Origin: Spirosoma validum
GTDB taxonomy: Bacteria > Bacteroidota > Bacteroidia > Cytophagales > Spirosomataceae
Length of the DNA stretch: 64,000 bases
Direction: 5' to 3'
NCBI RefSeq assembly: GCF_014699035.1
Contig: NZ_JACXAA010000001.1
Coordinates: forward strand, 1,116,001 to 1,180,000
In this document: positions 1-64,000 of the stretch, in pieces
Layout of the letters: every line of letters begins with the position of its first letter
Numbering within the stretch: the first letter of the stretch is position 1
Made by a program: the position numbers and the translations under genes
The notes under the pieces: model-generated
What the model was told of the DNA's origin: nothing
The model's database searches: none
What the model saw: the letters and a program-made list of their open reading frames with translations, nothing else

Positions 1-213
1 ATCTGGGTGATTCACCAATTCTTCGAGGCTTCCCAGTTGCTCGGCGCCAAACCGCTTGGCTACGGTAATGGCTTCTTCCCGCTTAGACCCGGCAATGGCC
101 ACTAGTTTTGTATGGGGTGTTTGTAAAAATTGCTGAACCGCGAACAGGCCAAAACCGCCCATTCCGATTACGCCAAGCCCAATTGTCCGATCTTCCGACG
201 CGTTTGCTTCCAT
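1..213 (-). CDS. Gfo/Idh/MocA family oxidoreductase, N-terminal part (gene runs off the window)
   Basis: Reading the minus strand from the ATG at 213 gives 71 open codons to the window edge. The product begins with an acidic leader and then a Rossmann beta-alpha-beta unit with the glycine pattern GVIGMGGFG, followed by the segment TKLVAIAGSKREEA, where such proteins switch from the second strand to the next helix. This is the NAD(P)-binding start of Gfo/Idh/MocA sugar dehydrogenases. The catalytic C-terminal domain is outside the window, so the substrate cannot be judged. It lies 75 bases downstream of a GNAT gene on the same strand and could be cotranscribed with it. Confidence 0.7.
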   Translation of the reverse strand, partial: MEANASEDRTIGLGVIGMGGFGLFAVQQFLQTPHTKLVAIAGSKREEAITVAKRFGAEQLGSLEELVNHPD

Positions 214-288
214 GATTTGTGTGTTGTATCCACAGAAACAACCGTCTGCATAGCACTTATGTTGGCAGAAGTTGGCCCCGACGTACCA

Positions 289-897
289 TTAGCTCAGCTG
301 GCGCGTCCAGTAAATCATTGGTTTAGCCGTTTCAACAGCCTCCGTACGGTCGAGCCAGGTAAACGCACTTTTCAGACGGGTATCCTGCTGATACCCACGC
401 TTAATCCAGAATGCATCGAGCGGTTTATAGCCTTCGGGACGTAATGGATGGGTATCGGGCCGCTGAACAGCACAAAAACAAGCGGTCGTATATTGACCAA
501 ACTGGCGAGCGTGGGCTTCCCGTTCGTCGAAGAATGTATGCCCTAAACCCATGCCTCGATAATCGGGCAACAGAATACTCTCACCAAAGTAAAAGATCGT
601 GTCCAGATCGTAGCCCCGTTGCTCAAAAGGGTAGCGCACCTCGTCGGTTTCGTCCCGCAAAGGCAAGGCTGTGGTTGCCCCAATCATCCGGTCGCCATCG
701 TAGGCAGCAAACAGGAACGACCGTTCGGAGCGGGCGTAGGTTTCCAGGTAGTTTTTTTCATAGGCCACCGTTCCTTCGTAGAGATACGGAAAGTCATAGA
801 ACACGGCGATACGTAGCGCAGCTAGGTCGTCAAAAACAGTCTGGAACGCCCGCCCGGTCAGCCGGACGAACGTAAGGGATGGTGCTATCTCTGCCAA
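289..897 (-). CDS. GNAT family N-acetyltransferase
   Basis: About 202 residues with a GNAT fold: the acetyl-CoA loop region reads LLPDYRGMGLGHTFFDERE, in which R-G-M-G-L-G matches the R/Q-x-x-G-x-G/A pyrophosphate-binding motif. It presumably transfers an acetyl group from acetyl-CoA to an amine; the acceptor is unknown. The open frame extends upstream to an ATG at 996, but that would overlap the NTF2-like gene by 95 bases. A TTG at 897, five bases inside the upstream stop region, gives a start (x-AEIAPSLTFVRLTG) that fits related proteins, so I chose it. It is probably translationally coupled to the upstream NTF2-like gene. Confidence 0.75.
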   Translation of the reverse strand: MAEIAPSLTFVRLTGRAFQTVFDDLAALRIAVFYDFPYLYEGTVAYEKNYLETYARSERSFLFAAYDGDRMIGATTALPLRDETDEVRYPFEQRGYDLDTIFYFGESILLPDYRGMGLGHTFFDEREAHARQFGQYTTACFCAVQRPDTHPLRPEGYKPLDAFWIKRGYQQDTRLKSAFTWLDRTEAVETAKPMIYWTRQLS

Positions 898-901
898 GAT
901 T

Positions 902-1309
902 TTATTGATTTCCCAAAACCAGCGATTCCCAGAGGGGCAAATTGTAATACGTAGTGATTCGGGTAATCTGTCCGTCTGCCACTTCAAGAAAAGCACCGGC
1001 AGGCAATACGTAAGTTTGACCGGTAGCCGCTGGCAAATCGCCGTCGGTGCTTTTATAGACGCCGTTTACGACGAACTCACAAGCTACCCGACGATCGGTT
1101 GGCTCAGTCATGATTACCATGTCGGTCAGCGTCTCGTCGTAGCAGTCGTCCATGTGCTGAACGAACTGGCTGAAGAGGTCTTTGCCAACGCGCGTTGCGC
1201 CCTGATTACTATCGTGTTGAATATCGGCATGAACGAGGCTGAGCATAGTAGCCCAGTCTTTGCGGTTAAAAGCGTCGTAATAGCGGGTAACGGTATCGAG
1301 CGAAGTCAT
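902..1309 (-). CDS. NTF2-like/SnoaL-type polyketide cyclase family protein
   Basis: 135 residues beginning MTSLDTVTRYYDAFNRKDW, the typical first helix of SnoaL-like/ketosteroid-isomerase-like cone-shaped alpha+beta barrel proteins; the C-terminal strand ends ITRITTYYNLPLWE as usual for the family. The biochemical role is not predictable: members include isomerases, cyclases and non-enzymatic ligand binders. The frame also opens at a TTG six bases upstream (1315), but ATG 1309 is preferred. A good promoter -7 element lies 26 bases upstream. It is first in a probable minus-strand transcript with the GNAT gene. Confidence 0.8.
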   Translation of the reverse strand: MTSLDTVTRYYDAFNRKDWATMLSLVHADIQHDSNQGATRVGKDLFSQFVQHMDDCYDETLTDMVIMTEPTDRRVACEFVVNGVYKSTDGDLPAATGQTYVLPAGAFLEVADGQITRITTYYNLPLWESLVLGNQ

Positions 1310-1335
1310 GAACAAACGTTTTCAGATTGATCGGG

Positions 1336-1343
1336 CAAAGATA
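1336..1343 (-). promoter_or_regulatory. Bacteroidota-type -7 promoter element
   Basis: Minus strand TATCTTTG matches TAnnTTTG exactly, the -7 consensus of the major sigma factor in this phylum. It ends 26 bases before ATG 1309, giving a leader of roughly 20 bases. No convincing -33 TTG is visible at 19-21 bases upstream. Confidence 0.5.
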
Positions 1344-1493
1344 AGCCATCCGTTTGTAGTCAGGCACGTAGCATATTATATCGCTACAGACACATAACGT
1401 ATCATCAACTGTGGAATTCGGTGAGTATAAGGAGCTTGAGACTGAAAATTCTCGTTTTATCTGATTAACTTTCGGTACTAAAAACCGCTCACC

Positions 1494-2000
1494 ATGGCTT
1501 CGGTAAAATTAACGATTAATAATCAGGCGCATACGCTGGACGTCGATCCGGAAATGCCGCTACTCTGGGCGATCCGCGACGTGGTTGGCCTGACCGGCAC
1601 TAAATTTGGCTGTGGCATTGCCCAGTGTGGTGCCTGCACCGTGCATTTAGACGGCAACCCAACGCGTTCGTGCAGCATTCCCGTTTCGGCTGTGGTTGGC
1701 CAAAAAATAACAACCATCGAAGGCATTTCTAAAAATGCCGATCATCCGGTCCAGAAAGCCTGGGTTGAGCATCAGGTGCCGCAGTGTGGCTATTGCCAGT
1801 CGGGACAAATTATGTCGGCGGTCGCGCTGTTGAAGCAAACGCCCAAACCAACCGATGCCGACATCGACACGGCCATGCAGGGTAACATTTGCCGTTGCGG
1901 TACGTATAATCGCATTCGGCAGGCTATCCACACGGCGTCTGCCGAAATGGGTTCTTCGCCTAAAATGCCTAAATCCAACCCTAAAATCGGTAAGCGATGA
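1494..2000 (+). CDS. (2Fe-2S)-binding subunit of a molybdenum hydroxylase (IorA-like)
   Basis: 168 residues. The N-terminal plant-ferredoxin-like domain carries C40, C45, C48 and C60 (CGIAQCGAC...C); the C-terminal four-helix [2Fe-2S] domain carries C98, C101, C133 and C135 (CGYC...CRC). This is the small electron-transfer subunit of xanthine-oxidase-family enzymes. It most resembles the isoquinoline 1-oxidoreductase alpha type, because the partner downstream is a single large molybdopterin subunit and no FAD subunit gene is present. Its stop overlaps the start of the next gene (ATGA), implying translational coupling. The substrate is unknown. Confidence 0.9.
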
Positions 2001-4216
2001 GCCAGAAACCACAAAATCAAACAGGTACGTCTCGTCGGGATTTCCTGAAAGCGGCCAGTCTGACCGGAGCCGTTTTTGCGCTGGGTTTGCCTAAAAGCGA
2101 AATCCTGGCTAGTCCCATCCTGAATCTGAGTTCCCAGCCTGGATTGGTGCTACCCGAAACGGCTGAACTCACACCCTATATTCTTATCGAAAAATCGGGC
2201 CGGATTACGATCATGAATCCCCGGCCTGAAATCGGTCAGGGAACGTATCAATCCGTTCCCGCTTTGATTGCCGAAGAGCTGGAAGTTTCGTTAGATAAGG
2301 TAGTTATCCGGCAAACCGGTGGCGAAACCAAGTTTGGCGGCATGTGGTCGCAGGCGGTGGGCGGTAGCGGTTCCATCCGGGGCGGCTACACGCAGATGCG
2401 GAAAGTGGGGGCGTCGGCCCGCGAGATGCTGATCAAAGCCGCCAGCGATCAGTGGAACGTACCGGTTGAGGAATGTTACGCTGAAAACGCAACCGTCGTT
2501 CATAAACCGACCGGCAAAAAATTAACCTATGGTCAACTGGCCGAGCCAGCCGCGAAACTTCCCGTTCCGAAAGAGCCGAAACTGAAAGATCCAAAGCAGT
2601 TTACGATGCTCGGCAAGTCGATGCCCCGTCCCGACGTACCACTCAAGGTATCGGGTCAGGCTACGTTTGGGATCGATGCCAAAGTGCCGGGTATGGTTTA
2701 CGCGTCCATTGAGCGCTGCCCGGTTCTGGGCAGTAAATTAGTGAGCTTCGATGCATCTCAGGCATTGAAAGTCAAAGGCGTTCAGAAAGCGGTAAAAATT
2801 GAGCGGGTCGTTGGCAAAAATCATTACGAAGGTGTGGCCGTGATCGCCAGTAACTACTGGGCTGCTTTACAGGGCCGTAAAGCGCTCAAAGTCAAATGGG
2901 ATCACCAGGGGCACGATACGTTCAATTCCGCCGATTTCGAAAAAAGCCTACGCGATTTAGCGAAGTCGGATGGTGTCGTCGGTCATAATGCGGGCGATTT
3001 CGACAAAGCGTTTGCGGACTCACCCAATCAGCTTGAAGCGTTCTACGAAACGCCCATCGTAACCCACTCAACGATGGAGCCGATGAATGCCCTGGCGCAT
3101 TACCAGCCCGGCGTGGATTCGCCTGGAAATAAAGTCGAGCTTTGGGTATCTTCCCAGGGTGGCGATTTGGTTAAAGATGAAGTGGCGAAGGCATTGAAAG
3201 TCCCTGCCGACAACGTAGCGGTACACATTCTGTTCAATGGTGGCGGTTTCGGTCGGCGGCTCACGCAGGATTTCGCGACGGAAGCTGCGATGTTATCAAA
3301 AACCATTGGCAAACCCGTCAAAGTCATCTGGACACGGGAAGATGATACGTTACTCGGGCCATTCCGCCCCATGACCTTCTCGGCCATGCGCGGAGCTTTG
3401 TCGGCTGATGGCAAAGCCGTCGCGTTTCAACATAAGGTCATTTCGCCGTCCATCGACGCGACAATGAACGAGAAATACGACAAAACCAAGCCCGACGGCA
3501 CGATGCTCGAAGGAACGGGTGAACAGAAATACGAAATCCCAAACCTGAACACGCGCTACGTTAACGCCGACATTCATATTCCGCTAACGTACTGGCGTTC
3601 CGTAACGAGTTCGACCGTGGCGTTTGCTCATGAGTGTTTCATTGACGAACTGGCGCACAAAGCGGGTAAAGATCCACTGGCATTCCGGCTGGCTATGCTG
3701 GCGAAAGACACCGATGCCAAACGCGTACTGACGAAACTGAAAGAAGTTTCGGGCTGGAACAAATCCCTGCCTGCCGGAAAAGGCCGTGGCATTGCGCAAT
3801 GGGAATTTTTCGCCGGACTGGCCGCTCAGGTAGTGGAAGTATCGAAGAATACAACCGGGGGTGTAACAATCGACAAGGTTTATTGCGTGATTGATCTGGG
3901 CACCGTCGTTAATCCAGATACCGTAAAAGCGCAGGTTGAAGGCGCGATTGCGATGGCGATAACGGCGGCCACTAAGGATGGTATTACGTTCGAGAATGGG
4001 CAGGCGAAACAAGCTAATTTCGACGCCAATCGGATGCTACGTATCAACGAGATGCCTCAGGTCGAAGTCCATATTCTGGCCGAAGGCGGACCTACTATAA
4101 AAGGAGTCGGTGAGCCGGGTTTACCGCCCCTCGCTCCTGCGCTGGCCAACGCCGTTTTTGCAGCCACAGGCAAGCGAATTCGACGGTTACCGTTTGATTT
4201 AGAAAAACTAGCGTAG
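1997..4216 (+). CDS. molybdopterin-binding subunit of xanthine-oxidase-family dehydrogenase (IorB-like)
   Basis: 739 residues. R13-R14 in [14 protein letters not shown] form a twin-arginine signal, so the folded holoenzyme is probably exported with the small subunit hitch-hiking. An aldehyde oxidase/xanthine dehydrogenase a/b-hammerhead-like segment follows near residues 205-265. The molybdopterin domains include FNGGGFGRR and a C-terminal GVGEPGLPP in which E706 is the expected catalytic base. It oxidises an N-heterocycle or aldehyde by hydroxylation with water, passing electrons to the 2Fe-2S subunit and probably then to a cytochrome. The start is fixed by the four-base overlap with the upstream gene. 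Confidence 0.9.
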
Positions 4217-4220
4217 TCCG

Positions 4221-4282
4221 GGTACCACGGGTTTTGACCCATTTTTTAGTGAATCTTCAGACGGGTTAAAACCCGTGGTACC
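4221..4282. repeat. REP-like inverted repeat, GGTTTTAACC-core family
   Basis: Arms 4221-4240 and 4263-4282 are 20 bases each and complementary at 19 positions; the loop is 22 bases. The same core and flanking GTACC/GGTATC ends recur at 14838-14902 and 29578-29637. Located between the molybdopterin subunit gene and xdhC-like gene. As RNA it would form a strong hairpin, so it may also shape the 3' end of the upstream message. Confidence 0.85.
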
Positions 4283-4347
4283 TATTAACTGATCATAATT
4301 GAACAGATTCTTTTGGCTGTCGTTGTAAGAGTATAGAGTAAGATCAG

Positions 4348-5514
4348 ATGAAAGAAATTAGCCGCATTGTTGAGGTTTTTGAGCAGGTCGATTTCACGCA
4401 GCGCAAAGCCGCTCTGGCAACCGTTGTGTGGGTCGAGGGTTCGTCGTATCGTCGGCCGGGCGCACGCATGCTCATCACGGACGATGGTCGCTGGGAAGGG
4501 GCCATCAGTGGTGGCTGTCTGGAAGGCGATGCACTACGAAAAGCCCGTCAGGTTATGCTCGATGGTCAGCCTATTGTTGTTACGTATGATACGATGGATG
4601 ACGGCGCCAACAGTTTCGGCGTGGGACTGGGCTGTAACGGCATTATCGACGTACTGATCGAACCCGTTAATCCCGATAACGAGCAGAATCCGGTTGCCTT
4701 ACTGAAAGAGTTTACCCAGAAACGTGATGTTCGGGTACTGGCTACGGTCCTCAAAAGTGACAACTTTACGGGTCATACCCCCGGAGATCGGTTTATTCTG
4801 GTCGACGCCGACACGGACGCCATACCCAACTGGTTGCAGGACGATATGCAGGACGTATTCGCAACCAGCAAACCATTAACCAAAGCATATACTGTTCAGT
4901 CGGGAACCGTTGAGGTCTTTATCGAACGGATTGATCCTGGTATTGAACTGGTCATTTTCGGCGCTGGCTACGACGTTATTCCGGTGGCCAAACTGGCTCG
5001 TGAACTCGGCTGGCAGGTGACAGTCACCGACGATTGCATCGCGCATCTCTCGCCAAAACGATTTCCGGTGGCCACCTGCGTATTGTACGCCGACCGCGAG
5101 GCCGTTCTTGATAAACTGACCATTACCAGTCGAACAGCGGCTGTATTAATGTCGCACAATTTCAACTACGACCGGGCAGTTTTGCAGGAGCTGATCAAAA
5201 CAGACGTTCCTTATATCGGTATGCTCGGCCCGCGCAAACGATTCGATAAAATGCAGATCGAGTTCGAAAAAGACGGGCAGTACGTTACCGAAGCGGACTT
5301 ACTACGTGTTCACGCGCCCATCGGCCTCGATTTGGGTGCCGAAACGCCCGACGAAATTGCGCTGTCGATCATTGCCGAAGTGAAAGCGTTTTTCACGAAA
5401 GGCGCGGGTGGTTTCCTGAAAGACAAACCTGGCCCAATCCACGAACGACTTTCTGGGAATGCAGCATTTCATAGTCGTCAAGCCGATGCGGCTGACTTAG
5501 ATGTCCTCGGATAG
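4348..5514 (+). CDS. XdhC/CoxI family molybdenum cofactor maturation protein
   Basis: 388 residues. The N-terminal XdhC/CoxI domain shows GSSYRRPGARM at residues 31-41 and the conserved GGCLEGD; the C-terminal Rossmann domain begins VIFGAGYDVIPVAKLA at about 205, with GAGY where many family members have GAGH. XdhC proteins bind molybdopterin cofactor, help sulfurate it and insert it into xanthine-dehydrogenase-family apoenzymes, which fits the upstream IorAB-like genes. A 131-base gap holding a palindromic repeat separates it from them. The downstream nucleotidyltransferase follows within a few bases, so the two are likely cotranslated. Confidence 0.88.
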   Translation: MKEISRIVEVFEQVDFTQRKAALATVVWVEGSSYRRPGARMLITDDGRWEGAISGGCLEGDALRKARQVMLDGQPIVVTYDTMDDGANSFGVGLGCNGIIDVLIEPVNPDNEQNPVALLKEFTQKRDVRVLATVLKSDNFTGHTPGDRFILVDADTDAIPNWLQDDMQDVFATSKPLTKAYTVQSGTVEVFIERIDPGIELVIFGAGYDVIPVAKLARELGWQVTVTDDCIAHLSPKRFPVATCVLYADREAVLDKLTITSRTAAVLMSHNFNYDRAVLQELIKTDVPYIGMLGPRKRFDKMQIEFEKDGQYVTEADLLRVHAPIGLDLGAETPDEIALSIIAEVKAFFTKGAGGFLKDKPGPIHERLSGNAAFHSRQADAADLDVLG

Positions 5515-5518
5515 ACGT

Positions 5519-6130
5519 ATGCCTATTGCCACCATCATTTTAGCCGCGGGAAGTTCGACCCGTTTAGGCGGTACGCCCAAGCAATTACTGACGTATCAAA
5601 ATGAGACGTTAGTCAGACGTATCGCGAATACAGCTTTATCGCTGGAAGTTGGCCCAGTAATCGCCGTATTGGGAGCTAACGAGAATATGATACGTAGTGA
5701 ACTGGCTGATTTACCAATCCATATCACGGTAAATCCCGATTGGCAGGAAGGCATGGCTTCCTCTTTACGAATTGGTCTGAACGCCTTGTCCGATGAATCA
5801 GTCGACGCTTTTTTGGTTGTTTTAACTGACCAGCCCTACGTAACGTCTGATCTACTGCGGCAATTAATTACCACCCAGGAACAAACGGTCAAAGGTATTG
5901 TGGCCTGCCATTACGGCGAAAAAGATAATCTTGGTGTACCGGCCCTATTCGATATTCGCTACAAAGCCCATTTCTTAAACCTATCCGGCGATACGGGTGC
6001 CCGCAAATTTATTCAGCAATACCGGAACGACTGCGCTGAGGTTTCCTTTCCATTAGCCAACATCGATTTAGATACGTGGCAGGATGTGGAAAAATGGCAG
6101 GGAGCAAGGGGTAAGGAGCTGGGGGCATAG
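5519..6130 (+). CDS. MocA-like molybdenum cofactor nucleotidyltransferase
   Basis: 203 residues starting MPIATIILAAGSSTRLGG, the LAAGxSxRxG nucleotide-binding signature of the MobA/MocA/IspD-like GT-A fold. PKQLL and LTDQPYV (metal-binding Asp region) follow in the usual order. MocA converts molybdopterin to molybdopterin cytosine dinucleotide, the cofactor form of bacterial xanthine-oxidase-family enzymes, which matches this operon. An ATG at 5501 in frame would add six residues and overlap the xdhC-like gene by 14 bases; the start at 5519 is four bases after its stop and puts the first strand at the N-terminus. Either is possible. Confidence 0.85.
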   Translation: MPIATIILAAGSSTRLGGTPKQLLTYQNETLVRRIANTALSLEVGPVIAVLGANENMIRSELADLPIHITVNPDWQEGMASSLRIGLNALSDESVDAFLVVLTDQPYVTSDLLRQLITTQEQTVKGIVACHYGEKDNLGVPALFDIRYKAHFLNLSGDTGARKFIQQYRNDCAEVSFPLANIDLDTWQDVEKWQGARGKELGA

Positions 6131-6210
6131 AGTAATTAAATTATACGTCATTTTTATTTCCTTGCGCCTTGCCCCATCCTCCGCGCTCATTGCCCCATCC
6201 CCTTAACTTC
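6112..6210. repeat. purine-rich/pyrimidine-rich mirror-type spacer
   Basis: The plus strand is G/A-rich on the left (GGGAGCAAGGGGTAAGGAGC, overlapping the end of the mocA-like gene) and C/T-rich on the right (CCTTGCGCCTTGCCCCATCC and on), forming a long imperfect inverted repeat. Similar spacers occur at 6640-6712, 7293-7386, 31343-31437 and 36931-37016. Confidence 0.6.
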
Positions 6211-6219
6211 GTACCTTTG
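6190..6219 (+). promoter_or_regulatory. promoter for ruvX (TTG -33, TACCTTTG -7)
   Basis: TTG at 6190-6192 and TACCTTTG (exact TAnnTTTG) at 6212-6219 are separated by 19 bases, the usual spacing in Bacteroidota. The -7 element ends only eight bases before the ATG at 6228, so transcription would start almost at the start codon. Confidence 0.65.
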
Positions 6220-6227
6220 CCGTCGAA

Positions 6228-6641
6228 ATGGCGCGACTTTTAGCAATCGACTATGGCATGAAACGTACTGGCATCGCCGTTACGGACCCGCTGCAATTAA
6301 TTGCGTCGGCGCTGGAAACGGTGCCTTCGCACGAGGTGCTGAAGTTTTTAAGAGCCTACGTAGTGCGGGAACCCGTCGAAGCGTTCATTGTTGGCCTTCC
6401 GAAAGGATTGAACGGCGCCGATACGGATAATACACCCCGCGTTCGGAAGTTCGTAACCCATTTGCAGAACGCTTTACCCGACATTCCGGTTTATTGGCAT
6501 GACGAACGCTTTACGTCCGTAATGGCCTTACAAGCCATGATTGCGGGCGGAAGCACCAAAAAGGATCGACGCGAGAAAGGTAACATCGACAAAGTCAGTG
6601 CGGCCATTATTCTCCAATCGTATATGGAAAGCAAAAAGTAG
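6228..6641 (+). CDS. ruvX: Holliday junction resolvase RuvX / YqgF
   Basis: 137 residues of RNase H-like fold. LAIDYGMKRTGIAV at residues 5-18 holds the first catalytic Asp (D7); IVGLPKGLNG, YWHDERFTS and the late Asp in NIDKVSAA complete the YqgF/RuvX pattern. The family is linked to Holliday junction resolution and to 16S rRNA 5'-end processing. Length is normal. The start has its own promoter and essentially no leader. A perfect 29-base inverted repeat follows the stop and probably acts as a terminator or processing hairpin. Confidence 0.92.
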   Translation: MARLLAIDYGMKRTGIAVTDPLQLIASALETVPSHEVLKFLRAYVVREPVEAFIVGLPKGLNGADTDNTPRVRKFVTHLQNALPDIPVYWHDERFTSVMALQAMIAGGSTKKDRREKGNIDKVSAAIILQSYMESKK

Positions 6642-6712
6642 TGAAGAGTGAGGAATGAAAAGTGAAGAATAATTGCTCTTCACTTTTCATTCCTCACTCT
6701 TCACTCTTCACT
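6640..6712. repeat. perfect 29-bp inverted repeat with purine/pyrimidine arms
   Basis: Arms 6640-6668 and 6677-6705 are perfect complements of 29 bases with an 8-base loop; the left arm is almost wholly purine (built of GTGAAGAGTGAGGAATG-like words) and the right arm pyrimidine, with one more CTTCACT unit after it. It starts at the ruvX stop codon and ends 7 bases before the def start. Confidence 0.95.
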
Positions 6713-6718
6713 AAACTT

Positions 6719-7291
6719 ATGATTCTCCCAATTATTGCCTACGGTGACCCGGTTTTGCGGAAGCGGGCCAAAGATATTGAACCCGGTAGCCTCGACGTGA
6801 AAAAGTTGAGCGAAAACATGTACGAAACGATGTACGCGGCCTCGGGCGTTGGGTTGGCAGCTCCGCAGATCGGGCAAAGCATCCGAATGTTCATAGTCGA
6901 TGGTGAACCCCTGAATGAAGATGAGCCGGAAGAAGACATCGACCAAACGCTGATTGGCTTTAAGAAGGTATTCATTAACCCCGAAATTATTGAAGAAGCG
7001 GGCGACGACTGGGGTTTTGAAGAAGGCTGTTTAAGTATTCCGGGCATTCGGGGCGAGGTGTTCCGGCCCGAAATCATTGTCATTCGTTACTTCGATACCG
7101 ACTGGAACGAGCACGAAGAAGAGTACGAAGGGATGGCCGCCCGCATCATCCAGCACGAATATGACCACCTCGACGGTAAGCTCTTCACCGATTACCTACC
7201 TTCGCTCCGCCGGACGCTCATTAAGAAAAAGCTATCCGATATCTCGAAAGGTAAGACCGATGCCGAGTATAAAATGAAGTTTCCAAAGTAA
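6719..7291 (+). CDS. def: peptide deformylase
   Basis: 190 residues from ATG 6719 (MILPIIAYGDPVLRKRA, a standard deformylase N-terminus). The frame opens 57 bases earlier, but that part is repeat DNA. All three family motifs are present: GVGLAAPQ at 43-50, EGCLS at 102-106 (metal ligand C104) and HEYDH at 146-150 (ligands H146 and H150, catalytic E147). The enzyme removes the formyl group from nascent N-terminal methionine in the cytoplasm. An acidic insert around residues 62-78 (EPLNEDEPEEDID) lengthens the loop after motif I, as is common in Bacteroidota. Confidence 0.97.
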   Translation: MILPIIAYGDPVLRKRAKDIEPGSLDVKKLSENMYETMYAASGVGLAAPQIGQSIRMFIVDGEPLNEDEPEEDIDQTLIGFKKVFINPEIIEEAGDDWGFEEGCLSIPGIRGEVFRPEIIVIRYFDTDWNEHEEEYEGMAARIIQHEYDHLDGKLFTDYLPSLRRTLIKKKLSDISKGKTDAEYKMKFPK

Positions 7292-7292
7292 A

Positions 7293-7386
7293 GGAGGAAA
7301 GGGAGTAAAAGGAAGAAAGGGACAAAGGATTTAACAGCTTTTCCCTTTCCTCCCTTTCCTCCCTTTCCTCCCTTTCCTCCCCTCCT
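7293..7386. repeat. polypurine/polypyrimidine tract with 9-bp tandem repeat
   Basis: A G/A-rich stretch (about 7293-7327) is followed by C/T-rich DNA containing four exact tandem copies of CCCTTTCCT at 7343-7378. The halves are partly complementary. The tract lies between def and the omega-amidase gene, ending five bases before the latter's start codon. Confidence 0.85.
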
Positions 7387-7390
7387 CTCT

Positions 7391-8176
7391 ATGCATATCA
7401 CCCTCCTCCAACCCAACTTATATTGGCAGGCTCCTGTGGCGAATCGGGCTATGTTGGAGGAACACCTATTTAACCTGCCAGAACCAACCGATTTAATTGT
7501 TCTTCCCGAAATGTTTACGACGGGCTTCACAATGGACGCTCGTGCAGTGGCAGAACCGCTGAACCTCACTACGTTTCGCTGGCTGAAACAGATGGCTTCG
7601 CAAACAGGGGCTGTCGTAACGGGTAGCTATGTCGTGCAGGAAGGCGGTACTTATTTCAATCGACTCATCTGGATGCAGCCCGATGGACAGTTTGATACGT
7701 ATGATAAGCGTCACCTATTCCGTATGGCGGGCGAAGATGGCATTTATACTGCCGGAACAACCCGAATCATCAAAGAGTGGAAAGGCTGGCGTATTTGTCC
7801 GCTTATCTGCTACGACCTCCGCTTTCCCGTCTGGAGCCGCAACCGTCAGACCGAATCGCCAGATTTTGCGTACGACCTTCTACTCTACGTAGCGAACTGG
7901 CCTGCCGCCCGACGTAACGCCTGGAACGTATTGCTGCAAGGTCGCGCTATTGAGAATCTAAGCTACGTAGTGGGCGTTAACCGCGTTGGAACAGATGGTA
8001 ATGGACATCCCTATACGGGTGATTCAGCCGTTATCGACTTTAAAGGTGACGTAGTATTCCGGCATTCTGATACGGAGATTGTTCATCAACAGACGATTTC
8101 GCTGGATGAATTACGGTCGTTTCGGGAAAAATTTCCGGCGAATCTGGACGCCGACGGATTTACGATCCCTGGTTGA
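7391..8176 (+). CDS. omega-amidase, YafV/Nit2-type nitrilase-superfamily hydrolase
   Basis: 261 residues with the nitrilase triad: E40 in VLPEMFTTGF, K106 in YDKRHLF and nucleophile C140 in LICYDLRFP. These signatures are closest to the YafV/Nit2 branch, which hydrolyses 2-oxoglutaramate and related omega-amides to keto acids and ammonia (metabolite repair after glutamine transamination). Cytoplasmic, no signal. The start codon lies directly after the pyrimidine tract. The 3' end overlaps the convergent HAD gene by 17 bases. Confidence 0.88.
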   Translation: MHITLLQPNLYWQAPVANRAMLEEHLFNLPEPTDLIVLPEMFTTGFTMDARAVAEPLNLTTFRWLKQMASQTGAVVTGSYVVQEGGTYFNRLIWMQPDGQFDTYDKRHLFRMAGEDGIYTAGTTRIIKEWKGWRICPLICYDLRFPVWSRNRQTESPDFAYDLLLYVANWPAARRNAWNVLLQGRAIENLSYVVGVNRVGTDGNGHPYTGDSAVIDFKGDVVFRHSDTEIVHQQTISLDELRSFREKFPANLDADGFTIPG

Positions 8177-8861
8177 CCTTTCCCAGGAGTGCCAGTAGTT
8201 CTCGTGCACTTGCCAAAGCCATAAATGATTTACCGACCAGTTGTTCATCCGCTACGTGCTCATGCGCCCACGTAATTGCGTACGGAATGTGTATAGCCCG
8301 ACCACCAATGTGCACGACGGGTAGTATATCAGATTTTAGCGAGTTACCAATCATCACAAAATCAGCGGGTTGCACACCATATTTTTGCAGAATACGTTGG
8401 TAGGCCTGTTCATTTTTTTCGCTGACGATTTCGACGTGTTTGAAATACTGGCCCAGCCCTGAGCGCGCAATTTTACTTTCCTGATCGAAAAGGTCGCCTT
8501 TCGTTAGCACCATTAAATCGAAGTCCTTAGACAGCGTCTTAAGCACATCCGGGATACCATCAAGCACCTCAATCGGAAAATCCAGCAATTTTCGTCCCGT
8601 GTCGATGATCTGCTGAATCTCGGCTCCTGTTATGGCACCATTGGTCAGTTCGATGGCCGTTTCGATCATAGCGAGGATAAAACTCTTGGCCCCATAACCA
8701 AACAACTCAAGGTTACGCATCTGCGTCTCATAAAATCGGCTCGATAGCGTCTCCTGATCGATGTGATGAGAGAGCAGCTCACACAATTTTTGCTTAACAT
8801 CTACGTAGTTTGGTTCGTTTACCCATAAGGTATCGTCGGCATCGAAGGCGATCAGTTTCAT
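8160..8861 (-). CDS. HAD family hydrolase
   Basis: 233 residues. Motif I is FDADDTLW with nucleophile D7 and acid/base D9; motif II is LTKGD; the late motif IGNSLKSDI supplies the acidic Mg-binding residue. A helical cap lies between motifs I and II, so this is a subfamily I HAD phosphatase or dehalogenase-like enzyme. The physiological substrate cannot be told. Convergent with, and overlapping, the omega-amidase gene by 17 bases. A TATTTTTG promoter element lies just upstream of the start. Confidence 0.88.
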   Translation of the reverse strand: MKLIAFDADDTLWVNEPNYVDVKQKLCELLSHHIDQETLSSRFYETQMRNLELFGYGAKSFILAMIETAIELTNGAITGAEIQQIIDTGRKLLDFPIEVLDGIPDVLKTLSKDFDLMVLTKGDLFDQESKIARSGLGQYFKHVEIVSEKNEQAYQRILQKYGVQPADFVMIGNSLKSDILPVVHIGGRAIHIPYAITWAHEHVADEQLVGKSFMALASARELLALLGKVNQGS

Positions 8862-8888
8862 GGTAGGTTAGCCAGCTAGTTTGATCGA

Positions 8889-8896
8889 CAAAAATA
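8889..8896 (-). promoter_or_regulatory. -7 promoter element for the HAD hydrolase gene
   Basis: Minus strand TATTTTTG matches TAnnTTTG. A TTG lies 22 bases further upstream on the same strand. The -7 element is 27 bases from the start codon at 8861. Confidence 0.5.
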
Positions 8897-9028
8897 AGGT
8901 AGGTTGCCCTAACCTTCGCAAGAGACCCAAACTTTGACATAGCATAAACTACCTAAAAATTTGATTTGCGTGAGATTACTGAAATACCCAATTTGCCACT
9001 TGTTCCTAACCCTGTTTTTTTTATCCCT

Positions 9029-10561
9029 ATGCAATTTACCGAATACGATCAGGACCAGATTTTAGCGCAGGGCGTGTCCCTCGATCAGATCGACCAACAA
9101 ATAAATCATTTCGTTCAGGGTTTCCCCTATCTCAATGTCATTAAAGCGGCTACCATTGGCGACGGTATCGTGCGCGTGAATGAAGACCAGATACCCACTT
9201 ATATTCACCGCTTCGACGAAGCAGCGCACCAGCGCGAACTGGTTAAGTTTGTCCCGGCGTCGGGAGCCGCCACCCGTATGTTTAAATCGCTGTTTGCCGC
9301 GCTGGACAGCAAATCCGACAAATCGGTCGATGAGGTATTTGCCCGTCTACAGGATTTTGCCTTTTACGAAGATCTTAAAGCCGCTATGGCTGCCAAAGGA
9401 CAGGATTTAGAGAAAGCCGTTGCCGAGAACGATCGCAAGACCGTCCTGAAATTTATACTGACCGATGAAGGTTTGGACTACGGCAGTTTGCCCAAAGGCT
9501 TACTTAAGTTTCATCGGTACGCTGATGGTCCCCGAACACCCGTTGAAGAGCATTTGATTGAGGGAGCGGCTTACGCTAATTCCGATGGCTTGGTGAAAAT
9601 TCACTTTACGGTTTCTCCTGAACACCGTAGTCGCTTTGAGAAATTAATTGACGAGCAGAAAGCCGACTACGAAGCCTGGCTTGGCGTTACGTTCGACATT
9701 AGTTTTTCGGAACAGAAAAAATCGACGGATACCATTTCGGTCAATCCAGACAATTCGCCTTTCCGAAACGCTGATCGCGACGGTCAACCGGGTTCATTGC
9801 TTTTCCGGCCAGCAGGTCACGGTGCGCTGATCGAAAACCTCAACGACATCGACGCCGACATCGTCTTTATTAAAAATATTGACAACGTTGTTCCCGATGA
9901 GATCAAGGAACCAACCATTACGTATAAAAAGGTATTAGCTGCGGTTCTGCTCGATGCGCAACAACAGATTGCCAGGTTGCAGGGTTTGCTGGAGGGCAGT
10001 GAAGTAAGCGACGGTTACCTTGCCGAAGCCGACGAACTCTTCCGACGGACCCTCTATACGTTACCTCCCGAAGGATTTGACAAGTTGTCGAAAGCAGAGA
10101 AACTGGATTACTACCGTCGGAAACTAGATCGGCCTGTGCGTGTGTGCGGCATGGTTAAGAACGTTGGTGAACCGGGCGGTGGACCTTTCTGGGCTAAAAA
10201 CCAGGATGGCTCCGTATCACTGCAAGTAGTTGAGTCGGCGCAGATCGATCTGACAAACGCTGGCCAAAAAGCCATTTTCGATGAAGCGACGCACTTCAAT
10301 CCGGTTGATCTGGTTTGTGGGCTGAAAGATAATCATGGCAAAAAATACGACCTCCCCGCTTACCGCGATCCACAAACGGGCTTCATCACGGCCAAGTCGA
10401 AAGATGGGAAAGATCTCAAAGCGCAGGAATTACCTGGCTTATGGAACGGTGCAATGGCTGACTGGAATACGATTTTCGTAGAAGTGCCACTCATTACCTT
10501 CAACCCGGTTAAAACGGTAAATGATTTGCTGCGAAAGGAACACCAACCCATGGAAGAGTAA
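9029..10561 (+). CDS. DUF4301 family protein
   Basis: 510 residues from ATG 9029 (MQFTEYDQDQILAQG). The frame opens at a TTG 63 bases upstream, but the added residues look non-coding and the chosen start matches the family. DUF4301 proteins are large cytosolic proteins of Bacteroidota; segments such as FVPASGAATRMFKSL and SLLFRPAGHGALIENLNDID suggest a nucleotide- or phosphate-binding enzyme related to nucleotidyltransferases, but no reaction is established. Monocistronic: divergent from the HAD gene and ended by a strong bidirectional terminator. Confidence 0.8.
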   Translation: MQFTEYDQDQILAQGVSLDQIDQQINHFVQGFPYLNVIKAATIGDGIVRVNEDQIPTYIHRFDEAAHQRELVKFVPASGAATRMFKSLFAALDSKSDKSVDEVFARLQDFAFYEDLKAAMAAKGQDLEKAVAENDRKTVLKFILTDEGLDYGSLPKGLLKFHRYADGPRTPVEEHLIEGAAYANSDGLVKIHFTVSPEHRSRFEKLIDEQKADYEAWLGVTFDISFSEQKKSTDTISVNPDNSPFRNADRDGQPGSLLFRPAGHGALIENLNDIDADIVFIKNIDNVVPDEIKEPTITYKKVLAAVLLDAQQQIARLQGLLEGSEVSDGYLAEADELFRRTLYTLPPEGFDKLSKAEKLDYYRRKLDRPVRVCGMVKNVGEPGGGPFWAKNQDGSVSLQVVESAQIDLTNAGQKAIFDEATHFNPVDLVCGLKDNHGKKYDLPAYRDPQTGFITAKSKDGKDLKAQELPGLWNGAMADWNTIFVEVPLITFNPVKTVNDLLRKEHQPMEE

Positions 10562-10572
10562 GCAATAATCTT

Positions 10573-10635
10573 AAAAATAAGCGAGGTTGTCGAGTTGGCT
10601 AGTACGCCTAAAACCCGACAACCCCGCTTATTTTT
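10573..10635. terminator. bidirectional Rho-independent terminator
   Basis: Left arm AAAAATAAGCGAGGTTGTCG and right arm CGACAACCCCGCTTATTTTT pair over about 24 bases with two mismatches. A-run on the left and T-run on the right serve both the DUF4301 gene and the convergent rrf2-family gene. Confidence 0.88.
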
Positions 10636-10652
10636 AATTCGTTACAAACTCG

Positions 10653-11114
10653 TTATGCCGTTATTTGATTCACGGAGGCATCTTTTGGGGATTCCAACGT
10701 AGCCGGATTCTGAAATGTCAACAACGTAGTGTTTTCGTAAACACTGAGATTCGCATCCCGAACGCGCTCCATAATTGGACGTAGTGCACAGGTTACCTCA
10801 TCGTTACAGTCGTCGCACTTTACATAAAAATTGAACGAAACGCAGGGCGTAGGGGCGATTGGTCCGTCAATAACCCGTAATACCTGTGCCAGATTAACCC
10901 GGGCTGGATCAACACGCAACAGATAACCTCCGCCCTTTCCTTTCTGGCTCTGTAGAATACCATGATTGCGTAATTCAAGCAGAATAGCCTCCAGAAATTT
11001 TTTCGGAATATTCTCCCTGGCTGAAATATAAGAGATCAACACGGGGCCTTTTCCGTATTCTTCTGTCAAAACTTTGAGGGCTTTGATGGCATATTTGGCT
11101 TTCTTTGAGATCAT
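10653..11114 (-). CDS. Rrf2 family transcriptional regulator
   Basis: 153 residues. The N-terminal winged helix reads MISKKAKYAIKALKVL, and the beta-wing has SQKGKGGGYLL at about 56-66, diagnostic for Rrf2. Four cysteines cluster at C91, C100, C103 and C109, the region where IscR/NsrR/RsrR hold an iron-sulfur cluster, though the spacing differs from IscR. It is therefore a candidate Fe-S or redox-sensing repressor; target genes are not evident. A 490-base non-coding region separates it from the divergent TonB-dependent receptor gene, which could be a target. Confidence 0.88.
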   Translation of the reverse strand: MISKKAKYAIKALKVLTEEYGKGPVLISYISARENIPKKFLEAILLELRNHGILQSQKGKGGGYLLRVDPARVNLAQVLRVIDGPIAPTPCVSFNFYVKCDDCNDEVTCALRPIMERVRDANLSVYENTTLLTFQNPATLESPKDASVNQITA

Positions 11115-11605
11115 TGTTACGGGGTTTAAGTGCGTTGGTGTTTATAAATGGTGGTGTTTCTTATTTTTTTATTTTATAACCTTTTAGTAAGCAAATTACT
11201 AAGTACTAGACAATCAGCCAAGAGATTAATACACCTACTAGAAAAAGCGTTGACTAATTTTCGGTGGTTAATCGGCCAGGATTTATTTTCGAACGTGGGT
11301 AAACTACCTAAAAGTTCATCGACTTAGTCGAGTAATAGACGAATGAGCACCATAGAAGTAACGCAGAGTTGACAAATTCATATGAAATAATCGCAGAATT
11401 TTACGGCAGGTTGTCGCCGTTGCTTAGTATCGCCTTCGCTCCAAACCAAAAAGTTAGTAGCAGGTCGATTCAGCAATCCGACTGCTTTGTGGAATAATAA
11501 GCTTAACAAAAGCTTAACGTATGCTATCCATTTCATAACATTTGCCTAACAGATGGCGCTCGGATTTCGCCCAATTTTGCACCGAAATCACCTCGCTATC
11601 AGCAA
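11115..11605. other. 491-base non-coding region between divergent rrf2-family and TonB-receptor genes
   Basis: No credible ORF or RNA gene. The part next to the regulator is AT-rich with T-runs (around 11160-11185). A small palindrome, CGACT-T-AGTCG, lies near 11320. CAATTTTG at 11572-11579, one mismatch from TAnnTTTG, is a possible -7 for the receptor gene. The length suggests regulation of the receptor, but no operator can be assigned. Confidence 0.5.
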
Positions 11606-14600
11606 ATGAAGTTTTTTTCCTCGTTATTTTTCCTGGTATTACTTGTCTTGGCTAATTCGTCTGTTTCTCAGGCCCAAGTAACAACTAGCGGTTTGAGCGG
11701 CCATATTATCGATGTAAAGAAAGAAGGCTTACCGGGCGCTACCGTTCAGGCCGTATATACCCCAACCGGTACTAAATACGCAGCCGTTACTGACGGCGAT
11801 GGACGTTTTCGTATTAATAGCATGAATGCGGGCGGCCCCTATCAGGTAGTTGTTACGTATGTTGGGTACACGACTGAAACGCTATCGGACGTAACGCTGC
11901 AATTAGGCGAAACGACAAACCTGAATATTACGCTGAAAGATGCCAGCGCCCAACTGACCGAAGTTGTCGTAAAAGGGAACCGCGAAGGTGAGCGTCAGGG
12001 AGCAGGGGTTAGCATTGGCAGCGAATCCATTCGTCGGTTACCAACCATTTCGCGCAGCCTAACCGATATGACCCGTCTGTCGCCCCAGGCGAACAATAAC
12101 AATTCCTTTGCCGGTACAAACTTTCGCTATAACAACGTAACGGTTGATGGTGCTATCAATAACGATGCCATCGGGTTCAGCCCGTCATTGGGCGGAGCAA
12201 CCGGTTCTTCAGGTCAACCGGGTTCCAGTACACGTACCAACCCAATTAGTCTGGACGCCATTCAGGATATTCAGGTGGCCGTCGCGCCGTTTGACGTACG
12301 ACTGGGAAACTTTCTGGGCGGTTCGGTCAATGCCGTAACCCGCAGCGGAACCAACGACGTAACGGGTGCGGTATATGGGTTTGGGCGGAACGCTACGTTA
12401 ACGGGTTCCTGGAATGGCGCTTCAGATGCAAAAGAAAAATTGCCCAGTACGTTCTATGAATACCAGACGGGCGTTCGGGTGGGGTTTCCGTTGATCAAGA
12501 ACAAGTTGTTTTTCTTTACGAACGAAGAAATCACGCGCCGACAGGACCCGATTCAGTTTCAGGCCGGGTCGCCAAGTTCGCTGATCAAAGATGCGTCGGT
12601 GGCGCAGCAAATCAGTACGTTCGTTAAAGAAAACTATGGCTTTGACGCAGGCGCAACCGGCGACTACTCGATCTATTCGAAGAGCACCAAGTTTTTCAAC
12701 CGTCTGGACTGGAATATCAGCGACAAACATCAGCTGAGCATTCGGAACAACACGGTTTTTTCGGAAGCCACGAATCTGGAGCGTGATGGAGCCAACTTCC
12801 GGTTCGGTAGTATGGACTTTAAGCAAACGAACAACCAAAGCAGTACGGTGGTTGAACTAAAAAGCCAGTTTGGCGGTCGGTCGTCGAACAGCCTGATTGT
12901 GGGGTATTCCAGCGTTCATGATTACCGAAATCCGTTGTCGAATAACCTGAATTTTCCTCAGGTTGAAATCGGCTACAACGGCGGTACGATTTTCGTAGGG
13001 AATGACCGGGAAGCATCGGTGTTTAACCTGAAACAGAAGACGTTTGAGATCACCGACAATTTCACGTTTTATAAAGGCATTAATACGTTCACAATCGGTA
13101 CGCACAACGAATTTTACGGGATCGATTACGGGTTTGTGAACTCGCCCAACGGTCGGATTTCGTACCGGACACCGGCCGAATTTCTGGCTAAATTACCCAA
13201 CCGGGTGCGGGGTTCGTATGCCTTCAATGATACACAGAACAATCTGGATTACCAGTTCAACAATCCCTACGCGCACTTCAACGTCAATTTGCTGAGCGTC
13301 TATGCGCAGGATGAAATTCAGATCAGCGACCGTGTTAAACTATCTCCGGGTATTCGCTTCGATTATACGGGTCTACCAACTAAACCGACGCTGAATTCGC
13401 AGGTTACGTCTTCGACAGATGATCGCAACTACGGCAATACATATGCTTATACGCCCCTACGCCAGATCACGAACAAATACCTGGATAACGTGCAGATTTC
13501 GCCCCGCTTAGGCTTTAACATCGACGTGAAAGGCGACAAAAGCGTTGTGATTCGGGGTGGAACGGGCCTCTTTACCGGTCGGATTCCGTTTGCCTGGTTA
13601 GGGTATGCGTTCTATAACGATGGTGTGGGCTATGGCGCATACGACTACAACAACAATGCAACGGCCACCCGAAAATTAGTAGGTGACCCGCTTAATCAAG
13701 CTACGGGTGGTGCCATTGGCGTGAATGCGAATCCGGCAAACGGTGGTGTTCGGCGAACGCAGGTCGATTTATTGGACAACAATTTCAAGATGCCACAGAT
13801 GTTCCGCAGCAACGTAGCGGTGGATTACCTAGTGGGTGGCTACAAACTCACGTTCGAAGCCCTGTATACGAAAGTGATCCATGACCTGAAATTTCAGCAG
13901 GTTAACACGAAAGATACGATTCGGTATTACAGCTACGACACGCAACGCCAGCAGCCTATCTACGTAGCGGCCAATGGGACGTCGGGGGCGCAGCGGATTG
14001 ACAATAACTTCGCCAACGCGTATCTGCTCTCGAACACAAACAAAGGCTACCGATATAGTCTGACGGCCCAGATTCAGCGCAATTTTCCGATGGGATTTGG
14101 TTTCTCAACGGCCTATACCTACGGCAAATCGTTTGACATCACCAACGGGATTCGGAACTCGATGGAATCGAACTGGCAGTTGAATCAGTCATTGACGCCC
14201 AACGATCCGCAGTTGGGTTACTCGAATTTCGATATTCGCCACCGCATCGTGGGTACGGTTAACTATCGGCAGATCTGGAATCCACGGAATGCAACAACCG
14301 TTACGTTGTTTTACTCACTGCAATCAGGAACGCCATTCTCCTGGGGCTATGTTAACTCAACGGTGGATGGAACCGGACAGGCAAACAGTCTGGCTTATAT
14401 CCCCAAAGATCTAAGCGAAGCCCAGCGCCTATTACCAACCGAAACGCAGGCAGCTGATTTCATGGCTTTCGTTGAGGCTGATTCGTACCTCAAAACGCGT
14501 AAAGGTGATTTCACCGAACGTAACGCCGGGCGTACTCCCTGGAATAATACGCTGGACCTGCGCTTCCTGCACGAGTTTAAGCTGAAAGGCCGTCAGTCGA

Positions 14601-14833
14601 TTCAGATCAGCTACGACGTGATCAACTTTCTGAATCTGCTGAATAAGAAACTGGGGTATTCTTACTTCTCGCCCAATACGTTCAACTCAACATCGTCGAT
14701 TGGCTTGACCCGGGCAACCAACCCCGCTACAGGTGACCCAACTTTTACGTGGGGCCGTCCGGGCGTTCCTTATTCCATTGATCCATTGGCATCACGCTGG
14801 CAGATGCAACTCGGCGCCCGATACACATTCTAA
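11606..14833 (+). CDS. Oar-like TonB-dependent outer-membrane receptor with carboxypeptidase-regulatory domain
   Basis: 1075 residues. A Sec signal (MKFFSSLFFLVLLVLA, cleavage near SQAQ) is followed by a CarboxypepD_reg/beta-sandwich domain (about 28-115: GLSGHIIDVKKEGLPGATV), a plug domain (about 120-255; LTEVVVKGNR, NNVTVDGAINNDAIG) and a 22-strand barrel ending with the aromatic QLGARYTF. The architecture matches Oar/TonB-dependent transporters that take up large substrates such as glycans or peptides. There is no SusD gene next to it, so it is not a Sus-type pair. It stands alone as a transcription unit; the 3' side has an inverted repeat and a terminator hairpin. Confidence 0.9.
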   Translation: MKFFSSLFFLVLLVLANSSVSQAQVTTSGLSGHIIDVKKEGLPGATVQAVYTPTGTKYAAVTDGDGRFRINSMNAGGPYQVVVTYVGYTTETLSDVTLQLGETTNLNITLKDASAQLTEVVVKGNREGERQGAGVSIGSESIRRLPTISRSLTDMTRLSPQANNNNSFAGTNFRYNNVTVDGAINNDAIGFSPSLGGATGSSGQPGSSTRTNPISLDAIQDIQVAVAPFDVRLGNFLGGSVNAVTRSGTNDVTGAVYGFGRNATLTGSWNGASDAKEKLPSTFYEYQTGVRVGFPLIKNKLFFFTNEEITRRQDPIQFQAGSPSSLIKDASVAQQISTFVKENYGFDAGATGDYSIYSKSTKFFNRLDWNISDKHQLSIRNNTVFSEATNLERDGANFRFGSMDFKQTNNQSSTVVELKSQFGGRSSNSLIVGYSSVHDYRNPLSNNLNFPQVEIGYNGGTIFVGNDREASVFNLKQKTFEITDNFTFYKGINTFTIGTHNEFYGIDYGFVNSPNGRISYRTPAEFLAKLPNRVRGSYAFNDTQNNLDYQFNNPYAHFNVNLLSVYAQDEIQISDRVKLSPGIRFDYTGLPTKPTLNSQVTSSTDDRNYGNTYAYTPLRQITNKYLDNVQISPRLGFNIDVKGDKSVVIRGGTGLFTGRIPFAWLGYAFYNDGVGYGAYDYNNNATATRKLVGDPLNQATGGAIGVNANPANGGVRRTQVDLLDNNFKMPQMFRSNVAVDYLVGGYKLTFEALYTKVIHDLKFQQVNTKDTIRYYSYDTQRQQPIYVAANGTSGAQRIDNNFANAYLLSNTNKGYRYSLTAQIQRNFPMGFGFSTAYTYGKSFDITNGIRNSMESNWQLNQSLTPNDPQLGYSNFDIRHRIVGTVNYRQIWNPRNATTVTLFYSLQSGTPFSWGYVNSTVDGTGQANSLAYIPKDLSEAQRLLPTETQAADFMAFVEADSYLKTRKGDFTERNAGRTPWNNTLDLRFLHEFKLKGRQSIQISYDVINFLNLLNKKLGYSYFSPNTFNSTSSIGLTRATNPATGDPTFTWGRPGVPYSIDPLASRWQMQLGARYTF

Positions 14834-14837
14834 CCTT

Positions 14838-14902
14838 GGGTACCACGGATTTTAATCCGTTTTTCGGCCAGTTCCCAAACGGGTTAAAACCCGTGATACC
14901 CT
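14838..14902. repeat. REP-like inverted repeat, GGTTTTAACC-core family (copy 2)
   Basis: Arms 14838-14862 and 14878-14902 (25 bases, four mismatches) share the GGGTAyCACGGrTTTTAAyCC pattern with 4221-4282 and 29578-29637. Lies between the convergent TonB-receptor and DUF5686 genes. Confidence 0.85.
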
Positions 14903-14905
14903 TCC

Positions 14906-14937
14906 AGAATCGCCCGGCTGTTTAGTCGGGCGATTCT
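14906..14937. terminator. terminator hairpin between convergent genes
   Basis: AGAATCGCCCG and CGGGCGATTCT pair perfectly over 11 bases with a 10-base loop, followed by GTTT. Probably serves the TonB receptor gene and possibly the convergent gene. Confidence 0.75.
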
Positions 14938-14956
14938 GTTTGGAAGTAGCTTGTGA

Positions 14957-17470
14957 TTATAAACTAAACTGAAAAGATGCTTTTACAGCAAACGGCGTTA
15001 CGTTCGGGTTTTCTCGATACGTTAGTCGATACATCGCTTCAAGTCGTAGGAATTTAAAGACATTTTCAACACCATAACCGACTTCAATGTAGGGCGTTTG
15101 CTGCAAGGAGTGAACGAATGGCATGGGTTTTCCAGTAGCATCATGCGTAGCAATTAAACTCCGATTTTCACTGCTTAAATGGCCCCAGAGTACTTTGCCC
15201 GTTACGAATGAACGCCATCCCCAACGGCGGATCAGCGGGAGTCGGTTTGTGATCAATCCATCAAATTTATGTTCAACGGCTACCGAGACGTATTGGTCGC
15301 TGGCAAACTCCGCGTAGTTCATCAGGTTAAATGCGTTGCGGTTGTAAAACAGGGTTTGATTGCCCAGGTGCATTTCCAGCAGAGGGTAAGGCAAAAGCGA
15401 TGGACTGAAACCGGCTTTAACCGTGTACTGCGTACGGCCCAATAGCCCCCAACGTAGCGCATGATCCAGTTGAAGTTGCCATTTGTGATACGTACCCAGT
15501 TGGTTTCCCTGAAGTGAAGACGTTCCCAGGGTATAGCGTAACGTTATGATCGGAGCGGTTTCGGTCGTACGGCGTCGGATTCGACGACCAGCGGTAACCC
15601 GGCGGGCGGGTAGTCGGCCCGGTGCATAACGGGTTTCCAGAAAAAACTCCCGGCTTTCCAGATTCGTGACGGTTACTGGATTTGAAACCTCGCCCGATTG
15701 ATTTGTAGCGAACGGAAACAACGGACTCATAGTGCGAAGCCGAACCCCAGCCGTTTGAGTGAAATCTGATCCTAAATCGCGTTGGGCGGTTAACGCCGTT
15801 TCCCGCTGATAATACGCCTGTCGGTACGCTCCGAACCGGCTGGTGACCCGAAAAAATGAATTATCCGCTATGTCTTCCTGCCGATAGCCCAACCGCTCCA
15901 ATTCATAGCTGTGCCGTAATGTAATCAGTGTTAATGGCCGGCGGCTCGGAATAAAATTAACTTCCCAACCCGTTTTCCAGACTTTGTCCCGGGTACCATA
16001 AGCGCTGTAAGCAGATAATTGCCAGCTACGGCTAAACGCATTGTTTGTTTGAAGTCCCAGCCGTAGTCGATTGCCTTCTATGGGATTGTAGGCCCACATA
16101 GAAAAGACCGAACCCGCATCAACGCCCCGGATGAGCGGCAGATTGCCGCCGTTGAGCAAAAATTGCCCAATCTTCGTATACGTCTTTACAATCGGTAAAC
16201 TCCGGACGGTATCCAATAAGGCTCGTGTCTGCTCAAAGGTTTGCGACGGCTGCGATTGTTCTCGTTTGGCAGGCCAATAATCCGCAGGTGCCTGGTCGCG
16301 ATCATCGGCCAGTTCTATTTCGGTAGTAAAGAAATCCAGCGATTTTGGTTTTCCGACCAGCGGCTGCCGAACTGATGTCAGGTAATCAACCGTAGCGCCA
16401 AACGTGTGTGGAACGATCTCGCCAACCTGAACAGTCAGGTGTGTCGTTTCGGGCAACCAGGCTTTGCTGGAGTCAGATGCCAGTTCATAGGTTTGATCGA
16501 TGTCGATCTGGCTAACAAAGTTGATGTTCGCCACCGACCCGACACGAGCCTCAATTCGAACCAGGGCGTAGGTGAGCGTATCGATCCACATCCGGCCCCG
16601 AAACACCAGATCGCGTTCGTTTTTTGGGTCGAAATCAATGCCATAGCAAGTGTGTTCACCAATCTTGACTGTGTCGGCCAGAAAGTAGGTATAGGCTGTA
16701 CGCCCGCCGGTGGCCAATGGCGAGATAAATTCTTTTTTGAACAGGCTAATCTGGTTTTTATAAAAATTGAGCGTATTAAAGCCCGCACCTGTAAATTGTG
16801 CTACGTAGCTGTCATCAGTGATGCCAACGCTACTGATGTTCGTTTTCAGAATCTGTTCTTTCGTGTGCTGCGGATGCTGCCGGGCGTAGAGATGCGAAAC
16901 GGTCTCGGACAGGAAAACGGGCAGTTCAGAGGCCGTTTTACCGCCCTGTTTCTGTTCAAGTGCGCGTAAGATGGCCCGTACCGGCTTCCGTTGCCGGAAA
17001 CGCTCATCGAGTTGATTGACACGAATGGCGAGTTGACTGTATGCTTCATACTCATAGCCGTTCAATTGACTAAAATCATTTTGTTTACGGCGCGCGTGAA
17101 TATCCCGTAAAATCTGGAAAGCCGGATTTTCGCCTGCGCGGATAACGACTTCATTCAACTGCGTAGCGGCAGGTAGTAAGATTACATCAACTGTTGATCC
17201 AGTAACAGCCACCTGTGCCGTCTGATAGCCAAGTGCCGAAATCAGTAACGAATCGGCGGGTTGACGTAGCTGTAGCTGGTAGTGTCCTTCCGCGTCAGCC
17301 TGTGTACCGGTCGGTTTTCCTTTAACCGCTACTGAGGCAAACGGAACACTTTGCCCCGTGCTTTGGTCCGTAATTTTACCGGAGATGAGCCCTGAATTAG
17401 TGGTTGCTTGCCCAAGGGCAGGCAGCCAGCCAAACAGGACGATAAAGAGAGGAAGTAAATGTAGTTTCAT
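14957..17470 (-). CDS. DUF5686 family outer-membrane protein with carboxypeptidase-like regulatory domain
   Basis: 837 residues. A signal peptide (MKLHLLPLFIVLFGWLPALGQA) precedes a CarboxypepD_reg-like beta-sandwich (about 28-110, GLISGKITDQSTGQSVPFA) and the long DUF5686 region (from about 115). The C-terminal half is rich in alternating aromatic/polar strands and ends in VTPFAVKASFQFSL, consistent with an outer-membrane beta-barrel. The function of DUF5686 proteins is not established. Convergent with the Oar-like receptor, sharing the intervening terminator and repeat. Confidence 0.85.
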   Translation of the reverse strand: MKLHLLPLFIVLFGWLPALGQATTNSGLISGKITDQSTGQSVPFASVAVKGKPTGTQADAEGHYQLQLRQPADSLLISALGYQTAQVAVTGSTVDVILLPAATQLNEVVIRAGENPAFQILRDIHARRKQNDFSQLNGYEYEAYSQLAIRVNQLDERFRQRKPVRAILRALEQKQGGKTASELPVFLSETVSHLYARQHPQHTKEQILKTNISSVGITDDSYVAQFTGAGFNTLNFYKNQISLFKKEFISPLATGGRTAYTYFLADTVKIGEHTCYGIDFDPKNERDLVFRGRMWIDTLTYALVRIEARVGSVANINFVSQIDIDQTYELASDSSKAWLPETTHLTVQVGEIVPHTFGATVDYLTSVRQPLVGKPKSLDFFTTEIELADDRDQAPADYWPAKREQSQPSQTFEQTRALLDTVRSLPIVKTYTKIGQFLLNGGNLPLIRGVDAGSVFSMWAYNPIEGNRLRLGLQTNNAFSRSWQLSAYSAYGTRDKVWKTGWEVNFIPSRRPLTLITLRHSYELERLGYRQEDIADNSFFRVTSRFGAYRQAYYQRETALTAQRDLGSDFTQTAGVRLRTMSPLFPFATNQSGEVSNPVTVTNLESREFFLETRYAPGRLPARRVTAGRRIRRRTTETAPIITLRYTLGTSSLQGNQLGTYHKWQLQLDHALRWGLLGRTQYTVKAGFSPSLLPYPLLEMHLGNQTLFYNRNAFNLMNYAEFASDQYVSVAVEHKFDGLITNRLPLIRRWGWRSFVTGKVLWGHLSSENRSLIATHDATGKPMPFVHSLQQTPYIEVGYGVENVFKFLRLEAMYRLTYRENPNVTPFAVKASFQFSL

Positions 17471-17874
17471 GTTGTTTACTGATCTTCAGTACGACCATTC
17501 AGAACCGATTTACCCCTACGTGAGAAATCGTTGTCTGCCCGAACGATCTTATTTTCGCTGTTACATCGTCATATTGACGGAGCAAAACTCTGATGATTAG
17601 GCTATTCAGGAAAGCGGTTGAGTCGTGAAACGGGAATATCCAGCCTTTAATGGTTTGAATAGGTGGATGAATTGCAAGCCAGTTTGGCTTATCAGAACGG
17701 ACTGTTCGGATTTATGGCCCGTAAAAGAAAAAGCCAGCGCAAAGCGCTGGCCTTTCTATGCGACACCAATATGAAGTTGAATAATTGTCGTGGATAAAGA
17801 ACGTAACAAAACTACCGATCGGCTATTATACGAACGTTACGTCAACATTACCGTTACGTTATGTTTAGTGTGGC
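17471..17874. other. 404-base intergenic region
   Basis: No convincing ORF. It contains the upstream region of the DUF5686 gene on one side and, on the other, a minus-strand terminator hairpin (17733-17751) for the M14 peptidase gene. An imperfect -7-like GAGTTTTG is seen on the minus strand near 17587. Nothing else was recognised. Confidence 0.5.
17733..17751 (-). terminator. Rho-independent terminator of the M14 peptidase gene
   Basis: Eight-base perfect stem GCCAGCGC/GCGCTGGC with a 3-base loop; on the minus strand it is followed by TTTTTCTTTT. Lies 124 bases beyond the stop codon at 17875. Confidence 0.8.
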
Positions 17875-19299
17875 TTAGTCAATCACTCCGTTTTGTAAAC
17901 CATTCGGATTTTCTTCCCAGAAACCATTGACGAACCGGTACCGAACCTGCTTGTCTTTCATGAGCAGGAACGTAGGAATCTGCTCTAACTCAAGCGGGTT
18001 GGCTGGTAGAGTGCCTTCATTCAAAAGGTGTACGGGCTGAACGAGGAACGTATCGTTAGGCGCTTTTCGTACCGGAAATGCCAGGATGCCCTCGCGTCGA
18101 AGCGCTGGTAGATCCAATTTGGCCAAGTCAGAAACGGAATCAAGCGTGTCGGTATGTTGGTAAACGGGGGTCAGCGTCAGACCGGTTGCGTCGATTTCGT
18201 CAATACCGAAAAACGTCGAGAGGTCACCGATGTCTTCGATCTGACTCTTGTAAGAAAACGTTCGGGCCGTATTGTCATTGACCTCATTGCGATTAATGCC
18301 CACATCAACAATCACAGGACGTCCTTCGCGTATGACTGTTGCGTTACGGATCAGCACATCGAACAAAGGGCGGCCATTTTCAGGAATCGCCTGATACTGG
18401 GCAATTACTTGCTCGGCCGTGTTTTCCTGTTTATACGATCCATCAGCAATTTCTTTCAACGCCGATAGAATCGCCACGAAGTTTAACCGCCGGATTGCCA
18501 TTTTCTCCGAGTCGCCTTTATAACCGCCCGATTCGATCAGAACCAGCGTTGTTCCCCATTTCTGAATATTATCGCCAAATGCCCGTGGTTCAAACTCATC
18601 ATCAAAACGCGCGATTTGCCCCGGAATAAACTGCTGCAAGACCCGATTCATGCCCACAATCAGTTGCATCGACCGCTGGCGCACATCGTTGATATTCCGA
18701 TCTTCGTCATAAGCCGTCGCCAGAAACGAAACCACTGCCTGTTTACCGGTTTTCCCAACACTGTACCGTGGATTCTGATCATGCAGATTGAAACCAACCA
18801 GCGGCTTGAGCGTCTGTTGCAGGTTTTTGAGGATAGCGCCTTCTGGTGTTTGCAGACGTAACGCATCCCGATTCATGTCGATGTCCGTTGCGGTTCGACG
18901 CTGGAATCGTTCGGCCCCGTCTGGGTTGAGCATCGGCACAAAATAAAGCGTCGTATTCGTCAGAATCGCTTGACGCAACTCGTCAAAACCATCGTTTTTC
19001 GCCTGTAAAAACTTAAAAATATCGAATAGAGCCATCGTGGCGGTTGCTTCATCGCCGTGCATCTGGCTCCAGAGCAATACGTTTGTTTGCCCCGTCCCGG
19101 CTTTAACCTGGTAAATCGCTCGTTTTTCCAGCGATTCGCCCACCTGGCTAATCGACAACGGTGCGCTTAATGCATTCAGCAGAGGGACAATGTCGTGGTG
19201 CTTGAATCGGCGATGCGTCAGGGTTTTCTCCTTAAACGTTTCGTGGGCATCATGTAACTGCCGCGCTACGTCCTGAGCAGACGAAAAAGTTGATATCAT
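17875..19299 (-). CDS. M14 family zinc carboxypeptidase
   Basis: 474 residues. Zinc ligands H81 and E84 (QMHGDEAT) and a later His in FNLHDQNP, plus the catalytic Glu in LIESGGY, give the full M14 set. MLNPDGAERFQRRT matches the substrate-binding region of the family. No signal peptide is evident, so the enzyme is probably cytoplasmic or leaves by an unknown route; possible substrates are peptides or murein peptides. A C-terminal extension of roughly 150 residues follows the catalytic domain. The gene ends in a clear terminator; crcB lies 46 bases upstream on the same strand and may be cotranscribed. Confidence 0.88.
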   Translation of the reverse strand: MISTFSSAQDVARQLHDAHETFKEKTLTHRRFKHHDIVPLLNALSAPLSISQVGESLEKRAIYQVKAGTGQTNVLLWSQMHGDEATATMALFDIFKFLQAKNDGFDELRQAILTNTTLYFVPMLNPDGAERFQRRTATDIDMNRDALRLQTPEGAILKNLQQTLKPLVGFNLHDQNPRYSVGKTGKQAVVSFLATAYDEDRNINDVRQRSMQLIVGMNRVLQQFIPGQIARFDDEFEPRAFGDNIQKWGTTLVLIESGGYKGDSEKMAIRRLNFVAILSALKEIADGSYKQENTAEQVIAQYQAIPENGRPLFDVLIRNATVIREGRPVIVDVGINRNEVNDNTARTFSYKSQIEDIGDLSTFFGIDEIDATGLTLTPVYQHTDTLDSVSDLAKLDLPALRREGILAFPVRKAPNDTFLVQPVHLLNEGTLPANPLELEQIPTFLLMKDKQVRYRFVNGFWEENPNGLQNGVID

Positions 19300-19345
19300 T
19301 AGGAATAAAGAATTACGACTGGGCGGAGGACAATGACCCTATTGA

Positions 19346-19735
19346 TTAAAGTTTCTGTCCGAGCCACAAACCACTAAAGGAAGCCAATAAACAAATCACT
19401 ACGTTCAGCACGATATTCAGCAAAGCCGCAACAAGCCGACCGTTTTGCAGCAACACAAGCGTATCGTAGCTGAAACTCGAAAACGTACTCAAGCCCCCGC
19501 AGAAACCGACGCCAATCAACAAACGTGCCTCCTCCCCTGCCGACCGGGTTATCACCCACCCAACAACGGCCCCCAACACAAAACTGGCCAGAATATTAAC
19601 GACCAGAATTGCGTTGGGAAACGGAGTTCCCGCAAGTGTCGCCGGAATCAGTCGCCCGGCAACGTAACGGGCCAGGCTACCTATGCCTCCGCCCACAAAC
19701 ACCAGTACGTAGGGGTTTATCAACAGCGCTCTCAT
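19346..19735 (-). CDS. crcB: fluoride-specific channel CrcB/Fluc
   Basis: 129 residues from ATG 19735 (MRALLINPYVLVFVGGGIGSLARY). The frame is open further upstream to 19861, but the extra 42 residues are not CrcB-like. Four hydrophobic segments are present; GGGIGSLARY, the NILASFVLG asparagine region and GFCGGLSTFSSFS are the conserved CrcB motifs. It works as an antiparallel dimer exporting fluoride across the inner membrane. A TAAGTTTG -7 element ends only five bases before the ATG, so the message should be leaderless; no fluoride riboswitch fits there. Confidence 0.93.
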   Translation of the reverse strand: MRALLINPYVLVFVGGGIGSLARYVAGRLIPATLAGTPFPNAILVVNILASFVLGAVVGWVITRSAGEEARLLIGVGFCGGLSTFSSFSYDTLVLLQNGRLVAALLNIVLNVVICLLASFSGLWLGQKL

Positions 19736-19740
19736 ACGGG

Positions 19741-19748
19741 CAAACTTA
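19741..19748 (-). promoter_or_regulatory. -7 promoter element immediately upstream of crcB
   Basis: Minus strand TAAGTTTG is an exact TAnnTTTG. Only five bases separate it from the ATG at 19735, which supports that start and predicts a leaderless transcript. Confidence 0.5.
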
Positions 19749-19871
19749 CGAAAAAACGCCAATGAAGCCGGTTCGCAGGTACGTAAGCCATTCCAACAAG
19801 CCCTATTTTTTCCTATCATTGTAGGATTACCATTCCACTGATCTGGCATCCTCACGTTCACCTACCGAATA

Positions 19872-21170
19872 ATGGCCCAAAATCAACTCAAAAAATTGTT
19901 AGGTGTCGGCTTTGGCGTGGCCGTAACCATTGGTGGCACCGTTGGCACCGGTATTTTACGAAAACCTGGTCCCATTGCGCAGGAGATTGGTAGCCCTACC
20001 CTGATTATTGCCGTCTGGCTGATTGTTGGCGTGTATGCACTGGCCGGAGCCTTATCCGTTATGGAATTAGGAACCATGCTGCCCAAAGCCGGGGGCTGGT
20101 ACGTATTTGCCCACCGGGCGTTTGGCAACTACGTGGGCTTCGTAATCGGAATCAGTAGCTGGCTGGGTAGCGTATCGGCTATGGCCTTTGGAGCAGCCGT
20201 TATGAGCGAATACATTGGGTTGCTTTCTCCAGCACTGGTGTCTTATCAGAAAAGTATGGCCATTGGCATTCTGGTGGCGTTTGTGGCCTTCCACTCCGTT
20301 GGGGTTCGGTTAGCGAGTCGCGCGCAGGAGGTGATGAGTGTTCTGAAGGCTGTTGGTTTATTAGTCTTCGTAGCGGTTTGCTTTTTCATTACGCCCGATA
20401 AACCCGTAGCGGTCGATACGGTACGTCCGTTGGCCGAAGGAGGTATATGGATCGGAATTTTGGCAGCGCTACAGGCCGTTTTTTATACGTATGATGGCTG
20501 GCACACGGCGGCTTATTTTACCGAGGAAGACGTTGATCCCAGCCGCAACCTGCCCCGGTCAATGATTCGGGGAGTACTGCTCATTATTAGCATTTACATA
20601 CTGGTCAATCTGGCGTTGCTATACGTATTGCCTCTATCAACTCTGGCTAATTCAAAACTCCCGGCGGCCGATGCAGTGCAGCTCTTGTTTGGACCGGGCA
20701 GTGCGCAGGTCGTTACGTTCCTGCTGATGATCTCGATTATGGGGATCATCAACGCGCAGATCATGTTTAATCCGCGGGTTATTTTCGCCATGGGTCGCGA
20801 CGGCCTGTTTTTTCCGTTTGTCACACACATTAACGCAGGCGGTACACCCATCAATGCGACGATTCTGACGGCTTCAGCCTCTATACTGATGATTTTGACC
20901 AATACGTACAGCAAACTTTCCGACATTGCGACGTTCTTCTTCGTGCTCTGTTACGCATCCTGCTTTGCGGCTTTGATCCGGTTGCGACAAACCGAACCCG
21001 AACTTCCTCGACCTGTTCTGGCCTGGGGCTACCCATTTTCAACCTGGACCCTGCTTATTGCGTCGCTGGCTTTTTTACTAGGCGTCGTTATCGGTGATTT
21101 TTCGAGCAGTATGTACGCCATCGCCTTTATTGCCGTGAGTTATCCGATTTATCGGCTGATCAAACGCTGA
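19872..21170 (+). CDS. APC family amino acid permease
   Basis: 432 residues, about 12 hydrophobic helices. The first helix has the unwound substrate-binding motif GGTVGTGILRKPG (G-x-x-G-T-G-I), and helix 2 has the ELGTMLPKAGG motif of APC-superfamily exchangers and symporters. YDGWHTAAYFTEE matches the LAT/APA-like TM6 region. It imports or exchanges an amino acid across the inner membrane; the specific substrate is not predictable. A GNAT-domain gene starts four bases after its stop, suggesting an operon. Confidence 0.88.
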   Translation: MAQNQLKKLLGVGFGVAVTIGGTVGTGILRKPGPIAQEIGSPTLIIAVWLIVGVYALAGALSVMELGTMLPKAGGWYVFAHRAFGNYVGFVIGISSWLGSVSAMAFGAAVMSEYIGLLSPALVSYQKSMAIGILVAFVAFHSVGVRLASRAQEVMSVLKAVGLLVFVAVCFFITPDKPVAVDTVRPLAEGGIWIGILAALQAVFYTYDGWHTAAYFTEEDVDPSRNLPRSMIRGVLLIISIYILVNLALLYVLPLSTLANSKLPAADAVQLLFGPGSAQVVTFLLMISIMGIINAQIMFNPRVIFAMGRDGLFFPFVTHINAGGTPINATILTASASILMILTNTYSKLSDIATFFFVLCYASCFAALIRLRQTEPELPRPVLAWGYPFSTWTLLIASLAFLLGVVIGDFSSSMYAIAFIAVSYPIYRLIKR

Positions 21171-21174
21171 GTTT

Positions 21175-22254
21175 ATGAACGGATTAATTAGCGACAATCA
21201 ACCGAAGGAAGCCTTGATCTACCAGCAGCAATCTGTTCGTATCGTCGTAAAAAAAATGGCCGATGCAGCCGCGATAGACTTGTTGAAACGTACCGTCTAC
21301 GGAACCAACGGTATCCAGTATCAGCATACAGGACATGAGGCTAAGATTCACCAGCTCGCCAATCCATTCTTCTTTCATCTATTCAGTAACAAAGAGCTTA
21401 TCGGCATTTACTGCCTGGATGAACGGAAAATCAACGTATCAGGCGATTCAATCATCAGTGGATTTTACGGACGTTATCTGTCGATTACCGAAACGCAGCA
21501 AGGAAAAGGCTACGGCCGTTTGTTAAAAGTTGAAGCCGTCCGGTACGTAGAAACCCACGTCGCTACGTCCTGCATTTTTTATTCCTACATCGAAGAAAAG
21601 AACGCACGATCATTACGTATATCCGAACGAGAAGGCTTTACGTCGATCACTACGTTAAGAACGTTTGTTTTCCGGCGTTACTCACCCAAACTAGATTCGC
21701 GATTCACCCGCTTGCCGAATTCGGATAAAGCAACTTTGCTGACGAAACTTAGGCGTTTTTATGAAACGTACAGCCTCACGACGTTCGCTTACATCAGCTA
21801 CCAGAACAACTATTTTGTCTTGAAAGAAGGAGATGAAATTATTGCCGGTGTACAGGCGAATCCAGTTTGCTGGAAATTTTCAGCGATGCCAGGCTTGAGT
21901 GGCTGGGTCATGATGAACATGCTGCCCCTTTCTTCGGTAACCCGTCGCTTTTTCGATCCGGCCAACTATCAGTTTGTGACTCTGGAAGGCATCTATCTGA
22001 AAGAAGGTCGCGAGGACGTTTTTTCTGTGCTTTTAGAAAGTGTTTTGGCCCACGTCAACTGCCATTCAGCGCTTCTGCAAATCGATACAAAAGATCCTCT
22101 CAACAAATTACTGACCGATTCTAAAAGAATGGGGCCGCTCAGTGGCTTTCAGAAGAATATCACGACTCACGTCATGGTCAAAACGAGTTCCGATGAACCA
22201 GTCTTGATTAATCCAGACGCCCCTGTCTACGTATCTTCGTTTGATTTTTCTTAA
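21175..22254 (+). CDS. GNAT-domain protein
   Basis: 359 residues. The N-terminal half contains a GNAT acetyl-CoA loop, ITETQQGKGYGRLLKVEAVR (Q-x-x-G-x-G), followed by YSYIEEKNARSLRISEREGF, the usual beta5-alpha5 pattern. The second half (from about 185) has no motif I recognise and may be a degenerate second GNAT-like domain. It starts four bases after the permease stop, so the two are likely coupled. The acceptor substrate is unknown. Confidence 0.7.
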   Translation: MNGLISDNQPKEALIYQQQSVRIVVKKMADAAAIDLLKRTVYGTNGIQYQHTGHEAKIHQLANPFFFHLFSNKELIGIYCLDERKINVSGDSIISGFYGRYLSITETQQGKGYGRLLKVEAVRYVETHVATSCIFYSYIEEKNARSLRISEREGFTSITTLRTFVFRRYSPKLDSRFTRLPNSDKATLLTKLRRFYETYSLTTFAYISYQNNYFVLKEGDEIIAGVQANPVCWKFSAMPGLSGWVMMNMLPLSSVTRRFFDPANYQFVTLEGIYLKEGREDVFSVLLESVLAHVNCHSALLQIDTKDPLNKLLTDSKRMGPLSGFQKNITTHVMVKTSSDEPVLINPDAPVYVSSFDFS

Positions 22255-22270
22255 TCCGGGTAACGATCCA

Positions 22271-23542
22271 CTAAAACCGTTCATGGATTTCTTTTAATAA
22301 TTCTGCCGTTCGCTGGCGCATCTGGCTGACAGGTTGCGTGAAATTATTATGCATGATGCTGAAATAAAGGATTTTACCCCTCTGCGTCAGTACGTAACCG
22401 CTCAGATTATACACGCCAGTCATCGAACCCGATTTGGCAAATACGTACGGCTTACCATTCATAGCTATACTACGTAACGTACCGGATTGGCCAGCAGCTG
22501 GCAAGAGCGCAAACAGTCGTTGCTGGGGTACTTTGGCATAAATTCGGCTTACCAGATCAATCAATACGTTCGGCGTAAAAGCATTGTAGCGCGATAATCC
22601 GGAACCGTCTACCCATCTGGCCGAAGTCGCCGGATAATGCAATACGCTGTCTATGATTTTACTACGTTCGGCATTCGGTTCGAGCTGAGATTTGTTCCGT
22701 TCGGCTGAAATCATGAACGCAATCTGCTCCGCAAACTGATTGTCGCTGACGTAAAGCATACGCTTGTACAGGGAATCGGTTGGTGAGCCACGTAGCAATC
22801 GGGTATTATTCGTCATCGGTATGTTCAGCACACGGACTGGCTGGTGAAGCGTATCCGCTAACAGCTGAGCGGCCAAGTCAGCTGACCACCGAAACGGTAC
22901 GTCCTGCCTAACGGGTTTTCCATCGGCGGACTGCGTAAACTGATTACCAAACTCAGACCGGTGTATTCCAACAGGCACTTTCGGGTCAGAAGAAACACGA
23001 ACGCTGTCAACGAATCGACGGGGGCTTTTCTTCCCATTTCGAAAACGCACGACATTGCCATAAATCGGTAGGGAAGCTAACTCAGCTGAATAATCGTCGT
23101 TGTAATCATCCCAGGCCCAACCAGGCCCAAAACGGGGTCCATCGTAGTTCGCGGCTGAAAAAAACAACTGCTCCGGCCGACTCCGTAAGAAGGTCAGCGC
23201 CGTTGTATCCAGTAAATCAGGATGAAGCAGGAGCGGATTGCCGACACCCCAGAAAATCAGCGAATCGTTACGACTGACATACCGAAGTGCGGGTAGTGAG
23301 TCAGGCAGAACTAACAGACCGGCATAGAAACTAAATAATTTGGTATTCGAAGCGGGGGTAAACGGCTTGTCGGCATTGTGCTGAATCAACGCTTTTTTTC
23401 GGACAGGATCGTACAGGGCAACGCCCGTAAAATGATCGGTGTAAATTGGTCTGGTCTGTAGATCGCGGCTCAGTTTCCGGGCAGGCGAACAGCCAATCAA
23501 TAAACCAGCAATAAACAGGGTGCTGATAAACAGTTTATTCAT
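22271..23542 (-). CDS. D-alanyl-D-alanine carboxypeptidase, PBP4/S13 family lipoprotein
   Basis: 423 residues from ATG 23542; a TTG nine bases upstream is less likely. Lipobox LLIGC puts the lipidated cysteine at C18, so it is membrane-anchored in the periplasm. The penicillin-binding triad is present: S65-x-x-K68 in TPASNTKLF, SDN in VSDNQFAEQ and KSG in FAKSGSMTG (KTG equivalent). It would trim or cleave D-Ala-D-Ala or cross-links in peptidoglycan. The family's large insert between SxxK and SxN is present but short. Confidence 0.88.
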   Translation of the reverse strand: MNKLFISTLFIAGLLIGCSPARKLSRDLQTRPIYTDHFTGVALYDPVRKKALIQHNADKPFTPASNTKLFSFYAGLLVLPDSLPALRYVSRNDSLIFWGVGNPLLLHPDLLDTTALTFLRSRPEQLFFSAANYDGPRFGPGWAWDDYNDDYSAELASLPIYGNVVRFRNGKKSPRRFVDSVRVSSDPKVPVGIHRSEFGNQFTQSADGKPVRQDVPFRWSADLAAQLLADTLHQPVRVLNIPMTNNTRLLRGSPTDSLYKRMLYVSDNQFAEQIAFMISAERNKSQLEPNAERSKIIDSVLHYPATSARWVDGSGLSRYNAFTPNVLIDLVSRIYAKVPQQRLFALLPAAGQSGTLRSIAMNGKPYVFAKSGSMTGVYNLSGYVLTQRGKILYFSIMHNNFTQPVSQMRQRTAELLKEIHERF

Positions 23543-23588
23543 ACACTGCAAATTAACTTTCTCGTAGTGCGGACCGCCCGCATCACGG

Positions 23589-26207
23589 CTACCGAGCGAT
23601 AACGATTTTTTTTGTTACTACGGTGCCGTCAACGGTAAGCTGCACAAAATACAATCCGGCGGCCAGAGACTGGAGATCGATCTGCTCATTAATTTTTGTA
23701 CCAACGACTTTCAGTTTCGTCTGATGATACGTCTGCCCGGTCGGTCCAACAATGCGGATATGCGCTTCGGTAACGGATTTCACTACGTTTGCTTCTAACC
23801 GTAACAACGTATTACCAACCGGATTCGGTGAAATAGATAGCTGACCGATTGCAGTCGGCTCATTAGCCAGTACCAACTGAGCAGGGGCCTGAATGCGTAG
23901 ATTATCAATTGCCCAGCCCCAGCCATAGGCCAGTTGATCAGCTAGTAATCGAAAGCGAATCAGAATTTGGTCGCCTGCTTTAAAAGCGCCCCCCGGTTTT
24001 AAAATTGGAACATCGCGGTGTCGGAAATAAGCCGGGACAGGTACGGCTGCTGAGTTTTGCTCACGATACAGTCCATTGGTTAAATTACTTTGATAAAGCG
24101 TCTGCCAGTCGCTTAGGTCGTTCGAATTATATCCGTCGCGAATGGGGAGCCAGGTACGACCGTTATCTTTTGACCCTTCGATGATGACGTAATCATAAAA
24201 ATTCGCATCCCCGAACTTGCTTCCAGGCGCTCCCGGCTCGACCAGCACAATCTCATCGTAACGAATCATCGCACTGTCCGGATTTGTACGAACGCGAATG
24301 GGAGCTAATAGTGTGTAGTCAAAATTGGCCTGAAACCGAAAGTCTGTCCCATTTCGGTACGGGTGCTCCGAATGAATGGCCGGATCGCCGAAATGATCTG
24401 GCGTACTAATGCCAAATCCGTATCCGACGAAATCATTAGCCGCGGTGGCGTCATTGAACGAATTGGTATACTGCTCACGAACAGGCGGTTGGGAAACCAC
24501 GACAAGTTGATGAAACCCCGTAGACGGGTTAACCGTTTGGTTCCTCGCCTTCGAGCCGTCCTGCGCCACGATCCGATAGGTTATTTTATCCCCAACTTTC
24601 AGCGAGTTAGCCGGGAAAGGAATTCGATTCACAAATACACTGTCGTATAGAGCATTGCCGATGGCTTGCCAGGTATACTTTAGCAGTACAGCAGGCTGGG
24701 TAATACCGTTAATCTGATAATCAACGTAAGCCGTCGAAATACCCGTTGCGTCGTCGGCAATACGGGCATAGATGGGTAACGTATCAGCCTCAGTTGTTAA
24801 AAAAATAGCGCTCTTCGACGGACTGAACAGAATAGCGGGCGCAACCTTGTCAGGACCAATCCAGACCCGATGCCAGGTTTGCGCCCCCGCCTTCAATCGG
24901 CCCGGATTCGAGAACGTACGACCAGAGGCATCCTGCGCCTGAAAATAGTACCAGATTTCACCCTGCGCCTGAGCAGCCGGAAGCGTGAACTGGTATTCGT
25001 CTGTAGTACCCACCCGTGTGAGCGCAACGCTTGTTGCCACTGTATCGGTTTCGGTAGGTTTGGTTTTGCGATAAACTAATTTAGGCGATCCGGTAAGCAG
25101 GGTGGTATCACTGATGATGCGCGTACTGAAAACAAAGTCTTTTACGTCTTCGTCAATGATCGGAGGAGTATGCAGCACAGACGTCGTTCTCCATTCCAGG
25201 TCGGAAAAGAAATTCAGTACGAGCGGGCCGGGTGAATGGATCGCTTCGCTCCGGTTCAGATGCGCCCGCATCAGCGAGTTGACGGAACCCGGCGGATACG
25301 TAGTGTCGTCCAGATGATAAAGGCTGTACGTTAGATTAAATTTAAATGGGGCATATACTTTAATCCGCTGACCTGTTGTCTGTTTCAAAACGGGACCATT
25401 CAGATACAGTCGTTCGCCTGCCAGCTGATACTTCAGCGGGTCCGAATAATTCGGAAAATCGTTTGAGGCTACCAACCGTCTGCCGTCCTCGGATTCAAGA
25501 AAATAATCGTAGATCGAGGGAAAGGCTTCTTTGTTAACCCCCTGATCATCTACAAAATCATAGAAGCCAATAAAACCCAGCCCATGCGCCAGTTCATGCA
25601 GGGCTACCGTCACCAAATCCATCTGGTCTTTGAGCAGTTTCCCGTCCGTGCCGTAGTACCAGTCGTTGTTTCGGTTAAAATCAGCGACGATATCTGCTTC
25701 GTTATCGTTGTTCAGGGGGCGCCGGGCAATTTTTTCGGCTAAGGCAACCGGATAAAAAGCCTGGATTTTCTGCCCTCCATCGAAATTGTATCGGTATGAA
25801 GCGGGCCCGGCCGATCCCAGCATATTCGGCTCCATCGACACCCAATTGGCCTGAATACGTATCGGAACCGACGAGGTAATCAGTGACGCCCAAATATCGA
25901 CGGCGTATTGAAAGGCTCGTCGTGCTTCGGCCGTGAAGTTGGTATACGTAACGATAAACTGCGCTTTCGGAGCCGCCAACCGACCATTCGCGCTACGTTG
26001 CCGCAGAAAAACATCGGGGGCCGGTACGTGTGTAAACGCATTGGAATCGGCTTTGTAATACTTGATCTTTGAGCCGGGTATTGACCAGTTTCGTGGATAC
26101 TGAACCGACGTATTGTCCGTCACTAAGCCTGGTTTCTGAGCAAGCAATGGATTTGCGGATAACAGTCCAGCGACGAAACATACCTTCAATACATGCCAAT
26201 AGTTCAT
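23589..26207 (-). CDS. secreted HExxH metalloprotease-like protein with T9SS type A sorting domain
   Basis: 872 residues from ATG 26207 (MNYWHVLKVCFVAGLLSA, a signal peptide with cleavage near PLLAQ); upstream in-frame sequence to 26327 is not signal-like. HELAHGLGF places H204, E205 and H208 as a zinc-protease core, but the third-ligand position of a metzincin motif (HExxHxxGxxH) is Gly. Middle parts look like Ig-like beta domains and a jelly-roll-like segment (about 640-770). The C-terminus (about 790-872, LSISPNPVGNTLLRL ... LYFVQLTVDG ... KIVIAR) is a T9SS type A cargo domain, so it should be secreted or surface-attached. Confidence 0.82.
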   Translation of the reverse strand: MNYWHVLKVCFVAGLLSANPLLAQKPGLVTDNTSVQYPRNWSIPGSKIKYYKADSNAFTHVPAPDVFLRQRSANGRLAAPKAQFIVTYTNFTAEARRAFQYAVDIWASLITSSVPIRIQANWVSMEPNMLGSAGPASYRYNFDGGQKIQAFYPVALAEKIARRPLNNDNEADIVADFNRNNDWYYGTDGKLLKDQMDLVTVALHELAHGLGFIGFYDFVDDQGVNKEAFPSIYDYFLESEDGRRLVASNDFPNYSDPLKYQLAGERLYLNGPVLKQTTGQRIKVYAPFKFNLTYSLYHLDDTTYPPGSVNSLMRAHLNRSEAIHSPGPLVLNFFSDLEWRTTSVLHTPPIIDEDVKDFVFSTRIISDTTLLTGSPKLVYRKTKPTETDTVATSVALTRVGTTDEYQFTLPAAQAQGEIWYYFQAQDASGRTFSNPGRLKAGAQTWHRVWIGPDKVAPAILFSPSKSAIFLTTEADTLPIYARIADDATGISTAYVDYQINGITQPAVLLKYTWQAIGNALYDSVFVNRIPFPANSLKVGDKITYRIVAQDGSKARNQTVNPSTGFHQLVVVSQPPVREQYTNSFNDATAANDFVGYGFGISTPDHFGDPAIHSEHPYRNGTDFRFQANFDYTLLAPIRVRTNPDSAMIRYDEIVLVEPGAPGSKFGDANFYDYVIIEGSKDNGRTWLPIRDGYNSNDLSDWQTLYQSNLTNGLYREQNSAAVPVPAYFRHRDVPILKPGGAFKAGDQILIRFRLLADQLAYGWGWAIDNLRIQAPAQLVLANEPTAIGQLSISPNPVGNTLLRLEANVVKSVTEAHIRIVGPTGQTYHQTKLKVVGTKINEQIDLQSLAAGLYFVQLTVDGTVVTKKIVIAR

Positions 26208-26383
26208 ATCATACTCTCCTATTCCACGCAGCCAGGGTGTTCGTAATGATAATAAAACCCAGCCTTCGAAACCTCTGTTGCCTAAAAATAGCGCAAACAA
26301 GCGGACTAGTTGATAGAACCGAAGCAATCCTTGTCGCTACGTATCTACAAACTGTCCGCTTGCCCGAAATTTCTTATAAAAAA

Positions 26384-26791
26384 TTACTTAGAATCTACGG
26401 TTCGCTTCAGCACCAGCGCAACGGAATTCAGGCAATAACGTAGCCCATTCGGCGCAGGGCCATCGTTGAAAACATGACCCAGGTGAGCATCACAGATATT
26501 GCAGAGCACCTCAATTCGGTACATGCCGTAGCTGTAATCTTTCTCCAAGCGAACGCGCTCTTCCTCAATGGGTTCGGTGAAGCTCGGCCAGCCGGTTCCT
26601 GATTCAAATTTGTTTGTTGACTCGAATAACTCCGTACCACAGCAAACGCAGGCATAAATTCCGGGATCATGGGCTTCACAGTATTCGCCCGTAAAGGCTC
26701 GTTCAGTACCTTTTTCACGCGTTACCCGGTATTGGTCCGGCGTTAGAATTTTCCGCCACTCTTCGTCAGATTTAATAACTTTTTGAATCAT
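26384..26791 (-). CDS. msrB: peptide-methionine (R)-S-oxide reductase
   Basis: 135 residues, full-length MsrB. Structural zinc ligands are C48/C51 (CVCC) and C97/C100 (CNIC); the catalytic Cys is C120 in RYCLNSVAL, and GTGWPSF and [10 protein letters not shown] are the conserved substrate-site motifs. It reduces the R-epimer of methionine sulfoxide in proteins. No signal peptide, so it acts in the cytoplasm. It is separated from the T9SS gene by 176 bases. Confidence 0.96.
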
Positions 26792-26865
26792 AACTGTTCG
26801 TATTAATGGTTGAGTACACTATAAACGCAAAACCGATAAGCTTCCGATTTGTCTTTTCCTCGTCG

Positions 26866-26873
26866 TAAATTTG
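26866..26873 (+). promoter_or_regulatory. -7 promoter element upstream of recQ
   Basis: TAAATTTG is an exact TAnnTTTG; TTTG at 26848-26851 is 14 bases upstream, closer than the usual 19-21. The inferred leader to recQ is about 80 bases. Confidence 0.4.
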
Positions 26874-26959
26874 TGGAACAGTTGATGGGCAGACACGCCG
26901 TTGCCGTTAGCGAACAAAGGCGAAGATTTCCATTGGCTACTGACTAACGACTGATTACC

Positions 26960-28873
26960 TTGACGATCCGGCAGATTTTACAGCAATTCTGGGGCTACAC
27001 CACCTTCCGACCCATGCAGGAGGATGTGGTCAACGCTGTGCTGGCTCGTCAGGATGCGCTCGTGCTGATGCCAACGGGTGGCGGGAAATCCATCTGTTTT
27101 CAGGTACCGACGCTGGCCATGAAGGGCGTCTGTATTGTGGTAACTCCCCTCATTGCGCTGATGAAAGATCAGGTGGAGCAGTTGAGGAAACGGGGTATTC
27201 CGGCAGCCGCCATTTATTCAGGCATGCACTATCGGGAAATCGATTCCACGCTCGACAACTGTATCTACGGCAACACCAAGTTTCTCTACGTATCGCCCGA
27301 ACGACTACGTACTGAAATTGTCATTGAACGTGTCAAGCAAATGACGGTTTGCCTGCTGGCGGTCGATGAAGCCCACTGTATCTCAGCCTGGGGCTACGAT
27401 TTCCGGCCACCTTATCTGCAAATCGCGGAGTTTCGGCAACTTACTCCCGATACGCCGATTATAGCGCTGACGGCTTCGGCCACGCCCGATGTCCAGACGG
27501 ATATTGTGGATAAGCTGGCACTACGTGATCCCCAGATATTCCGGCAAACGTTCGCCCGACCCAATCTGTCGTATTCGGCAGTACTGGAAGAACACAAGGA
27601 AGCCAGGCTATTACGTGTCCTGCAAAATGTACCGGGTTGTGCCATCATTTACGTTCGGAGTCGTCGGCAAACGCAGCAGGTCGCTCAGTGGCTTGTTCGG
27701 CAGGGCATTTCGGCCGATTTTTACCACGCCGGGCTAACCACGCAGCAACGTACCGACAAACAGGACGCCTGGATTCAGGACCGAACCCGCGTGATGGTTG
27801 CCACCAACGCCTTTGGTATGGGTATCGACAAACCCGATGTGCGCGTAGTCGTTCATCTGGATGTACCCGATTCGCTCGAAGCCTATTATCAGGAAGCCGG
27901 ACGGGGCGGGCGCGATGGTCAGAAAGCGTATGCTGTCATGCTATACACGCCCAACGATCTGGAAAGTTTGCGCTATCGCACCGAGCAGCTTTACCAGCCG
28001 GTTGAGATGCTACGTCGGGTTTATCAGGCGCTGGCGAATTACATGGCGGTGCCCGTGGGTGGCGGAGAATTCAACAGTTACGATTTCGATATGGGTGTGT
28101 TTACGAACACGTTCAATCTGCCTCCGCAGGAAACGCATTACGCCCTGAAACAGCTGCAACTGGAAGGCTTCATCCAGCTAAACGAAAACTATTTTCATCC
28201 CTCGCGGCTGGCTATTGTGCTGGATAATCGGCAATTATATGAGTTCCAGGTGATGAATCCACGCTTCGATTCGTTTCTGAAATTGTTGCTACGTATCTAC
28301 GGGGGCGAACTGTTCACCGACTTCCTGACCATTTCCGAATCGACACTGGCGCGGACGTTTCTGATGAATCAGCCCGAAATCGAGAATCTGCTTCAGCAAC
28401 TGCACGAACGGAACGTCGTCATCTACGAAAAGCAGAAAGATAAACCGCAGCTCACGTTTTTAACGCCCCGCTACGACGCGCCTTCGCTGCCCATCAACGT
28501 AGCGGAGTTAAATCGGCGTAAGGAACTGGCGTTACGTAAAGTACAGGCCGCTACCATCTACACTGAGCACCCGACGCAGTGCCGCACCCGCCTGCTGCAA
28601 GCTTACTTTGGCGAAAAACCAGGGGAAGCCTGTGGAATCTGTGACAACTGCCTCAAAAAAAAGAAGCAGGCGGAGAACGTATCGTCGGCTGTACGGAAAC
28701 AGGTACACGACTATGTTGCACTCGCTAACGGCCCCGGCGTATCGCCAAAGCAGCTCGCTCATTATTTTGCACAAACCGATGCCGACGCTCTCGCCCGGAC
28801 GGTGAAGCAGATGCTGGCCGAAGAAGAAATCCGATACACGAAAAGCGGCAATCTGACGCTAAACCTGGAATAA
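26960..28873 (+). CDS. recQ: ATP-dependent DNA helicase RecQ
   Basis: 637 residues. Walker A PTGGGKS (K43), DEAH box (AVDEAHCISAWG), the RecQ motif 0 region FRPMQ at 16-20, helicase motif VI (QEAGRGGRDG) and the RecQ-Ct zinc cysteines CRTRLLQAYFG...CGICDNC are all present, followed by an RQC winged helix to the C-terminus. There is no HRDC domain, unlike E. coli RecQ. It unwinds DNA 3'-5' in recombination and replication repair. The only start consistent with the upstream stop at 26945 and the family N-terminus is a TTG at 26960. Confidence 0.95.
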   Translation: MTIRQILQQFWGYTTFRPMQEDVVNAVLARQDALVLMPTGGGKSICFQVPTLAMKGVCIVVTPLIALMKDQVEQLRKRGIPAAAIYSGMHYREIDSTLDNCIYGNTKFLYVSPERLRTEIVIERVKQMTVCLLAVDEAHCISAWGYDFRPPYLQIAEFRQLTPDTPIIALTASATPDVQTDIVDKLALRDPQIFRQTFARPNLSYSAVLEEHKEARLLRVLQNVPGCAIIYVRSRRQTQQVAQWLVRQGISADFYHAGLTTQQRTDKQDAWIQDRTRVMVATNAFGMGIDKPDVRVVVHLDVPDSLEAYYQEAGRGGRDGQKAYAVMLYTPNDLESLRYRTEQLYQPVEMLRRVYQALANYMAVPVGGGEFNSYDFDMGVFTNTFNLPPQETHYALKQLQLEGFIQLNENYFHPSRLAIVLDNRQLYEFQVMNPRFDSFLKLLLRIYGGELFTDFLTISESTLARTFLMNQPEIENLLQQLHERNVVIYEKQKDKPQLTFLTPRYDAPSLPINVAELNRRKELALRKVQAATIYTEHPTQCRTRLLQAYFGEKPGEACGICDNCLKKKKQAENVSSAVRKQVHDYVALANGPGVSPKQLAHYFAQTDADALARTVKQMLAEEEIRYTKSGNLTLNLE

Positions 28874-28883
28874 TATTTCCTCG

Positions 28884-28944
28884 TATCGGCGGGCTTCAGC
28901 CCGTCTGTCAGGCTATTCCATAGACGGGCTGAAGTCCGCCGATA
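28884..28944. repeat. REP-like inverted repeat, GGCTTCAGCC-core family
   Basis: Arms 28884-28906 and 28922-28944 (23 bases) pair with one mismatch. The GGGCTTCAGCCCGT core is shared with 42010-42072. It follows the recQ stop codon by 10 bases. Confidence 0.88.
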
Positions 28945-29104
28945 AATAATACCTGCTCCCAAACGTCCCGAAACGGTTGTTTTTCTCCCCAAACGTACAA
29001 TTTGTCCCTAAATCATGCAGATTATCCCTCTAGCTTGCAGAGGCTGGTTCGGTACCTGTATGTTTGTGCTGTCGAACGAAAACACAACCAAATCGATACA
29101 CACG

Positions 29105-29572
29105 ATGAAAACGCTTATCACTACGATCATTACCCTCACTTTGCTTATCGCGAATACGTCTAAACCATGTCTTGCCCAACAAACAACAACGGTTTCGTCG
29201 GCTTCAGCCACAGGATCGCTTTCGCTGAGTGTCACGATCTCGAACGTAAATAAACGGAGTGGAAAACTGTATGTTGGACTGGCAACCAGTCAGGCTAATT
29301 TTATGGGAGACACTCCGCAGAAAAAATCCGTTGACGTAACGCCCTCAGGCGAAATTACGCTGACATTCGACGGATTAGCACCGGGTAAGTATGCAGTACG
29401 TGTTTATCAGGATTTGAACGACAATCAAAAAATGGATTTTACAGGACAGATGCCTAGTGAGCCCTTCGGCTTCTCGAACGTAGCGATGCTCATGGGACCG
29501 CCGGATTTCGACCAATCGTCGTTCGAGCTAAAGGAAAATCAAAGTGTCAAGGTTCGTTTACTTGAGATGTAG
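29105..29572 (+). CDS. DUF2141 domain-containing secreted protein
   Basis: 155 residues from ATG 29105 (MKTLITTIITLTLLIANTSK), a signal peptide with probable cleavage near CLAQQ. In-frame sequence upstream to 29015 is not signal-like. The mature part is a small beta-sandwich: SLSVTISNVNKRSGKLYVGL, GLAPGKYAVRVYQDLNDNQKMD and EPFGFSN are the DUF2141 hallmarks. No enzymatic residues are evident; a periplasmic or surface role is likely but unknown. Followed by a palindromic repeat and a terminator. Confidence 0.85.
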   Translation: MKTLITTIITLTLLIANTSKPCLAQQTTTVSSASATGSLSLSVTISNVNKRSGKLYVGLATSQANFMGDTPQKKSVDVTPSGEITLTFDGLAPGKYAVRVYQDLNDNQKMDFTGQMPSEPFGFSNVAMLMGPPDFDQSSFELKENQSVKVRLLEM

Positions 29573-29577
29573 TACAG

Positions 29578-29637
29578 GTATCCCGGGTTTTAACCCGTTT
29601 TTCAGCTAAATCTCAAACGGGTTAAAACCCGGGATAC
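29578..29637. repeat. REP-like inverted repeat, GGTTTTAACC-core family (copy 3, perfect)
   Basis: Arms 29578-29600 and 29615-29637 are perfect 23-base complements with a 14-base loop. It begins six bases after the DUF2141 stop and is directly followed by a separate terminator hairpin. Confidence 0.92.
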
Positions 29638-29641
29638 TTTT

Positions 29642-29671
29642 GAGTCGCCTGAAATATAGGCGACTCTTTTT
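29642..29671 (+). terminator. Rho-independent terminator after the DUF2141 gene
   Basis: Perfect nine-base stem GAGTCGCCT/AGGCGACTC, 7-base loop, then TTTTTG. Confidence 0.85.
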
Positions 29672-29774
29672 GTTTTTCAGGTCTAACAAAAGCAGTGAAC
29701 CTCGGGTTAGCATTGACGATGCAGCCTGTTCATAAACGAGATGAAACCGGCACCTTATTTTACTCAACACCCTT

Positions 29775-30641
29775 ATGAGTCAAACTGAATTTCGCCCAAA
29801 AGCTGAAGAGATCTCCGGTCAGCAACTCCCCTACCCGGCTCGCCAGTCGGATATGGACCCCGCTCCCGATAGCGATCTGTCGAACTACAAGCCATCAGGT
29901 AAATTAAAAGGCAAAGTTGCCATCATCACCGGTGCCGATTCAGGTATTGGTCGGGCCGTTGCGATTGCCTTTGCGATGGAAGGCGCGAAAGTGGCTATTG
30001 TTTATAACGAAAATACCGGCGATGCGAACGAAACCAAACGGCTCGTCGAGTCGAAAGGCGGTACGTGTCTGGTGATTCAGACCGACGTGCGCAGTTCGGC
30101 TAACTGTAAAGACGCGGTGAAGAAAACAGTCGATGAATACGGAAAACTGAATATTCTGGTGAATAATGCCGCTTTTCAAATGGCGCAGGAAAAGTTGGAA
30201 GACATTACCGAAGAGCAACTTCGGCGCTCCTTCGACACGAACATCATTGCTTATTTTTTCATGGCACAGGCTGCCCTGCCCCATTTTCAGGCGGGTGATG
30301 CTATTGTCAACACAGGCAGTATTGTCGGCATCGTTGGGAACCCAATCCTGGTGGATTATACCGCGACAAAAGGCGCGATTCATGCCTTTACAAAATCATT
30401 AGCGATTCAGTTGGGTGAACGAAACATCCGCGTCAATTGCGTAGCACCCGGCCCGGTCTGGACACCAAATATTCCCGCCACCATGCCCGAAGATGAAGTG
30501 AAAAATTTCGGTCACGAAGTCGCGCTGGCCCGACCCGGCCAACCTGAAGAACTGGCACCCGCCTACGTACTGCTGGCTTCCAGCGATGGCAGTTTCATGA
30601 CCGGCAGCATCGTTGAGGTGACAGGAGGGAAACTAGGATAA
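29775..30641 (+). CDS. SDR family oxidoreductase (general-stress type)
   Basis: 288 residues. An N-terminal extension of about 40 residues (rich in Pro, Asp and Ser) precedes the Rossmann motif TGADSGIGR at 52-60. NNAAFQ, the catalytic Ser in NTGSIVG and YTATK (Tyr/Lys) follow as in classical short-chain dehydrogenases. The extension with QLPYPARQSDM is typical of the YdaD/YhxC-like stress-associated SDR group. NAD(P)-dependent; the substrate is unknown. Ends in a long perfect inverted repeat. Confidence 0.88.
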   Translation: MSQTEFRPKAEEISGQQLPYPARQSDMDPAPDSDLSNYKPSGKLKGKVAIITGADSGIGRAVAIAFAMEGAKVAIVYNENTGDANETKRLVESKGGTCLVIQTDVRSSANCKDAVKKTVDEYGKLNILVNNAAFQMAQEKLEDITEEQLRRSFDTNIIAYFFMAQAALPHFQAGDAIVNTGSIVGIVGNPILVDYTATKGAIHAFTKSLAIQLGERNIRVNCVAPGPVWTPNIPATMPEDEVKNFGHEVALARPGQPEELAPAYVLLASSDGSFMTGSIVEVTGGKLG

Positions 30642-30650
30642 TTTTTTATT

Positions 30651-30736
30651 TTTTGTCATGCTGACGCAGGAAGCATCTTCTGGTGTGGCAAACAATTGTA
30701 GCTACCGAAGATGCTTCCTGCGTCAGCATGACAAAA
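30651..30736. repeat. perfect 30-bp inverted repeat with CATGCTGACGCAGGAAGCATC arms
   Basis: Arms 30651-30680 and 30707-30736 are perfect 30-base complements with a 26-base loop; flanking T and A runs extend the pairing. Lies nine bases after the SDR stop and 22 bases before the next gene. Probably a dispersed repeat (MITE/REP-like) that can also terminate transcription. Confidence 0.92.
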
Positions 30737-30758
30737 AACTGTTTTACGAATCAACTGT

Positions 30759-31364
30759 ATGAATTACCACTATCCCGCCGGTACCGTCCGCGCTTTACTC
30801 GAAACGGATCAGGTTACGAAACCTACGCGTCAGGCATTAACTGAACGGCTCAAGGCGTCATCTGATCAGCCAGTGTTTTTCTCGACCGAAGAGTTCAGTC
30901 TGCTCCAGGCTGTCTGCGACCGTTTGATTCCTCAAAATAACCAATCTGAACGTATCGACATTACCGGAGGTATTGACAAGCGTCTGACGGAGAACAAATC
31001 AGATGGGTGGCGATATGACGTAATGCCTGCCGACGGAGATGCCTATAAACTTGGTCTGAAAGGTATTGACGAAAGCGCGCAATTACTGTTTCAGCAGCCA
31101 TTTCAAAACATTTCGGCTGAACAACAAGACTTTATTTTAAAAGCTGTTCAGACCAGGCAAGCACCTGGCGATACGTGGCAGGAACTTGCTGCTGATCGTT
31201 TCTTCGAAGAGTTGCTGGCTGAAGCTGTTTCAACTTACTACAGTCATCCGTTGGCGCAGGAAGACATTGGCTACGTCGGTATGGCTGATGTACCAACCTG
31301 GCAACGTATCGGCCTGAACCAGTTAGAAGATCGTGAACCGAAGAGCATAGGGCAAGGGGAATAG
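30759..31364 (+). CDS. gluconate 2-dehydrogenase subunit 3 family protein
   Basis: 201 residues, similar in layout to the small (gamma) subunit of GMC-type membrane dehydrogenases: FFSTEEFSLLQAVCDRLIP near residue 48-66 and the terminal YYSHPLAQEDIGYVGM are hallmark segments. It would assemble with the FAD subunit encoded next. Unlike many family members it has no twin-arginine or Sec signal, suggesting a cytoplasmic complex. It lies upstream of the GMC gene, separated by a 73-base purine/pyrimidine spacer. Confidence 0.85.
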   Translation: MNYHYPAGTVRALLETDQVTKPTRQALTERLKASSDQPVFFSTEEFSLLQAVCDRLIPQNNQSERIDITGGIDKRLTENKSDGWRYDVMPADGDAYKLGLKGIDESAQLLFQQPFQNISAEQQDFILKAVQTRQAPGDTWQELAADRFFEELLAEAVSTYYSHPLAQEDIGYVGMADVPTWQRIGLNQLEDREPKSIGQGE

Positions 31365-31437
31365 GACATAGGGTGTTAGCTAAAAAGCTCGCACTTCTTA
31401 TACCCCCTGCCCCACCCCCTCTGCCCCATGCAAACCT
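31343..31437. repeat. purine-rich/pyrimidine-rich mirror-type spacer
   Basis: Left side GGGCAAGGGGAATAGGACAT (partly the 3' end of the preceding gene), right side CCCCCTGCCCCACCCCCTCT; imperfectly complementary. A short AGCTAAAAAGCT palindrome lies at the centre. Same style as 6112-6210 and 36931-37016. Confidence 0.55.
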
Positions 31438-32982
31438 ATGCAAACTTACTCAACTACAGAAATCGTTGATGCCATCGTGATTGGCACGGGGGCAGGCGGT
31501 GCCCCTTTGCTGGCGCGACTGGCGCGGGCAGGCCTGAAAGTCGTTGCCTTAGAAGCGGGCAAACACTGGAATCCGATCACCGATTTCGCTACGGACGAAA
31601 AAGAACAGGAAAAACTTTTCTGGACCGATGAGCGGCTAAGCGCTGGCAATGATCCGCTCCCGTTTGGAAGCAACAATTCCGGAACAGGGGTTGGTGGTTC
31701 CACGCTTCACTATACCGCGTACACGCCCCGCGCTCAGCCTGACGACTTTCAGTTACGTACCGATTTTGGCGTTGGTGAAGACTGGCCTTTGGGGTTCGAT
31801 CAAATCGAGCCCTATTATAACGAAATCGAGCAGTTTCTGGGAATTTCCGGACCGTCACCATACCCTTGGGGACCAGCTCGCAAACAGAAATACGCGCTCG
31901 GGCCACTACCCGTTAACGGAGCGGGACAACTGATGGAACGCGGCTGTAAAGAGTTAGGTATCAAGACGTCTCCAGCAGCCAATGCGGCTTTGTCGGCGGG
32001 GTATTATCAGGAAGGTGTCGGACATCGACCAGCCTGCGCGAATCGGGGTTTCTGCCAGGCAGGTTGCAACATCGGCGCTAAAGCCAGTATGGACGTCACG
32101 TATATCCCGCTGGCGGTGCATTTTGGCGCCGAAATACGTTCGGAGAGTTTCGTTACCCAGTTAATCAAGGATTCATCCGGCAAAATCAGTGAAGTCGTTT
32201 ATATCCAGAACGGAGAGGAAAAACGGCAGCGGTGCCGCTACGTCTTTCTCTGCGCCGGAACCGTCGAAACGGCTCGTTTGCTGCTTTTAAATGGTCTGGG
32301 AAACAGCAGCGGTCAGGTCGGTCGGAACGTAATGGCGCATCCGGGATTGCAGATCTGGGGTGAATTCGACGAGGACGTTCGTCCCTATAAAGGAATTCCT
32401 GGCGCGATCATTTCGGAAGATACGCACCGCCCGGCCAATGCAGATTTCGCGGGTGGGTATCTGCTTCAGTCCATTGGGGTTATGCCGCTTACGTATATGA
32501 CGCAGATGGCACGGGGACGAGGACTGTGGGGCGAGGAGTTGAAGCAGGCTGCGCGGGCTTACAACCACGTAGCAGGCATCAACATTCTCGGCGACTGTTT
32601 GCCTTACGCCCACAATTATCTCGAATTGTCCGACGAAAAAGACATCCGGGGTTTACCTAAACCACGTATCTATTTCACGAACGGTGAAAACGAAAAGCGA
32701 ATGACTGCACACGCTAACAAAATCATGCGTGACATCTGGGCCGCTGCGGGCGCGAAAAATGTCTGGGCGTTTCCGCGTAATGCGCACGTCATTGGCACCT
32801 GTCGCATGGGTGTTAATCCAGATACCGCCGTTGTGAACCCCGATGGACAATCGTTTGACATTCCAAACTTATATATCAGTGATAATTCAACGTTCCCGAG
32901 TGCACTAAGCGTAAATCCAGCCCTGACAATCATGGCGCTTGCGCTACGTACCGCCGATCGTTTTTTAGAACAGCACAAGTAA
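31438..32982 (+). CDS. GMC family oxidoreductase (FAD subunit)
   Basis: 514 residues. The ADP-binding motif VIGTGAGGAPLLARL (GxGxxG at 16-21) ends in the ribose-binding E39; NNSGTGVGGSTLHY is the second GMC signature region; HVIGTCRMG and the C-terminal NPALTIMALALR close the FAD domain. This is the family of glucose/sorbitol/glycoside dehydrogenase large subunits. With the preceding subunit 3 it forms a probable two-subunit sugar or glycoside dehydrogenase. No signal peptide is visible. A GH1-like glycosidase and an alpha/beta hydrolase follow. Confidence 0.88.
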   Translation: MQTYSTTEIVDAIVIGTGAGGAPLLARLARAGLKVVALEAGKHWNPITDFATDEKEQEKLFWTDERLSAGNDPLPFGSNNSGTGVGGSTLHYTAYTPRAQPDDFQLRTDFGVGEDWPLGFDQIEPYYNEIEQFLGISGPSPYPWGPARKQKYALGPLPVNGAGQLMERGCKELGIKTSPAANAALSAGYYQEGVGHRPACANRGFCQAGCNIGAKASMDVTYIPLAVHFGAEIRSESFVTQLIKDSSGKISEVVYIQNGEEKRQRCRYVFLCAGTVETARLLLLNGLGNSSGQVGRNVMAHPGLQIWGEFDEDVRPYKGIPGAIISEDTHRPANADFAGGYLLQSIGVMPLTYMTQMARGRGLWGEELKQAARAYNHVAGINILGDCLPYAHNYLELSDEKDIRGLPKPRIYFTNGENEKRMTAHANKIMRDIWAAAGAKNVWAFPRNAHVIGTCRMGVNPDTAVVNPDGQSFDIPNLYISDNSTFPSALSVNPALTIMALALRTADRFLEQHK

Positions 32983-33044
32983 GGCGGACGATCCGCCGTG
33001 CGGAGGAAACCCGCTCTAATAATCGCTTGCGGGTTTCCTCCCGC
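32983..33044. repeat. composite inverted repeat ahead of the GH1-like gene
   Basis: A small hairpin GGCGGAC/GATCCGCC at 32983-32997 is followed by arms GCGGAGGAAACCCGC (33000-33014) and GCGGGTTTCCTCCCGC (33029-33044), complementary apart from one extra base. The right arm ends nine bases before the ATG at 33054. Confidence 0.8.
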
Positions 33045-33053
33045 TTCACATGT

Positions 33054-34394
33054 ATGGCACAAAAAGGCTTTTTAGATCTCATAAAGAAGAAGTTCGGCGA
33101 TGGCAATTACGACGGCGACCAGTTTGGTGGAGCCGGGGGCCACGATGGCAGCGGACTGCCGACGAACTCACCCAGTAATTTCATGTTCGCGACGGGCATT
33201 GAATGCTCTTACCCGACGATCCAGAAGGGAAAAATTCGTCGTGATCTGCTACGGGAGTGCGGACACTACGACCGCTTCAAGGAAGATTTAGGACTGGTTA
33301 AAGAACTGGGCTTGAATGTACTCCGTTACGGACTCCCCTACTACAGCATTCATCAGGCACCCGGAAAATTCGACTGGAGTTTTGCGGATGAAGCGATGGC
33401 TGAAATCAAACGGCTGAAAATTACGCCCATTCTGGATTTGATGCATTTCGGTGTACCCGACTGGGTTGGCGATTTTCAGAACCCGGAACTGCCCATTCAC
33501 TTTTCGGAATATGCCGGTGCCGTTGCCCAGCGCTATCCGTGGGTACGATTTTATACGCCCGTCAACGAGATTTACGTAACGGCTCGGTTGAGTGCAAAAG
33601 AAGGCGTCTGGAATGAGCAACTCAAGAGCGACAAAGGGTTCGTTACGGCGCTTAAGCACTGCGCGGCTGCCAGCATTATGGGTAATCAGCAGATTGCCAA
33701 ATACCGAAACGACTGCGTGATTGTACAGAGTGAAAGTGCCGAGTATACGCATGAGCTTTATGCAGTGCCCTCGCCAGAGGTAACTATGGAAAACGAGTTG
33801 CGTTTCCTGTCCCTCGATCTTTTGTATGCTAAGCCTCCCTGCGCCACCGTTGGTATGTATTTGCTGGATAATGGCATGACCCGTCAGGAATTTGACTGGT
33901 TTATGATGGGGAAACCGCCTGGCTATCAGATCATGGGAAACGACTATTATGGTCGGAACGAGCGGATTCGCCTGGCGGATGGCACCATTCAAATATCGAT
34001 GGACGTGCTGGGCTGGTACGAAATTACCAAGGACTATTATCAGCGGTACCGGATGCCGGTGATGCACACGGAGACGAACGTCTTTGAGGCCGATCAGGCA
34101 CCCATCTGGATGAATAAGCAGTGGATCAGCATTTTGCGGATGCGTCGGGATGGGGTGCCGGTGATGGGATTTACCTGGTACAGTCTGATCGATCAGCTTG
34201 ACTGGGATACGCAACTGGGTGAGCTGAACAATCACGTGAACGAATGCGGATTGTATGATCTCAATCGGAAACCCCGTCCAGTTGCGGAAACCTACAAAAG
34301 CTTGTTGAAGGAATTCGGTCAGATTACCGTTGTTCCCCACGCTGAAATATTCGAACTAAGTGATCGACCGGCTCAATTAAAAGTTCAGGTCTGA
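33054..34394 (+). CDS. glycoside hydrolase family 1-like protein
   Basis: 446 residues from ATG 33054 (MAQKGFLDLIKKKFG); an in-frame TTG at 33027 lies inside the palindromic repeat and is rejected. TPVNEI supplies the acid/base E172 and HTETN the nucleophile E340, as in clan GH-A retaining beta-glycosidases. The N-terminal 45 residues, with a Gly/Asp-rich stretch, are unlike standard GH1 enzymes. Intracellular, no signal. Its place after a GMC dehydrogenase pair suggests glycoside breakdown. The stop overlaps the next start (TGATG). Confidence 0.82.
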   Translation: MAQKGFLDLIKKKFGDGNYDGDQFGGAGGHDGSGLPTNSPSNFMFATGIECSYPTIQKGKIRRDLLRECGHYDRFKEDLGLVKELGLNVLRYGLPYYSIHQAPGKFDWSFADEAMAEIKRLKITPILDLMHFGVPDWVGDFQNPELPIHFSEYAGAVAQRYPWVRFYTPVNEIYVTARLSAKEGVWNEQLKSDKGFVTALKHCAAASIMGNQQIAKYRNDCVIVQSESAEYTHELYAVPSPEVTMENELRFLSLDLLYAKPPCATVGMYLLDNGMTRQEFDWFMMGKPPGYQIMGNDYYGRNERIRLADGTIQISMDVLGWYEITKDYYQRYRMPVMHTETNVFEADQAPIWMNKQWISILRMRRDGVPVMGFTWYSLIDQLDWDTQLGELNNHVNECGLYDLNRKPRPVAETYKSLLKEFGQITVVPHAEIFELSDRPAQLKVQV

Positions 34395-35191
34395 TGAAGT
34401 ACACGGCAAACGGAATCGAACTTAATGTGCTGGAACGGGGACGTGGCGATATAGCCCTTGTTTTTCTGCATTATTTCGGTGGGTCCTCGCTCGAATGGCA
34501 GGCGGTTATAGACCACCTGTCGGATCAGTACCGATGTCTCGCCATTGACTTACGAGGCTGTGGTGATTCAGAAGCCCCGGAAACTGGCTATTCCGTAGAC
34601 GATATGGCCGACGACGTAGCAGCCTTGCTACGCGAACTGCATATTCAGCAATTTGTCTTGATCGGGCATTCGATGAGTGGCAAAGTTGCACTGGCGCTGG
34701 CGGCTGGCACGCTCAATCACGGTCAACCCGACGGCCTGAATTCGTTGATACTGGTATCACCTTCTCCGCCCGTTCCGGAACCTATACCTGACGATGAGCG
34801 GCAGAAGTTATTGCAGGGCCACGGTCAACGCTCGTCCGCCGAACAGACGCTCAAAAATATAACCGCAGCTCATGTCTCTAAACGGATTCAGGAACAGATC
34901 ATTCAGGACGATTTACGAACATCAAAACAGGCCTGGGATGCCTGGTTATTAGCAGGTAGTAAGGAAAATATTTCCGATCGCATGACATCCGTTGTCGTTC
35001 CGGTCCATATTCTAGCGGGTACAGAAGATCACGCACTTCCTCCTGACGTACAGACTCGATTAGTACTTCCTTATCTCAAGAATGCTACGTTCGATACGGT
35101 CGAAGGCATTGGACATTTAATTCCATGGGAAGCTCCTGATACGTTAGTGGATTTTATCCAGAAAAAAATAACCGGGAATTCACCAAAATAA
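34394..35191 (+). CDS. alpha/beta fold hydrolase
   Basis: 265 residues. Nucleophile elbow GHSMSG with S93, an acid in AGTEDHALP and the terminal His in GIGHLIPWEAP form a complete triad; the oxyanion region is FLHYFGGSS. The DLRGCGDS loop is typical of the esterase/haloperoxidase/epoxide-hydrolase branch. The substrate is unknown; it may be a lactonase or esterase acting with the upstream dehydrogenase and glycosidase. The start overlaps the GH1-like stop by one base, so the pair is coupled. Confidence 0.85.
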   Translation: MKYTANGIELNVLERGRGDIALVFLHYFGGSSLEWQAVIDHLSDQYRCLAIDLRGCGDSEAPETGYSVDDMADDVAALLRELHIQQFVLIGHSMSGKVALALAAGTLNHGQPDGLNSLILVSPSPPVPEPIPDDERQKLLQGHGQRSSAEQTLKNITAAHVSKRIQEQIIQDDLRTSKQAWDAWLLAGSKENISDRMTSVVVPVHILAGTEDHALPPDVQTRLVLPYLKNATFDTVEGIGHLIPWEAPDTLVDFIQKKITGNSPK

Positions 35192-35202
35192 AACAAACAC
35201 TT

Positions 35203-35210
35203 TATATTTG
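35203..35210 (+). promoter_or_regulatory. -7 promoter element for tRNA-Pro (and possibly the trp operon)
   Basis: TATATTTG is an exact TAnnTTTG; it ends 11 bases before the tRNA acceptor stem, so transcription would begin about four or five bases upstream of it. No other -7-like element is visible between the tRNA and the trp leader. Confidence 0.6.
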
Positions 35211-35221
35211 TGCTCCCAACG

Positions 35222-35314
35222 CGGGGTGTAGCGCAGCCTGGTAGCGTGCTACGTTCGGGACGTAGAGGTCGTGGCCGGGTCGCCGGTGCGATTCGAATCC
35301 CGCCACCCCGACCA
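35222..35314 (+). tRNA. tRNA-Pro (anticodon CGG), unusually long
   Basis: Acceptor arms CGGGGTG (35222-35228) and CACCCCG (35304-35310) pair fully, followed by A and encoded CCA. D-arm GCGC/GCGT and anticodon stem CTACG/CGTAG enclose loop TTCGGGA with CGG at 35256-35258. The 93-base length is about 16 over normal: the variable/T-arm region (35266-35303) holds an extra CCGG-GTCG-CCGG hairpin and the TTCGAAT loop has only a weak 5' T-stem. It may be a proline tRNA with a class-II-like variable arm or a damaged gene. Confidence 0.8.
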
Positions 35315-35359
35315 AAGAAAGCTTAGTAAAAGAAACTCATGACTAGTACGGTTAACAAC

Positions 35360-35395
35360 ATGATCTGGTGGTGGCACTCTCCTACGTTGGGATGA
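35360..35395 (+). CDS. trpL: trp operon leader peptide (11 residues, three consecutive Trp)
   Basis: ATG at 35360 opens the peptide MIWWWHSPTLG, ending in TGA at 35393-35395. The three tandem TGG codons (35366-35374) are what a Trp-sensing attenuator leader needs, and trpE starts 100 bases downstream after a strong terminator hairpin. Segment 35369-35375 (TGGTGGC) can pair with 35401-35407 (GCCGCTA). The stop-codon region 35390-35396 can pair with 35436-35441 inside the terminator stem, giving a plausible antiterminator. No Shine-Dalgarno is visible, as usual for the phylum. Confidence 0.75.
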   Translation: MIWWWHSPTLG

Positions 35396-35430
35396 GGGTT
35401 GCCGCTATTGTTGTTTACCAACATATATAC

Positions 35431-35467
35431 TAAGGCTCACCGTCATCTCGGTGAGCCTTATTTTTTT
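35431..35467 (+). terminator. attenuator terminator upstream of trpE
   Basis: Perfect 12-base stem TAAGGCTCACCG/CGGTGAGCCTTA, 6-base loop, then seven T. It lies between the leader peptide stop (35395) and the trpE start (35496), so read-through is required to express the trp genes. Confidence 0.88.
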
Positions 35468-35495
35468 CCGTCAACTCTAACTTATCTAACAGTTC

Positions 35496-36929
35496 ATGAT
35501 TACCGATTTAAAAGCTACTTACCGCGTTGTCAGCCGCCACAAACGGATGCTGGCCGACATCATTACGCCAGTAAGCATTTACCTGCGCATCCGAGACCGT
35601 TTTCTGAACAGCATTTTGCTCGAAAGCTCCGATTATCACGGCAATGATAATAGTTTTTCGTACATCGCCTTTGATCCGGTCGCACGGTTTTCCTACGATA
35701 CCGGCCGACTGACGGTGAAAATGCCAGGTGAAAGTGAGCAAACGAATGAAGTACCGGTGCAAAGTATGCTGGATGCTCTTCAGCAGTTCAAAGACAGTTT
35801 TCAGCACCAAAAGCCACCCTTTCCCTTTATCACAAACGGGCTGTTTGGCTATTTCGGCTTCCAATCTGTGCAGGGTTTCGAGGATATTACGCTTCATGCG
35901 CCGATACCAACCGAGAACCAGATTCCGGCAGCTGTCTTTACCGTGTATCGCTACGTACTGGCAATCAATCATTTCAAAGACGAGCTTTACCTTTTCGAAC
36001 ACAGCTATTTGCGTGATGGTGAGGCCGAAGCTGAGAGTACGCTCGATTACATCAGCGATCTGATCACAAGCCGTAATTACCCAACCTACTCCTTCAGCCC
36101 GGCTGGCCCCGAAACATCGAACTTCACAGACGACGAATTTCGTGGGGTTATACAGAAAGGGAAAGATCACTGCCAGCGGGGCGACGTGTTCCAGATTGTC
36201 TTATCCCGTCGGTTCTCGACGCCGTTTTCGGGTGACGAATTTAACGTTTATCGCGCGTTACGTTCCCTGAATCCTTCTCCTTATCTGTTCTACTTCGACT
36301 ACGGCAATTATAAACTGTTTGGCTCCTCGCCTGAATCGCAGATTGTCATCAAAAATCGTCAGGCAACCATCTATCCCATTGCGGGTACGTTCCGACGCAC
36401 GGGCGACGATGTACACGATGCCGAACTGGCTCAAAAACTATATAACGATCCGAAAGAATCGGCGGAACACGTAATGCTAGTCGATCTGGCCCGTAATGAC
36501 CTTAGCCGGAACTGCAACGTAGTGAACGTTGAGACATTTAAGGAAGTACAATATTATTCGCACGTTATTCACCTCGTCTCGAAAGTTGTGGGCGATCTGA
36601 CCGCAGACGCTGATCCGCTGCAGATTGTCGCCGAAACTTTCCCGGCCGGAACCCTTTCAGGAGCGCCCAAGCACATGGCCATGCAACTGATTGACCGTTA
36701 CGAAAACCTGAGCCGAAGTTTTTATTCGGGAAGTATTGGCTACATGGGTTTCGACGGTGAGTTTAATCACGCCATCATGATCCGGACGTTTATGAGTAAA
36801 GACAACACGCTTTATTATCAGGCCGGAGCCGGTATTGTAGCTAAGTCAGTCGTTGAAAGCGAATTGCAGGAAGTTCACAACAAACTAGCTGCGCTACGTA
36901 CCGCCATCGAACAAGCGAAAATAATTTAA
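35496..36929 (+). CDS. trpE: anthranilate synthase component I
   Basis: 477 residues. The chorismate-binding C-terminal half contains GDVFQIVLSRRF, FGSSPESQIVI, PIAGTFRRTGDD, LARNDLSRNC, FPAGTLSGAPKHMAMQLID and YSGSIGYMGFDG, all standard TrpE motifs. The N-terminal feedback domain (about 1-150) includes ILLESSDYHG, where family members have the LLES Trp-binding motif, so the enzyme is probably inhibited by tryptophan. With TrpG it makes anthranilate from chorismate. Expression is expected to depend on the upstream attenuator. Confidence 0.96.
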   Translation: MITDLKATYRVVSRHKRMLADIITPVSIYLRIRDRFLNSILLESSDYHGNDNSFSYIAFDPVARFSYDTGRLTVKMPGESEQTNEVPVQSMLDALQQFKDSFQHQKPPFPFITNGLFGYFGFQSVQGFEDITLHAPIPTENQIPAAVFTVYRYVLAINHFKDELYLFEHSYLRDGEAEAESTLDYISDLITSRNYPTYSFSPAGPETSNFTDDEFRGVIQKGKDHCQRGDVFQIVLSRRFSTPFSGDEFNVYRALRSLNPSPYLFYFDYGNYKLFGSSPESQIVIKNRQATIYPIAGTFRRTGDDVHDAELAQKLYNDPKESAEHVMLVDLARNDLSRNCNVVNVETFKEVQYYSHVIHLVSKVVGDLTADADPLQIVAETFPAGTLSGAPKHMAMQLIDRYENLSRSFYSGSIGYMGFDGEFNHAIMIRTFMSKDNTLYYQAGAGIVAKSVVESELQEVHNKLAALRTAIEQAKII

Positions 36930-36930
36930 A

Positions 36931-37016
36931 TGGAGAAAGGAAGAGAGGAAGGATCGTTACAAACAGGTACCTATAACACCTTCTCCCTTTCGTCCTTCCT
37001 CCCACTACTCCCCTTT
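36931..37016. repeat. purine-rich/pyrimidine-rich mirror-type spacer in the trpE-trpG gap
   Basis: Left GGAGAAAGGAAGAGAGGAAG, right CTCCCTTTCGTCCTTCCTCC; imperfect complements around a mixed centre. It fills the whole gap between trpE and trpG. Confidence 0.6.
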
Positions 37017-37018
37017 TT

Positions 37019-37585
37019 ATGAAACTTTTAGTCTTAGATAATTACGATTCGTTCACCTACAACCTCGTGTATATTCTGCGCGAGTTAGGCACTCGGCCTG
37101 ACGTAATCCGTAATGACAAAATTGCATTGGAAGAAGTCGGCCAATACGACAAAATCATGCTTTCGCCGGGACCGGGCATTCCGTCTGAAGCAGGCATCAT
37201 GCAGGATTTAGTCCGTGAGTATGGCTCGACCAAAAGCATTCTGGGTATTTGCCTTGGCCATCAGGGAATCGGTGAAGTCTACGGTGCACGATTGGAAAAT
37301 CTCGGCGACGTACTGCATGGTATTGCCCATCGAGCGACCATTACCGACCCTTCGGAGAAGCTTTTTACAGACATTCCGGATCAGCTCACCGTGGGCCGTT
37401 ATCATTCCTGGACCGTCGTTCCCGATTCGATGCCCGACGAACTATGTATCACGGCAGTTGACGAGCAGGGCCGTGTCATGGGATTATCACACACCCGCTT
37501 TGATGTAAAAGGGCTACAATTCCATCCAGAATCCGTACTGACGGAGAATGGGGTGAAAATGATTGAAAACTGGTTAAAAAACTAA
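37019..37585 (+). CDS. trpG: anthranilate synthase component II (glutamine amidotransferase)
   Basis: 188 residues, class I amidotransferase: oxyanion LSPGPGIPSEAG at 49-60, nucleophile C78 in GICLGHQGIG, and H169/E171 in QFHPES. It releases ammonia from glutamine for TrpE. The same family also serves p-aminobenzoate synthesis; here the position after trpE and before trpD supports tryptophan synthesis. trpD starts three bases after its stop. Confidence 0.95.
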   Translation: MKLLVLDNYDSFTYNLVYILRELGTRPDVIRNDKIALEEVGQYDKIMLSPGPGIPSEAGIMQDLVREYGSTKSILGICLGHQGIGEVYGARLENLGDVLHGIAHRATITDPSEKLFTDIPDQLTVGRYHSWTVVPDSMPDELCITAVDEQGRVMGLSHTRFDVKGLQFHPESVLTENGVKMIENWLKN

Positions 37586-37588
37586 CAG

Positions 37589-38575
37589 GTGAAAGAGATT
37601 TTAAACCACCTTTTTGAGTATAAGTCACTTACCAAAGAGCAGGCGCGGGAAGTGCTGTTAGGCATTGGGCGGGGTGAGTATAATTCGGCACAAATTGCCT
37701 CGTTTTTAACGGTTTACATGATGCGTAGCCTGCGTTTGGAAGAACTGGAAGGCTTCCGCGATGCCATGCTCGAATTGTGCTTACCCGTCGATTTAGCAGC
37801 TTATGATCCGATGGACCTTTGCGGGACCGGTGGCGACGGAAAAGACACGTTCAACATCTCCACGCTGTCGTCATTCGTGGTAGCTGGCGCGGGGCAGCGG
37901 GTTGCCAAACACGGAAATCACGGTGTATCGTCGCTCGTAGGTTCCTCCACCGTCATGGAACGGCTTGGGTATACGTTCACGAATGACGTAGGTGAGCTGC
38001 AGCGTAAGATGGAAACAGCAGGGATTTGCTTCCTGCATGCCCCTCTGTTTCACCCGGCGATGAAGAACGTAGCACCGATTCGGAAGGATTTGGGCGTAAA
38101 GACATTTTTCAATGTACTGGGGCCGATGATTAACCCCGCAAGGCCTCAAAAACAGCTTGTTGGGGTCTTTAACCTTGAATTGGCGCGATTATATGCGTAC
38201 CTTTATCAGCAGACTGACAAACGGTTTATGATTCTGCATGCACTGGATGGTTATGACGAAATTTCGTTGACGGGTGCTTTCAAAATTGTTAGTAATCAAA
38301 CCGAACAGGTGCTTATGCCGGAGCATCTAGGTTTCGATACACTGACACCGGAGTCGCTGGCGGGTGGCCATACGTTAGATGAATCAGCCCAGATTTTTCT
38401 GAACGTATTGAACGATGAAGCAACCTCCGCCCAGAAACAAGCTGTTTTAGCAAACTCGGCTATGGCGCTGTTAGCCGCCGAGAAAGCAAAAACCAATGAA
38501 GAAGCGGTTGCGCTGGCCCGAGAGTCGCTGGAAAGTGGCCGAGCGTTGGCGTGTTTTAAGAAGTTGATTGAGTAA
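37589..38575 (+). CDS. trpD: anthranilate phosphoribosyltransferase
   Basis: 328 residues. CGTGGDGKDTFNIST near residue 73 is the PRPP-binding loop, and KHGNHGVSS and RKDLGVKTFFNVLGPMINPA are the anthranilate-site signatures. Starts with GTG three bases after trpG; MKEILNHLFEYKSLT matches the family N-terminus. Catalyses the second step of tryptophan synthesis. The following gap to trpC carries a composite palindrome. Confidence 0.95.
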   Translation: MKEILNHLFEYKSLTKEQAREVLLGIGRGEYNSAQIASFLTVYMMRSLRLEELEGFRDAMLELCLPVDLAAYDPMDLCGTGGDGKDTFNISTLSSFVVAGAGQRVAKHGNHGVSSLVGSSTVMERLGYTFTNDVGELQRKMETAGICFLHAPLFHPAMKNVAPIRKDLGVKTFFNVLGPMINPARPQKQLVGVFNLELARLYAYLYQQTDKRFMILHALDGYDEISLTGAFKIVSNQTEQVLMPEHLGFDTLTPESLAGGHTLDESAQIFLNVLNDEATSAQKQAVLANSAMALLAAEKAKTNEEAVALARESLESGRALACFKKLIE

Positions 38576-38576
38576 C

Positions 38577-38668
38577 GCGGACTTTAGTCCGCATAGCCGT
38601 GAGGCTACTTATGTAGTTATAACCATTAGCCTTACGGCTTAACGGACTGAAGCGGAAGCGTCCGTCCG
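38577..38668. repeat. composite palindromic element between trpD and trpC
   Basis: Nested hairpins: GCGGACTTTAGTCCGC (38577-38592), TAGCCGTGAGGCTA, its distant partner TAGCCTTACGGCTTA (near 38627-38641), and a right part ACGGACTGAAGCGGAAGC with GTCCGTCC. It resembles the GGCTTCAGCC-core family but is degenerate. It lies 16 bases before the trpC start. Confidence 0.7.
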
Positions 38669-38683
38669 ACCGCGATACATAAA

Positions 38684-39502
38684 ATGACCATACTCGACCA
38701 AATCATTGCTCAGAAGCGAATTGAAGTAGAACAGCGTAAAGCCGAAACGCCAGCGTCAGTGCTCGAACAAATGCCTGACTTTAAGCGAATGACCTTATCG
38801 GCACGCGACGCCATTCAGGACTTACGTTCAACGGGTATTATTGCCGAATTCAAGCGTAAATCACCGTCTAAAGGCATTATCAATACGCAAGCCGACGTAG
38901 CAGAAACCACACAGGGCTACGTAAAAGCGGGAGCAGCGGTTCTCTCTGTTCTGACGGACGAGCCGTTTTTTGGTGGAACTCCCGCCGATCTGCAAGCCGC
39001 CCGGTTAGCTAATCCTACTACGCCAATTCTGCGCAAAGATTTCATTGTCGATCAATACCAACTTCTCGAAGCCAAAGCTTGGGGCGCCGATCTCGTGTTA
39101 CTCATAGCTGCCTGCCTGACGCCCGAAGAGATAGCAGAACTGAGTCTCCAGGCCCACGATTTGAGTTTACAGGTGCTGCTCGAAGTGCACGATGAAGAAG
39201 AGCTGGATCGGAGCCTGAACGTAGACGTTGATTTAGTGGGCGTAAACAATCGCAATCTTAAGACATTCACTACCTCTATCGATACGTCGCTACGTCTGGT
39301 AGAACGCATTCCTGATACGTTTGCCAAGATTACTGAAAGCGGATTGCACGATGCCGAAATGATGCAAACCTTGTTCCGCGCCGGTTTTGATGGATTTTTA
39401 ATTGGTGAAGCGTTTATGAAAACGACCGATCCTGCCGCAGCTTTACAAACCTTAGTCACTGATTTTACTTCACGCATGCCCACCTTTATAAACTCGCTTT
39501 AG
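38684..39502 (+). CDS. trpC: indole-3-glycerol phosphate synthase
   Basis: 272 residues, TIM barrel. IIAEFKRKSPSKG (catalytic Glu/Lys region), ILRKDFIVDQYQL, VGVNNRNLKTF and ITESGLHDAEM are the family motifs in order. Converts carboxyphenylaminodeoxyribulose phosphate to indole-3-glycerol phosphate. Monofunctional; trpF is separate and starts three bases after its stop. Confidence 0.96.
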   Translation: MTILDQIIAQKRIEVEQRKAETPASVLEQMPDFKRMTLSARDAIQDLRSTGIIAEFKRKSPSKGIINTQADVAETTQGYVKAGAAVLSVLTDEPFFGGTPADLQAARLANPTTPILRKDFIVDQYQLLEAKAWGADLVLLIAACLTPEEIAELSLQAHDLSLQVLLEVHDEEELDRSLNVDVDLVGVNNRNLKTFTTSIDTSLRLVERIPDTFAKITESGLHDAEMMQTLFRAGFDGFLIGEAFMKTTDPAAALQTLVTDFTSRMPTFINSL

Positions 39503-39505
39503 TCT

Positions 39506-40150
39506 ATGAAAATTAAAGTATGCGGTCTACGCGACGCCGACAACCTGAAAGAGATAGCTGCGCTGAATCCCGATTTCATTGGGTTTATTTTCTACGATCA
39601 GTCACCCCGTTTTGTCGGCGAAGACTTAGATGAAGAAGCCGTAAAAGCGTTACCCCGGAGTATTCGGAAAGTAGGCGTGTTCGTGAATGCCAGTCCGGAT
39701 TACATTCTGCGGTCGGTTAAGAAATACGATTTTCAGTACGTTCAGTTACATGGTAACGAGACACCGGAATATTGCCGGAGCTTGCGGAACCGGGGCATTA
39801 ACATCATCAAAGCCTTTCGGGTCGATGAGTCGTTCAACTTTTCGATGCTCAACAACTACAAAGCCCAGTGCGATTTCTTCCTTTTCGACGCTAAAGGCGA
39901 TCAACCTGGCGGCAACGGCATTACGTTTGACTGGAGTATTTTAAAGCGATACGATGGTGAAAAGCCCTTTTTCATCAGTGGCGGCATTGGTTTAGACAAT
40001 CTCGATCAGTTAGCCGCGCTAAAAGGAATGAAGCTCTACGGCGTCGATGTCAATAGTCAGGTCGAAATCGAACCGGGCGTGAAAGACGTAGCGAAAGTGA
40101 AGGAGTTGATTGATCGCGTTCGGCCAGTAGAGGAAGAAGAAACGGTGTAA
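39506..40150 (+). CDS. trpF: phosphoribosylanthranilate isomerase
   Basis: 214 residues. KVCGLRD holds the catalytic Cys (C6), and the catalytic Asp lies in FFLFDAKGDQPGGNG; the phosphate site ends in GVDVNSQVEIEPGVKD. Third step of the tryptophan branch. Starts three bases after trpC. A PIN-domain toxin module follows before trpB. Confidence 0.95.
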   Translation: MKIKVCGLRDADNLKEIAALNPDFIGFIFYDQSPRFVGEDLDEEAVKALPRSIRKVGVFVNASPDYILRSVKKYDFQYVQLHGNETPEYCRSLRNRGINIIKAFRVDESFNFSMLNNYKAQCDFFLFDAKGDQPGGNGITFDWSILKRYDGEKPFFISGGIGLDNLDQLAALKGMKLYGVDVNSQVEIEPGVKDVAKVKELIDRVRPVEEEETV

Positions 40151-40198
40151 GGCAATCATTCCAGAGACGATCTTGTTAATCACTAAACGACAACGCTA

Positions 40199-40414
40199 AT
40201 GGAAACGACGAACGAACAGGAATTAGAGCACATTCCGACCATCAAGGAACGAGGATCGAATGTGTATAAACCCGAAGACATTAAACGCTGGGGAGTAGAG
40301 CGATTTTTAGATGCTGTTTCGCCAAAAGAGCCGTTTCACTTTGGAATCGAATTTACCGATGAAGAAAATCGTCGAATGGACGAGGTTTTAGAAGAGGAGA
40401 AGAATCGTAAATGA
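40199..40414 (+). CDS. small protein upstream of a PIN-domain gene, putative antitoxin
   Basis: 71 residues, highly charged (Glu/Lys/Arg), with no domain I recognise. Its last four bases overlap the start of the PIN gene (ATGA), the usual arrangement of a VapB-like antitoxin with its VapC toxin. The C-terminus, rich in Glu and Arg ([19 protein letters not shown]), could be the toxin-wrapping tail; the N-terminal half has no obvious ribbon-helix-helix or AbrB fold. Assignment as antitoxin is inferred from position only. Confidence 0.6.
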   Translation: METTNEQELEHIPTIKERGSNVYKPEDIKRWGVERFLDAVSPKEPFHFGIEFTDEENRRMDEVLEEEKNRK

Positions 40415-40803
40415 TATTTGACACCAACCTTCTAATCAACGTAGTACGCAAGAATTTAACCGCTTCAAACCGGCTGGTAATCCCTATCATTGTCGTAGGT
40501 GAACTTGAGGCATTCGCGCTTAAATCTGATTGGGGTGTGCAAAAGGTCAATAGGATGAAGCATCTATTTGCCACATATCCAATTGCGGACATTACGCTAC
40601 CCGTTACGCGGCTATATTCTCAAGTTGACGCATTTAGTCAGGGGAAATTGAAAGATATTCCGCTAAAATCTTCCGCCCGGAACATGGGCAAAAACGACAT
40701 TTGGATTGCAGCAACCGCCTTATATCTGGATATGGAATTACACACCACCGACAACGACTTCGATCATTTAACCGCCTTAGGATTACAATTGGTTAAGCAC
40801 TGA
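40411..40803 (+). CDS. PIN domain protein, VapC-type ribonuclease toxin
   Basis: 130 residues. The acidic PIN residues are in place: D4 in MIFDTN, E31 in VGELEAF, an Asp in [11 protein letters not shown] and Asp residues in TTDNDFDHL near the end. It should be a Mg-dependent RNase held in check by the upstream small protein. The pair interrupts the trp operon between trpF and trpB; trpB starts five bases after its stop, so the three are likely on one transcript. Confidence 0.85.
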
Positions 40804-40808
40804 TTTTT

Positions 40809-42008
40809 ATGCAAACCACGCTCGAACCCCAAACCTCTTTTGAGGTTACCGATAAAGGATTTTATGGCCACTTTGGTGGAGCCTTCATTCCTGAAATGCT
40901 TTATCCAAACGTCGAAGAACTACGTCAGAATTACCTGAAGATCATTGCCGATCCGGCGTTTCAGGCCGAGTTCTGGCAGTTATTGGAAGATTACGTTGGC
41001 CGACCAACACCCTTGTTTCTGGCGAAACGATTGTCCGAGAAAATTGGCGCGACGGTTTACCTCAAACGCGAAGACCTCTGTCATACAGGAGCGCACAAAG
41101 TCAACAATACGATTGGTCAGATTCTGGTGGCGCAACGCCTTGGTAAAAAACGGATCGTTGCCGAAACCGGAGCCGGTCAACATGGTGTCGCGACGGCAAC
41201 CGTCTGCGCGCTGATGGGGCTGGAATGCATTGTTTACATGGGCAGCATCGATATGGAACGGCAGAAGCCCAACGTGGATCGGATGCGGATGCTCGGTGCT
41301 ACGGTCGTTCCAGCTACGTCGGGTAGTCAGACGCTGAAAGATGCGACGAATGAAGCCATGCGCCACTGGATCAACAATCCCGTCGATACGCATTACATCA
41401 TCGGCTCAGTCGTTGGCCCACACCCCTACCCGGATATGGTGGCTCGATTTCAGTCGGTTATTTCCCAGGAAACCCGAAAACAGCTTTTTGCCAAAGTCGG
41501 CCGCGAGAATCCTGATTACGTAGTGGCTTGTGTAGGTGGCGGCAGTAATGCTGCCGGTATGTTTTATCACTACCTGAATGAACCCTCAGTACGTCTGGTA
41601 GCGGCCGAAGCAGCTGGACAGGGTGTTACGTCGGGTTATTCTGCCGCAACGACTGCGCTAGGAAAACCGGGGGTGTTGCATGGAAGTCGTACGATTCTGA
41701 TGCAAACAGAAGATGGTCAGGTTACGGAGCCTTATTCGATTTCGGCAGGTCTGGATTATCCAGGTATCGGCCCACTTCATGCCCATTTGTTCGAATCGGG
41801 CCGGGGTGATTTCTACGCCATTACGGATGATGAAGCGTTGCAGGCTGGTTTCCAACTCAGCAAACTGGAAGGCATTATTCCAGCGCTGGAATCGGCTCAC
41901 GCACTGGCAGCTCTTGAGAAAATGAACCTCAAACCCAGCGATATCGTGGTGGTTTGTCTGTCTGGGCGTGGCGATAAAGATTTAAATACGTATTCAAAGC
42001 ATTTGTAA
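40809..42008 (+). CDS. trpB: tryptophan synthase beta subunit
   Basis: 399 residues of type TrpB1. PLP lysine K97 in [39 protein letters not shown] phosphate loop and [11 protein letters not shown] near the end are diagnostic. [14 protein letters not shown] is the standard N-terminus. Condenses indole with serine. Begins five bases after the PIN gene and is separated from trpA by a REP-like hairpin. Confidence 0.97.
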
Positions 42009-42009
42009 C

Positions 42010-42072
42010 GTATCCACGGGCTTCAGCCCGTGATCATCACTGAACAAATCACGGTCTGAAGCCCGTGGATAC
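42010..42072. repeat. REP-like inverted repeat, GGCTTCAGCC-core family (copy 2), in the trpB-trpA gap
   Basis: Arms 42010-42034 and 42048-42072 (25 bases) pair with one mismatch around a 13-base loop. It starts two bases after the trpB stop and ends four bases before the trpA ATG. Confidence 0.9.
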
Positions 42073-42076
42073 CTTT

Positions 42077-42862
42077 ATGACCCTAACCCAAAACCGCATC
42101 ACCGACCTGTTCGCGCAAAAAAGCGAGCGGTTACTGAATGTCTATTTTACAGCCGGATTTCCCCACCTCGATGACACGCTGACAATCCTACGTGGTTTAC
42201 AGGCGGCTGGCGTCGATTTAGTGGAAATTGGTATGCCTTATTCCGATCCTGTTGCCGATGGCGAAACCATCCAGAAAAGTAATGGGAAAGCCCTGGACAA
42301 TGGCATGTCGTTAAAAACGCTGTTTGTTCAGTTGGCTGATTGTCGCGAAGAAATTAGCGTGCCCATTCTGCTAATGGGCTATATCAATCCAGTACTGCAG
42401 TTTGGCGTAGAAAATTTCTGCAAAAAGTGTCAGGAAGTTGGTGTAGACGGTGTTATTCTGCCCGACCTCCCGCTGGATTTATTTCTTGACGAGTATGCTG
42501 AGACGTTTCGTGAATACGGTATTCTAAATGTCCACCTGATTACCCCTCAAACGTCAGAAAGTCGCATCCGGCTTATTGACGACGAATCCGACGGGTTTAT
42601 TTACATGGTATCGTCAGCTAGTATTACGGGGTCGACAAAGGGCATCAGTGAATCGATGCAAACGTACTTCGAGCGGATTCAGGCGATGAACCTACAAAAT
42701 CCACGACTGATTGGGTTTGGTATTAATGATCACGAAACGTTTGATACCGCCAGTCAATACGCCAATGGAGCCATTGTTGGGAGTGCATTTATCCGGCATT
42801 TGGACGAAAATGGTACGTCGCCCGAGAGCATCCACGAGTTTGTGCAGACGATTCGGGCGTAA
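42077..42862 (+). CDS. trpA: tryptophan synthase alpha subunit
   Basis: 261 residues from ATG 42077 (MTLTQNRITDLFAQK). An in-frame GTG at 42065 is within the palindromic element and is rejected. Catalytic E50 and D61 lie in VEIGMPYSDPVADG; ASITGSTKG and GFGINDHETF form the phosphate site. Cleaves indole-3-glycerol phosphate to indole, which is channelled to TrpB. The hairpin directly before the start may affect initiation. Confidence 0.96.
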   Translation: MTLTQNRITDLFAQKSERLLNVYFTAGFPHLDDTLTILRGLQAAGVDLVEIGMPYSDPVADGETIQKSNGKALDNGMSLKTLFVQLADCREEISVPILLMGYINPVLQFGVENFCKKCQEVGVDGVILPDLPLDLFLDEYAETFREYGILNVHLITPQTSESRIRLIDDESDGFIYMVSSASITGSTKGISESMQTYFERIQAMNLQNPRLIGFGINDHETFDTASQYANGAIVGSAFIRHLDENGTSPESIHEFVQTIRA

Positions 42863-42893
42863 TGCGCTCCAATCCATTTTAATCCTGCAACCT

Positions 42894-43196
42894 ATGAATG
42901 AAACCGACATACCTAGTCTACGCCCGTCACTGTTTTGGGATGTAGATTACTCAAGGATTCAATGGAAGAAAAATTATCGCTTCGTAATTGAGCGGGTCCT
43001 CGAACGGGGTACGTTTGAAGACTGGCAGGAAATCAAGCGATTTTATGGATTGGAAACGATTAAAGAAGCAGCTTTACAGGCCCGTTGGTTAGATAACACT
43101 ACGTTGTCATTTTGTAGTAATTATCTTCATGTACCCAAAGAGCAGTTTCGATGCTACACCCTGAAGTCCTCGAACCCAGCACCCTGGGTATTCTAA
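42894..43196 (+). CDS. putative antitoxin of an AbiEii-type pair (DUF6922-like)
   Basis: 100 residues from ATG 42894; in-frame sequence upstream overlaps trpA in another frame and is rejected. The protein has LFWDVDYSRIQW and a helix-turn-helix-like stretch FVIERVLERGTFEDWQEIKR, features I associate with small proteins preceding AbiEii nucleotidyltransferases. Its 3' end overlaps the toxin-like gene by 46 bases. The antitoxin role is inferred from this pairing. Confidence 0.65.
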   Translation: MNETDIPSLRPSLFWDVDYSRIQWKKNYRFVIERVLERGTFEDWQEIKRFYGLETIKEAALQARWLDNTTLSFCSNYLHVPKEQFRCYTLKSSNPAPWVF

Positions 43197-43765
43197 GATC
43201 AATTTTGGCAATTGAATCATTTGAATCGTTCAACTTGGTGGGAGGTACGGCCCTGGCTCTACAATTCGGTCACCGCTTATCGATATATCTTGATTTTTTT
43301 ACAATTGATCCCTTTGATAAAGAACTGGCTAAGGCAGAACTGTCTGATATTGGTCTCTGGCAAACCGACAGCGAAAATAAAATAGGTCTTCGTGGCCAGT
43401 TGAACGGCGTAAAGATTGACTTTGTTACGTATCGCTACCCATTATTGGAGCCAATTGCTGTTATTGATGGGGTCCGCATGTTGTCGCGAGCCGATATTTC
43501 AGCGATGAAGCTATCGGCAATTACGAACCGTGGCGCCCAAAAAGACTTCTACGATATTTTCTTTCTATTACGTCATTATAGTTTTGCTCAACTTTGCAAT
43601 TGGTATAAGGCAAAGTTTCAAACCAATAATTTATTCATGCTGCTAAAAAGCCTGACGTATTTTGACGACGCCGAACAAACGGAAACGCCTATTTTATTAG
43701 TTGACGATGTTTCGTGGGCGATGGTCAAAAATACAATCCTGCAGGAAGTGGCAGCCTATTCGTAG
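43151..43765 (+). CDS. AbiEii/AbiGii nucleotidyltransferase-like protein with altered active site
   Basis: 204 residues. LVGGTALALQFGHRLS at 29-44 is the nucleotidyltransferase signature of AbiEii toxins, which normally continues as S-x-D-L-D-F-F. Here it is SIYLDFF: residue 46, expected to be the first metal-binding Asp, is Tyr (codon TAT at 43286-43288), while D48 remains. The KLSAITNRGAQKDFYDIFFLL segment (in part) matches the conserved later motif. The protein is full length, so it may be a catalytically dead toxin or regulator. It overlaps the preceding gene by 46 bases and hisIE begins nine bases after its stop. Confidence 0.78.
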   Translation: MLHPEVLEPSTLGILRSILAIESFESFNLVGGTALALQFGHRLSIYLDFFTIDPFDKELAKAELSDIGLWQTDSENKIGLRGQLNGVKIDFVTYRYPLLEPIAVIDGVRMLSRADISAMKLSAITNRGAQKDFYDIFFLLRHYSFAQLCNWYKAKFQTNNLFMLLKSLTYFDDAEQTETPILLVDDVSWAMVKNTILQEVAAYS

Positions 43766-43773
43766 TATTTTTA

Positions 43774-44376
43774 ATGACAATTCATTTCGATAAATCCCCC
43801 GACGGGCTTATTCCCGCTGTCATTCAGGATGCCGAAACCGGTAAAGTCCTGATGCTGGGCTACATGAACCGTGAAGCATACGACAAAACGGTCGCCGAGA
43901 ATATCGTTACGTTCTTTAGCCGCAGCAAACAGCGGCTTTGGACCAAAGGCGAAACGTCCAATAACTTCCTGCACGTCCGGGAAATCATGGTCGATTGCGA
44001 TGGTGATACGTTGCTGATCAAAACCAATCCGGCCGGGCCCGTTTGTCATACCGGTGCCGATACGTGTTTCGATGAAGTCAATCGGGGGAAAGGGCAGTTT
44101 CTGAACTATCTACAGGATATTATTCACGACCGGCGAGTCAATCCATCCGAAAAATCATATACGACAACGCTGTTTAACCGGGGCGTCAACAAGATCGCGC
44201 AGAAGGTTGGTGAAGAAGCTGTTGAACTGGTCATCGAAGCAAAAGATGACAATGATGATCTGTTTAAGGGCGAAGCGGCTGATCTGCTATTCCATTTTTT
44301 GGTGCTGTTGGAACAAAAAAGAATGGATTTAGACGACATCGTAGCCGTATTACAGTCCCGTCATCAAAAACAATAG
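43774..44376 (+). CDS. hisIE: bifunctional phosphoribosyl-AMP cyclohydrolase / phosphoribosyl-ATP pyrophosphatase
   Basis: 200 residues from ATG 43774; the longer open frame to 43714 overlaps the AbiEii-like gene. The HisI domain (1-105) has MLGYMNREAY, FFSRSKQRLWTKGETSNN, the metal-binding DCDGDTLL and CHTGADTCF; the HisE domain (about 112-200) has QKVGEEAVELVIEAK and EAADLLFHFLVLL. Catalyses steps two and three of histidine synthesis. No other his gene is in the window; it closes the trp run, nine bases after the AbiEii-like gene. Confidence 0.95.
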   Translation: MTIHFDKSPDGLIPAVIQDAETGKVLMLGYMNREAYDKTVAENIVTFFSRSKQRLWTKGETSNNFLHVREIMVDCDGDTLLIKTNPAGPVCHTGADTCFDEVNRGKGQFLNYLQDIIHDRRVNPSEKSYTTTLFNRGVNKIAQKVGEEAVELVIEAKDDNDDLFKGEAADLLFHFLVLLEQKRMDLDDIVAVLQSRHQKQ

Positions 44377-44458
44377 ATTCGGGTTTGCGGTTTGATGAAC
44401 GTTGACGGGCACCACGAAGGTGTTTGCGCAATGTTCTCACCAAACACAAACTTTCTTC

Positions 44459-44794
44459 ATGGGACTGATTATCCGTATTCTGATTAGCGCCGTAGCCGTC
44501 TGGGTTGCTACATATTTTATTCCCGGTGTGTCCGTGTCAGGCGGACCCGGTACGTATCTGATTATCGCGATTGTTCTGGGTTTTCTGAACGCCTTTATCA
44601 AGCCAATTCTAACCGTACTGACAATTCCGATCACCATTATCACCCTTGGTCTGTTTTTGCTGGTACTCAACGTACTGATGGTATATCTGACCTCGTATCT
44701 GATTCCGAATTTCCACGTCAGTGGATTTATTGCAGCGCTATTGTTCAGCTTTGTTGTCTCCATCGTGACGGCTCTGATCGACGCGATTGTCTGA
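44459..44794 (+). CDS. phage holin superfamily IV / YvlD-like small membrane protein
   Basis: 111 residues from ATG 44459 (MGLIIRILISAVAVWVATYF); the open frame to 44402 adds non-family residues. Four hydrophobic segments and the GFLNAFIKPIL...PITIITLGLFLLVLN pattern identify the 4-TM YvlD family, often named mycobacterial 4TMS holin, with no proven holin role in Bacteroidota. Inner-membrane location. Followed by a clear terminator. Confidence 0.82.
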   Translation: MGLIIRILISAVAVWVATYFIPGVSVSGGPGTYLIIAIVLGFLNAFIKPILTVLTIPITIITLGLFLLVLNVLMVYLTSYLIPNFHVSGFIAALLFSFVVSIVTALIDAIV

Positions 44795-44828
44795 ACAAGA
44801 GAACGCAATACGGCTTACTGCCTTTGTT

Positions 44829-44868
44829 AAAGAATGCCATGACAATACGTTGTGGCATTCTTTGTTTT
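44829..44868 (+). terminator. Rho-independent terminator after the YvlD-like gene
   Basis: AAAGAATGCCA (44829-44839) pairs perfectly with TGGCATTCTTT (44853-44863), followed by GTTTTT. Confidence 0.85.
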
Positions 44869-45028
44869 TAGGACTGACAGTTTTTGCGTAGGTTTCGCTC
44901 AAACCCCGGATAGGACTGACTGCCTTGGTGACGTCAAGATCTCAATCCCAACGAGTGCGAATGATCTACTTTTTTTTGAAACCGAACAAAACCAAACCTA
45001 GCATTAAAATAAACACGATAAAACGAAT

Positions 45029-45403
45029 ATGACCTTCACCTACACACCTGACGCACCCGTACCGGGCGGACATTATTCGCAGGCCGTCGTTCATAATGGG
45101 CTGGTTTTTGTATCGGGCATTTTGCCCATTACACCGGATGGACAAAAATTGACCGATTCAACGATTGCGGAACAGACGGTACAGATTTTAGCCAATCTCG
45201 ATGCCATTTTAAAAGCGTCGGGCAGCAAACGCGAGAACGTATTGAAAGTGACTGTATTCATCTCCGATATTACTGACTGGGGTACGGTTAATCAGGTTTA
45301 TACGCAATTTTTTGGCGAGCATCGCCCCGCCCGATCTGTAGTACCCGTAGGAACACTCCACTACGGTTTGAATATTGAGTTGGAAGCCGTTGCGACAACG
45401 TAA
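45029..45403 (+). CDS. RidA family protein (Rid/YjgF, enamine/imine deaminase)
   Basis: 124 residues. PGGHYSQAVVHNGLVFVSG at 12-30 and the HRPARSVVPVGTL segment, with the catalytic Arg, are the RidA signatures; the C-terminal IELEAVATT closes the chorismate-mutase-like fold. It hydrolyses reactive 2-aminoacrylate-type enamines made by PLP enzymes. Cytoplasmic. The gene stands alone between a terminator and the SGNH hydrolase gene. Confidence 0.9.
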   Translation: MTFTYTPDAPVPGGHYSQAVVHNGLVFVSGILPITPDGQKLTDSTIAEQTVQILANLDAILKASGSKRENVLKVTVFISDITDWGTVNQVYTQFFGEHRPARSVVPVGTLHYGLNIELEAVATT

Positions 45404-45507
45404 CGTACGTGCCAGGAATTGGGTAAAACAAGCGAGAAACTGCCTTTTGTAAACTGGATAAGCAACGGACACTAATTCGTAAACTGGCTTACCTAAACCG
45501 AAAATGC

Positions 45508-46752
45508 ATGCTGACGATGCGAGGATTAACCACGCTTGCTTTTATTCTATTCCTGTTTAGTTATCTCTTTAGTGAATATGCCGTTGCTCAGAGCGTTACC
45601 GAAAACCCGAATGCGCCCTTTGAATTGAAAAATGGGGATCGGGTGTTGTTTCTGGGAAATTCTCTCTTCGAGAACGATCTGCAATACGGTTATCTGGAAT
45701 TGGCTCTGACCACGCGCTGGCCTGACCGGAACGTAACATACCGAAATATCGGCTGGTCGGGCGATAACGTATTTGGGGAGGCCCGGAGCTATGTAACAAA
45801 CCCACCTACGCCATATGAGCTGCTCATTCAGCAAATCACCAACGCCAAACCAACCGTCGTGTTTTTGGGGTATGGCGGCATCGAAGCGCAGGAGGGCGAA
45901 TCGGGTCTGGCTCATTTTAAACGAGGGCTGAACCAGTTGTTGGATAAGATTGATCAACTGGGCGCCAAAACCATTCTGATCTCTCCGGTTCCAGTGCTCC
46001 TCCCCCCGTCTGACAACGTAACGCAACGGAATGCCATGCTGGAAACCTACGCGTCGGCGATTGCTCAGACGGCTTCCGAACGAAAGAAACGGTACGTTGA
46101 TGTGTTCAAGCCGATTCTGGACGTGAGCAAGCGAGCAGTTATCACCGAAAACGGTATTCACCTCAACGAGACGGGGTATTATTACCTGGCCACCACGCTT
46201 GAAAAGGCGCTGGGACTTGCTCCACGTAATGGCGACATCACCATCGACGTAGCGAAAAATGCCGTTGAGTCAACAGTTCCGGCCAATCTGTTGCCCGTCG
46301 ATAAAGCAAATACTGACATCCATTTTGTGATCAACGAACCGTATCTGCCTCTACCCTCACCAGAGCAGGATGGGAAATCCATACTTGTTGATAACGGGCG
46401 GAAACTGATGATTAAAGGATTGAAAAAAGGATTTTATTCGCTAACCGTCGATGACGACGAAGTCATTACGGCTTCGGCAAACCAGTGGGGCGAGGGCGTA
46501 AACATCCGACAAGGACCAGCGTTTACGCACTCCGCAGAAATGCGGCAATTGATTCAGAAGAAAAACGAACTTTTTTTCTTTCAGTATCGCCCACTGAATC
46601 AGACTTATATCATCGGCTTCCGATCCTACGAACAGGGCCGCCATAAAAAAGGACTGGAGGAGCAAAGTTTCATCATTACGTGGCTGGAAGGACAAATTGC
46701 CGCACTTAATCAGCCTAAATCGGCAACGTATCACCTTACTCAGCTCAAGTAA
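45508..46752 (+). CDS. SGNH/GDSL family hydrolase, secreted
   Basis: 414 residues with a Sec signal (MRGLTTLAFILFLFSYLFSE, cleavage near AVAQS). Block I reads FLGNSLFEN with nucleophile S52 (GNS in place of GDS), NIGWSGDN and GYGGIEAQ supply the oxyanion Gly/Asn area, and the terminal block NGIHLNETGYYYLA has the catalytic His with Asn where Asp is common. A C-terminal region of about 170 residues is uncharacterised. It precedes the PVC-type cytochrome gene by 10 bases; such pairs or fusions are known in PVC-group and Bacteroidota genomes. Probably acts on an acetylated glycan (inferred). Confidence 0.82.
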   Translation: MLTMRGLTTLAFILFLFSYLFSEYAVAQSVTENPNAPFELKNGDRVLFLGNSLFENDLQYGYLELALTTRWPDRNVTYRNIGWSGDNVFGEARSYVTNPPTPYELLIQQITNAKPTVVFLGYGGIEAQEGESGLAHFKRGLNQLLDKIDQLGAKTILISPVPVLLPPSDNVTQRNAMLETYASAIAQTASERKKRYVDVFKPILDVSKRAVITENGIHLNETGYYYLATTLEKALGLAPRNGDITIDVAKNAVESTVPANLLPVDKANTDIHFVINEPYLPLPSPEQDGKSILVDNGRKLMIKGLKKGFYSLTVDDDEVITASANQWGEGVNIRQGPAFTHSAEMRQLIQKKNELFFFQYRPLNQTYIIGFRSYEQGRHKKGLEEQSFIITWLEGQIAALNQPKSATYHLTQLK

Positions 46753-46762
46753 AACAGCGATT

Positions 46763-49700
46763 ATGCAACGGATCAATTTCGTACGACCTTTATCATTTTT
46801 GCGTAAAACCTTACTCATCCCGGTTATTATTCTGACAACCGCACTGGTGAATCAGGACAAAAACGCCGACGTGCCCGACCCGGATGTTCAAAAGGAACTC
46901 GAATCATTTCGTCTGGCGGATGGGTTTGAGGTGACTCTGTTTGCGGCAGAACCGCTGGTGGCAAAGCCCATACAAATGAACTGGGACGCCGAAGGCCGAT
47001 TGTGGGTGGTGAGCAGCACGGCTTACCCGCACCTGAAAACGGGCGAGCAGGCAAATGATAAGATTTTTGTCCTGGAGGACACCAACGGTGACGGGAAGGC
47101 CGACAAATCAACTGTTTTTGCCGAAGGCTTGCTGACGCCCACCGGAATTTTACCGGGTGATGGCGGTGTTTACGTAGCCAACTCAACCGAAATTCTGCAT
47201 TTCGCCGACACCGATGGCGATGGAAAAGCGGATAAAAAACGCCGAATTCTAAGCGGGTTTGGTACCGCCGATACGCACCATCTGATCCACACGTTCCGTT
47301 GGGGGCCGGAAGGAACGCTGTATTTCAACCAATCGATCTACATCTATAGTCACGTCGAAACGCCGTCTGGCGTTAAACGGCTGGAAGGCGGGGGCGTGTG
47401 GCAACTACGTCCCGAAAATCTTGATCTGAATATTTATGCCCGAGGTTTGGTTAATCCCTGGGGTCTTCAGTTCACCCGCTGGGGCCAAACGTTTCTGACC
47501 GATGGAGCGGGGTTTGAAGGCATCAATTATGCGTTTCCGGGCGCTACGTTCCTGACCGCGCCCGGTGCCGACCGAATTTTGCGAGGACTAAATCCTGGCC
47601 AACCGAAGCACAGCGGACTGGACGTTATTTCGGGACGCCATCTGCCCGAATCCTGGCAGGGAAGTCTGATTACCAACGATTTTCGGGCTAATCGCATTAA
47701 CCGATTCAGGCTCGAAGAACAGGGCAGCGGCTATGCGTCCAAGCAGATGGAGGATTTAATGTGGACAGACCACGTAGCGTTTCGCCCGGTCGATATTTCC
47801 GTTGGCCCCGACGGAGCCATCTACGTAGCGGATTGGTATAACCCTATTATTCAGCACGGCGAAGTCGATTTCCACGACCCGCGCCGGGATCAGCAACACG
47901 GACGAATCTGGCGTATCACGGCTAAGAATCGGCCTCTGGTCAAAAGACCACAACTGGAAAAAGCGACGATTCAGACGCTGCTGGACGCGTTACGTGCTCC
48001 GGAAGACTGGACCCGTTTGCAGGCTAAACAGGTATTGAAGCAACGGGGCGCGAAAGACGTTATACCTTCCCTGCAACAATGGGTCAACGGTTTAGACCGG
48101 AAAGATCCTGAGTACGAACACCTTCAGCTGGAAGCGCTCTGGACGTATCAAACGCTCAACGTAGTGAATGAACCGCTGCTACTGAGTTTATTAAAAGCAG
48201 AAAATCCAAATGCCCGGTCGGCTGCGCTACGTGCTTTTGAGTTATGGCACGACAAAATAAGCAACCTACCGACACTGCTGTCGAAGGCGGTGCTGGACCC
48301 TCACCCGCGCGTACGCCTTGAGGCCGTTATTGCGCTACGTAAAGTACAGTCGGCGGAGGCTGCCCGTACGGCGCTGGCAGTATTAGATTATCCGATGGAC
48401 GAATTTCTGGATTTCGCCCTTTGGCAAACCGTCCGTGAACTGGAACCGCGCTGGGTAAGCCGACTGAAAACCGACCCCAATTTTCTGGGTGATTCCCGAA
48501 AAACGGCCTTTGCGCTAAAATCAGTGAACAATCCAGAAGCTATTACGCAACTGATGCAACTCTATCAAAAAGGCCAGGTGCCAGATGAGTATCAGAAGGA
48601 CATACTGACGTCAATTGCCAAATGGGGCAGCGTTGCCGATTTGAACGCCTTGTTCGATATGACGGTTCTGGGCAATACCCGGCAGGATAAACACACAGCT
48701 GGCCGTCTGGAAGCGTTAGCCGAAGCGGCCCGTCAGCGAACGATAAAACCCGATCAGAACCTGACCCGTATCGGTGGTTTTCTCAGTAGTGCTGACGAAG
48801 CCGTTACCACCAATGCCATACGTTTGATCGGATTATGGCGACTGGAGAATCTGAACGACCGCCTGACCGGACTTATTCAGCAGGGCGATAAATCGGTTAA
48901 AAAAGCAGGATTAGGGGCACTAGCTGCGATGGGTACCGACAATGCTCGCAAACGGTTGATTGACTTAACCGGACCCAAAAACACCCCTGACCTACGGCTG
49001 CTAGCAACGGCTCAGTTGGTTTCGCTGGATGCGCCCGAAGCAGCCCGTATCGGCGTAGATCAATTGCGAACGTTACCCCAACAGACCGATGCCTCTGAAC
49101 TTTTTCAGGCGTTTTTTGCCGATAAGAAAGGCATACAGCCCTTGGCCGACGCGTTAACAGCCAAAAAGATTCCGGAGCATTTTGCTAAAGAAGGCCGGCA
49201 ATTACTTCAGCGACAATTACCCGGCAACCGGCAAAAAGCTGAGGACGTAGTGCGGCTAAAACAGGCGCTGGAAGCCTCGGGTGGGACGCTTCCAGCCGAG
49301 CGTATGCCGCAGGAACTTAGCAGTCAGGATATTACGATGCTGGCCAATGCTGTAAAAGAGTCAGCAGATCCTGTTCGGGGCGAAGCTATCTTTCGGAGAA
49401 GTTCATTGTTGTGCTCTACGTGTCATGCGATAGGCGGAGCCGGGGGACGTATCGGACCTGATTTGAGTAGTCTCGGCACCAGTTCACCGGTCGAGACGAT
49501 TATCCGATCTATTCTCTATCCGACTCAGTCCATTAAAGAAGGCTACGAACTCCAGCGTATCCAAAAAAAAGACGGAAGCGAGATGATGGTGTATCTGGTC
49601 AGCAATGGAACGTCGGAAGTTGTGGTAAGGGACGTGAGCGGCTTAGAAATATCCATCCCCAAGAGTCAGATCAGTACGATTGAAAAAACGCCCGGCTCAC

Positions 49701-50257
49701 TTATGCCTTCCGGCTTAACGGCGGGTTTGGAAAAAGAAGAGTTTATTAATCTGGTCGGGTTTCTGTCGAAAATTGGTGAGTCAGGAGCGTTTCGGGTGCC
49801 TACAGCCCGCTTCGTCCGACGCTGGACTACCGTTTTGCCCAGTAAGGAACTGAGCCGGAAAATTAGTGAAGCGGGCATGGGATACGTTGTCAGGGATAAC
49901 AGCAAAATAGACGTCCAGCCCATCTACAGCAACGTATCGGGCGAGCTGCCGGTTGACCAATTACCAATCGTTGACGTAAGTCCGACGAAACGGTACAGCT
50001 TTGTCCGGTTTGACATCGAAGCAATCAGCAAAGGCAACGTAGCGCTAGCCATCAATTCAACCGCAGGGCTAACCGCCTGGGTGGGCCAGAAACCGCTTAA
50101 ACTGACAGAGCAAGGCGTACTCACCGATCTTCCGCAAGGCATCCATTCGATTACGCTGGCCATCGACAGAGCTTTGTTTAAGGAGAAACTACTGGGAATA
50201 CAGCTCCAGGACGCCCAGCAATCACCAGCACAAATCAGGCTTGTCATGGGCCGATAG
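46763..50257 (+). CDS. PVC-type haem-binding protein: beta-propeller dehydrogenase domain, HEAT repeats, cytochrome c
   Basis: 1164 residues from ATG 46763; a signal-anchor/signal peptide (LLIPVIILTTALV) lies near residues 17-29. Residues about 45-390 form a membrane-bound-dehydrogenase propeller with two calcium-binding-like DTNGDGKADK/DTDGDGKADK repeats; about 410-820 is HEAT-like; then a class I cytochrome c with CSTCH (C884, C887, H888) and a distal Met-containing region, and a C-terminal extension ending in a beta domain. It probably oxidises a sugar in the periplasm and passes electrons on. Cotranscribed with the SGNH hydrolase. Confidence 0.85.
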   Translation: MQRINFVRPLSFLRKTLLIPVIILTTALVNQDKNADVPDPDVQKELESFRLADGFEVTLFAAEPLVAKPIQMNWDAEGRLWVVSSTAYPHLKTGEQANDKIFVLEDTNGDGKADKSTVFAEGLLTPTGILPGDGGVYVANSTEILHFADTDGDGKADKKRRILSGFGTADTHHLIHTFRWGPEGTLYFNQSIYIYSHVETPSGVKRLEGGGVWQLRPENLDLNIYARGLVNPWGLQFTRWGQTFLTDGAGFEGINYAFPGATFLTAPGADRILRGLNPGQPKHSGLDVISGRHLPESWQGSLITNDFRANRINRFRLEEQGSGYASKQMEDLMWTDHVAFRPVDISVGPDGAIYVADWYNPIIQHGEVDFHDPRRDQQHGRIWRITAKNRPLVKRPQLEKATIQTLLDALRAPEDWTRLQAKQVLKQRGAKDVIPSLQQWVNGLDRKDPEYEHLQLEALWTYQTLNVVNEPLLLSLLKAENPNARSAALRAFELWHDKISNLPTLLSKAVLDPHPRVRLEAVIALRKVQSAEAARTALAVLDYPMDEFLDFALWQTVRELEPRWVSRLKTDPNFLGDSRKTAFALKSVNNPEAITQLMQLYQKGQVPDEYQKDILTSIAKWGSVADLNALFDMTVLGNTRQDKHTAGRLEALAEAARQRTIKPDQNLTRIGGFLSSADEAVTTNAIRLIGLWRLENLNDRLTGLIQQGDKSVKKAGLGALAAMGTDNARKRLIDLTGPKNTPDLRLLATAQLVSLDAPEAARIGVDQLRTLPQQTDASELFQAFFADKKGIQPLADALTAKKIPEHFAKEGRQLLQRQLPGNRQKAEDVVRLKQALEASGGTLPAERMPQELSSQDITMLANAVKESADPVRGEAIFRRSSLLCSTCHAIGGAGGRIGPDLSSLGTSSPVETIIRSILYPTQSIKEGYELQRIQKKDGSEMMVYLVSNGTSEVVVRDVSGLEISIPKSQISTIEKTPGSLMPSGLTAGLEKEEFINLVGFLSKIGESGAFRVPTARFVRRWTTVLPSKELSRKISEAGMGYVVRDNSKIDVQPIYSNVSGELPVDQLPIVDVSPTKRYSFVRFDIEAISKGNVALAINSTAGLTAWVGQKPLKLTEQGVLTDLPQGIHSITLAIDRALFKEKLLGIQLQDAQQSPAQIRLVMGR

Positions 50258-50259
50258 AC

Positions 50260-50323
50260 GTAGTACCGGACCATCCCGGTCGGGTGAGAATAACTACCAC
50301 CCGACCGGGACGGTCGGTACTAC
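50260..50323. repeat. REP-like inverted repeat with GGTCGGGTG arms
   Basis: Arms 50260-50286 and 50298-50323 pair with one mismatch and one extra base (GTAGTACCG...CGGTCGGGTG). Placed between convergent genes: PVC-type protein and alpha-2-macroglobulin-like protein. It may serve as a bidirectional terminator. Confidence 0.85.
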
Positions 50324-50328
50324 AGTCT

Positions 50329-53300
50329 TTACGGCTTCACTTTCACCCGTTCTCCGGCGGAGTGTGCGGAGAACTCAGGAGCATAAAAGCATTGTACTGT
50401 AGCGACACCCGCTGAGAAATCGCCGGTTTGCGCTACGCGTAGGTCATACTCAAACACATGCGTACCGACGGGTAGGTAACTCATAAAAAAATCAGTACTG
50501 GCGTCGCGTGGTGATTCATAATAACCTAAGCCATTTTGGTATTTATAGCCCGACAAAGCCGCCACAGGTTCAAAACCTGATGCCCGACTATCTTTCAGGT
50601 GAACGTATTCCATTGCCCGGTCGGTCTTCAGAACCAGCCGTACTTTAATCAGATCGCCGGGTTTTAAGGACGTTTTTGGTGAAACCGACGTAATGACCGG
50701 GCCGTTTGGCGAATCGCGTTGCATGTAAAGCGTTTTCTGAACAGACAATCCTGCACTGCCGGGCATAACCCGGTCGAGCGGCTCGAAGTGTTGCCAGTAC
50801 AACGCACCCCAGGCCGGGCCATCGGCTGTTTTTGTGATTTTGATGGCCCCCATTTCCGGTTTGATTTCAGCGGCTGCGTAGGTCACTTTCTCGTACCCCG
50901 TAATGGCATCCGCTTTTGTCACTCGACTTTCGATGGGTTGCCCACCCAAACTTACCTGCGTTGTAACGCCCGTACCTAACCAATCGCTACCACGTAGTAA
51001 CAGCGCATAAATAGCCTCGGTCGTTGCTTTGGTTGATGACCACGACTGGGTTTGTTTCTGACGCAGCAACCAGCGCTTCATGTCATCAATTTCTGTCTGA
51101 ACCGGCTTGATTTCGCCAAACGCTTCAATGATATAGGCCTGCGTTTCGATCGGTGCCTGATACCAGTATAGACCGCTTTGGTTATCGGGCCAGTATGTGC
51201 CCAACTCCTCGGATTTCCGCGACCGTTCACGGAGTGACGCCAGAATACCGTTAGCCGTTTTGTCATCGCCAAACCGGAACAACGCCATCGCCGACAGGGC
51301 CTGTCCCTGTAAACTTTGCTTCGTCCATTCATCGACTACGCGCTGTTTCACGTAAGCCATAACCGAGTTTCCGATTGGCTGATTGACGTAAAAACTGCGG
51401 GCGTAGAGGTATTGCGTCGCCGAAAAATACCACGGACCGATTATGCCATTTCCCTTCTTCTGAGCGTCCATTTTTTTCTGCTCCTCAATCCAGCGTTTCA
51501 TTTCAGCATCGGCGTAGCGAATGGCGTTGGTCTGCATCTCGCTAATCTTCGCCTGCATCGCGTCAGGGAAGCGTACACCCAGTTTCTGCAAATGACCAAA
51601 TCCGCTCAGAATGTGCAGCGTCATAGACAAGTCGGGTTGCATGCCGCCAAACCACCGGAAACCGCCCGATTCAGTCTGTAATTGTTGCAGTTTCTCAAAC
51701 GCCTGAAGCTGCTCACTTTCCATCCGGTTCGCATCCAGTAACTGACCCAACTTTGCCTGCCGCTCAGTCTCCGAGCGGGCATCAGCCAGCCAGGGCGAAT
51801 TTTCCAGCGTAACCGCTTTTAATTCTTCGTTATTCTGTAATGGACTCTTTGGCGGAGTTTTTTGCCATTCAGCAATTACCTGTTTGAAGGCGGGTTTGCT
51901 CCCAACAATATGAGCGGCCAGGCTATTGGCGTACAAACGACTGAAGAGTTGCTCAGCACACTCATACCGATACTCCATTAAATACGGCAGCGATTGCAGC
52001 GCATACCAGCTTGGATTACTCGTTACTTCTACGGTTAGTCGTTCGTGCTGGACAGGCAATTCTGGATTGAGATTCGTTAGCGGTTTCAGCTTAAACTCCT
52101 TGGTCTCCTTGCCATTTACCCAGAACGGTTGCGAATCCGTTACCAGCATCCGATTCGGCAGTACAGGAACCGTAAATTCTTCGCCATCAGTGAACGTGCC
52201 CGATTGAGCCGTCAGGCGACAGGCTACGGTTTCGAGCCCTGCTGGAACCACCAGCGTCCAGCCCACGGCCTGACCTTGACCAGCCGCTACGTTTACGGAT
52301 GTTTGCAACGTAGTATGGTTGAGCTTCTGATTGATAGGTTCGCCGGTTAGTGCATCCAGTAGCATCAGACTAGCGGTTACGGGTAAGGCTTTTTCGCTCA
52401 GGTTATTGATGTGGGCCGTTACGCGAATCGTATCCCCTTCCCGCAGAAAACGGGGCGCATTAGCCGTGATCATCAGTTCTTTCTGCGTAATGATCTCGCG
52501 CTCTAGTGTACCGATTTTCAAATCTTTCGTATGCGCAAAGGCGAGCAGTCGCCAGCGGGTGAGCGCTTCGGGCATCGTGAATTTCAACACTACGTTACCT
52601 TTCGCGTCGGTTTTCAGATCGGGCAGAAAGAACGCGGTTTCGTTGAAATTTCGGCGAGGATTGACAATAGGAGCCGGAGTTGGTTTCGGACCGGCTTGTT
52701 CCGGTTTTTCTTCATCGGGTTTAGCCTCAGCACCCCCTGCGGCCATATCCATTGCGGCTGGTGCAGCCGTTTTCGCCATACTCATTCGCGCAGCCCCAGG
52801 TGATCTGCTTTCATAGTTGAGCGTAGTGTTACCACGCATCCGCACCGCACCACCTTGCCTTGGCGACCCATACCCCGTAACAACCACTTCACTTAATCCC
52901 TGTGCATCCGGTTTCATCGAAAATGACAATGGCTCCTGCGCTAACGTCACCTCCTGAGTCTGATAGCCGAAAGATGAAAATACGAGCGTGGCCGACAATA
53001 CATCGGATTTGCCTTTTAGAGAGAACACCCCCTGGGCATTCGTTGATGTTCCGGTTGATGATCCTTTTATCATGATGGACACGCCTGGTACGCCTAATCC
53101 GTAGGAATCTTTGACGATGCCGGAAATAACCTTGCCTTCCCGCGTGATCGAAACGCGAATAACATTATTCTGTACACCACCCCAACTTAACTCGTCATAC
53201 TGACGCGCTGGAACAGGTTGTTCAGGACGATACCGATAAAACAGTACGTTGCCAGACTGTACATTGAAACCACCCGAACGCCAGCCGTAGAAAATCGGTG

Positions 53301-56300
53301 AATAAGGCTGATAAACGGATGTCGGCCAATCGAGTTTTTCAAACGCATCCAGCGAAGCATCGTAGAGCGTGGCTACCATCTCGGCCGGCATTTTGTCTAA
53401 GCCATTTATGGTTAATGTCCATTCTTCGCGCTCACCCGGTTTAAGTTTAGTCCGGAACGTTTTTGTTTCGATGGTAAGCTGCTTATTCGTAAAAGGTACT
53501 GTAACGGTCTGCGATTTCTGGTACAGCCGCCCGTTCTGAATCATGGCAAAATGCACCGCAAAGCCACCCTGTTGCTGTTCCGTAACGGGCAACGTAACGC
53601 GACGCGGCTTACCATCCGTTTTTAGCCACTCTTCCCGAACAACTTTCTGATTTTCTTCTACCGTCATTAGCACCCATCCGGGCGAATCCACGCCGGGCTG
53701 GCTATTTCCAACCCAGAACACTGCCTCTTCGCCTGGTTCGGCGGTCGTTTTTCGGGCCTGCACCCAGTTGTCCGGTCGGGCCGAAGCGGTCGGTTGTTTA
53801 TCGTTGACGACCGCGAAAAATGCCCGTTCTTTGGTTGGGTCGCCGGTCGAGTCGGTCACGGTCACTTCCGCTACGTATTCGCCGGGTGTGTATCGGCTCA
53901 GGTCGGGCTTGATCAGCGAATCTCCCGGACTGGTGATCGTTTGTTGCTGTACTACCTCTCCTTTTGGCCAGAAACGTGGATCATTCTCGTTTGCAAATAC
54001 GTCGTTGGGAAATAACTTCTCGAATTCGGCTTTGCTGAGCAACTGACGGTCGGGGCGTTCCCACAAACGATTACGCAGGGGACGCGTCGGCGGTTGCAGC
54101 CGGTAAACGGTTAGCTGGCCTTTAGCCCGCACTTTTTCCCCCGATTGATTGGTGATACGTATCGGAAACGTTGCTGACTTATCGTTTTCAACTTGTGGCG
54201 GAATGACCAGACTAATCTGCAAGGCCGAGTATCCGATACGTAGCGTTTGTGTAGTGCTGCGCGTTTCCCCCGCTTTATCCGTTACATCGATGGTTACCAG
54301 AAAATCAAAAATTGGATTGTCTGAACGCGACTGTTCCTGGTCAGGAGTCGCCGTGAACGTAATGCTGACATTGCCCTGCGCATCCGTTTGCGCAATACCA
54401 TTCGCTATTTCCGTCTGATTCGTGCGGCCGGGAAAGCCAATTCGGGAATCTCCATTCCGGGAATCTCCATTCCGGGACGTATACCACCAGTCCCAGCGCG
54501 GGCGGAGTTGCCGTGTCACCCGGTACCGAACTTCTGCCCCGTCGACAACAGCGCCCGAAAAGGTTTTGGCATCGGCCAGTAACGTAACCGCCTGACCCAG
54601 TTTGAACGACTGTTTTATCGGCTTCGTCTTCACCTCAAACGTAGGGCGCTTGTACTCTTCGACCCGAATGCTGGCGCTGCCATACGGCGTTTGCAAACTC
54701 ATCGTGCCGGTCAGTCGACCGACGGGGGCGGAGAAGCTGGTGCTAAACGTACCAAATTCGTTGGTTTTCAGCGTCTGGCTGGCGATCTGTTCGCCGTTCT
54801 GATCCATAAAATCGACCGTTACGTCCTGATTGGCGCGAACCGCAAACTGGTTCGTTTTCCCTTCGTAGAGCAACCCTTTCACGTAAATCTGCTGACCAGG
54901 CCGGTAGATAGCCCGGTCGGTAAACAGTTGTTCGTAAGTCTGAGTCTGGTCCGTATTCTGATCGTTCTGGCTGCGGTAATCGTATTGCTGTTCCGAAATC
55001 AACGTATCGGCACCGGACGTAATCAGGTAATAAAAGCCTGTTTGCTTAGGTATATCGGTGGTTGGTACCTTCGCCCAGCCGTTTACATCCGTTTTCAACG
55101 GCTTGTAGTTCCTGAGCCACGATACATCAGCCATACTGACCAGCGATACGGATGCGTTTTTGAGCGGTTCGCCCGTTTGCCGATTGGCGACCAGAACTGC
55201 CCGGGTATCGGCGACAGTCGGGTTTGGTGGCGTCAGATAGCTTAGCGCCGATACGGCAAAACTCGTATACTGAACCGACTCGTTTTTATCGCCGAATTTC
55301 TCATCCGTCGTTACCAGCAGCAAGTAATGCCCGACCGGTAAACCCATCAGCGGCAGTTCAATGGAATGTCGGTTCAAATCACCGTCTTCCGGCAACGTAA
55401 CGGTATTTTCGGCTACATTGGGGCGTTTCAGCCAGGCTGCGTACCGTTTTTTCCGGTCGTCATCCGTAAGGCCGTAATTGTCGCGGATGGTTCTGGCTTC
55501 TGAGGCCCTTAACCGGATCAGTCGGTAATGGATTTTCCCGACGTTCTGATAGCCGACCAACACCCGGAACGGTTGCTGCGGCAGGTTAACCTGTTCGACC
55601 TGCATTGAATAATTCTGTGACAGCAATCGGTTCAGCAATTGAGTCGCCTGCTGCGCCGAACGGGTTTTTGGAAACCGTTTGATCAGGCCCCGGCAAATGT
55701 CAGCGGCCTGCTTATTGTTCCACTTTTTTGGATTAGCGGTTTCTGACGGTTCGTCATTCGCATCAAGCGGACGTATCGGGCCGTTGTAATTGGTCAGGAA
55801 TTCGGCTAATTGGTAGGCATATACCGCTTCGGCTGGCTGATTCTTATAGCGGGTAATTTGCGTTTCGAGGCCTTGCCGATACAACGTATCCCGATTCGGA
55901 ACCACGCTACGCCGGTGCACAAATTCTAACCGTAGTACGTCAGCGTCAGCCAGTGCGTCCGGCGTAGTATCGGGCAGATGAAAGGCGAGCAACTGCTGGT
56001 AGAGCCGCAGGGCCTGGTAGCGGCCCGAAAGCGAATCGCGGCTCTGGATCGTCAGTTTGGTAAATACATCGGGCGAAGTGAAGTAATCGGCCTGGTCCAG
56101 TTCAAATTTAAAAACGGGCTTTAACAGATCGGGCTCTGTATTCTGAAAGAATGCAATGGCCCGGTGCGCCAGTAAGTCATACAAGGTTGGTCGCAGCGGA
56201 CGTGCGTCGGGATCGCCTTTTTCCAACAGCGCATCGTACGTAGCAACCGGTATTTTTTGAAGAGTCTCCTTCAACCGGACCGAGGCCAGATAAGCCGTCG

Positions 56301-56772
56301 TGATGGCGTCGACCAGTTGATGCGCATCCCAGGTTGTGAAATCAGCCCCACTATCCGACGACGTCGATGCTGCCGTGTTCACCGCAGTGCGGTTATAGAA
56401 CTTATACCGGTTTTGCTGAAAATATTGCCAGTAAATGTCGCCTAGTACGGATTGCAGGACTGACTTAGCCGGTTCGGGGGTCTCGGCAATATCGGTCCGC
56501 AGGGAACGTATCAGTTCTTTATACGTATCTTCGTCCGAAGTCGCCCGATACGTCATGCGCGCGATAGCTGCTTTAGCCACCTGCGGGTAGTTTTTCTGTA
56601 TTTTGGCCTCGGTGTAAATCCGGTTAGCAATCGCCAGTGCCGATTTTGGTAAGCCTTTAGCTGCCAGTGAGTCCGCTCGTTTCCAATCCCGGGCGTAATC
56701 GGGCTGAGGCTTATTTTGTGCTGATGCGGCCAGAGTAAATAGAATAAGAAAGATAGTCAGAAACGGATGCAT
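50329..56772 (-). CDS. alpha-2-macroglobulin family protein with inserted CarboxypepD_reg/plug-like segment
   Basis: 2147 residues from ATG 56772 (MHPFLTIFLILFTLAASAQ, a signal peptide); the upstream frame to 56826 is rejected. N-terminal helical region, then MG2-type macroglobulin beta domains (TDRAIYRPGQQIYVKG is the MG2 hallmark), bait-like region, and the alpha-2-macroglobulin domain (FFLPDLKTDAKGNVVLKFT). The thioester motif is CAEQ, with C1605 and Q1608, in YECAEQLFSRL. Between them lies a CarboxypepD_reg domain (GKVISGIVKDSYGLGVPG) with a TonB-plug-like EVVVTGYG tail and an Ala/Pro-rich linker. Probably an envelope protease trap. Confidence 0.85.
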   Translation of the reverse strand: MHPFLTIFLILFTLAASAQNKPQPDYARDWKRADSLAAKGLPKSALAIANRIYTEAKIQKNYPQVAKAAIARMTYRATSDEDTYKELIRSLRTDIAETPEPAKSVLQSVLGDIYWQYFQQNRYKFYNRTAVNTAASTSSDSGADFTTWDAHQLVDAITTAYLASVRLKETLQKIPVATYDALLEKGDPDARPLRPTLYDLLAHRAIAFFQNTEPDLLKPVFKFELDQADYFTSPDVFTKLTIQSRDSLSGRYQALRLYQQLLAFHLPDTTPDALADADVLRLEFVHRRSVVPNRDTLYRQGLETQITRYKNQPAEAVYAYQLAEFLTNYNGPIRPLDANDEPSETANPKKWNNKQAADICRGLIKRFPKTRSAQQATQLLNRLLSQNYSMQVEQVNLPQQPFRVLVGYQNVGKIHYRLIRLRASEARTIRDNYGLTDDDRKKRYAAWLKRPNVAENTVTLPEDGDLNRHSIELPLMGLPVGHYLLLVTTDEKFGDKNESVQYTSFAVSALSYLTPPNPTVADTRAVLVANRQTGEPLKNASVSLVSMADVSWLRNYKPLKTDVNGWAKVPTTDIPKQTGFYYLITSGADTLISEQQYDYRSQNDQNTDQTQTYEQLFTDRAIYRPGQQIYVKGLLYEGKTNQFAVRANQDVTVDFMDQNGEQIASQTLKTNEFGTFSTSFSAPVGRLTGTMSLQTPYGSASIRVEEYKRPTFEVKTKPIKQSFKLGQAVTLLADAKTFSGAVVDGAEVRYRVTRQLRPRWDWWYTSRNGDSRNGDSRIGFPGRTNQTEIANGIAQTDAQGNVSITFTATPDQEQSRSDNPIFDFLVTIDVTDKAGETRSTTQTLRIGYSALQISLVIPPQVENDKSATFPIRITNQSGEKVRAKGQLTVYRLQPPTRPLRNRLWERPDRQLLSKAEFEKLFPNDVFANENDPRFWPKGEVVQQQTITSPGDSLIKPDLSRYTPGEYVAEVTVTDSTGDPTKERAFFAVVNDKQPTASARPDNWVQARKTTAEPGEEAVFWVGNSQPGVDSPGWVLMTVEENQKVVREEWLKTDGKPRRVTLPVTEQQQGGFAVHFAMIQNGRLYQKSQTVTVPFTNKQLTIETKTFRTKLKPGEREEWTLTINGLDKMPAEMVATLYDASLDAFEKLDWPTSVYQPYSPIFYGWRSGGFNVQSGNVLFYRYRPEQPVPARQYDELSWGGVQNNVIRVSITREGKVISGIVKDSYGLGVPGVSIMIKGSSTGTSTNAQGVFSLKGKSDVLSATLVFSSFGYQTQEVTLAQEPLSFSMKPDAQGLSEVVVTGYGSPRQGGAVRMRGNTTLNYESRSPGAARMSMAKTAAPAAMDMAAGGAEAKPDEEKPEQAGPKPTPAPIVNPRRNFNETAFFLPDLKTDAKGNVVLKFTMPEALTRWRLLAFAHTKDLKIGTLEREIITQKELMITANAPRFLREGDTIRVTAHINNLSEKALPVTASLMLLDALTGEPINQKLNHTTLQTSVNVAAGQGQAVGWTLVVPAGLETVACRLTAQSGTFTDGEEFTVPVLPNRMLVTDSQPFWVNGKETKEFKLKPLTNLNPELPVQHERLTVEVTSNPSWYALQSLPYLMEYRYECAEQLFSRLYANSLAAHIVGSKPAFKQVIAEWQKTPPKSPLQNNEELKAVTLENSPWLADARSETERQAKLGQLLDANRMESEQLQAFEKLQQLQTESGGFRWFGGMQPDLSMTLHILSGFGHLQKLGVRFPDAMQAKISEMQTNAIRYADAEMKRWIEEQKKMDAQKKGNGIIGPWYFSATQYLYARSFYVNQPIGNSVMAYVKQRVVDEWTKQSLQGQALSAMALFRFGDDKTANGILASLRERSRKSEELGTYWPDNQSGLYWYQAPIETQAYIIEAFGEIKPVQTEIDDMKRWLLRQKQTQSWSSTKATTEAIYALLLRGSDWLGTGVTTQVSLGGQPIESRVTKADAITGYEKVTYAAAEIKPEMGAIKITKTADGPAWGALYWQHFEPLDRVMPGSAGLSVQKTLYMQRDSPNGPVITSVSPKTSLKPGDLIKVRLVLKTDRAMEYVHLKDSRASGFEPVAALSGYKYQNGLGYYESPRDASTDFFMSYLPVGTHVFEYDLRVAQTGDFSAGVATVQCFYAPEFSAHSAGERVKVKP
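54440..54476. repeat. 15-bp tandem duplication inside the alpha-2-macroglobulin-like gene
   Basis: GGGAATCTCCATTCC repeats in tandem with a partial third unit, encoding SRNGD-SRNGD-SRIG on the minus strand. The frame is kept. Confidence 0.8.
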
Positions 56773-56919
56773 AGTTGGTAGGGAAAACAATCGTTGGGAT
56801 AGATGCGTATGAATGTGTTTTTCCACAACGCTTATTCCTATGACTCTGGTTTATACCAAAGGGTTTAATACGTATCATTCAGTATCTTTAGCCATACCTA
56901 CCAGTTAACTGCTATCGAT

Positions 56920-57507
56920 ATGCCAAACTTCATTCTGCTACTAACCTTATTAGTTTCGTTGACAGTTTCACCCAAAACAGAGAAAAAGTACCCGATTGGT
57001 CAGATCAAAACCGATAAAGGCGAGATCCTCTTTTGGCTTTACGATGAAACACCTAACCACAAAGCGAGCTTTATGAAGCTTGCCAACCAAAACTACTGGG
57101 ATACACTTACTTTTAATCGGGTCATTAACAACTTTGTCGCACAAGGCGGTTGCCCCGACACGCCTGCTGGTTTCGCGGATTCGCCCTATTTACTCAAACC
57201 CGAATTCAGACCGAACATCCGTCACGTGTATGGAGCGGTAGGCGCAGGACGTGACAACAACCCTCAAATGCTTTCGGCCGGATGCCAGTTTTACATTGTT
57301 CAAAACAAAAAAGGCGAGCACCGGCTTGACGACAAATACACGGTATTCGGGCAGGTTTTTAAAGGAATGGACGTAGTAGACGCTATTGTCTCGGTCAAGA
57401 CAGATTCGACCAATACTCCTCTGACACCCATCAAATTAGACGTGAACGTATTGAATCTTACTGCTGCGGAATTAAAAAAACAAGGCTATTCGGTGAAGCA
57501 ACCTTAA
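56920..57507 (+). CDS. peptidyl-prolyl cis-trans isomerase, cyclophilin type, exported
   Basis: 195 residues. A short signal peptide (MPNFILLLTLLVSLTVS) is followed by the cyclophilin domain: TLTFNRVINNFVAQGGCP (catalytic Arg region FxR), QFYIVQNKKGEHRLDD and YTVFGQVFKGMDVVDAI. It accelerates proline isomerisation during folding in the periplasm. Divergent from the alpha-2-macroglobulin-like gene and apparently monocistronic; TATCTTTA at 56883-56890 is one mismatch from a -7 element. Confidence 0.9.
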   Translation: MPNFILLLTLLVSLTVSPKTEKKYPIGQIKTDKGEILFWLYDETPNHKASFMKLANQNYWDTLTFNRVINNFVAQGGCPDTPAGFADSPYLLKPEFRPNIRHVYGAVGAGRDNNPQMLSAGCQFYIVQNKKGEHRLDDKYTVFGQVFKGMDVVDAIVSVKTDSTNTPLTPIKLDVNVLNLTAAELKKQGYSVKQP

Positions 57508-57673
57508 CTGGTTGATACGTGACTGGACTAGTACCAACTGGGTAGAAGCCTGGCTATTTGATTCCAACGGCTTTTAATAAAGTACAATAAACTGATCCAT
57601 AGCAAGTTATCACTATTCCTAAATCAGTTGAATAACTAAATTTATGTTATGTGGATATTCTCAGAAAGGATAA

Positions 57674-58141
57674 TCAGAGATTCAATGACATATCTACGTA
57701 ATGTTCACGCTTCAATTGAAAACCTAGCCTTTCATATAGTCTAGTAGCTGGAATATTGTAGCGGTTGACAGTTAATTTGACTTGTTGACAATTTCTAGCT
57801 TTAAGCCATTTCAAGCTTTCTTCTAAAAGTGCTAGTCCAATCTTATTGCCTCTTTCACTAGGAATGACAAATAACTCATTAATGGAAGCCACGCTTTTCG
57901 GACTTTTCTCGATACTTAAGAAGCTGTAACCTATAATTTGGTCTTCCTTTTTACAAAGCACATAGTTAGAATCTGAGTCCACCAAATATTTCCTTAAATA
58001 CTTCCTATTACGAGCCTGGTCTTTTTTGAGATCAGATGGCTGCTTTTTTTCTATTGAAAGTGATTGGTCAAAATCATTCACTAATAGAATAAGCTTATGA
58101 AAATCGTCTAGGGTAGCACTTCCAAATTTCAATTCCACCAT
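57674..58141 (-). CDS. GNAT family N-acetyltransferase in AT-rich DNA
   Basis: 155 residues. ELFVIPSERGNKIGLALLEESL matches the GNAT acetyl-CoA motif in short form (R-G-N-K-I-G), followed by RYNIPATRLYERLGFQ, the standard beta5/alpha5 end. The gene and its flanks (57508-58228) are visibly richer in A/T than the rest of the window and use AAA/AAT/TTA codons more, suggesting recent transfer. The substrate is unknown. Confidence 0.82.
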   Translation of the reverse strand: MVELKFGSATLDDFHKLILLVNDFDQSLSIEKKQPSDLKKDQARNRKYLRKYLVDSDSNYVLCKKEDQIIGYSFLSIEKSPKSVASINELFVIPSERGNKIGLALLEESLKWLKARNCQQVKLTVNRYNIPATRLYERLGFQLKREHYVDMSLNL

Positions 58142-58228
58142 TTGCTGTATAAGTGTGATGATGCTATATGAAATAAAAGCGAGTGTAAACAGACAGAGAT
58201 TAGGTGGCTTTGTTAGCTATATTCCATT

Positions 58229-59188
58229 TTATCTGGCCATAGCCATCTTTTTCTCATAGCCGCTTTGGGTGAATAGCATTCCATAATCGGCCATCGTTAA
58301 CATATCTTGAATGGCCTGCTTTTTATCCGTGGCTTGTTCATAGTACGCTTTTACAATCTCATAGCCCTCGTAATAACCCAAGTCCGCAATCCGATCCGAA
58401 CGCTTGGGCAACTCCTGAAGCCAACCTTTTGGCTCAGCTTCATTCATATCTTGTTTGAACTCCTGCCAGAGAACTCGCTCTTGTGGCTTAGCCCACTGAT
58501 AGATGTGGTCGCTTGGATTCTTACCAGTAGCTAACTCCGTTAAGAAGTCAGCCATACCTTCTCTGATGGCCATTTTCAACAACGTTCTCTCCCCACTGGG
58601 CCGAGCTTGAAGGGTATGAATCAATTCATGAACCACCACGTCTGGTAAATAGCTAGCTGGTTTGTAAGCTAATCGTTGCCAGTCGACCAATTCGTCCGTT
58701 GGAACAACGGCTGATTTACTGAGCATATCAGCACTCAGTAAGAGACCGTTATCCGAAACGGTTCCACCTGAATTCCAGCGTCCAACGACTAAATAAACAT
58801 TGGGGAAAGCAGCTTGTGGATACAACTCTTTGAGCTTTTGTAAGCCTTTACGGATAGCTGGTTTTTGCTGGCTAACCTGTTCCAAGGCGGGTACGATGGC
58901 TGCATAGAATTTAGGTTTCTCATCCTGATTTTTGACAAAGGCTTCAACCGATTGTATTCGACGCTGATAATAGTCTTTTAAGCCAATTGATGCCTGGTCA
59001 ATGTATTCGCGTTGGTAAATTTGATTTCGTTGAGCTGGTTCTTTTTGAGTCATTTTGTAGGCTTTCAAGTAGTGGTCAATATCACTAGTGATAATCTGAA
59101 CACTATCTAAATCAGAGTGAAAGCCAGTCGACTTTTGGGCCGTAGCTAGTTGAGCTGTTAAGACAAGTAGGGTGAATAGAACTCGCAT
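58229..59188 (-). CDS. DUF2268-like putative zinc protease, exported
   Basis: 319 residues with a signal peptide (MRVLFTLLVLTAQLATAQ). VVHELIHTL holds a HExxH zinc site and REGMADFLTEL, about 27 residues later, gives the likely third Glu ligand, as in gluzincins and DUF2268 predicted Zn-dependent proteases. No C-terminal sorting domain, so periplasmic is likely. The substrate is unknown. Confidence 0.8.
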   Translation of the reverse strand: MRVLFTLLVLTAQLATAQKSTGFHSDLDSVQIITSDIDHYLKAYKMTQKEPAQRNQIYQREYIDQASIGLKDYYQRRIQSVEAFVKNQDEKPKFYAAIVPALEQVSQQKPAIRKGLQKLKELYPQAAFPNVYLVVGRWNSGGTVSDNGLLLSADMLSKSAVVPTDELVDWQRLAYKPASYLPDVVVHELIHTLQARPSGERTLLKMAIREGMADFLTELATGKNPSDHIYQWAKPQERVLWQEFKQDMNEAEPKGWLQELPKRSDRIADLGYYEGYEIVKAYYEQATDKKQAIQDMLTMADYGMLFTQSGYEKKMAMAR

Positions 59189-59365
59189 TAAAAGTTGTTA
59201 TGTAAGTGGCGCTATGTTAATTATCATCAAAAAAATATCATTGATTATTTATAAGATACAACAACTCTCATTGGTCACGTACTAAAAGATAACGATCTGC
59301 TTCACTTGGTCAATAAAACCTGTGCACATGCCTATAGATGTTTCCGTAATCGTTTGTTTCCATAC

Positions 59366-62300
59366 TTACTGCTTCAGTAAAAAGGCAGCTAGATCAGCTA
59401 ATTGCTGCTGATTCAGACCCAGCGCATTTGGATCGGGCATCAGGCTGTTTTTATACTGTCGACGCGATGAAATCTTATCCGCAGGAATTGTGTGCCGAAT
59501 GCCTTTGATCCCCTTAATAACCACTGACTGCTCACCGTCGCTCACCAAAAAACCATAATAGGTCTGACCCGTTTTGGTCATGATCATATACGGTTCATAG
59601 CCAAAAGCAATACCGGCGTTTGGATAGACAATAGCCTCCAGAAGCCCACTCTTATCAAGCTTCTGGTGAATCTTACTTAAGTCGGGACCAATGTCTTCGC
59701 CTTGCTGGCCGTGACGGTGACACGTAGCACAATTCGTTTTAAAAAGCGTTCGACCGTTTCGCTCATCCCCCGTCAGCATCGCAATTTGGCTAATAGGCGA
59801 ATTAGCGTCGGGCTTCGTAGTCGCCATTGCGGGTTTAGCCGGGGGCGTTTCAACATTGGTAGCCTGCACCGGAACGGTCGATACGGGAGGGGTTTTTGTA
59901 GGTTCTTTCGCTACTGTCTCTACGGGCGTGGCAATTTTTTCGCTACTTGGCTGCTGCGTTGATGTGGTAGAAACAGAAGCCGTTTCGGTATTAGTAGCCG
60001 TTGAATTCGGCCGTTTCCAGGGAAAATCTTCTTTACCCATCATTCGAACCGTCTGATCTTTGTTGGTACGGATACCCGGCCCGGCGGCCTTGATCAAATC
60101 GTCTGACAATTTCTTCTCTGCAGCTAACCCAATCAGGATTTTTGCCCCTTCAGGGTCTTTAGACATTTCGATGGCCAATTTTCGTTTTTCGGCTTCCGTT
60201 TTGATGTCATCCAGCAACTCTTTCCGCTTAGCGAGCATTCGTTGCTCTTCAGACGATACAGCTACCGGCTTCACCTCATCCCAGTTCAGGAACTTAGCCC
60301 AATCGTTGCCGCGTCGGAAATCCAGCCAATAATTTGCCTGATCGGCTACGTCTTTATCGGATGACTTCGACAGATCCAACATCGCTTTCGCGGCCGACTG
60401 ATTTTTAATGAACGCCAATGACGTAATGGCCTGTCGGCGAGCGTCAGCTGAGAGCGCTTGCGATTCAGCTCGTTTTTTGAACAGGCCAACAGCCGCAGCC
60501 GGATGAAATTCCCACATCAAATCAGCCGTTCGCTGGTCCCATTGAATTGGATCGTCGGGTAAAGTCAGATCAGCAAAAAGATTTTCTTCTTTACCATCAG
60601 CAGCCTCACTGAGCGCATTCAGGTACCAGCGGTCCTTCCCATCATAACTATTTACCAAGTTCTTCAGCATAACCCGGCATTCGGCGTATGGAATGTCCCG
60701 GAGCGCAACCGCCACCTCGCGCCGAACGGCCGCATTTCGGTCGAGAGACAAATTACCTAATAAGGGTAGCAATGCTTCCTGAGACGTGGTTAGTCCTGGA
60801 TTCGATTTATTGTTTTCGGGAGTAATGCTACGTAGCGCCCGGAGTGCTGTAATCCGGGTCATTGGATCGTCGGACTTAAGCAGCCGCTCAACCTCAAACT
60901 GCCCTTCACCACCCAACTGAACCAGCAGGAAAATTGCCCTGGCCCGATGATAGGGATTTGGTGATGTTAAAAGCGCCATAACCGGTGCGATAACCTTTTC
61001 ACCTTGTTCCTGAAGGGCATCGAAACCCAACATCCGGACGTTCACAGCGGGGTTCAGCAGCGCAGCAATTTGTCCTTGAGTGCTACGTAGATCAATTTTG
61101 GGTGCCTTAAGATTTTTGCCTTTGGGTGTAATGCGATAGATGCGTCCATAGCCCTGACGATCCTTCATCTGGTGACCACCCACGATTGGGTCATACCAGT
61201 CGGCCACGTAAATGGCTCCGTCAGTACCTACCGTTACGTCACTCGGCCGAAACCATTTACGAGAATCGTTATTCACGTCGTTCCACTTGTAATTTTCATC
61301 GACTTTCGGGAACGTACTGATGAAGTCGGTACGAGGCATACGATAGCCTGCCCCCGACAATTCAGGCTTATAGCCAAAAATTACGTTTCGGCCTGCTTCG
61401 GCACTTAACAGCATGCCCCGGTATGGCAGCCCGAGTTCATCGCCTTCATACACGACCATACCCGTAGGTGAACCCGCACCTGTGAGATCGCCAACAGGCA
61501 TAACGCCAGGGTCTTCCTGGTGCCAGTGGGCCGTAGGAATCGACTGGCCCGGACGCTGATCGCCTTTCCAGTTACGAGTACCATCTGCGCTGAAATAGCC
61601 CGCGTTTGCCCCTTCCATCAACCAGCTCGTACGACAGGCCATGACCTCATCGTCGTTGTCGTTCTGCCACATGTTGCCATACGAATCAAGCGCCGTTTCG
61701 TAATTGTTACGAAAGTTCTGGGCCATCACTTTCAGGTTTGAACCGTCGGCGTTGATACGTAGCGCCAGTCCTCCTACCCACACGCGTCCGTCGTCGCTGA
61801 CCTGGTTGCCGTGATTGATTTTATTATAGGGTGTGCCGCCAACGTACATGCTACCAGACCGGAGCGTCCAGCCGTCTTTGTCACTGACGACGTGCGGACC
61901 GGCATTACCCGTATTGAAATAGTACTTCCCATCGGGGCCGGCCACTACCGAATGCAGGGAGTGATCGTGATCCGTTCCCCCAAAACCCGATAGCATAACT
62001 TCCTTTTTGTCGGGCTTGTCATCGCCATTTTCGTCGATATAAACGACAATGTTCGGGGCGGCTGATACAATCACTTTATTCCCAATAACGGCAATTCCCA
62101 GCGGTGAGACCAGGTCAGGGTCTGTTACAAATACCTTACTGTCGTCGGCTTTGCCATCGCCATTCGTATCTTCCAGAATCACGATCCGCTCCCCTTCCGG
62201 ATGATCAAGACGCCCTTCGGCTTTATTATTGAATTTGCGATAATTAACCGCTTCCGTAATCCAAATCCGGCCTTTGGCGTCGATGTCCATGTTGGTCGGG

Positions 62301-62524
62301 TTGTAAAACATCGGAGATTCGGCCCAGAGCGTCGCTTCCAGATCGTCGGGCACGTAAAGCTTGCTGGAGTCACTGCTAACCACATTACGTTGCTGATACG
62401 TCTGAGTGGCATTCGGCAACGTAGCACTCACTTGCTGAAGTTGCAATGGTTGGCCAGTCAGGTATAAAAAGCCAATCGTTGTCAAAGCGACGGGCAAAGG
62501 ACTCAAAGAAAAAATAGACTTCAT
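59366..62524 (-). CDS. PVC-type haem-binding protein (second copy type)
   Basis: 1052 residues with signal peptide (LPVALTTIGFLYLTG). The order is propeller dehydrogenase (about 55-470, with DTNGDGKADD and DENGDDKPDK calcium-type loops), HEAT-like repeats (about 480-740), a charged helical segment, a Pro/Thr/Ser-rich linker (about 840-910) and a cytochrome c with CATCH (C932, C935, H936). It has the same design as the 46.8-kb gene but is clearly divergent. It follows a Tat-exported sugar isomerase gene by 90 bases on the same strand, consistent with periplasmic sugar oxidation. Confidence 0.86.
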   Translation of the reverse strand: MKSIFSLSPLPVALTTIGFLYLTGQPLQLQQVSATLPNATQTYQQRNVVSSDSSKLYVPDDLEATLWAESPMFYNPTNMDIDAKGRIWITEAVNYRKFNNKAEGRLDHPEGERIVILEDTNGDGKADDSKVFVTDPDLVSPLGIAVIGNKVIVSAAPNIVVYIDENGDDKPDKKEVMLSGFGGTDHDHSLHSVVAGPDGKYYFNTGNAGPHVVSDKDGWTLRSGSMYVGGTPYNKINHGNQVSDDGRVWVGGLALRINADGSNLKVMAQNFRNNYETALDSYGNMWQNDNDDEVMACRTSWLMEGANAGYFSADGTRNWKGDQRPGQSIPTAHWHQEDPGVMPVGDLTGAGSPTGMVVYEGDELGLPYRGMLLSAEAGRNVIFGYKPELSGAGYRMPRTDFISTFPKVDENYKWNDVNNDSRKWFRPSDVTVGTDGAIYVADWYDPIVGGHQMKDRQGYGRIYRITPKGKNLKAPKIDLRSTQGQIAALLNPAVNVRMLGFDALQEQGEKVIAPVMALLTSPNPYHRARAIFLLVQLGGEGQFEVERLLKSDDPMTRITALRALRSITPENNKSNPGLTTSQEALLPLLGNLSLDRNAAVRREVAVALRDIPYAECRVMLKNLVNSYDGKDRWYLNALSEAADGKEENLFADLTLPDDPIQWDQRTADLMWEFHPAAAVGLFKKRAESQALSADARRQAITSLAFIKNQSAAKAMLDLSKSSDKDVADQANYWLDFRRGNDWAKFLNWDEVKPVAVSSEEQRMLAKRKELLDDIKTEAEKRKLAIEMSKDPEGAKILIGLAAEKKLSDDLIKAAGPGIRTNKDQTVRMMGKEDFPWKRPNSTATNTETASVSTTSTQQPSSEKIATPVETVAKEPTKTPPVSTVPVQATNVETPPAKPAMATTKPDANSPISQIAMLTGDERNGRTLFKTNCATCHRHGQQGEDIGPDLSKIHQKLDKSGLLEAIVYPNAGIAFGYEPYMIMTKTGQTYYGFLVSDGEQSVVIKGIKGIRHTIPADKISSRRQYKNSLMPDPNALGLNQQQLADLAAFLLKQ

Positions 62525-62614
62525 TATGTATGCCAGGTTCTTATTCCAGGTTTCAAGTTGCGTGTCTCACATGCTGCGCCAATTAACTTGCAAGCCGGAT
62601 CTCTAAAACGATTG

Positions 62615-63472
62615 TTAACTAAACAGCGACCGTACAGTCTTGGCGTTCTCAACGTAACTTTCCAGCATCGGCTTATCTTTGGGAACGGCGCCTTCAATCT
62701 GTAACCATCCTGAATAGTCAATGTCGTACAGGACTCGTCTAACTTTTACCAGATCAACTTTACCCTTACCAAGCAGATAACCGTTCTCTTTCAGATGCAC
62801 TTCGCAGATTCGATCTTTACCGAGATCACGAATTTCCTTAAAAATATCGTAGCCACCATCGGTTGAGTTACAGACGTCATAATAAACCTTTACAGCCGGT
62901 GATCCCACCGCATCCAGAATAGCGAGATGTTCAGGACCTGATAACCAGGATTCGATACCCAGTACGACACCCGCTTTCTCGGCTTTGGGGGCTACAGCTT
63001 TCAATCGGTCGATAACAGCCTGCGTTCCTTTCTGGTCATTCCGTAAGTCGTTGTTTGAAAAAAACGCCAGCAGTACGTTCTTCACACCCAGGGCATAGGC
63101 TACATCGACACTATCCTGCACCCACTGTTCCGTTCGGGGATCGGATTTATAGGGAATTTCGTTCAACAAACCAATGGCCAGTCCCCCGATAGAAACGCCC
63201 GCCTGTTGGGCCGCTTCTTTAATGGCTTGTTGCGTTTCTGGGCGTCGAAGGTGTTCCTGATCCGCTTTTGTGTTTAAACTAACCTGCACACCATCGAGAC
63301 CAATCTGTTTTGCAACGGCAAAGCTCTTGATATCGCCCGCCGGACCAATTGACCAGTCGCAGGCCCCTATTTTGAAGCGGGCGTTAGCAGCAGAAGCCCG
63401 ACCATACGTCGACTGGGTAATGGCTGCCAGCCCTAAACCCAGCGAACAACGTAATGCATCCCGACGATTCAT
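62615..63472 (-). CDS. sugar phosphate isomerase/epimerase family TIM-barrel protein, Tat-exported
   Basis: 285 residues. MNRRDALRCSLGLGLAAITQ is a twin-arginine signal. The remainder is an AP-endonuclease-2/xylose-isomerase-like TIM barrel: IGACDWSIG, KQIGLDGVQVS, VVLGIESWLSG (acidic metal ligand), VYYDVCNS and ICEVHLKENG (metal-binding His). It probably isomerises or epimerises a free or oxidised sugar in the periplasm. Upstream there is an exact TACCTTTG promoter element; downstream comes the PVC-type cytochrome gene. Confidence 0.87.
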   Translation of the reverse strand: MNRRDALRCSLGLGLAAITQSTYGRASAANARFKIGACDWSIGPAGDIKSFAVAKQIGLDGVQVSLNTKADQEHLRRPETQQAIKEAAQQAGVSIGGLAIGLLNEIPYKSDPRTEQWVQDSVDVAYALGVKNVLLAFFSNNDLRNDQKGTQAVIDRLKAVAPKAEKAGVVLGIESWLSGPEHLAILDAVGSPAVKVYYDVCNSTDGGYDIFKEIRDLGKDRICEVHLKENGYLLGKGKVDLVKVRRVLYDIDYSGWLQIEGAVPKDKPMLESYVENAKTVRSLFS

Positions 63473-63497
63473 GTATAAATTATGTTGTTTGGTGTAT

Positions 63498-63505
63498 CAA
63501 AGGTA
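63498..63505 (-). promoter_or_regulatory. -7 promoter element for the TIM-barrel isomerase gene
   Basis: Minus strand TACCTTTG is an exact TAnnTTTG, 25 bases upstream of the ATG at 63472. No clear -33 TTG. Confidence 0.5.
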
Positions 63506-63632
63506 CGTATCTATCAGGCATCTAACATTAATTATCGTATACGGTATATACTTTTGGAAAGAATATGATTTTTTTTCCTTTGGCTTACAACGGTTTGTTT
63601 ATAAATGAGGTCATTGGAGTGTCAGCGTTGAT

Positions 63633-64000
63633 ATGCAGGATGAATACGCATTAGTAGAAGGATGCCGAAGGCAGGACCGGATTGTACAGCGACAGCTCTA
63701 TGAGCGGTTTGCCGGAAAGCTCTTTGTCTTGTGTAAACGATACATAAAAGACCCCGATGAAGCCGAAGATGTTTTGCAGGATGCGTTCGTGAAGATTTAT
63801 CGAAATATTGATTCATTTCGATTCGAGTGCCCACTGGAAGCCTGGTTGAAACGGATAACGATCAACACAGCCCTTAAACAGCTGAGAAAAGAGAAACCGT
63901 GGGATAATACCGCCGATGTTCAGGATCTGGCTCCCATATTGCCACAGGCCGATGAAAGTTTACCGACACTGAATTATAAATACCTGCTACAGCTTATTCA
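63633..64000 (+). CDS. ECF-type RNA polymerase sigma factor, N-terminal part (runs off the window)
   Basis: 122 codons are visible from ATG 63633. MQDEYALVEGCRRQDR is the usual sigma-70 region 2 start in Bacteroidota ECF factors; EAEDVLQDAFVKIYRNI is region 2.2/2.3 (core binding), and PLEAWLKRITINTALKQLRK is region 2.4 (-10 recognition). Region 4 lies beyond the window. It is divergent from the isomerase/PVC cytochrome operon; an anti-sigma gene may follow outside the window. Confidence 0.9.
   Translation, partial: MQDEYALVEGCRRQDRIVQRQLYERFAGKLFVLCKRYIKDPDEAEDVLQDAFVKIYRNIDSFRFECPLEAWLKRITINTALKQLRKEKPWDNTADVQDLAPILPQADESLPTLNYKYLLQLI

Follow-up and report, generated by a model that had tools for sequence, protein, structure and literature searches.

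The 64,000-nt stretch of Spirosoma validum DNA analysed here (the window) carries a trp operon on its plus strand, preceded by a putative promoter box, a tRNA-Pro(CGG) gene, a short leader peptide open reading frame (ORF) with three tandem Trp codons, and an intrinsic terminator (Table 1). By TrpE, its closest named relatives are species of Spirosoma. The original prediction, a Trp-codon leader and a terminator ahead of trpE, was borne out, as the ORF, the 12-bp stem, the run of seven T, and the trpE start at 35496 were all found. Its description of the leader nevertheless omitted the tRNA-Pro gene and the TAnnTTTG box just upstream. Within the operon, the insert between trpF and trpB (40199-40803) consists of a 71-aa ORF with a 4-base overlap with a 130-aa PIN/VapC-like gene, an arrangement resembling a toxin-antitoxin pair; NCBIfam matches of the 130-aa protein were far under cut-off.

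The terminator pairs 35431-35442 with 35449-35460 around a loop at 35443-35448, with the seven T at 35461-35467, and thus places an intrinsic terminator before the first structural gene. It is the only terminator-like site on the plus strand between 34900 and 35700; shuffles of this 801-base region contained on average 0.8 such sites, both strands counted. Upstream of it, the leader had been read as an 11-residue ORF with three TGG codons (ATG ATC TGG TGG TGG CAC TCT CCT ACG TTG GGA TGA, 35360-35395 including the stop). The Trp run stands, and the length is to be revised: an in-frame ATG at 35339, upstream of the one at 35360, yields an 18-residue peptide, and since several relatives lacking the inner ATG retain the outer one (L010, L016, L023, and L027, among others), the leader peptide most likely comprises 18 residues (35339-35395). 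In either version, a short leader ORF carries tandem codons for the amino acid made by the regulated genes.

Table 1. Positions of the trp leader, its upstream tRNA gene, and the trp genes in the window
Feature	Position	Strand	Basis or remark
TATATTTG, Bacteroidota −7 box (TAnnTTTG)	35203..35210	+	predicted
tRNA-Pro(CGG) gene, 93 nt	35222..35314	+	first gene of the predicted transcript
T-arm segment, 17 nt in place of a single G of the intact Spirosoma gene (net +16 nt)	35275..35291	+	comparison with intact form
Leader peptide ORF, 18 codons MTSTVNNMIWWWHSPTLG plus TGA	35339..35395	+	several relatives lack the inner ATG
Protector 5′ strand (outer arm and Trp codons)	35350..35384	+	MFE
Three tandem Trp codons	35366..35374	+	ORF reading
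Protector 3′ strand, overlapping the antiterminator strand	35388..35419	+	MFE
Antiterminator 5′ strand, holding the leader stop codon (35393-35395)	35390..35403	+	duplex, covariation, constrained folding
Antiterminator 3′ strand (terminator 5′ arm and loop)	35434..35448	+	duplex, covariation
Intrinsic terminator: 12-bp stem, 6-nt loop, seven T	35431..35467	+	fold and compensatory changes
trpE	35496..36929	+	first structural gene after the attenuator
trpG, trpD, trpC, trpF, two-ORF insert, trpB, trpA	37019..42862	+	
Small two-ORF insert with PIN/VapC-like gene	between trpF and trpB	+	

Conservation of the Trp-codon leader

A TrpE search was run across 150 genomes of the family, including that of S. 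validum, all of which gave a match. From these we collected 90 trpE upstream regions, namely 30 loci returned by the search (the window's included) and 60 chosen for genus spread; two are duplicates (L088 and L089, which repeat L026 and L022), leaving 88 distinct regions, each from a different one of the 150 genomes. A Trp-run ORF followed by a terminator was parsed in 84 of the 88. Two more (L063 and L090) have a Trp-run ORF with a weak U run, and no Trp-run leader was found in the trpE upstream regions of L087 and L091, the parse of L091 being false. L088, L089, and L091 are left out of all counts over 84 leaders below (duplex, box, and folding). The middle TGG of the Trp run is invariant among the 48 aligned leaders that remained after the 84 were thinned for redundancy. 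Alignment with relatives, suggested as a check of the original prediction, found the Trp run and the terminator conserved. For a set of 80 named loci, the parse gave a leader in 77, that of L214 being false, and none in L162, L207 (short upstream sequence), and L212.

A model-based search gave a consistent picture within the genus, model R1 matching 36 of 36 Spirosoma genomes at E ≤ 1e-8. Across the phylum, R1 reached E ≤ 0.01 in 198 of 395 genomes, a figure that we rejected as a leader count because plain terminators reach the same threshold (two matches in the genome of S. validum itself). Of the 30 best loci of the phylum search, 29 were read; the Trp run was present in all 29, 26 of which lie outside the family. 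In the genome of S. validum, R1 and a second model, R2, each gave one strong match, the window. Five of the ten weaker R1 matches there (L217-L220 and L223) were inspected by eye: four look like ordinary terminators, including L217, in which two Trp codons fall at the end of an apparent longer reading frame, and L223 has no Trp run.

This distribution bears on whether the hairpin might simply terminate the tRNA-Pro gene constitutively, with an incidental Trp-rich ORF and a trpE promoter lying after 35467. Terminators are needed by tRNA genes, and the hairpin is the sole plus-strand candidate of its neighbourhood; however, the Trp run and the antiterminator described below are conserved in genera without the tRNA, Trp-run leaders occur outside the family too, and by eye the 28-nt gap before trpE (35468-35495) contains no TAnnTTTG. 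We thus consider a purely constitutive terminator highly improbable.

Competing hairpins and ribosome positions

Folding with an energy model, another of the suggested checks, showed the 136-nt leader to be far more stable than its 200 shuffles (−54.4 kcal/mol vs −32.2 ± 3.8; z = −5.85), none of which folded as low. The pre-emptor pairing first proposed, 35369-35375 with 35401-35407, lies within the MFE structure, where 35366-35375 pairs with 35398-35407. The outer protector helix is weakly supported among relatives, with the leader's own pairing better than swapped ones in 61 of 84 cases and within the best 5% of shuffles in 23 of 84. For the terminator, compensatory changes were observed at 8 of 11 consensus pairs across the 48 aligned leaders.

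The best antiterminator duplex joins 35390-35395 to 35443-35448, 35397-35399 to 35439-35441, and 35401-35403 to 35434-35436, at −18.7 kcal/mol. The antiterminator is hence a larger helix than first stated, and one that invades the terminator loop: of the pairing initially put forward (35390-35396 with 35436-35441), the 5′ strand and the inclusion of the stop codon hold, but the register does not, as covariation in relatives favours pairing with the loop. In the subset of 38 leaders that share the common loop type, pairing is seen in 322 of 380 antiterminator cells, a value reached by none of 5000 shuffles (mean 294.5, maximum 309). This count is to be read as support rather than as a probability since the leaders share descent and the cells are not independent. 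One position alone is occupied by 18 A-U, 10 U-A, and 3 G-C pairs in these 38 leaders. The shifted register of nine Spirosoma-type rows and of L038 was set by hand; the nine Spirosoma-type leaders are nearly invariant in the antiterminator and contributed no covariation. Over the full set, the antiterminator duplex fell within the best 5% of 200 shuffles for 72 of 84 leaders, and for 78 of 84 the pairing with the leader's own terminator surpassed the mean for other leaders' partners. Compensatory changes, which relatives had been expected to show in the stems, are thus present in terminator and antiterminator alike.

We then placed a ribosome on each transcript, assuming a footprint that extends 15 nt upstream and 16 nt downstream of the first P-site base, and folded the RNA as it would be before the terminator 3′ arm is made. 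A measure counting any pairing with the terminator arm was discarded, as it gave a median of 8.8 pairs even with the ribosome at the stop codon, and was replaced by cognate pairs. Averaged over the 84 leaders, the cognate antiterminator pairs had a probability of 0.33 without a ribosome, 0.90 with one stalled at the last Trp codon, and 0.03 with one at the stop codon; for the window, the corresponding values were 0.00, 1.00, and 0.00. Exceptions occurred in both directions: the antiterminator already exceeded 0.8 without a ribosome in 16 of 84 leaders and still exceeded 0.2 with the ribosome at the stop in 4 of 84, and despite a Trp stall it stayed at or below 0.8 in 16 of 84, with L050 forming its cognate pairs in no ribosome state. 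In silico, then, stalling at the control codons favours an antiterminator that is mutually exclusive with the terminator.

The same features argue against tryptophan being sensed by another route, i.e., a small-molecule riboswitch, a T-box, or a trp RNA-binding protein: at gathering score, Rfam matched nothing in the whole window except the tRNA, the Trp codons and the stop codon are located in the competing stems, and the Trp run is conserved in frame. Such a route appears very remote, and we conclude that 35339-35467 is very probably a ribosome-mediated transcription attenuator of the trp operon, its response to tryptophan being what we infer from these features. The extension of the stalling mechanism to this member of the Bacteroidota, initially assumed, is now supported by the conserved Trp run, the compensatory changes in both stems, and the constrained folding.

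Relationship to described trp leaders

The notion that attenuation is not a commonly cited control mode in Bacteroidota proved only partly right. Rfam describes RF01692, Bacteroid-trp, as a "Bacteroidete tryptophan peptide leader RNA"; the motif is given in Table 1 of PMC2864571, it is placed before trp in Flavobacterium psychrophilum in a passage of PMC6414381, and a section of PMC9723704 mentions clues to leader-peptide attenuation ahead of amino-acid operons of the same species.

RF01692 itself gave no match to the window at E ≤ 10, and none in the S. validum genome at E ≤ 1 under stricter filters, so that the window falls outside the family by the gathering cut-off of 49 bits, which is a detection limit. 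That cut-off was reached in 6 of the 150 family genomes, and E ≤ 1 in 41 of the 150 (stricter filters); among the 42 matches listed at E ≤ 1, 36 lie directly upstream of trpE. Six loci were also run at gathering score, of which one, L228 from outside the family, passed (66.4 bits).

We therefore turned to homology through intermediates, using model R2, which was built from 30 leaders with the window's tRNA-bearing clade excluded and run on 16 sources. R2 found the leader in each of the 16 and scored the window at 60.9 bits; in the 8.2-Mb genome of S. validum, the window had E = 7e-15 and the next best match E = 0.003. Four RF01692 loci over the cut-off (L092-L095) scored 96-102 bits, being near relatives of some of the rows in R2, and five loci outside the family scored 52-68 bits, L228 reaching 67.8. 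Since a clade-free model finds the window alone in its genome and also scores RF01692 loci, the window is linked to accepted members by homology, and we treat its leader as a divergent member of the described Bacteroid-trp family. Both are leader-type cis-regulators before trpE in Bacteroidota; unlike RF01692, however, the window leader has a shorter loop strand with GGATGA:TCATCT pairing and sits behind a tRNA-Pro gene. Against the 6 family genomes (of 150) in which RF01692 reaches its cut-off stand the 84 upstream regions (of 88) where a Trp leader followed by a terminator was parsed.

The proteobacterial-type model RF00513 (Trp_leader) matched the window over its full length at 22.3 bits, under its cut-off of 41, which leaves the window outside that family as well. 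The Escherichia coli trpL attenuator combines a protector, an antiterminator, and a terminator with tandem Trp codons, and the window follows the same logic; it differs in having three Trp codons, a Bacteroidota −7 box, and an antiterminator that includes the stop codon and reaches into the terminator loop.

A probable tRNA-Pro promoter ahead of the leader

In F. psychrophilum, the TAnnTTTG box spans −12 to −5 according to the promoter data in PMC9723704, and on this basis transcription would start near 35215, from a putative tRNA-Pro promoter. Across the 84 leaders, all 33 loci with an ARAGORN-called tRNA-Pro have a TAnnTTTG within 20 nt before the tRNA, and no terminator-like site was found between tRNA and leader in any of the 33. 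The box before the tRNA or its remnant is moreover kept in 36 of 36 Spirosoma genomes, including the 9 in which the tRNA is degraded. Taken together, these three observations suggest that the tRNA promoter probably drives the trp operon, with the tRNA and the trp leader presumably co-transcribed.

Alternatively, the attenuator may be real but served by a separate promoter, possibly one without TAnnTTTG, located either between tRNA and leader or within the tRNA gene, which would then be no more than a neighbour. The anticodon arm TACGTTCG is, by eye, one letter off TAnnTTTG, the −33 element of the window is weak (the region reads TTC, compared to TTG in several relatives), and a second TAnnTTTG is present between tRNA and leader in two Spirosoma genomes out of 36 (G140 and G159). 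Against this, only one of the 33 tRNA-bearing loci has the box in that position (L016, in a decayed second tRNA copy), compared to all 33 before the tRNA; the outer box persists where the tRNA body is lost; and of the 51 leaders without a called tRNA, 49 have a box before the leader, at 4 to 105 nt, and 2 have none. A separate promoter thus seems unlikely, and transcription from the tRNA promoter remains our preferred reading.

Under that reading, RNA polymerase would start at about 35215, cross the tRNA, and then make the leader. When charged tRNA-Trp is short, a ribosome would stall on the three Trp codons and mask the protector 5′ strand, so that 35390-35403 could pair with 35434-35448, blocking the terminator and letting transcription proceed into trpE and onward. 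With Trp plentiful, a ribosome at the UGA (35393-35395) would cover the antiterminator strand, and 35431-35460 with its seven U would stop transcription; if the leader were not translated, the protector hairpin of the window would likewise leave the terminator free. The attenuator would, in addition, double as the tRNA terminator. A promoter common to a tRNA gene and a protein-coding message is likewise found in bacterial tRNA-mRNA operons, among them thrU-tufB and metY-nusA of E. coli; in the window, unlike in these, an attenuator between the two would end the tRNA transcript. Among the open-licence papers listed in literature searches, none dealt with a tRNA-coupled trp attenuator or with attenuators in Spirosoma.

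Probable repeated decay of the tRNA gene

The T-arm insertion in the window tRNA is G+C-rich and makes the function of this tRNA-Pro(CGG) doubtful. Similar insertions were seen in G143, G165, L024, L026, and L030, and, on visual inspection, in second, decayed copies of the tRNA from further Spirosoma genomes. The two other full-length tRNA-Pro hits in the S. validum genome read UGG and GGG, the CGG copy being the single one found by a search that an overly divergent copy would escape. Loss of tRNA-Pro(CGG) is plausibly tolerable because the remaining Pro tRNAs read UGG and GGG.

Of the 36 Spirosoma genomes, 24 have an intact tRNA-Pro gene and 3 one with a T-arm insertion (the window's, G143, and G165); in the other 9 it is degraded or lost. 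We mapped the degraded state on a TrpE tree of 40 rows, comprising 35 Spirosoma genomes (without G151) and G018, G044, G080, G054, and G029, with G054 scored as intact despite an insertion in its 95-nt gene and G029, which has no tRNA, as degraded. At the fewest, 9 changes are needed, at least 5 of them forced by well-supported branches.

The leader stands behind tRNA-Pro in named species of Spirosoma, Fibrisoma, Fibrella, Fibrivirga, Rudanella, and Larkinella, and in the TrpE-close genomes G029 and G048 no tRNA was called before it. We find it fairly likely that the trp operon came under the tRNA-Pro(CGG) promoter in an ancestor of Spirosoma, Fibrisoma, Fibrella, Rudanella, and Larkinella, that the attenuator became the tRNA terminator, and that the tRNA then decayed repeatedly with its box kept. 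This would imply a single origin of the coupling in that common ancestor, a point against which is the lack of a called tRNA in G029 and G048. The repeated decay of the tRNA body would follow from tRNA-Pro(CGG) probably being dispensable beside the UGG tRNA. A leader positioned behind tRNA-Pro(CGG) in Spirosoma and several relatives, with repeated tRNA decay, is apparently new.

Several further tRNA-related observations were made at these loci. A 33-nt copy (94%) of the tRNA-Pro 3′ end lies about 157 kb upstream of the trp locus (L118; G000:C11:994200-994400), and is possibly an attachment-site remnant of an integrative element. Three Larkinella-type loci show a 5S rRNA gene followed by tRNA-Pro, trp leader, and trpE, the 5S gene being Rfam-confirmed in L040 and recognized by eye in L034 and L039. 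A record labelled Flavobacterium sp. SUN052 (L155) has a Rudanella-like tRNA-Pro and trp leader, which suggests a misnamed or mixed genome. One relative (L081; G065:C29:12284-12357) has a tRNA-Trp gene between the attenuator terminator, which it directly follows, and trpE; no second close copy was found in its genome, and none in 8 neighbours (E ≤ 1e-5). If expressed only via readthrough, this tRNA-Trp would be induced by Trp starvation.

Predicted leaderless starts in tRNA-less relatives

In the loci without a called tRNA, the distance from box to start codon (start codons being chosen by rule) is exactly 4 nt in 11 of 51, every other distance occurring at most three times. Combined with the −12 to −5 placement of the box, this 4-nt spacing suggests that in these 11 loci the leader would be leaderless, with its AUG at +1. 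There is precedent for the principle: leaderless mRNAs make up 5.5% of the 890 mapped in F. psychrophilum in the figures given by PMC9723704, and in Sinorhizobium meliloti the transcript of the trpL attenuator begins with its AUG, as stated in the portion of PMC7298713 dealing with this RNA. The AUG-first spacing of S. meliloti trpL (rnTrpL) is comparable to that of the 11 loci; in the window, unlike there, the leader AUG would lie about 125 nt past the predicted start, behind the tRNA, and the box ends 128 nt before it, so that the window itself does not have the AUG at +1.

Implications

These results provide a covariation-backed antiterminator for this group of leaders. They also raise the question of how Shine-Dalgarno-poor Bacteroidota load ribosomes fast enough onto attenuator leaders, the contrast being between a leaderless start in some genera and a position behind a tRNA in others. 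If promoter capture is the correct explanation, tRNA fossils persist as the 5′ end of an amino-acid switch. The Spirosoma loci also offer a natural series of decay, from an intact tRNA gene to a lost one, along which the promoter would stay on to serve that switch.
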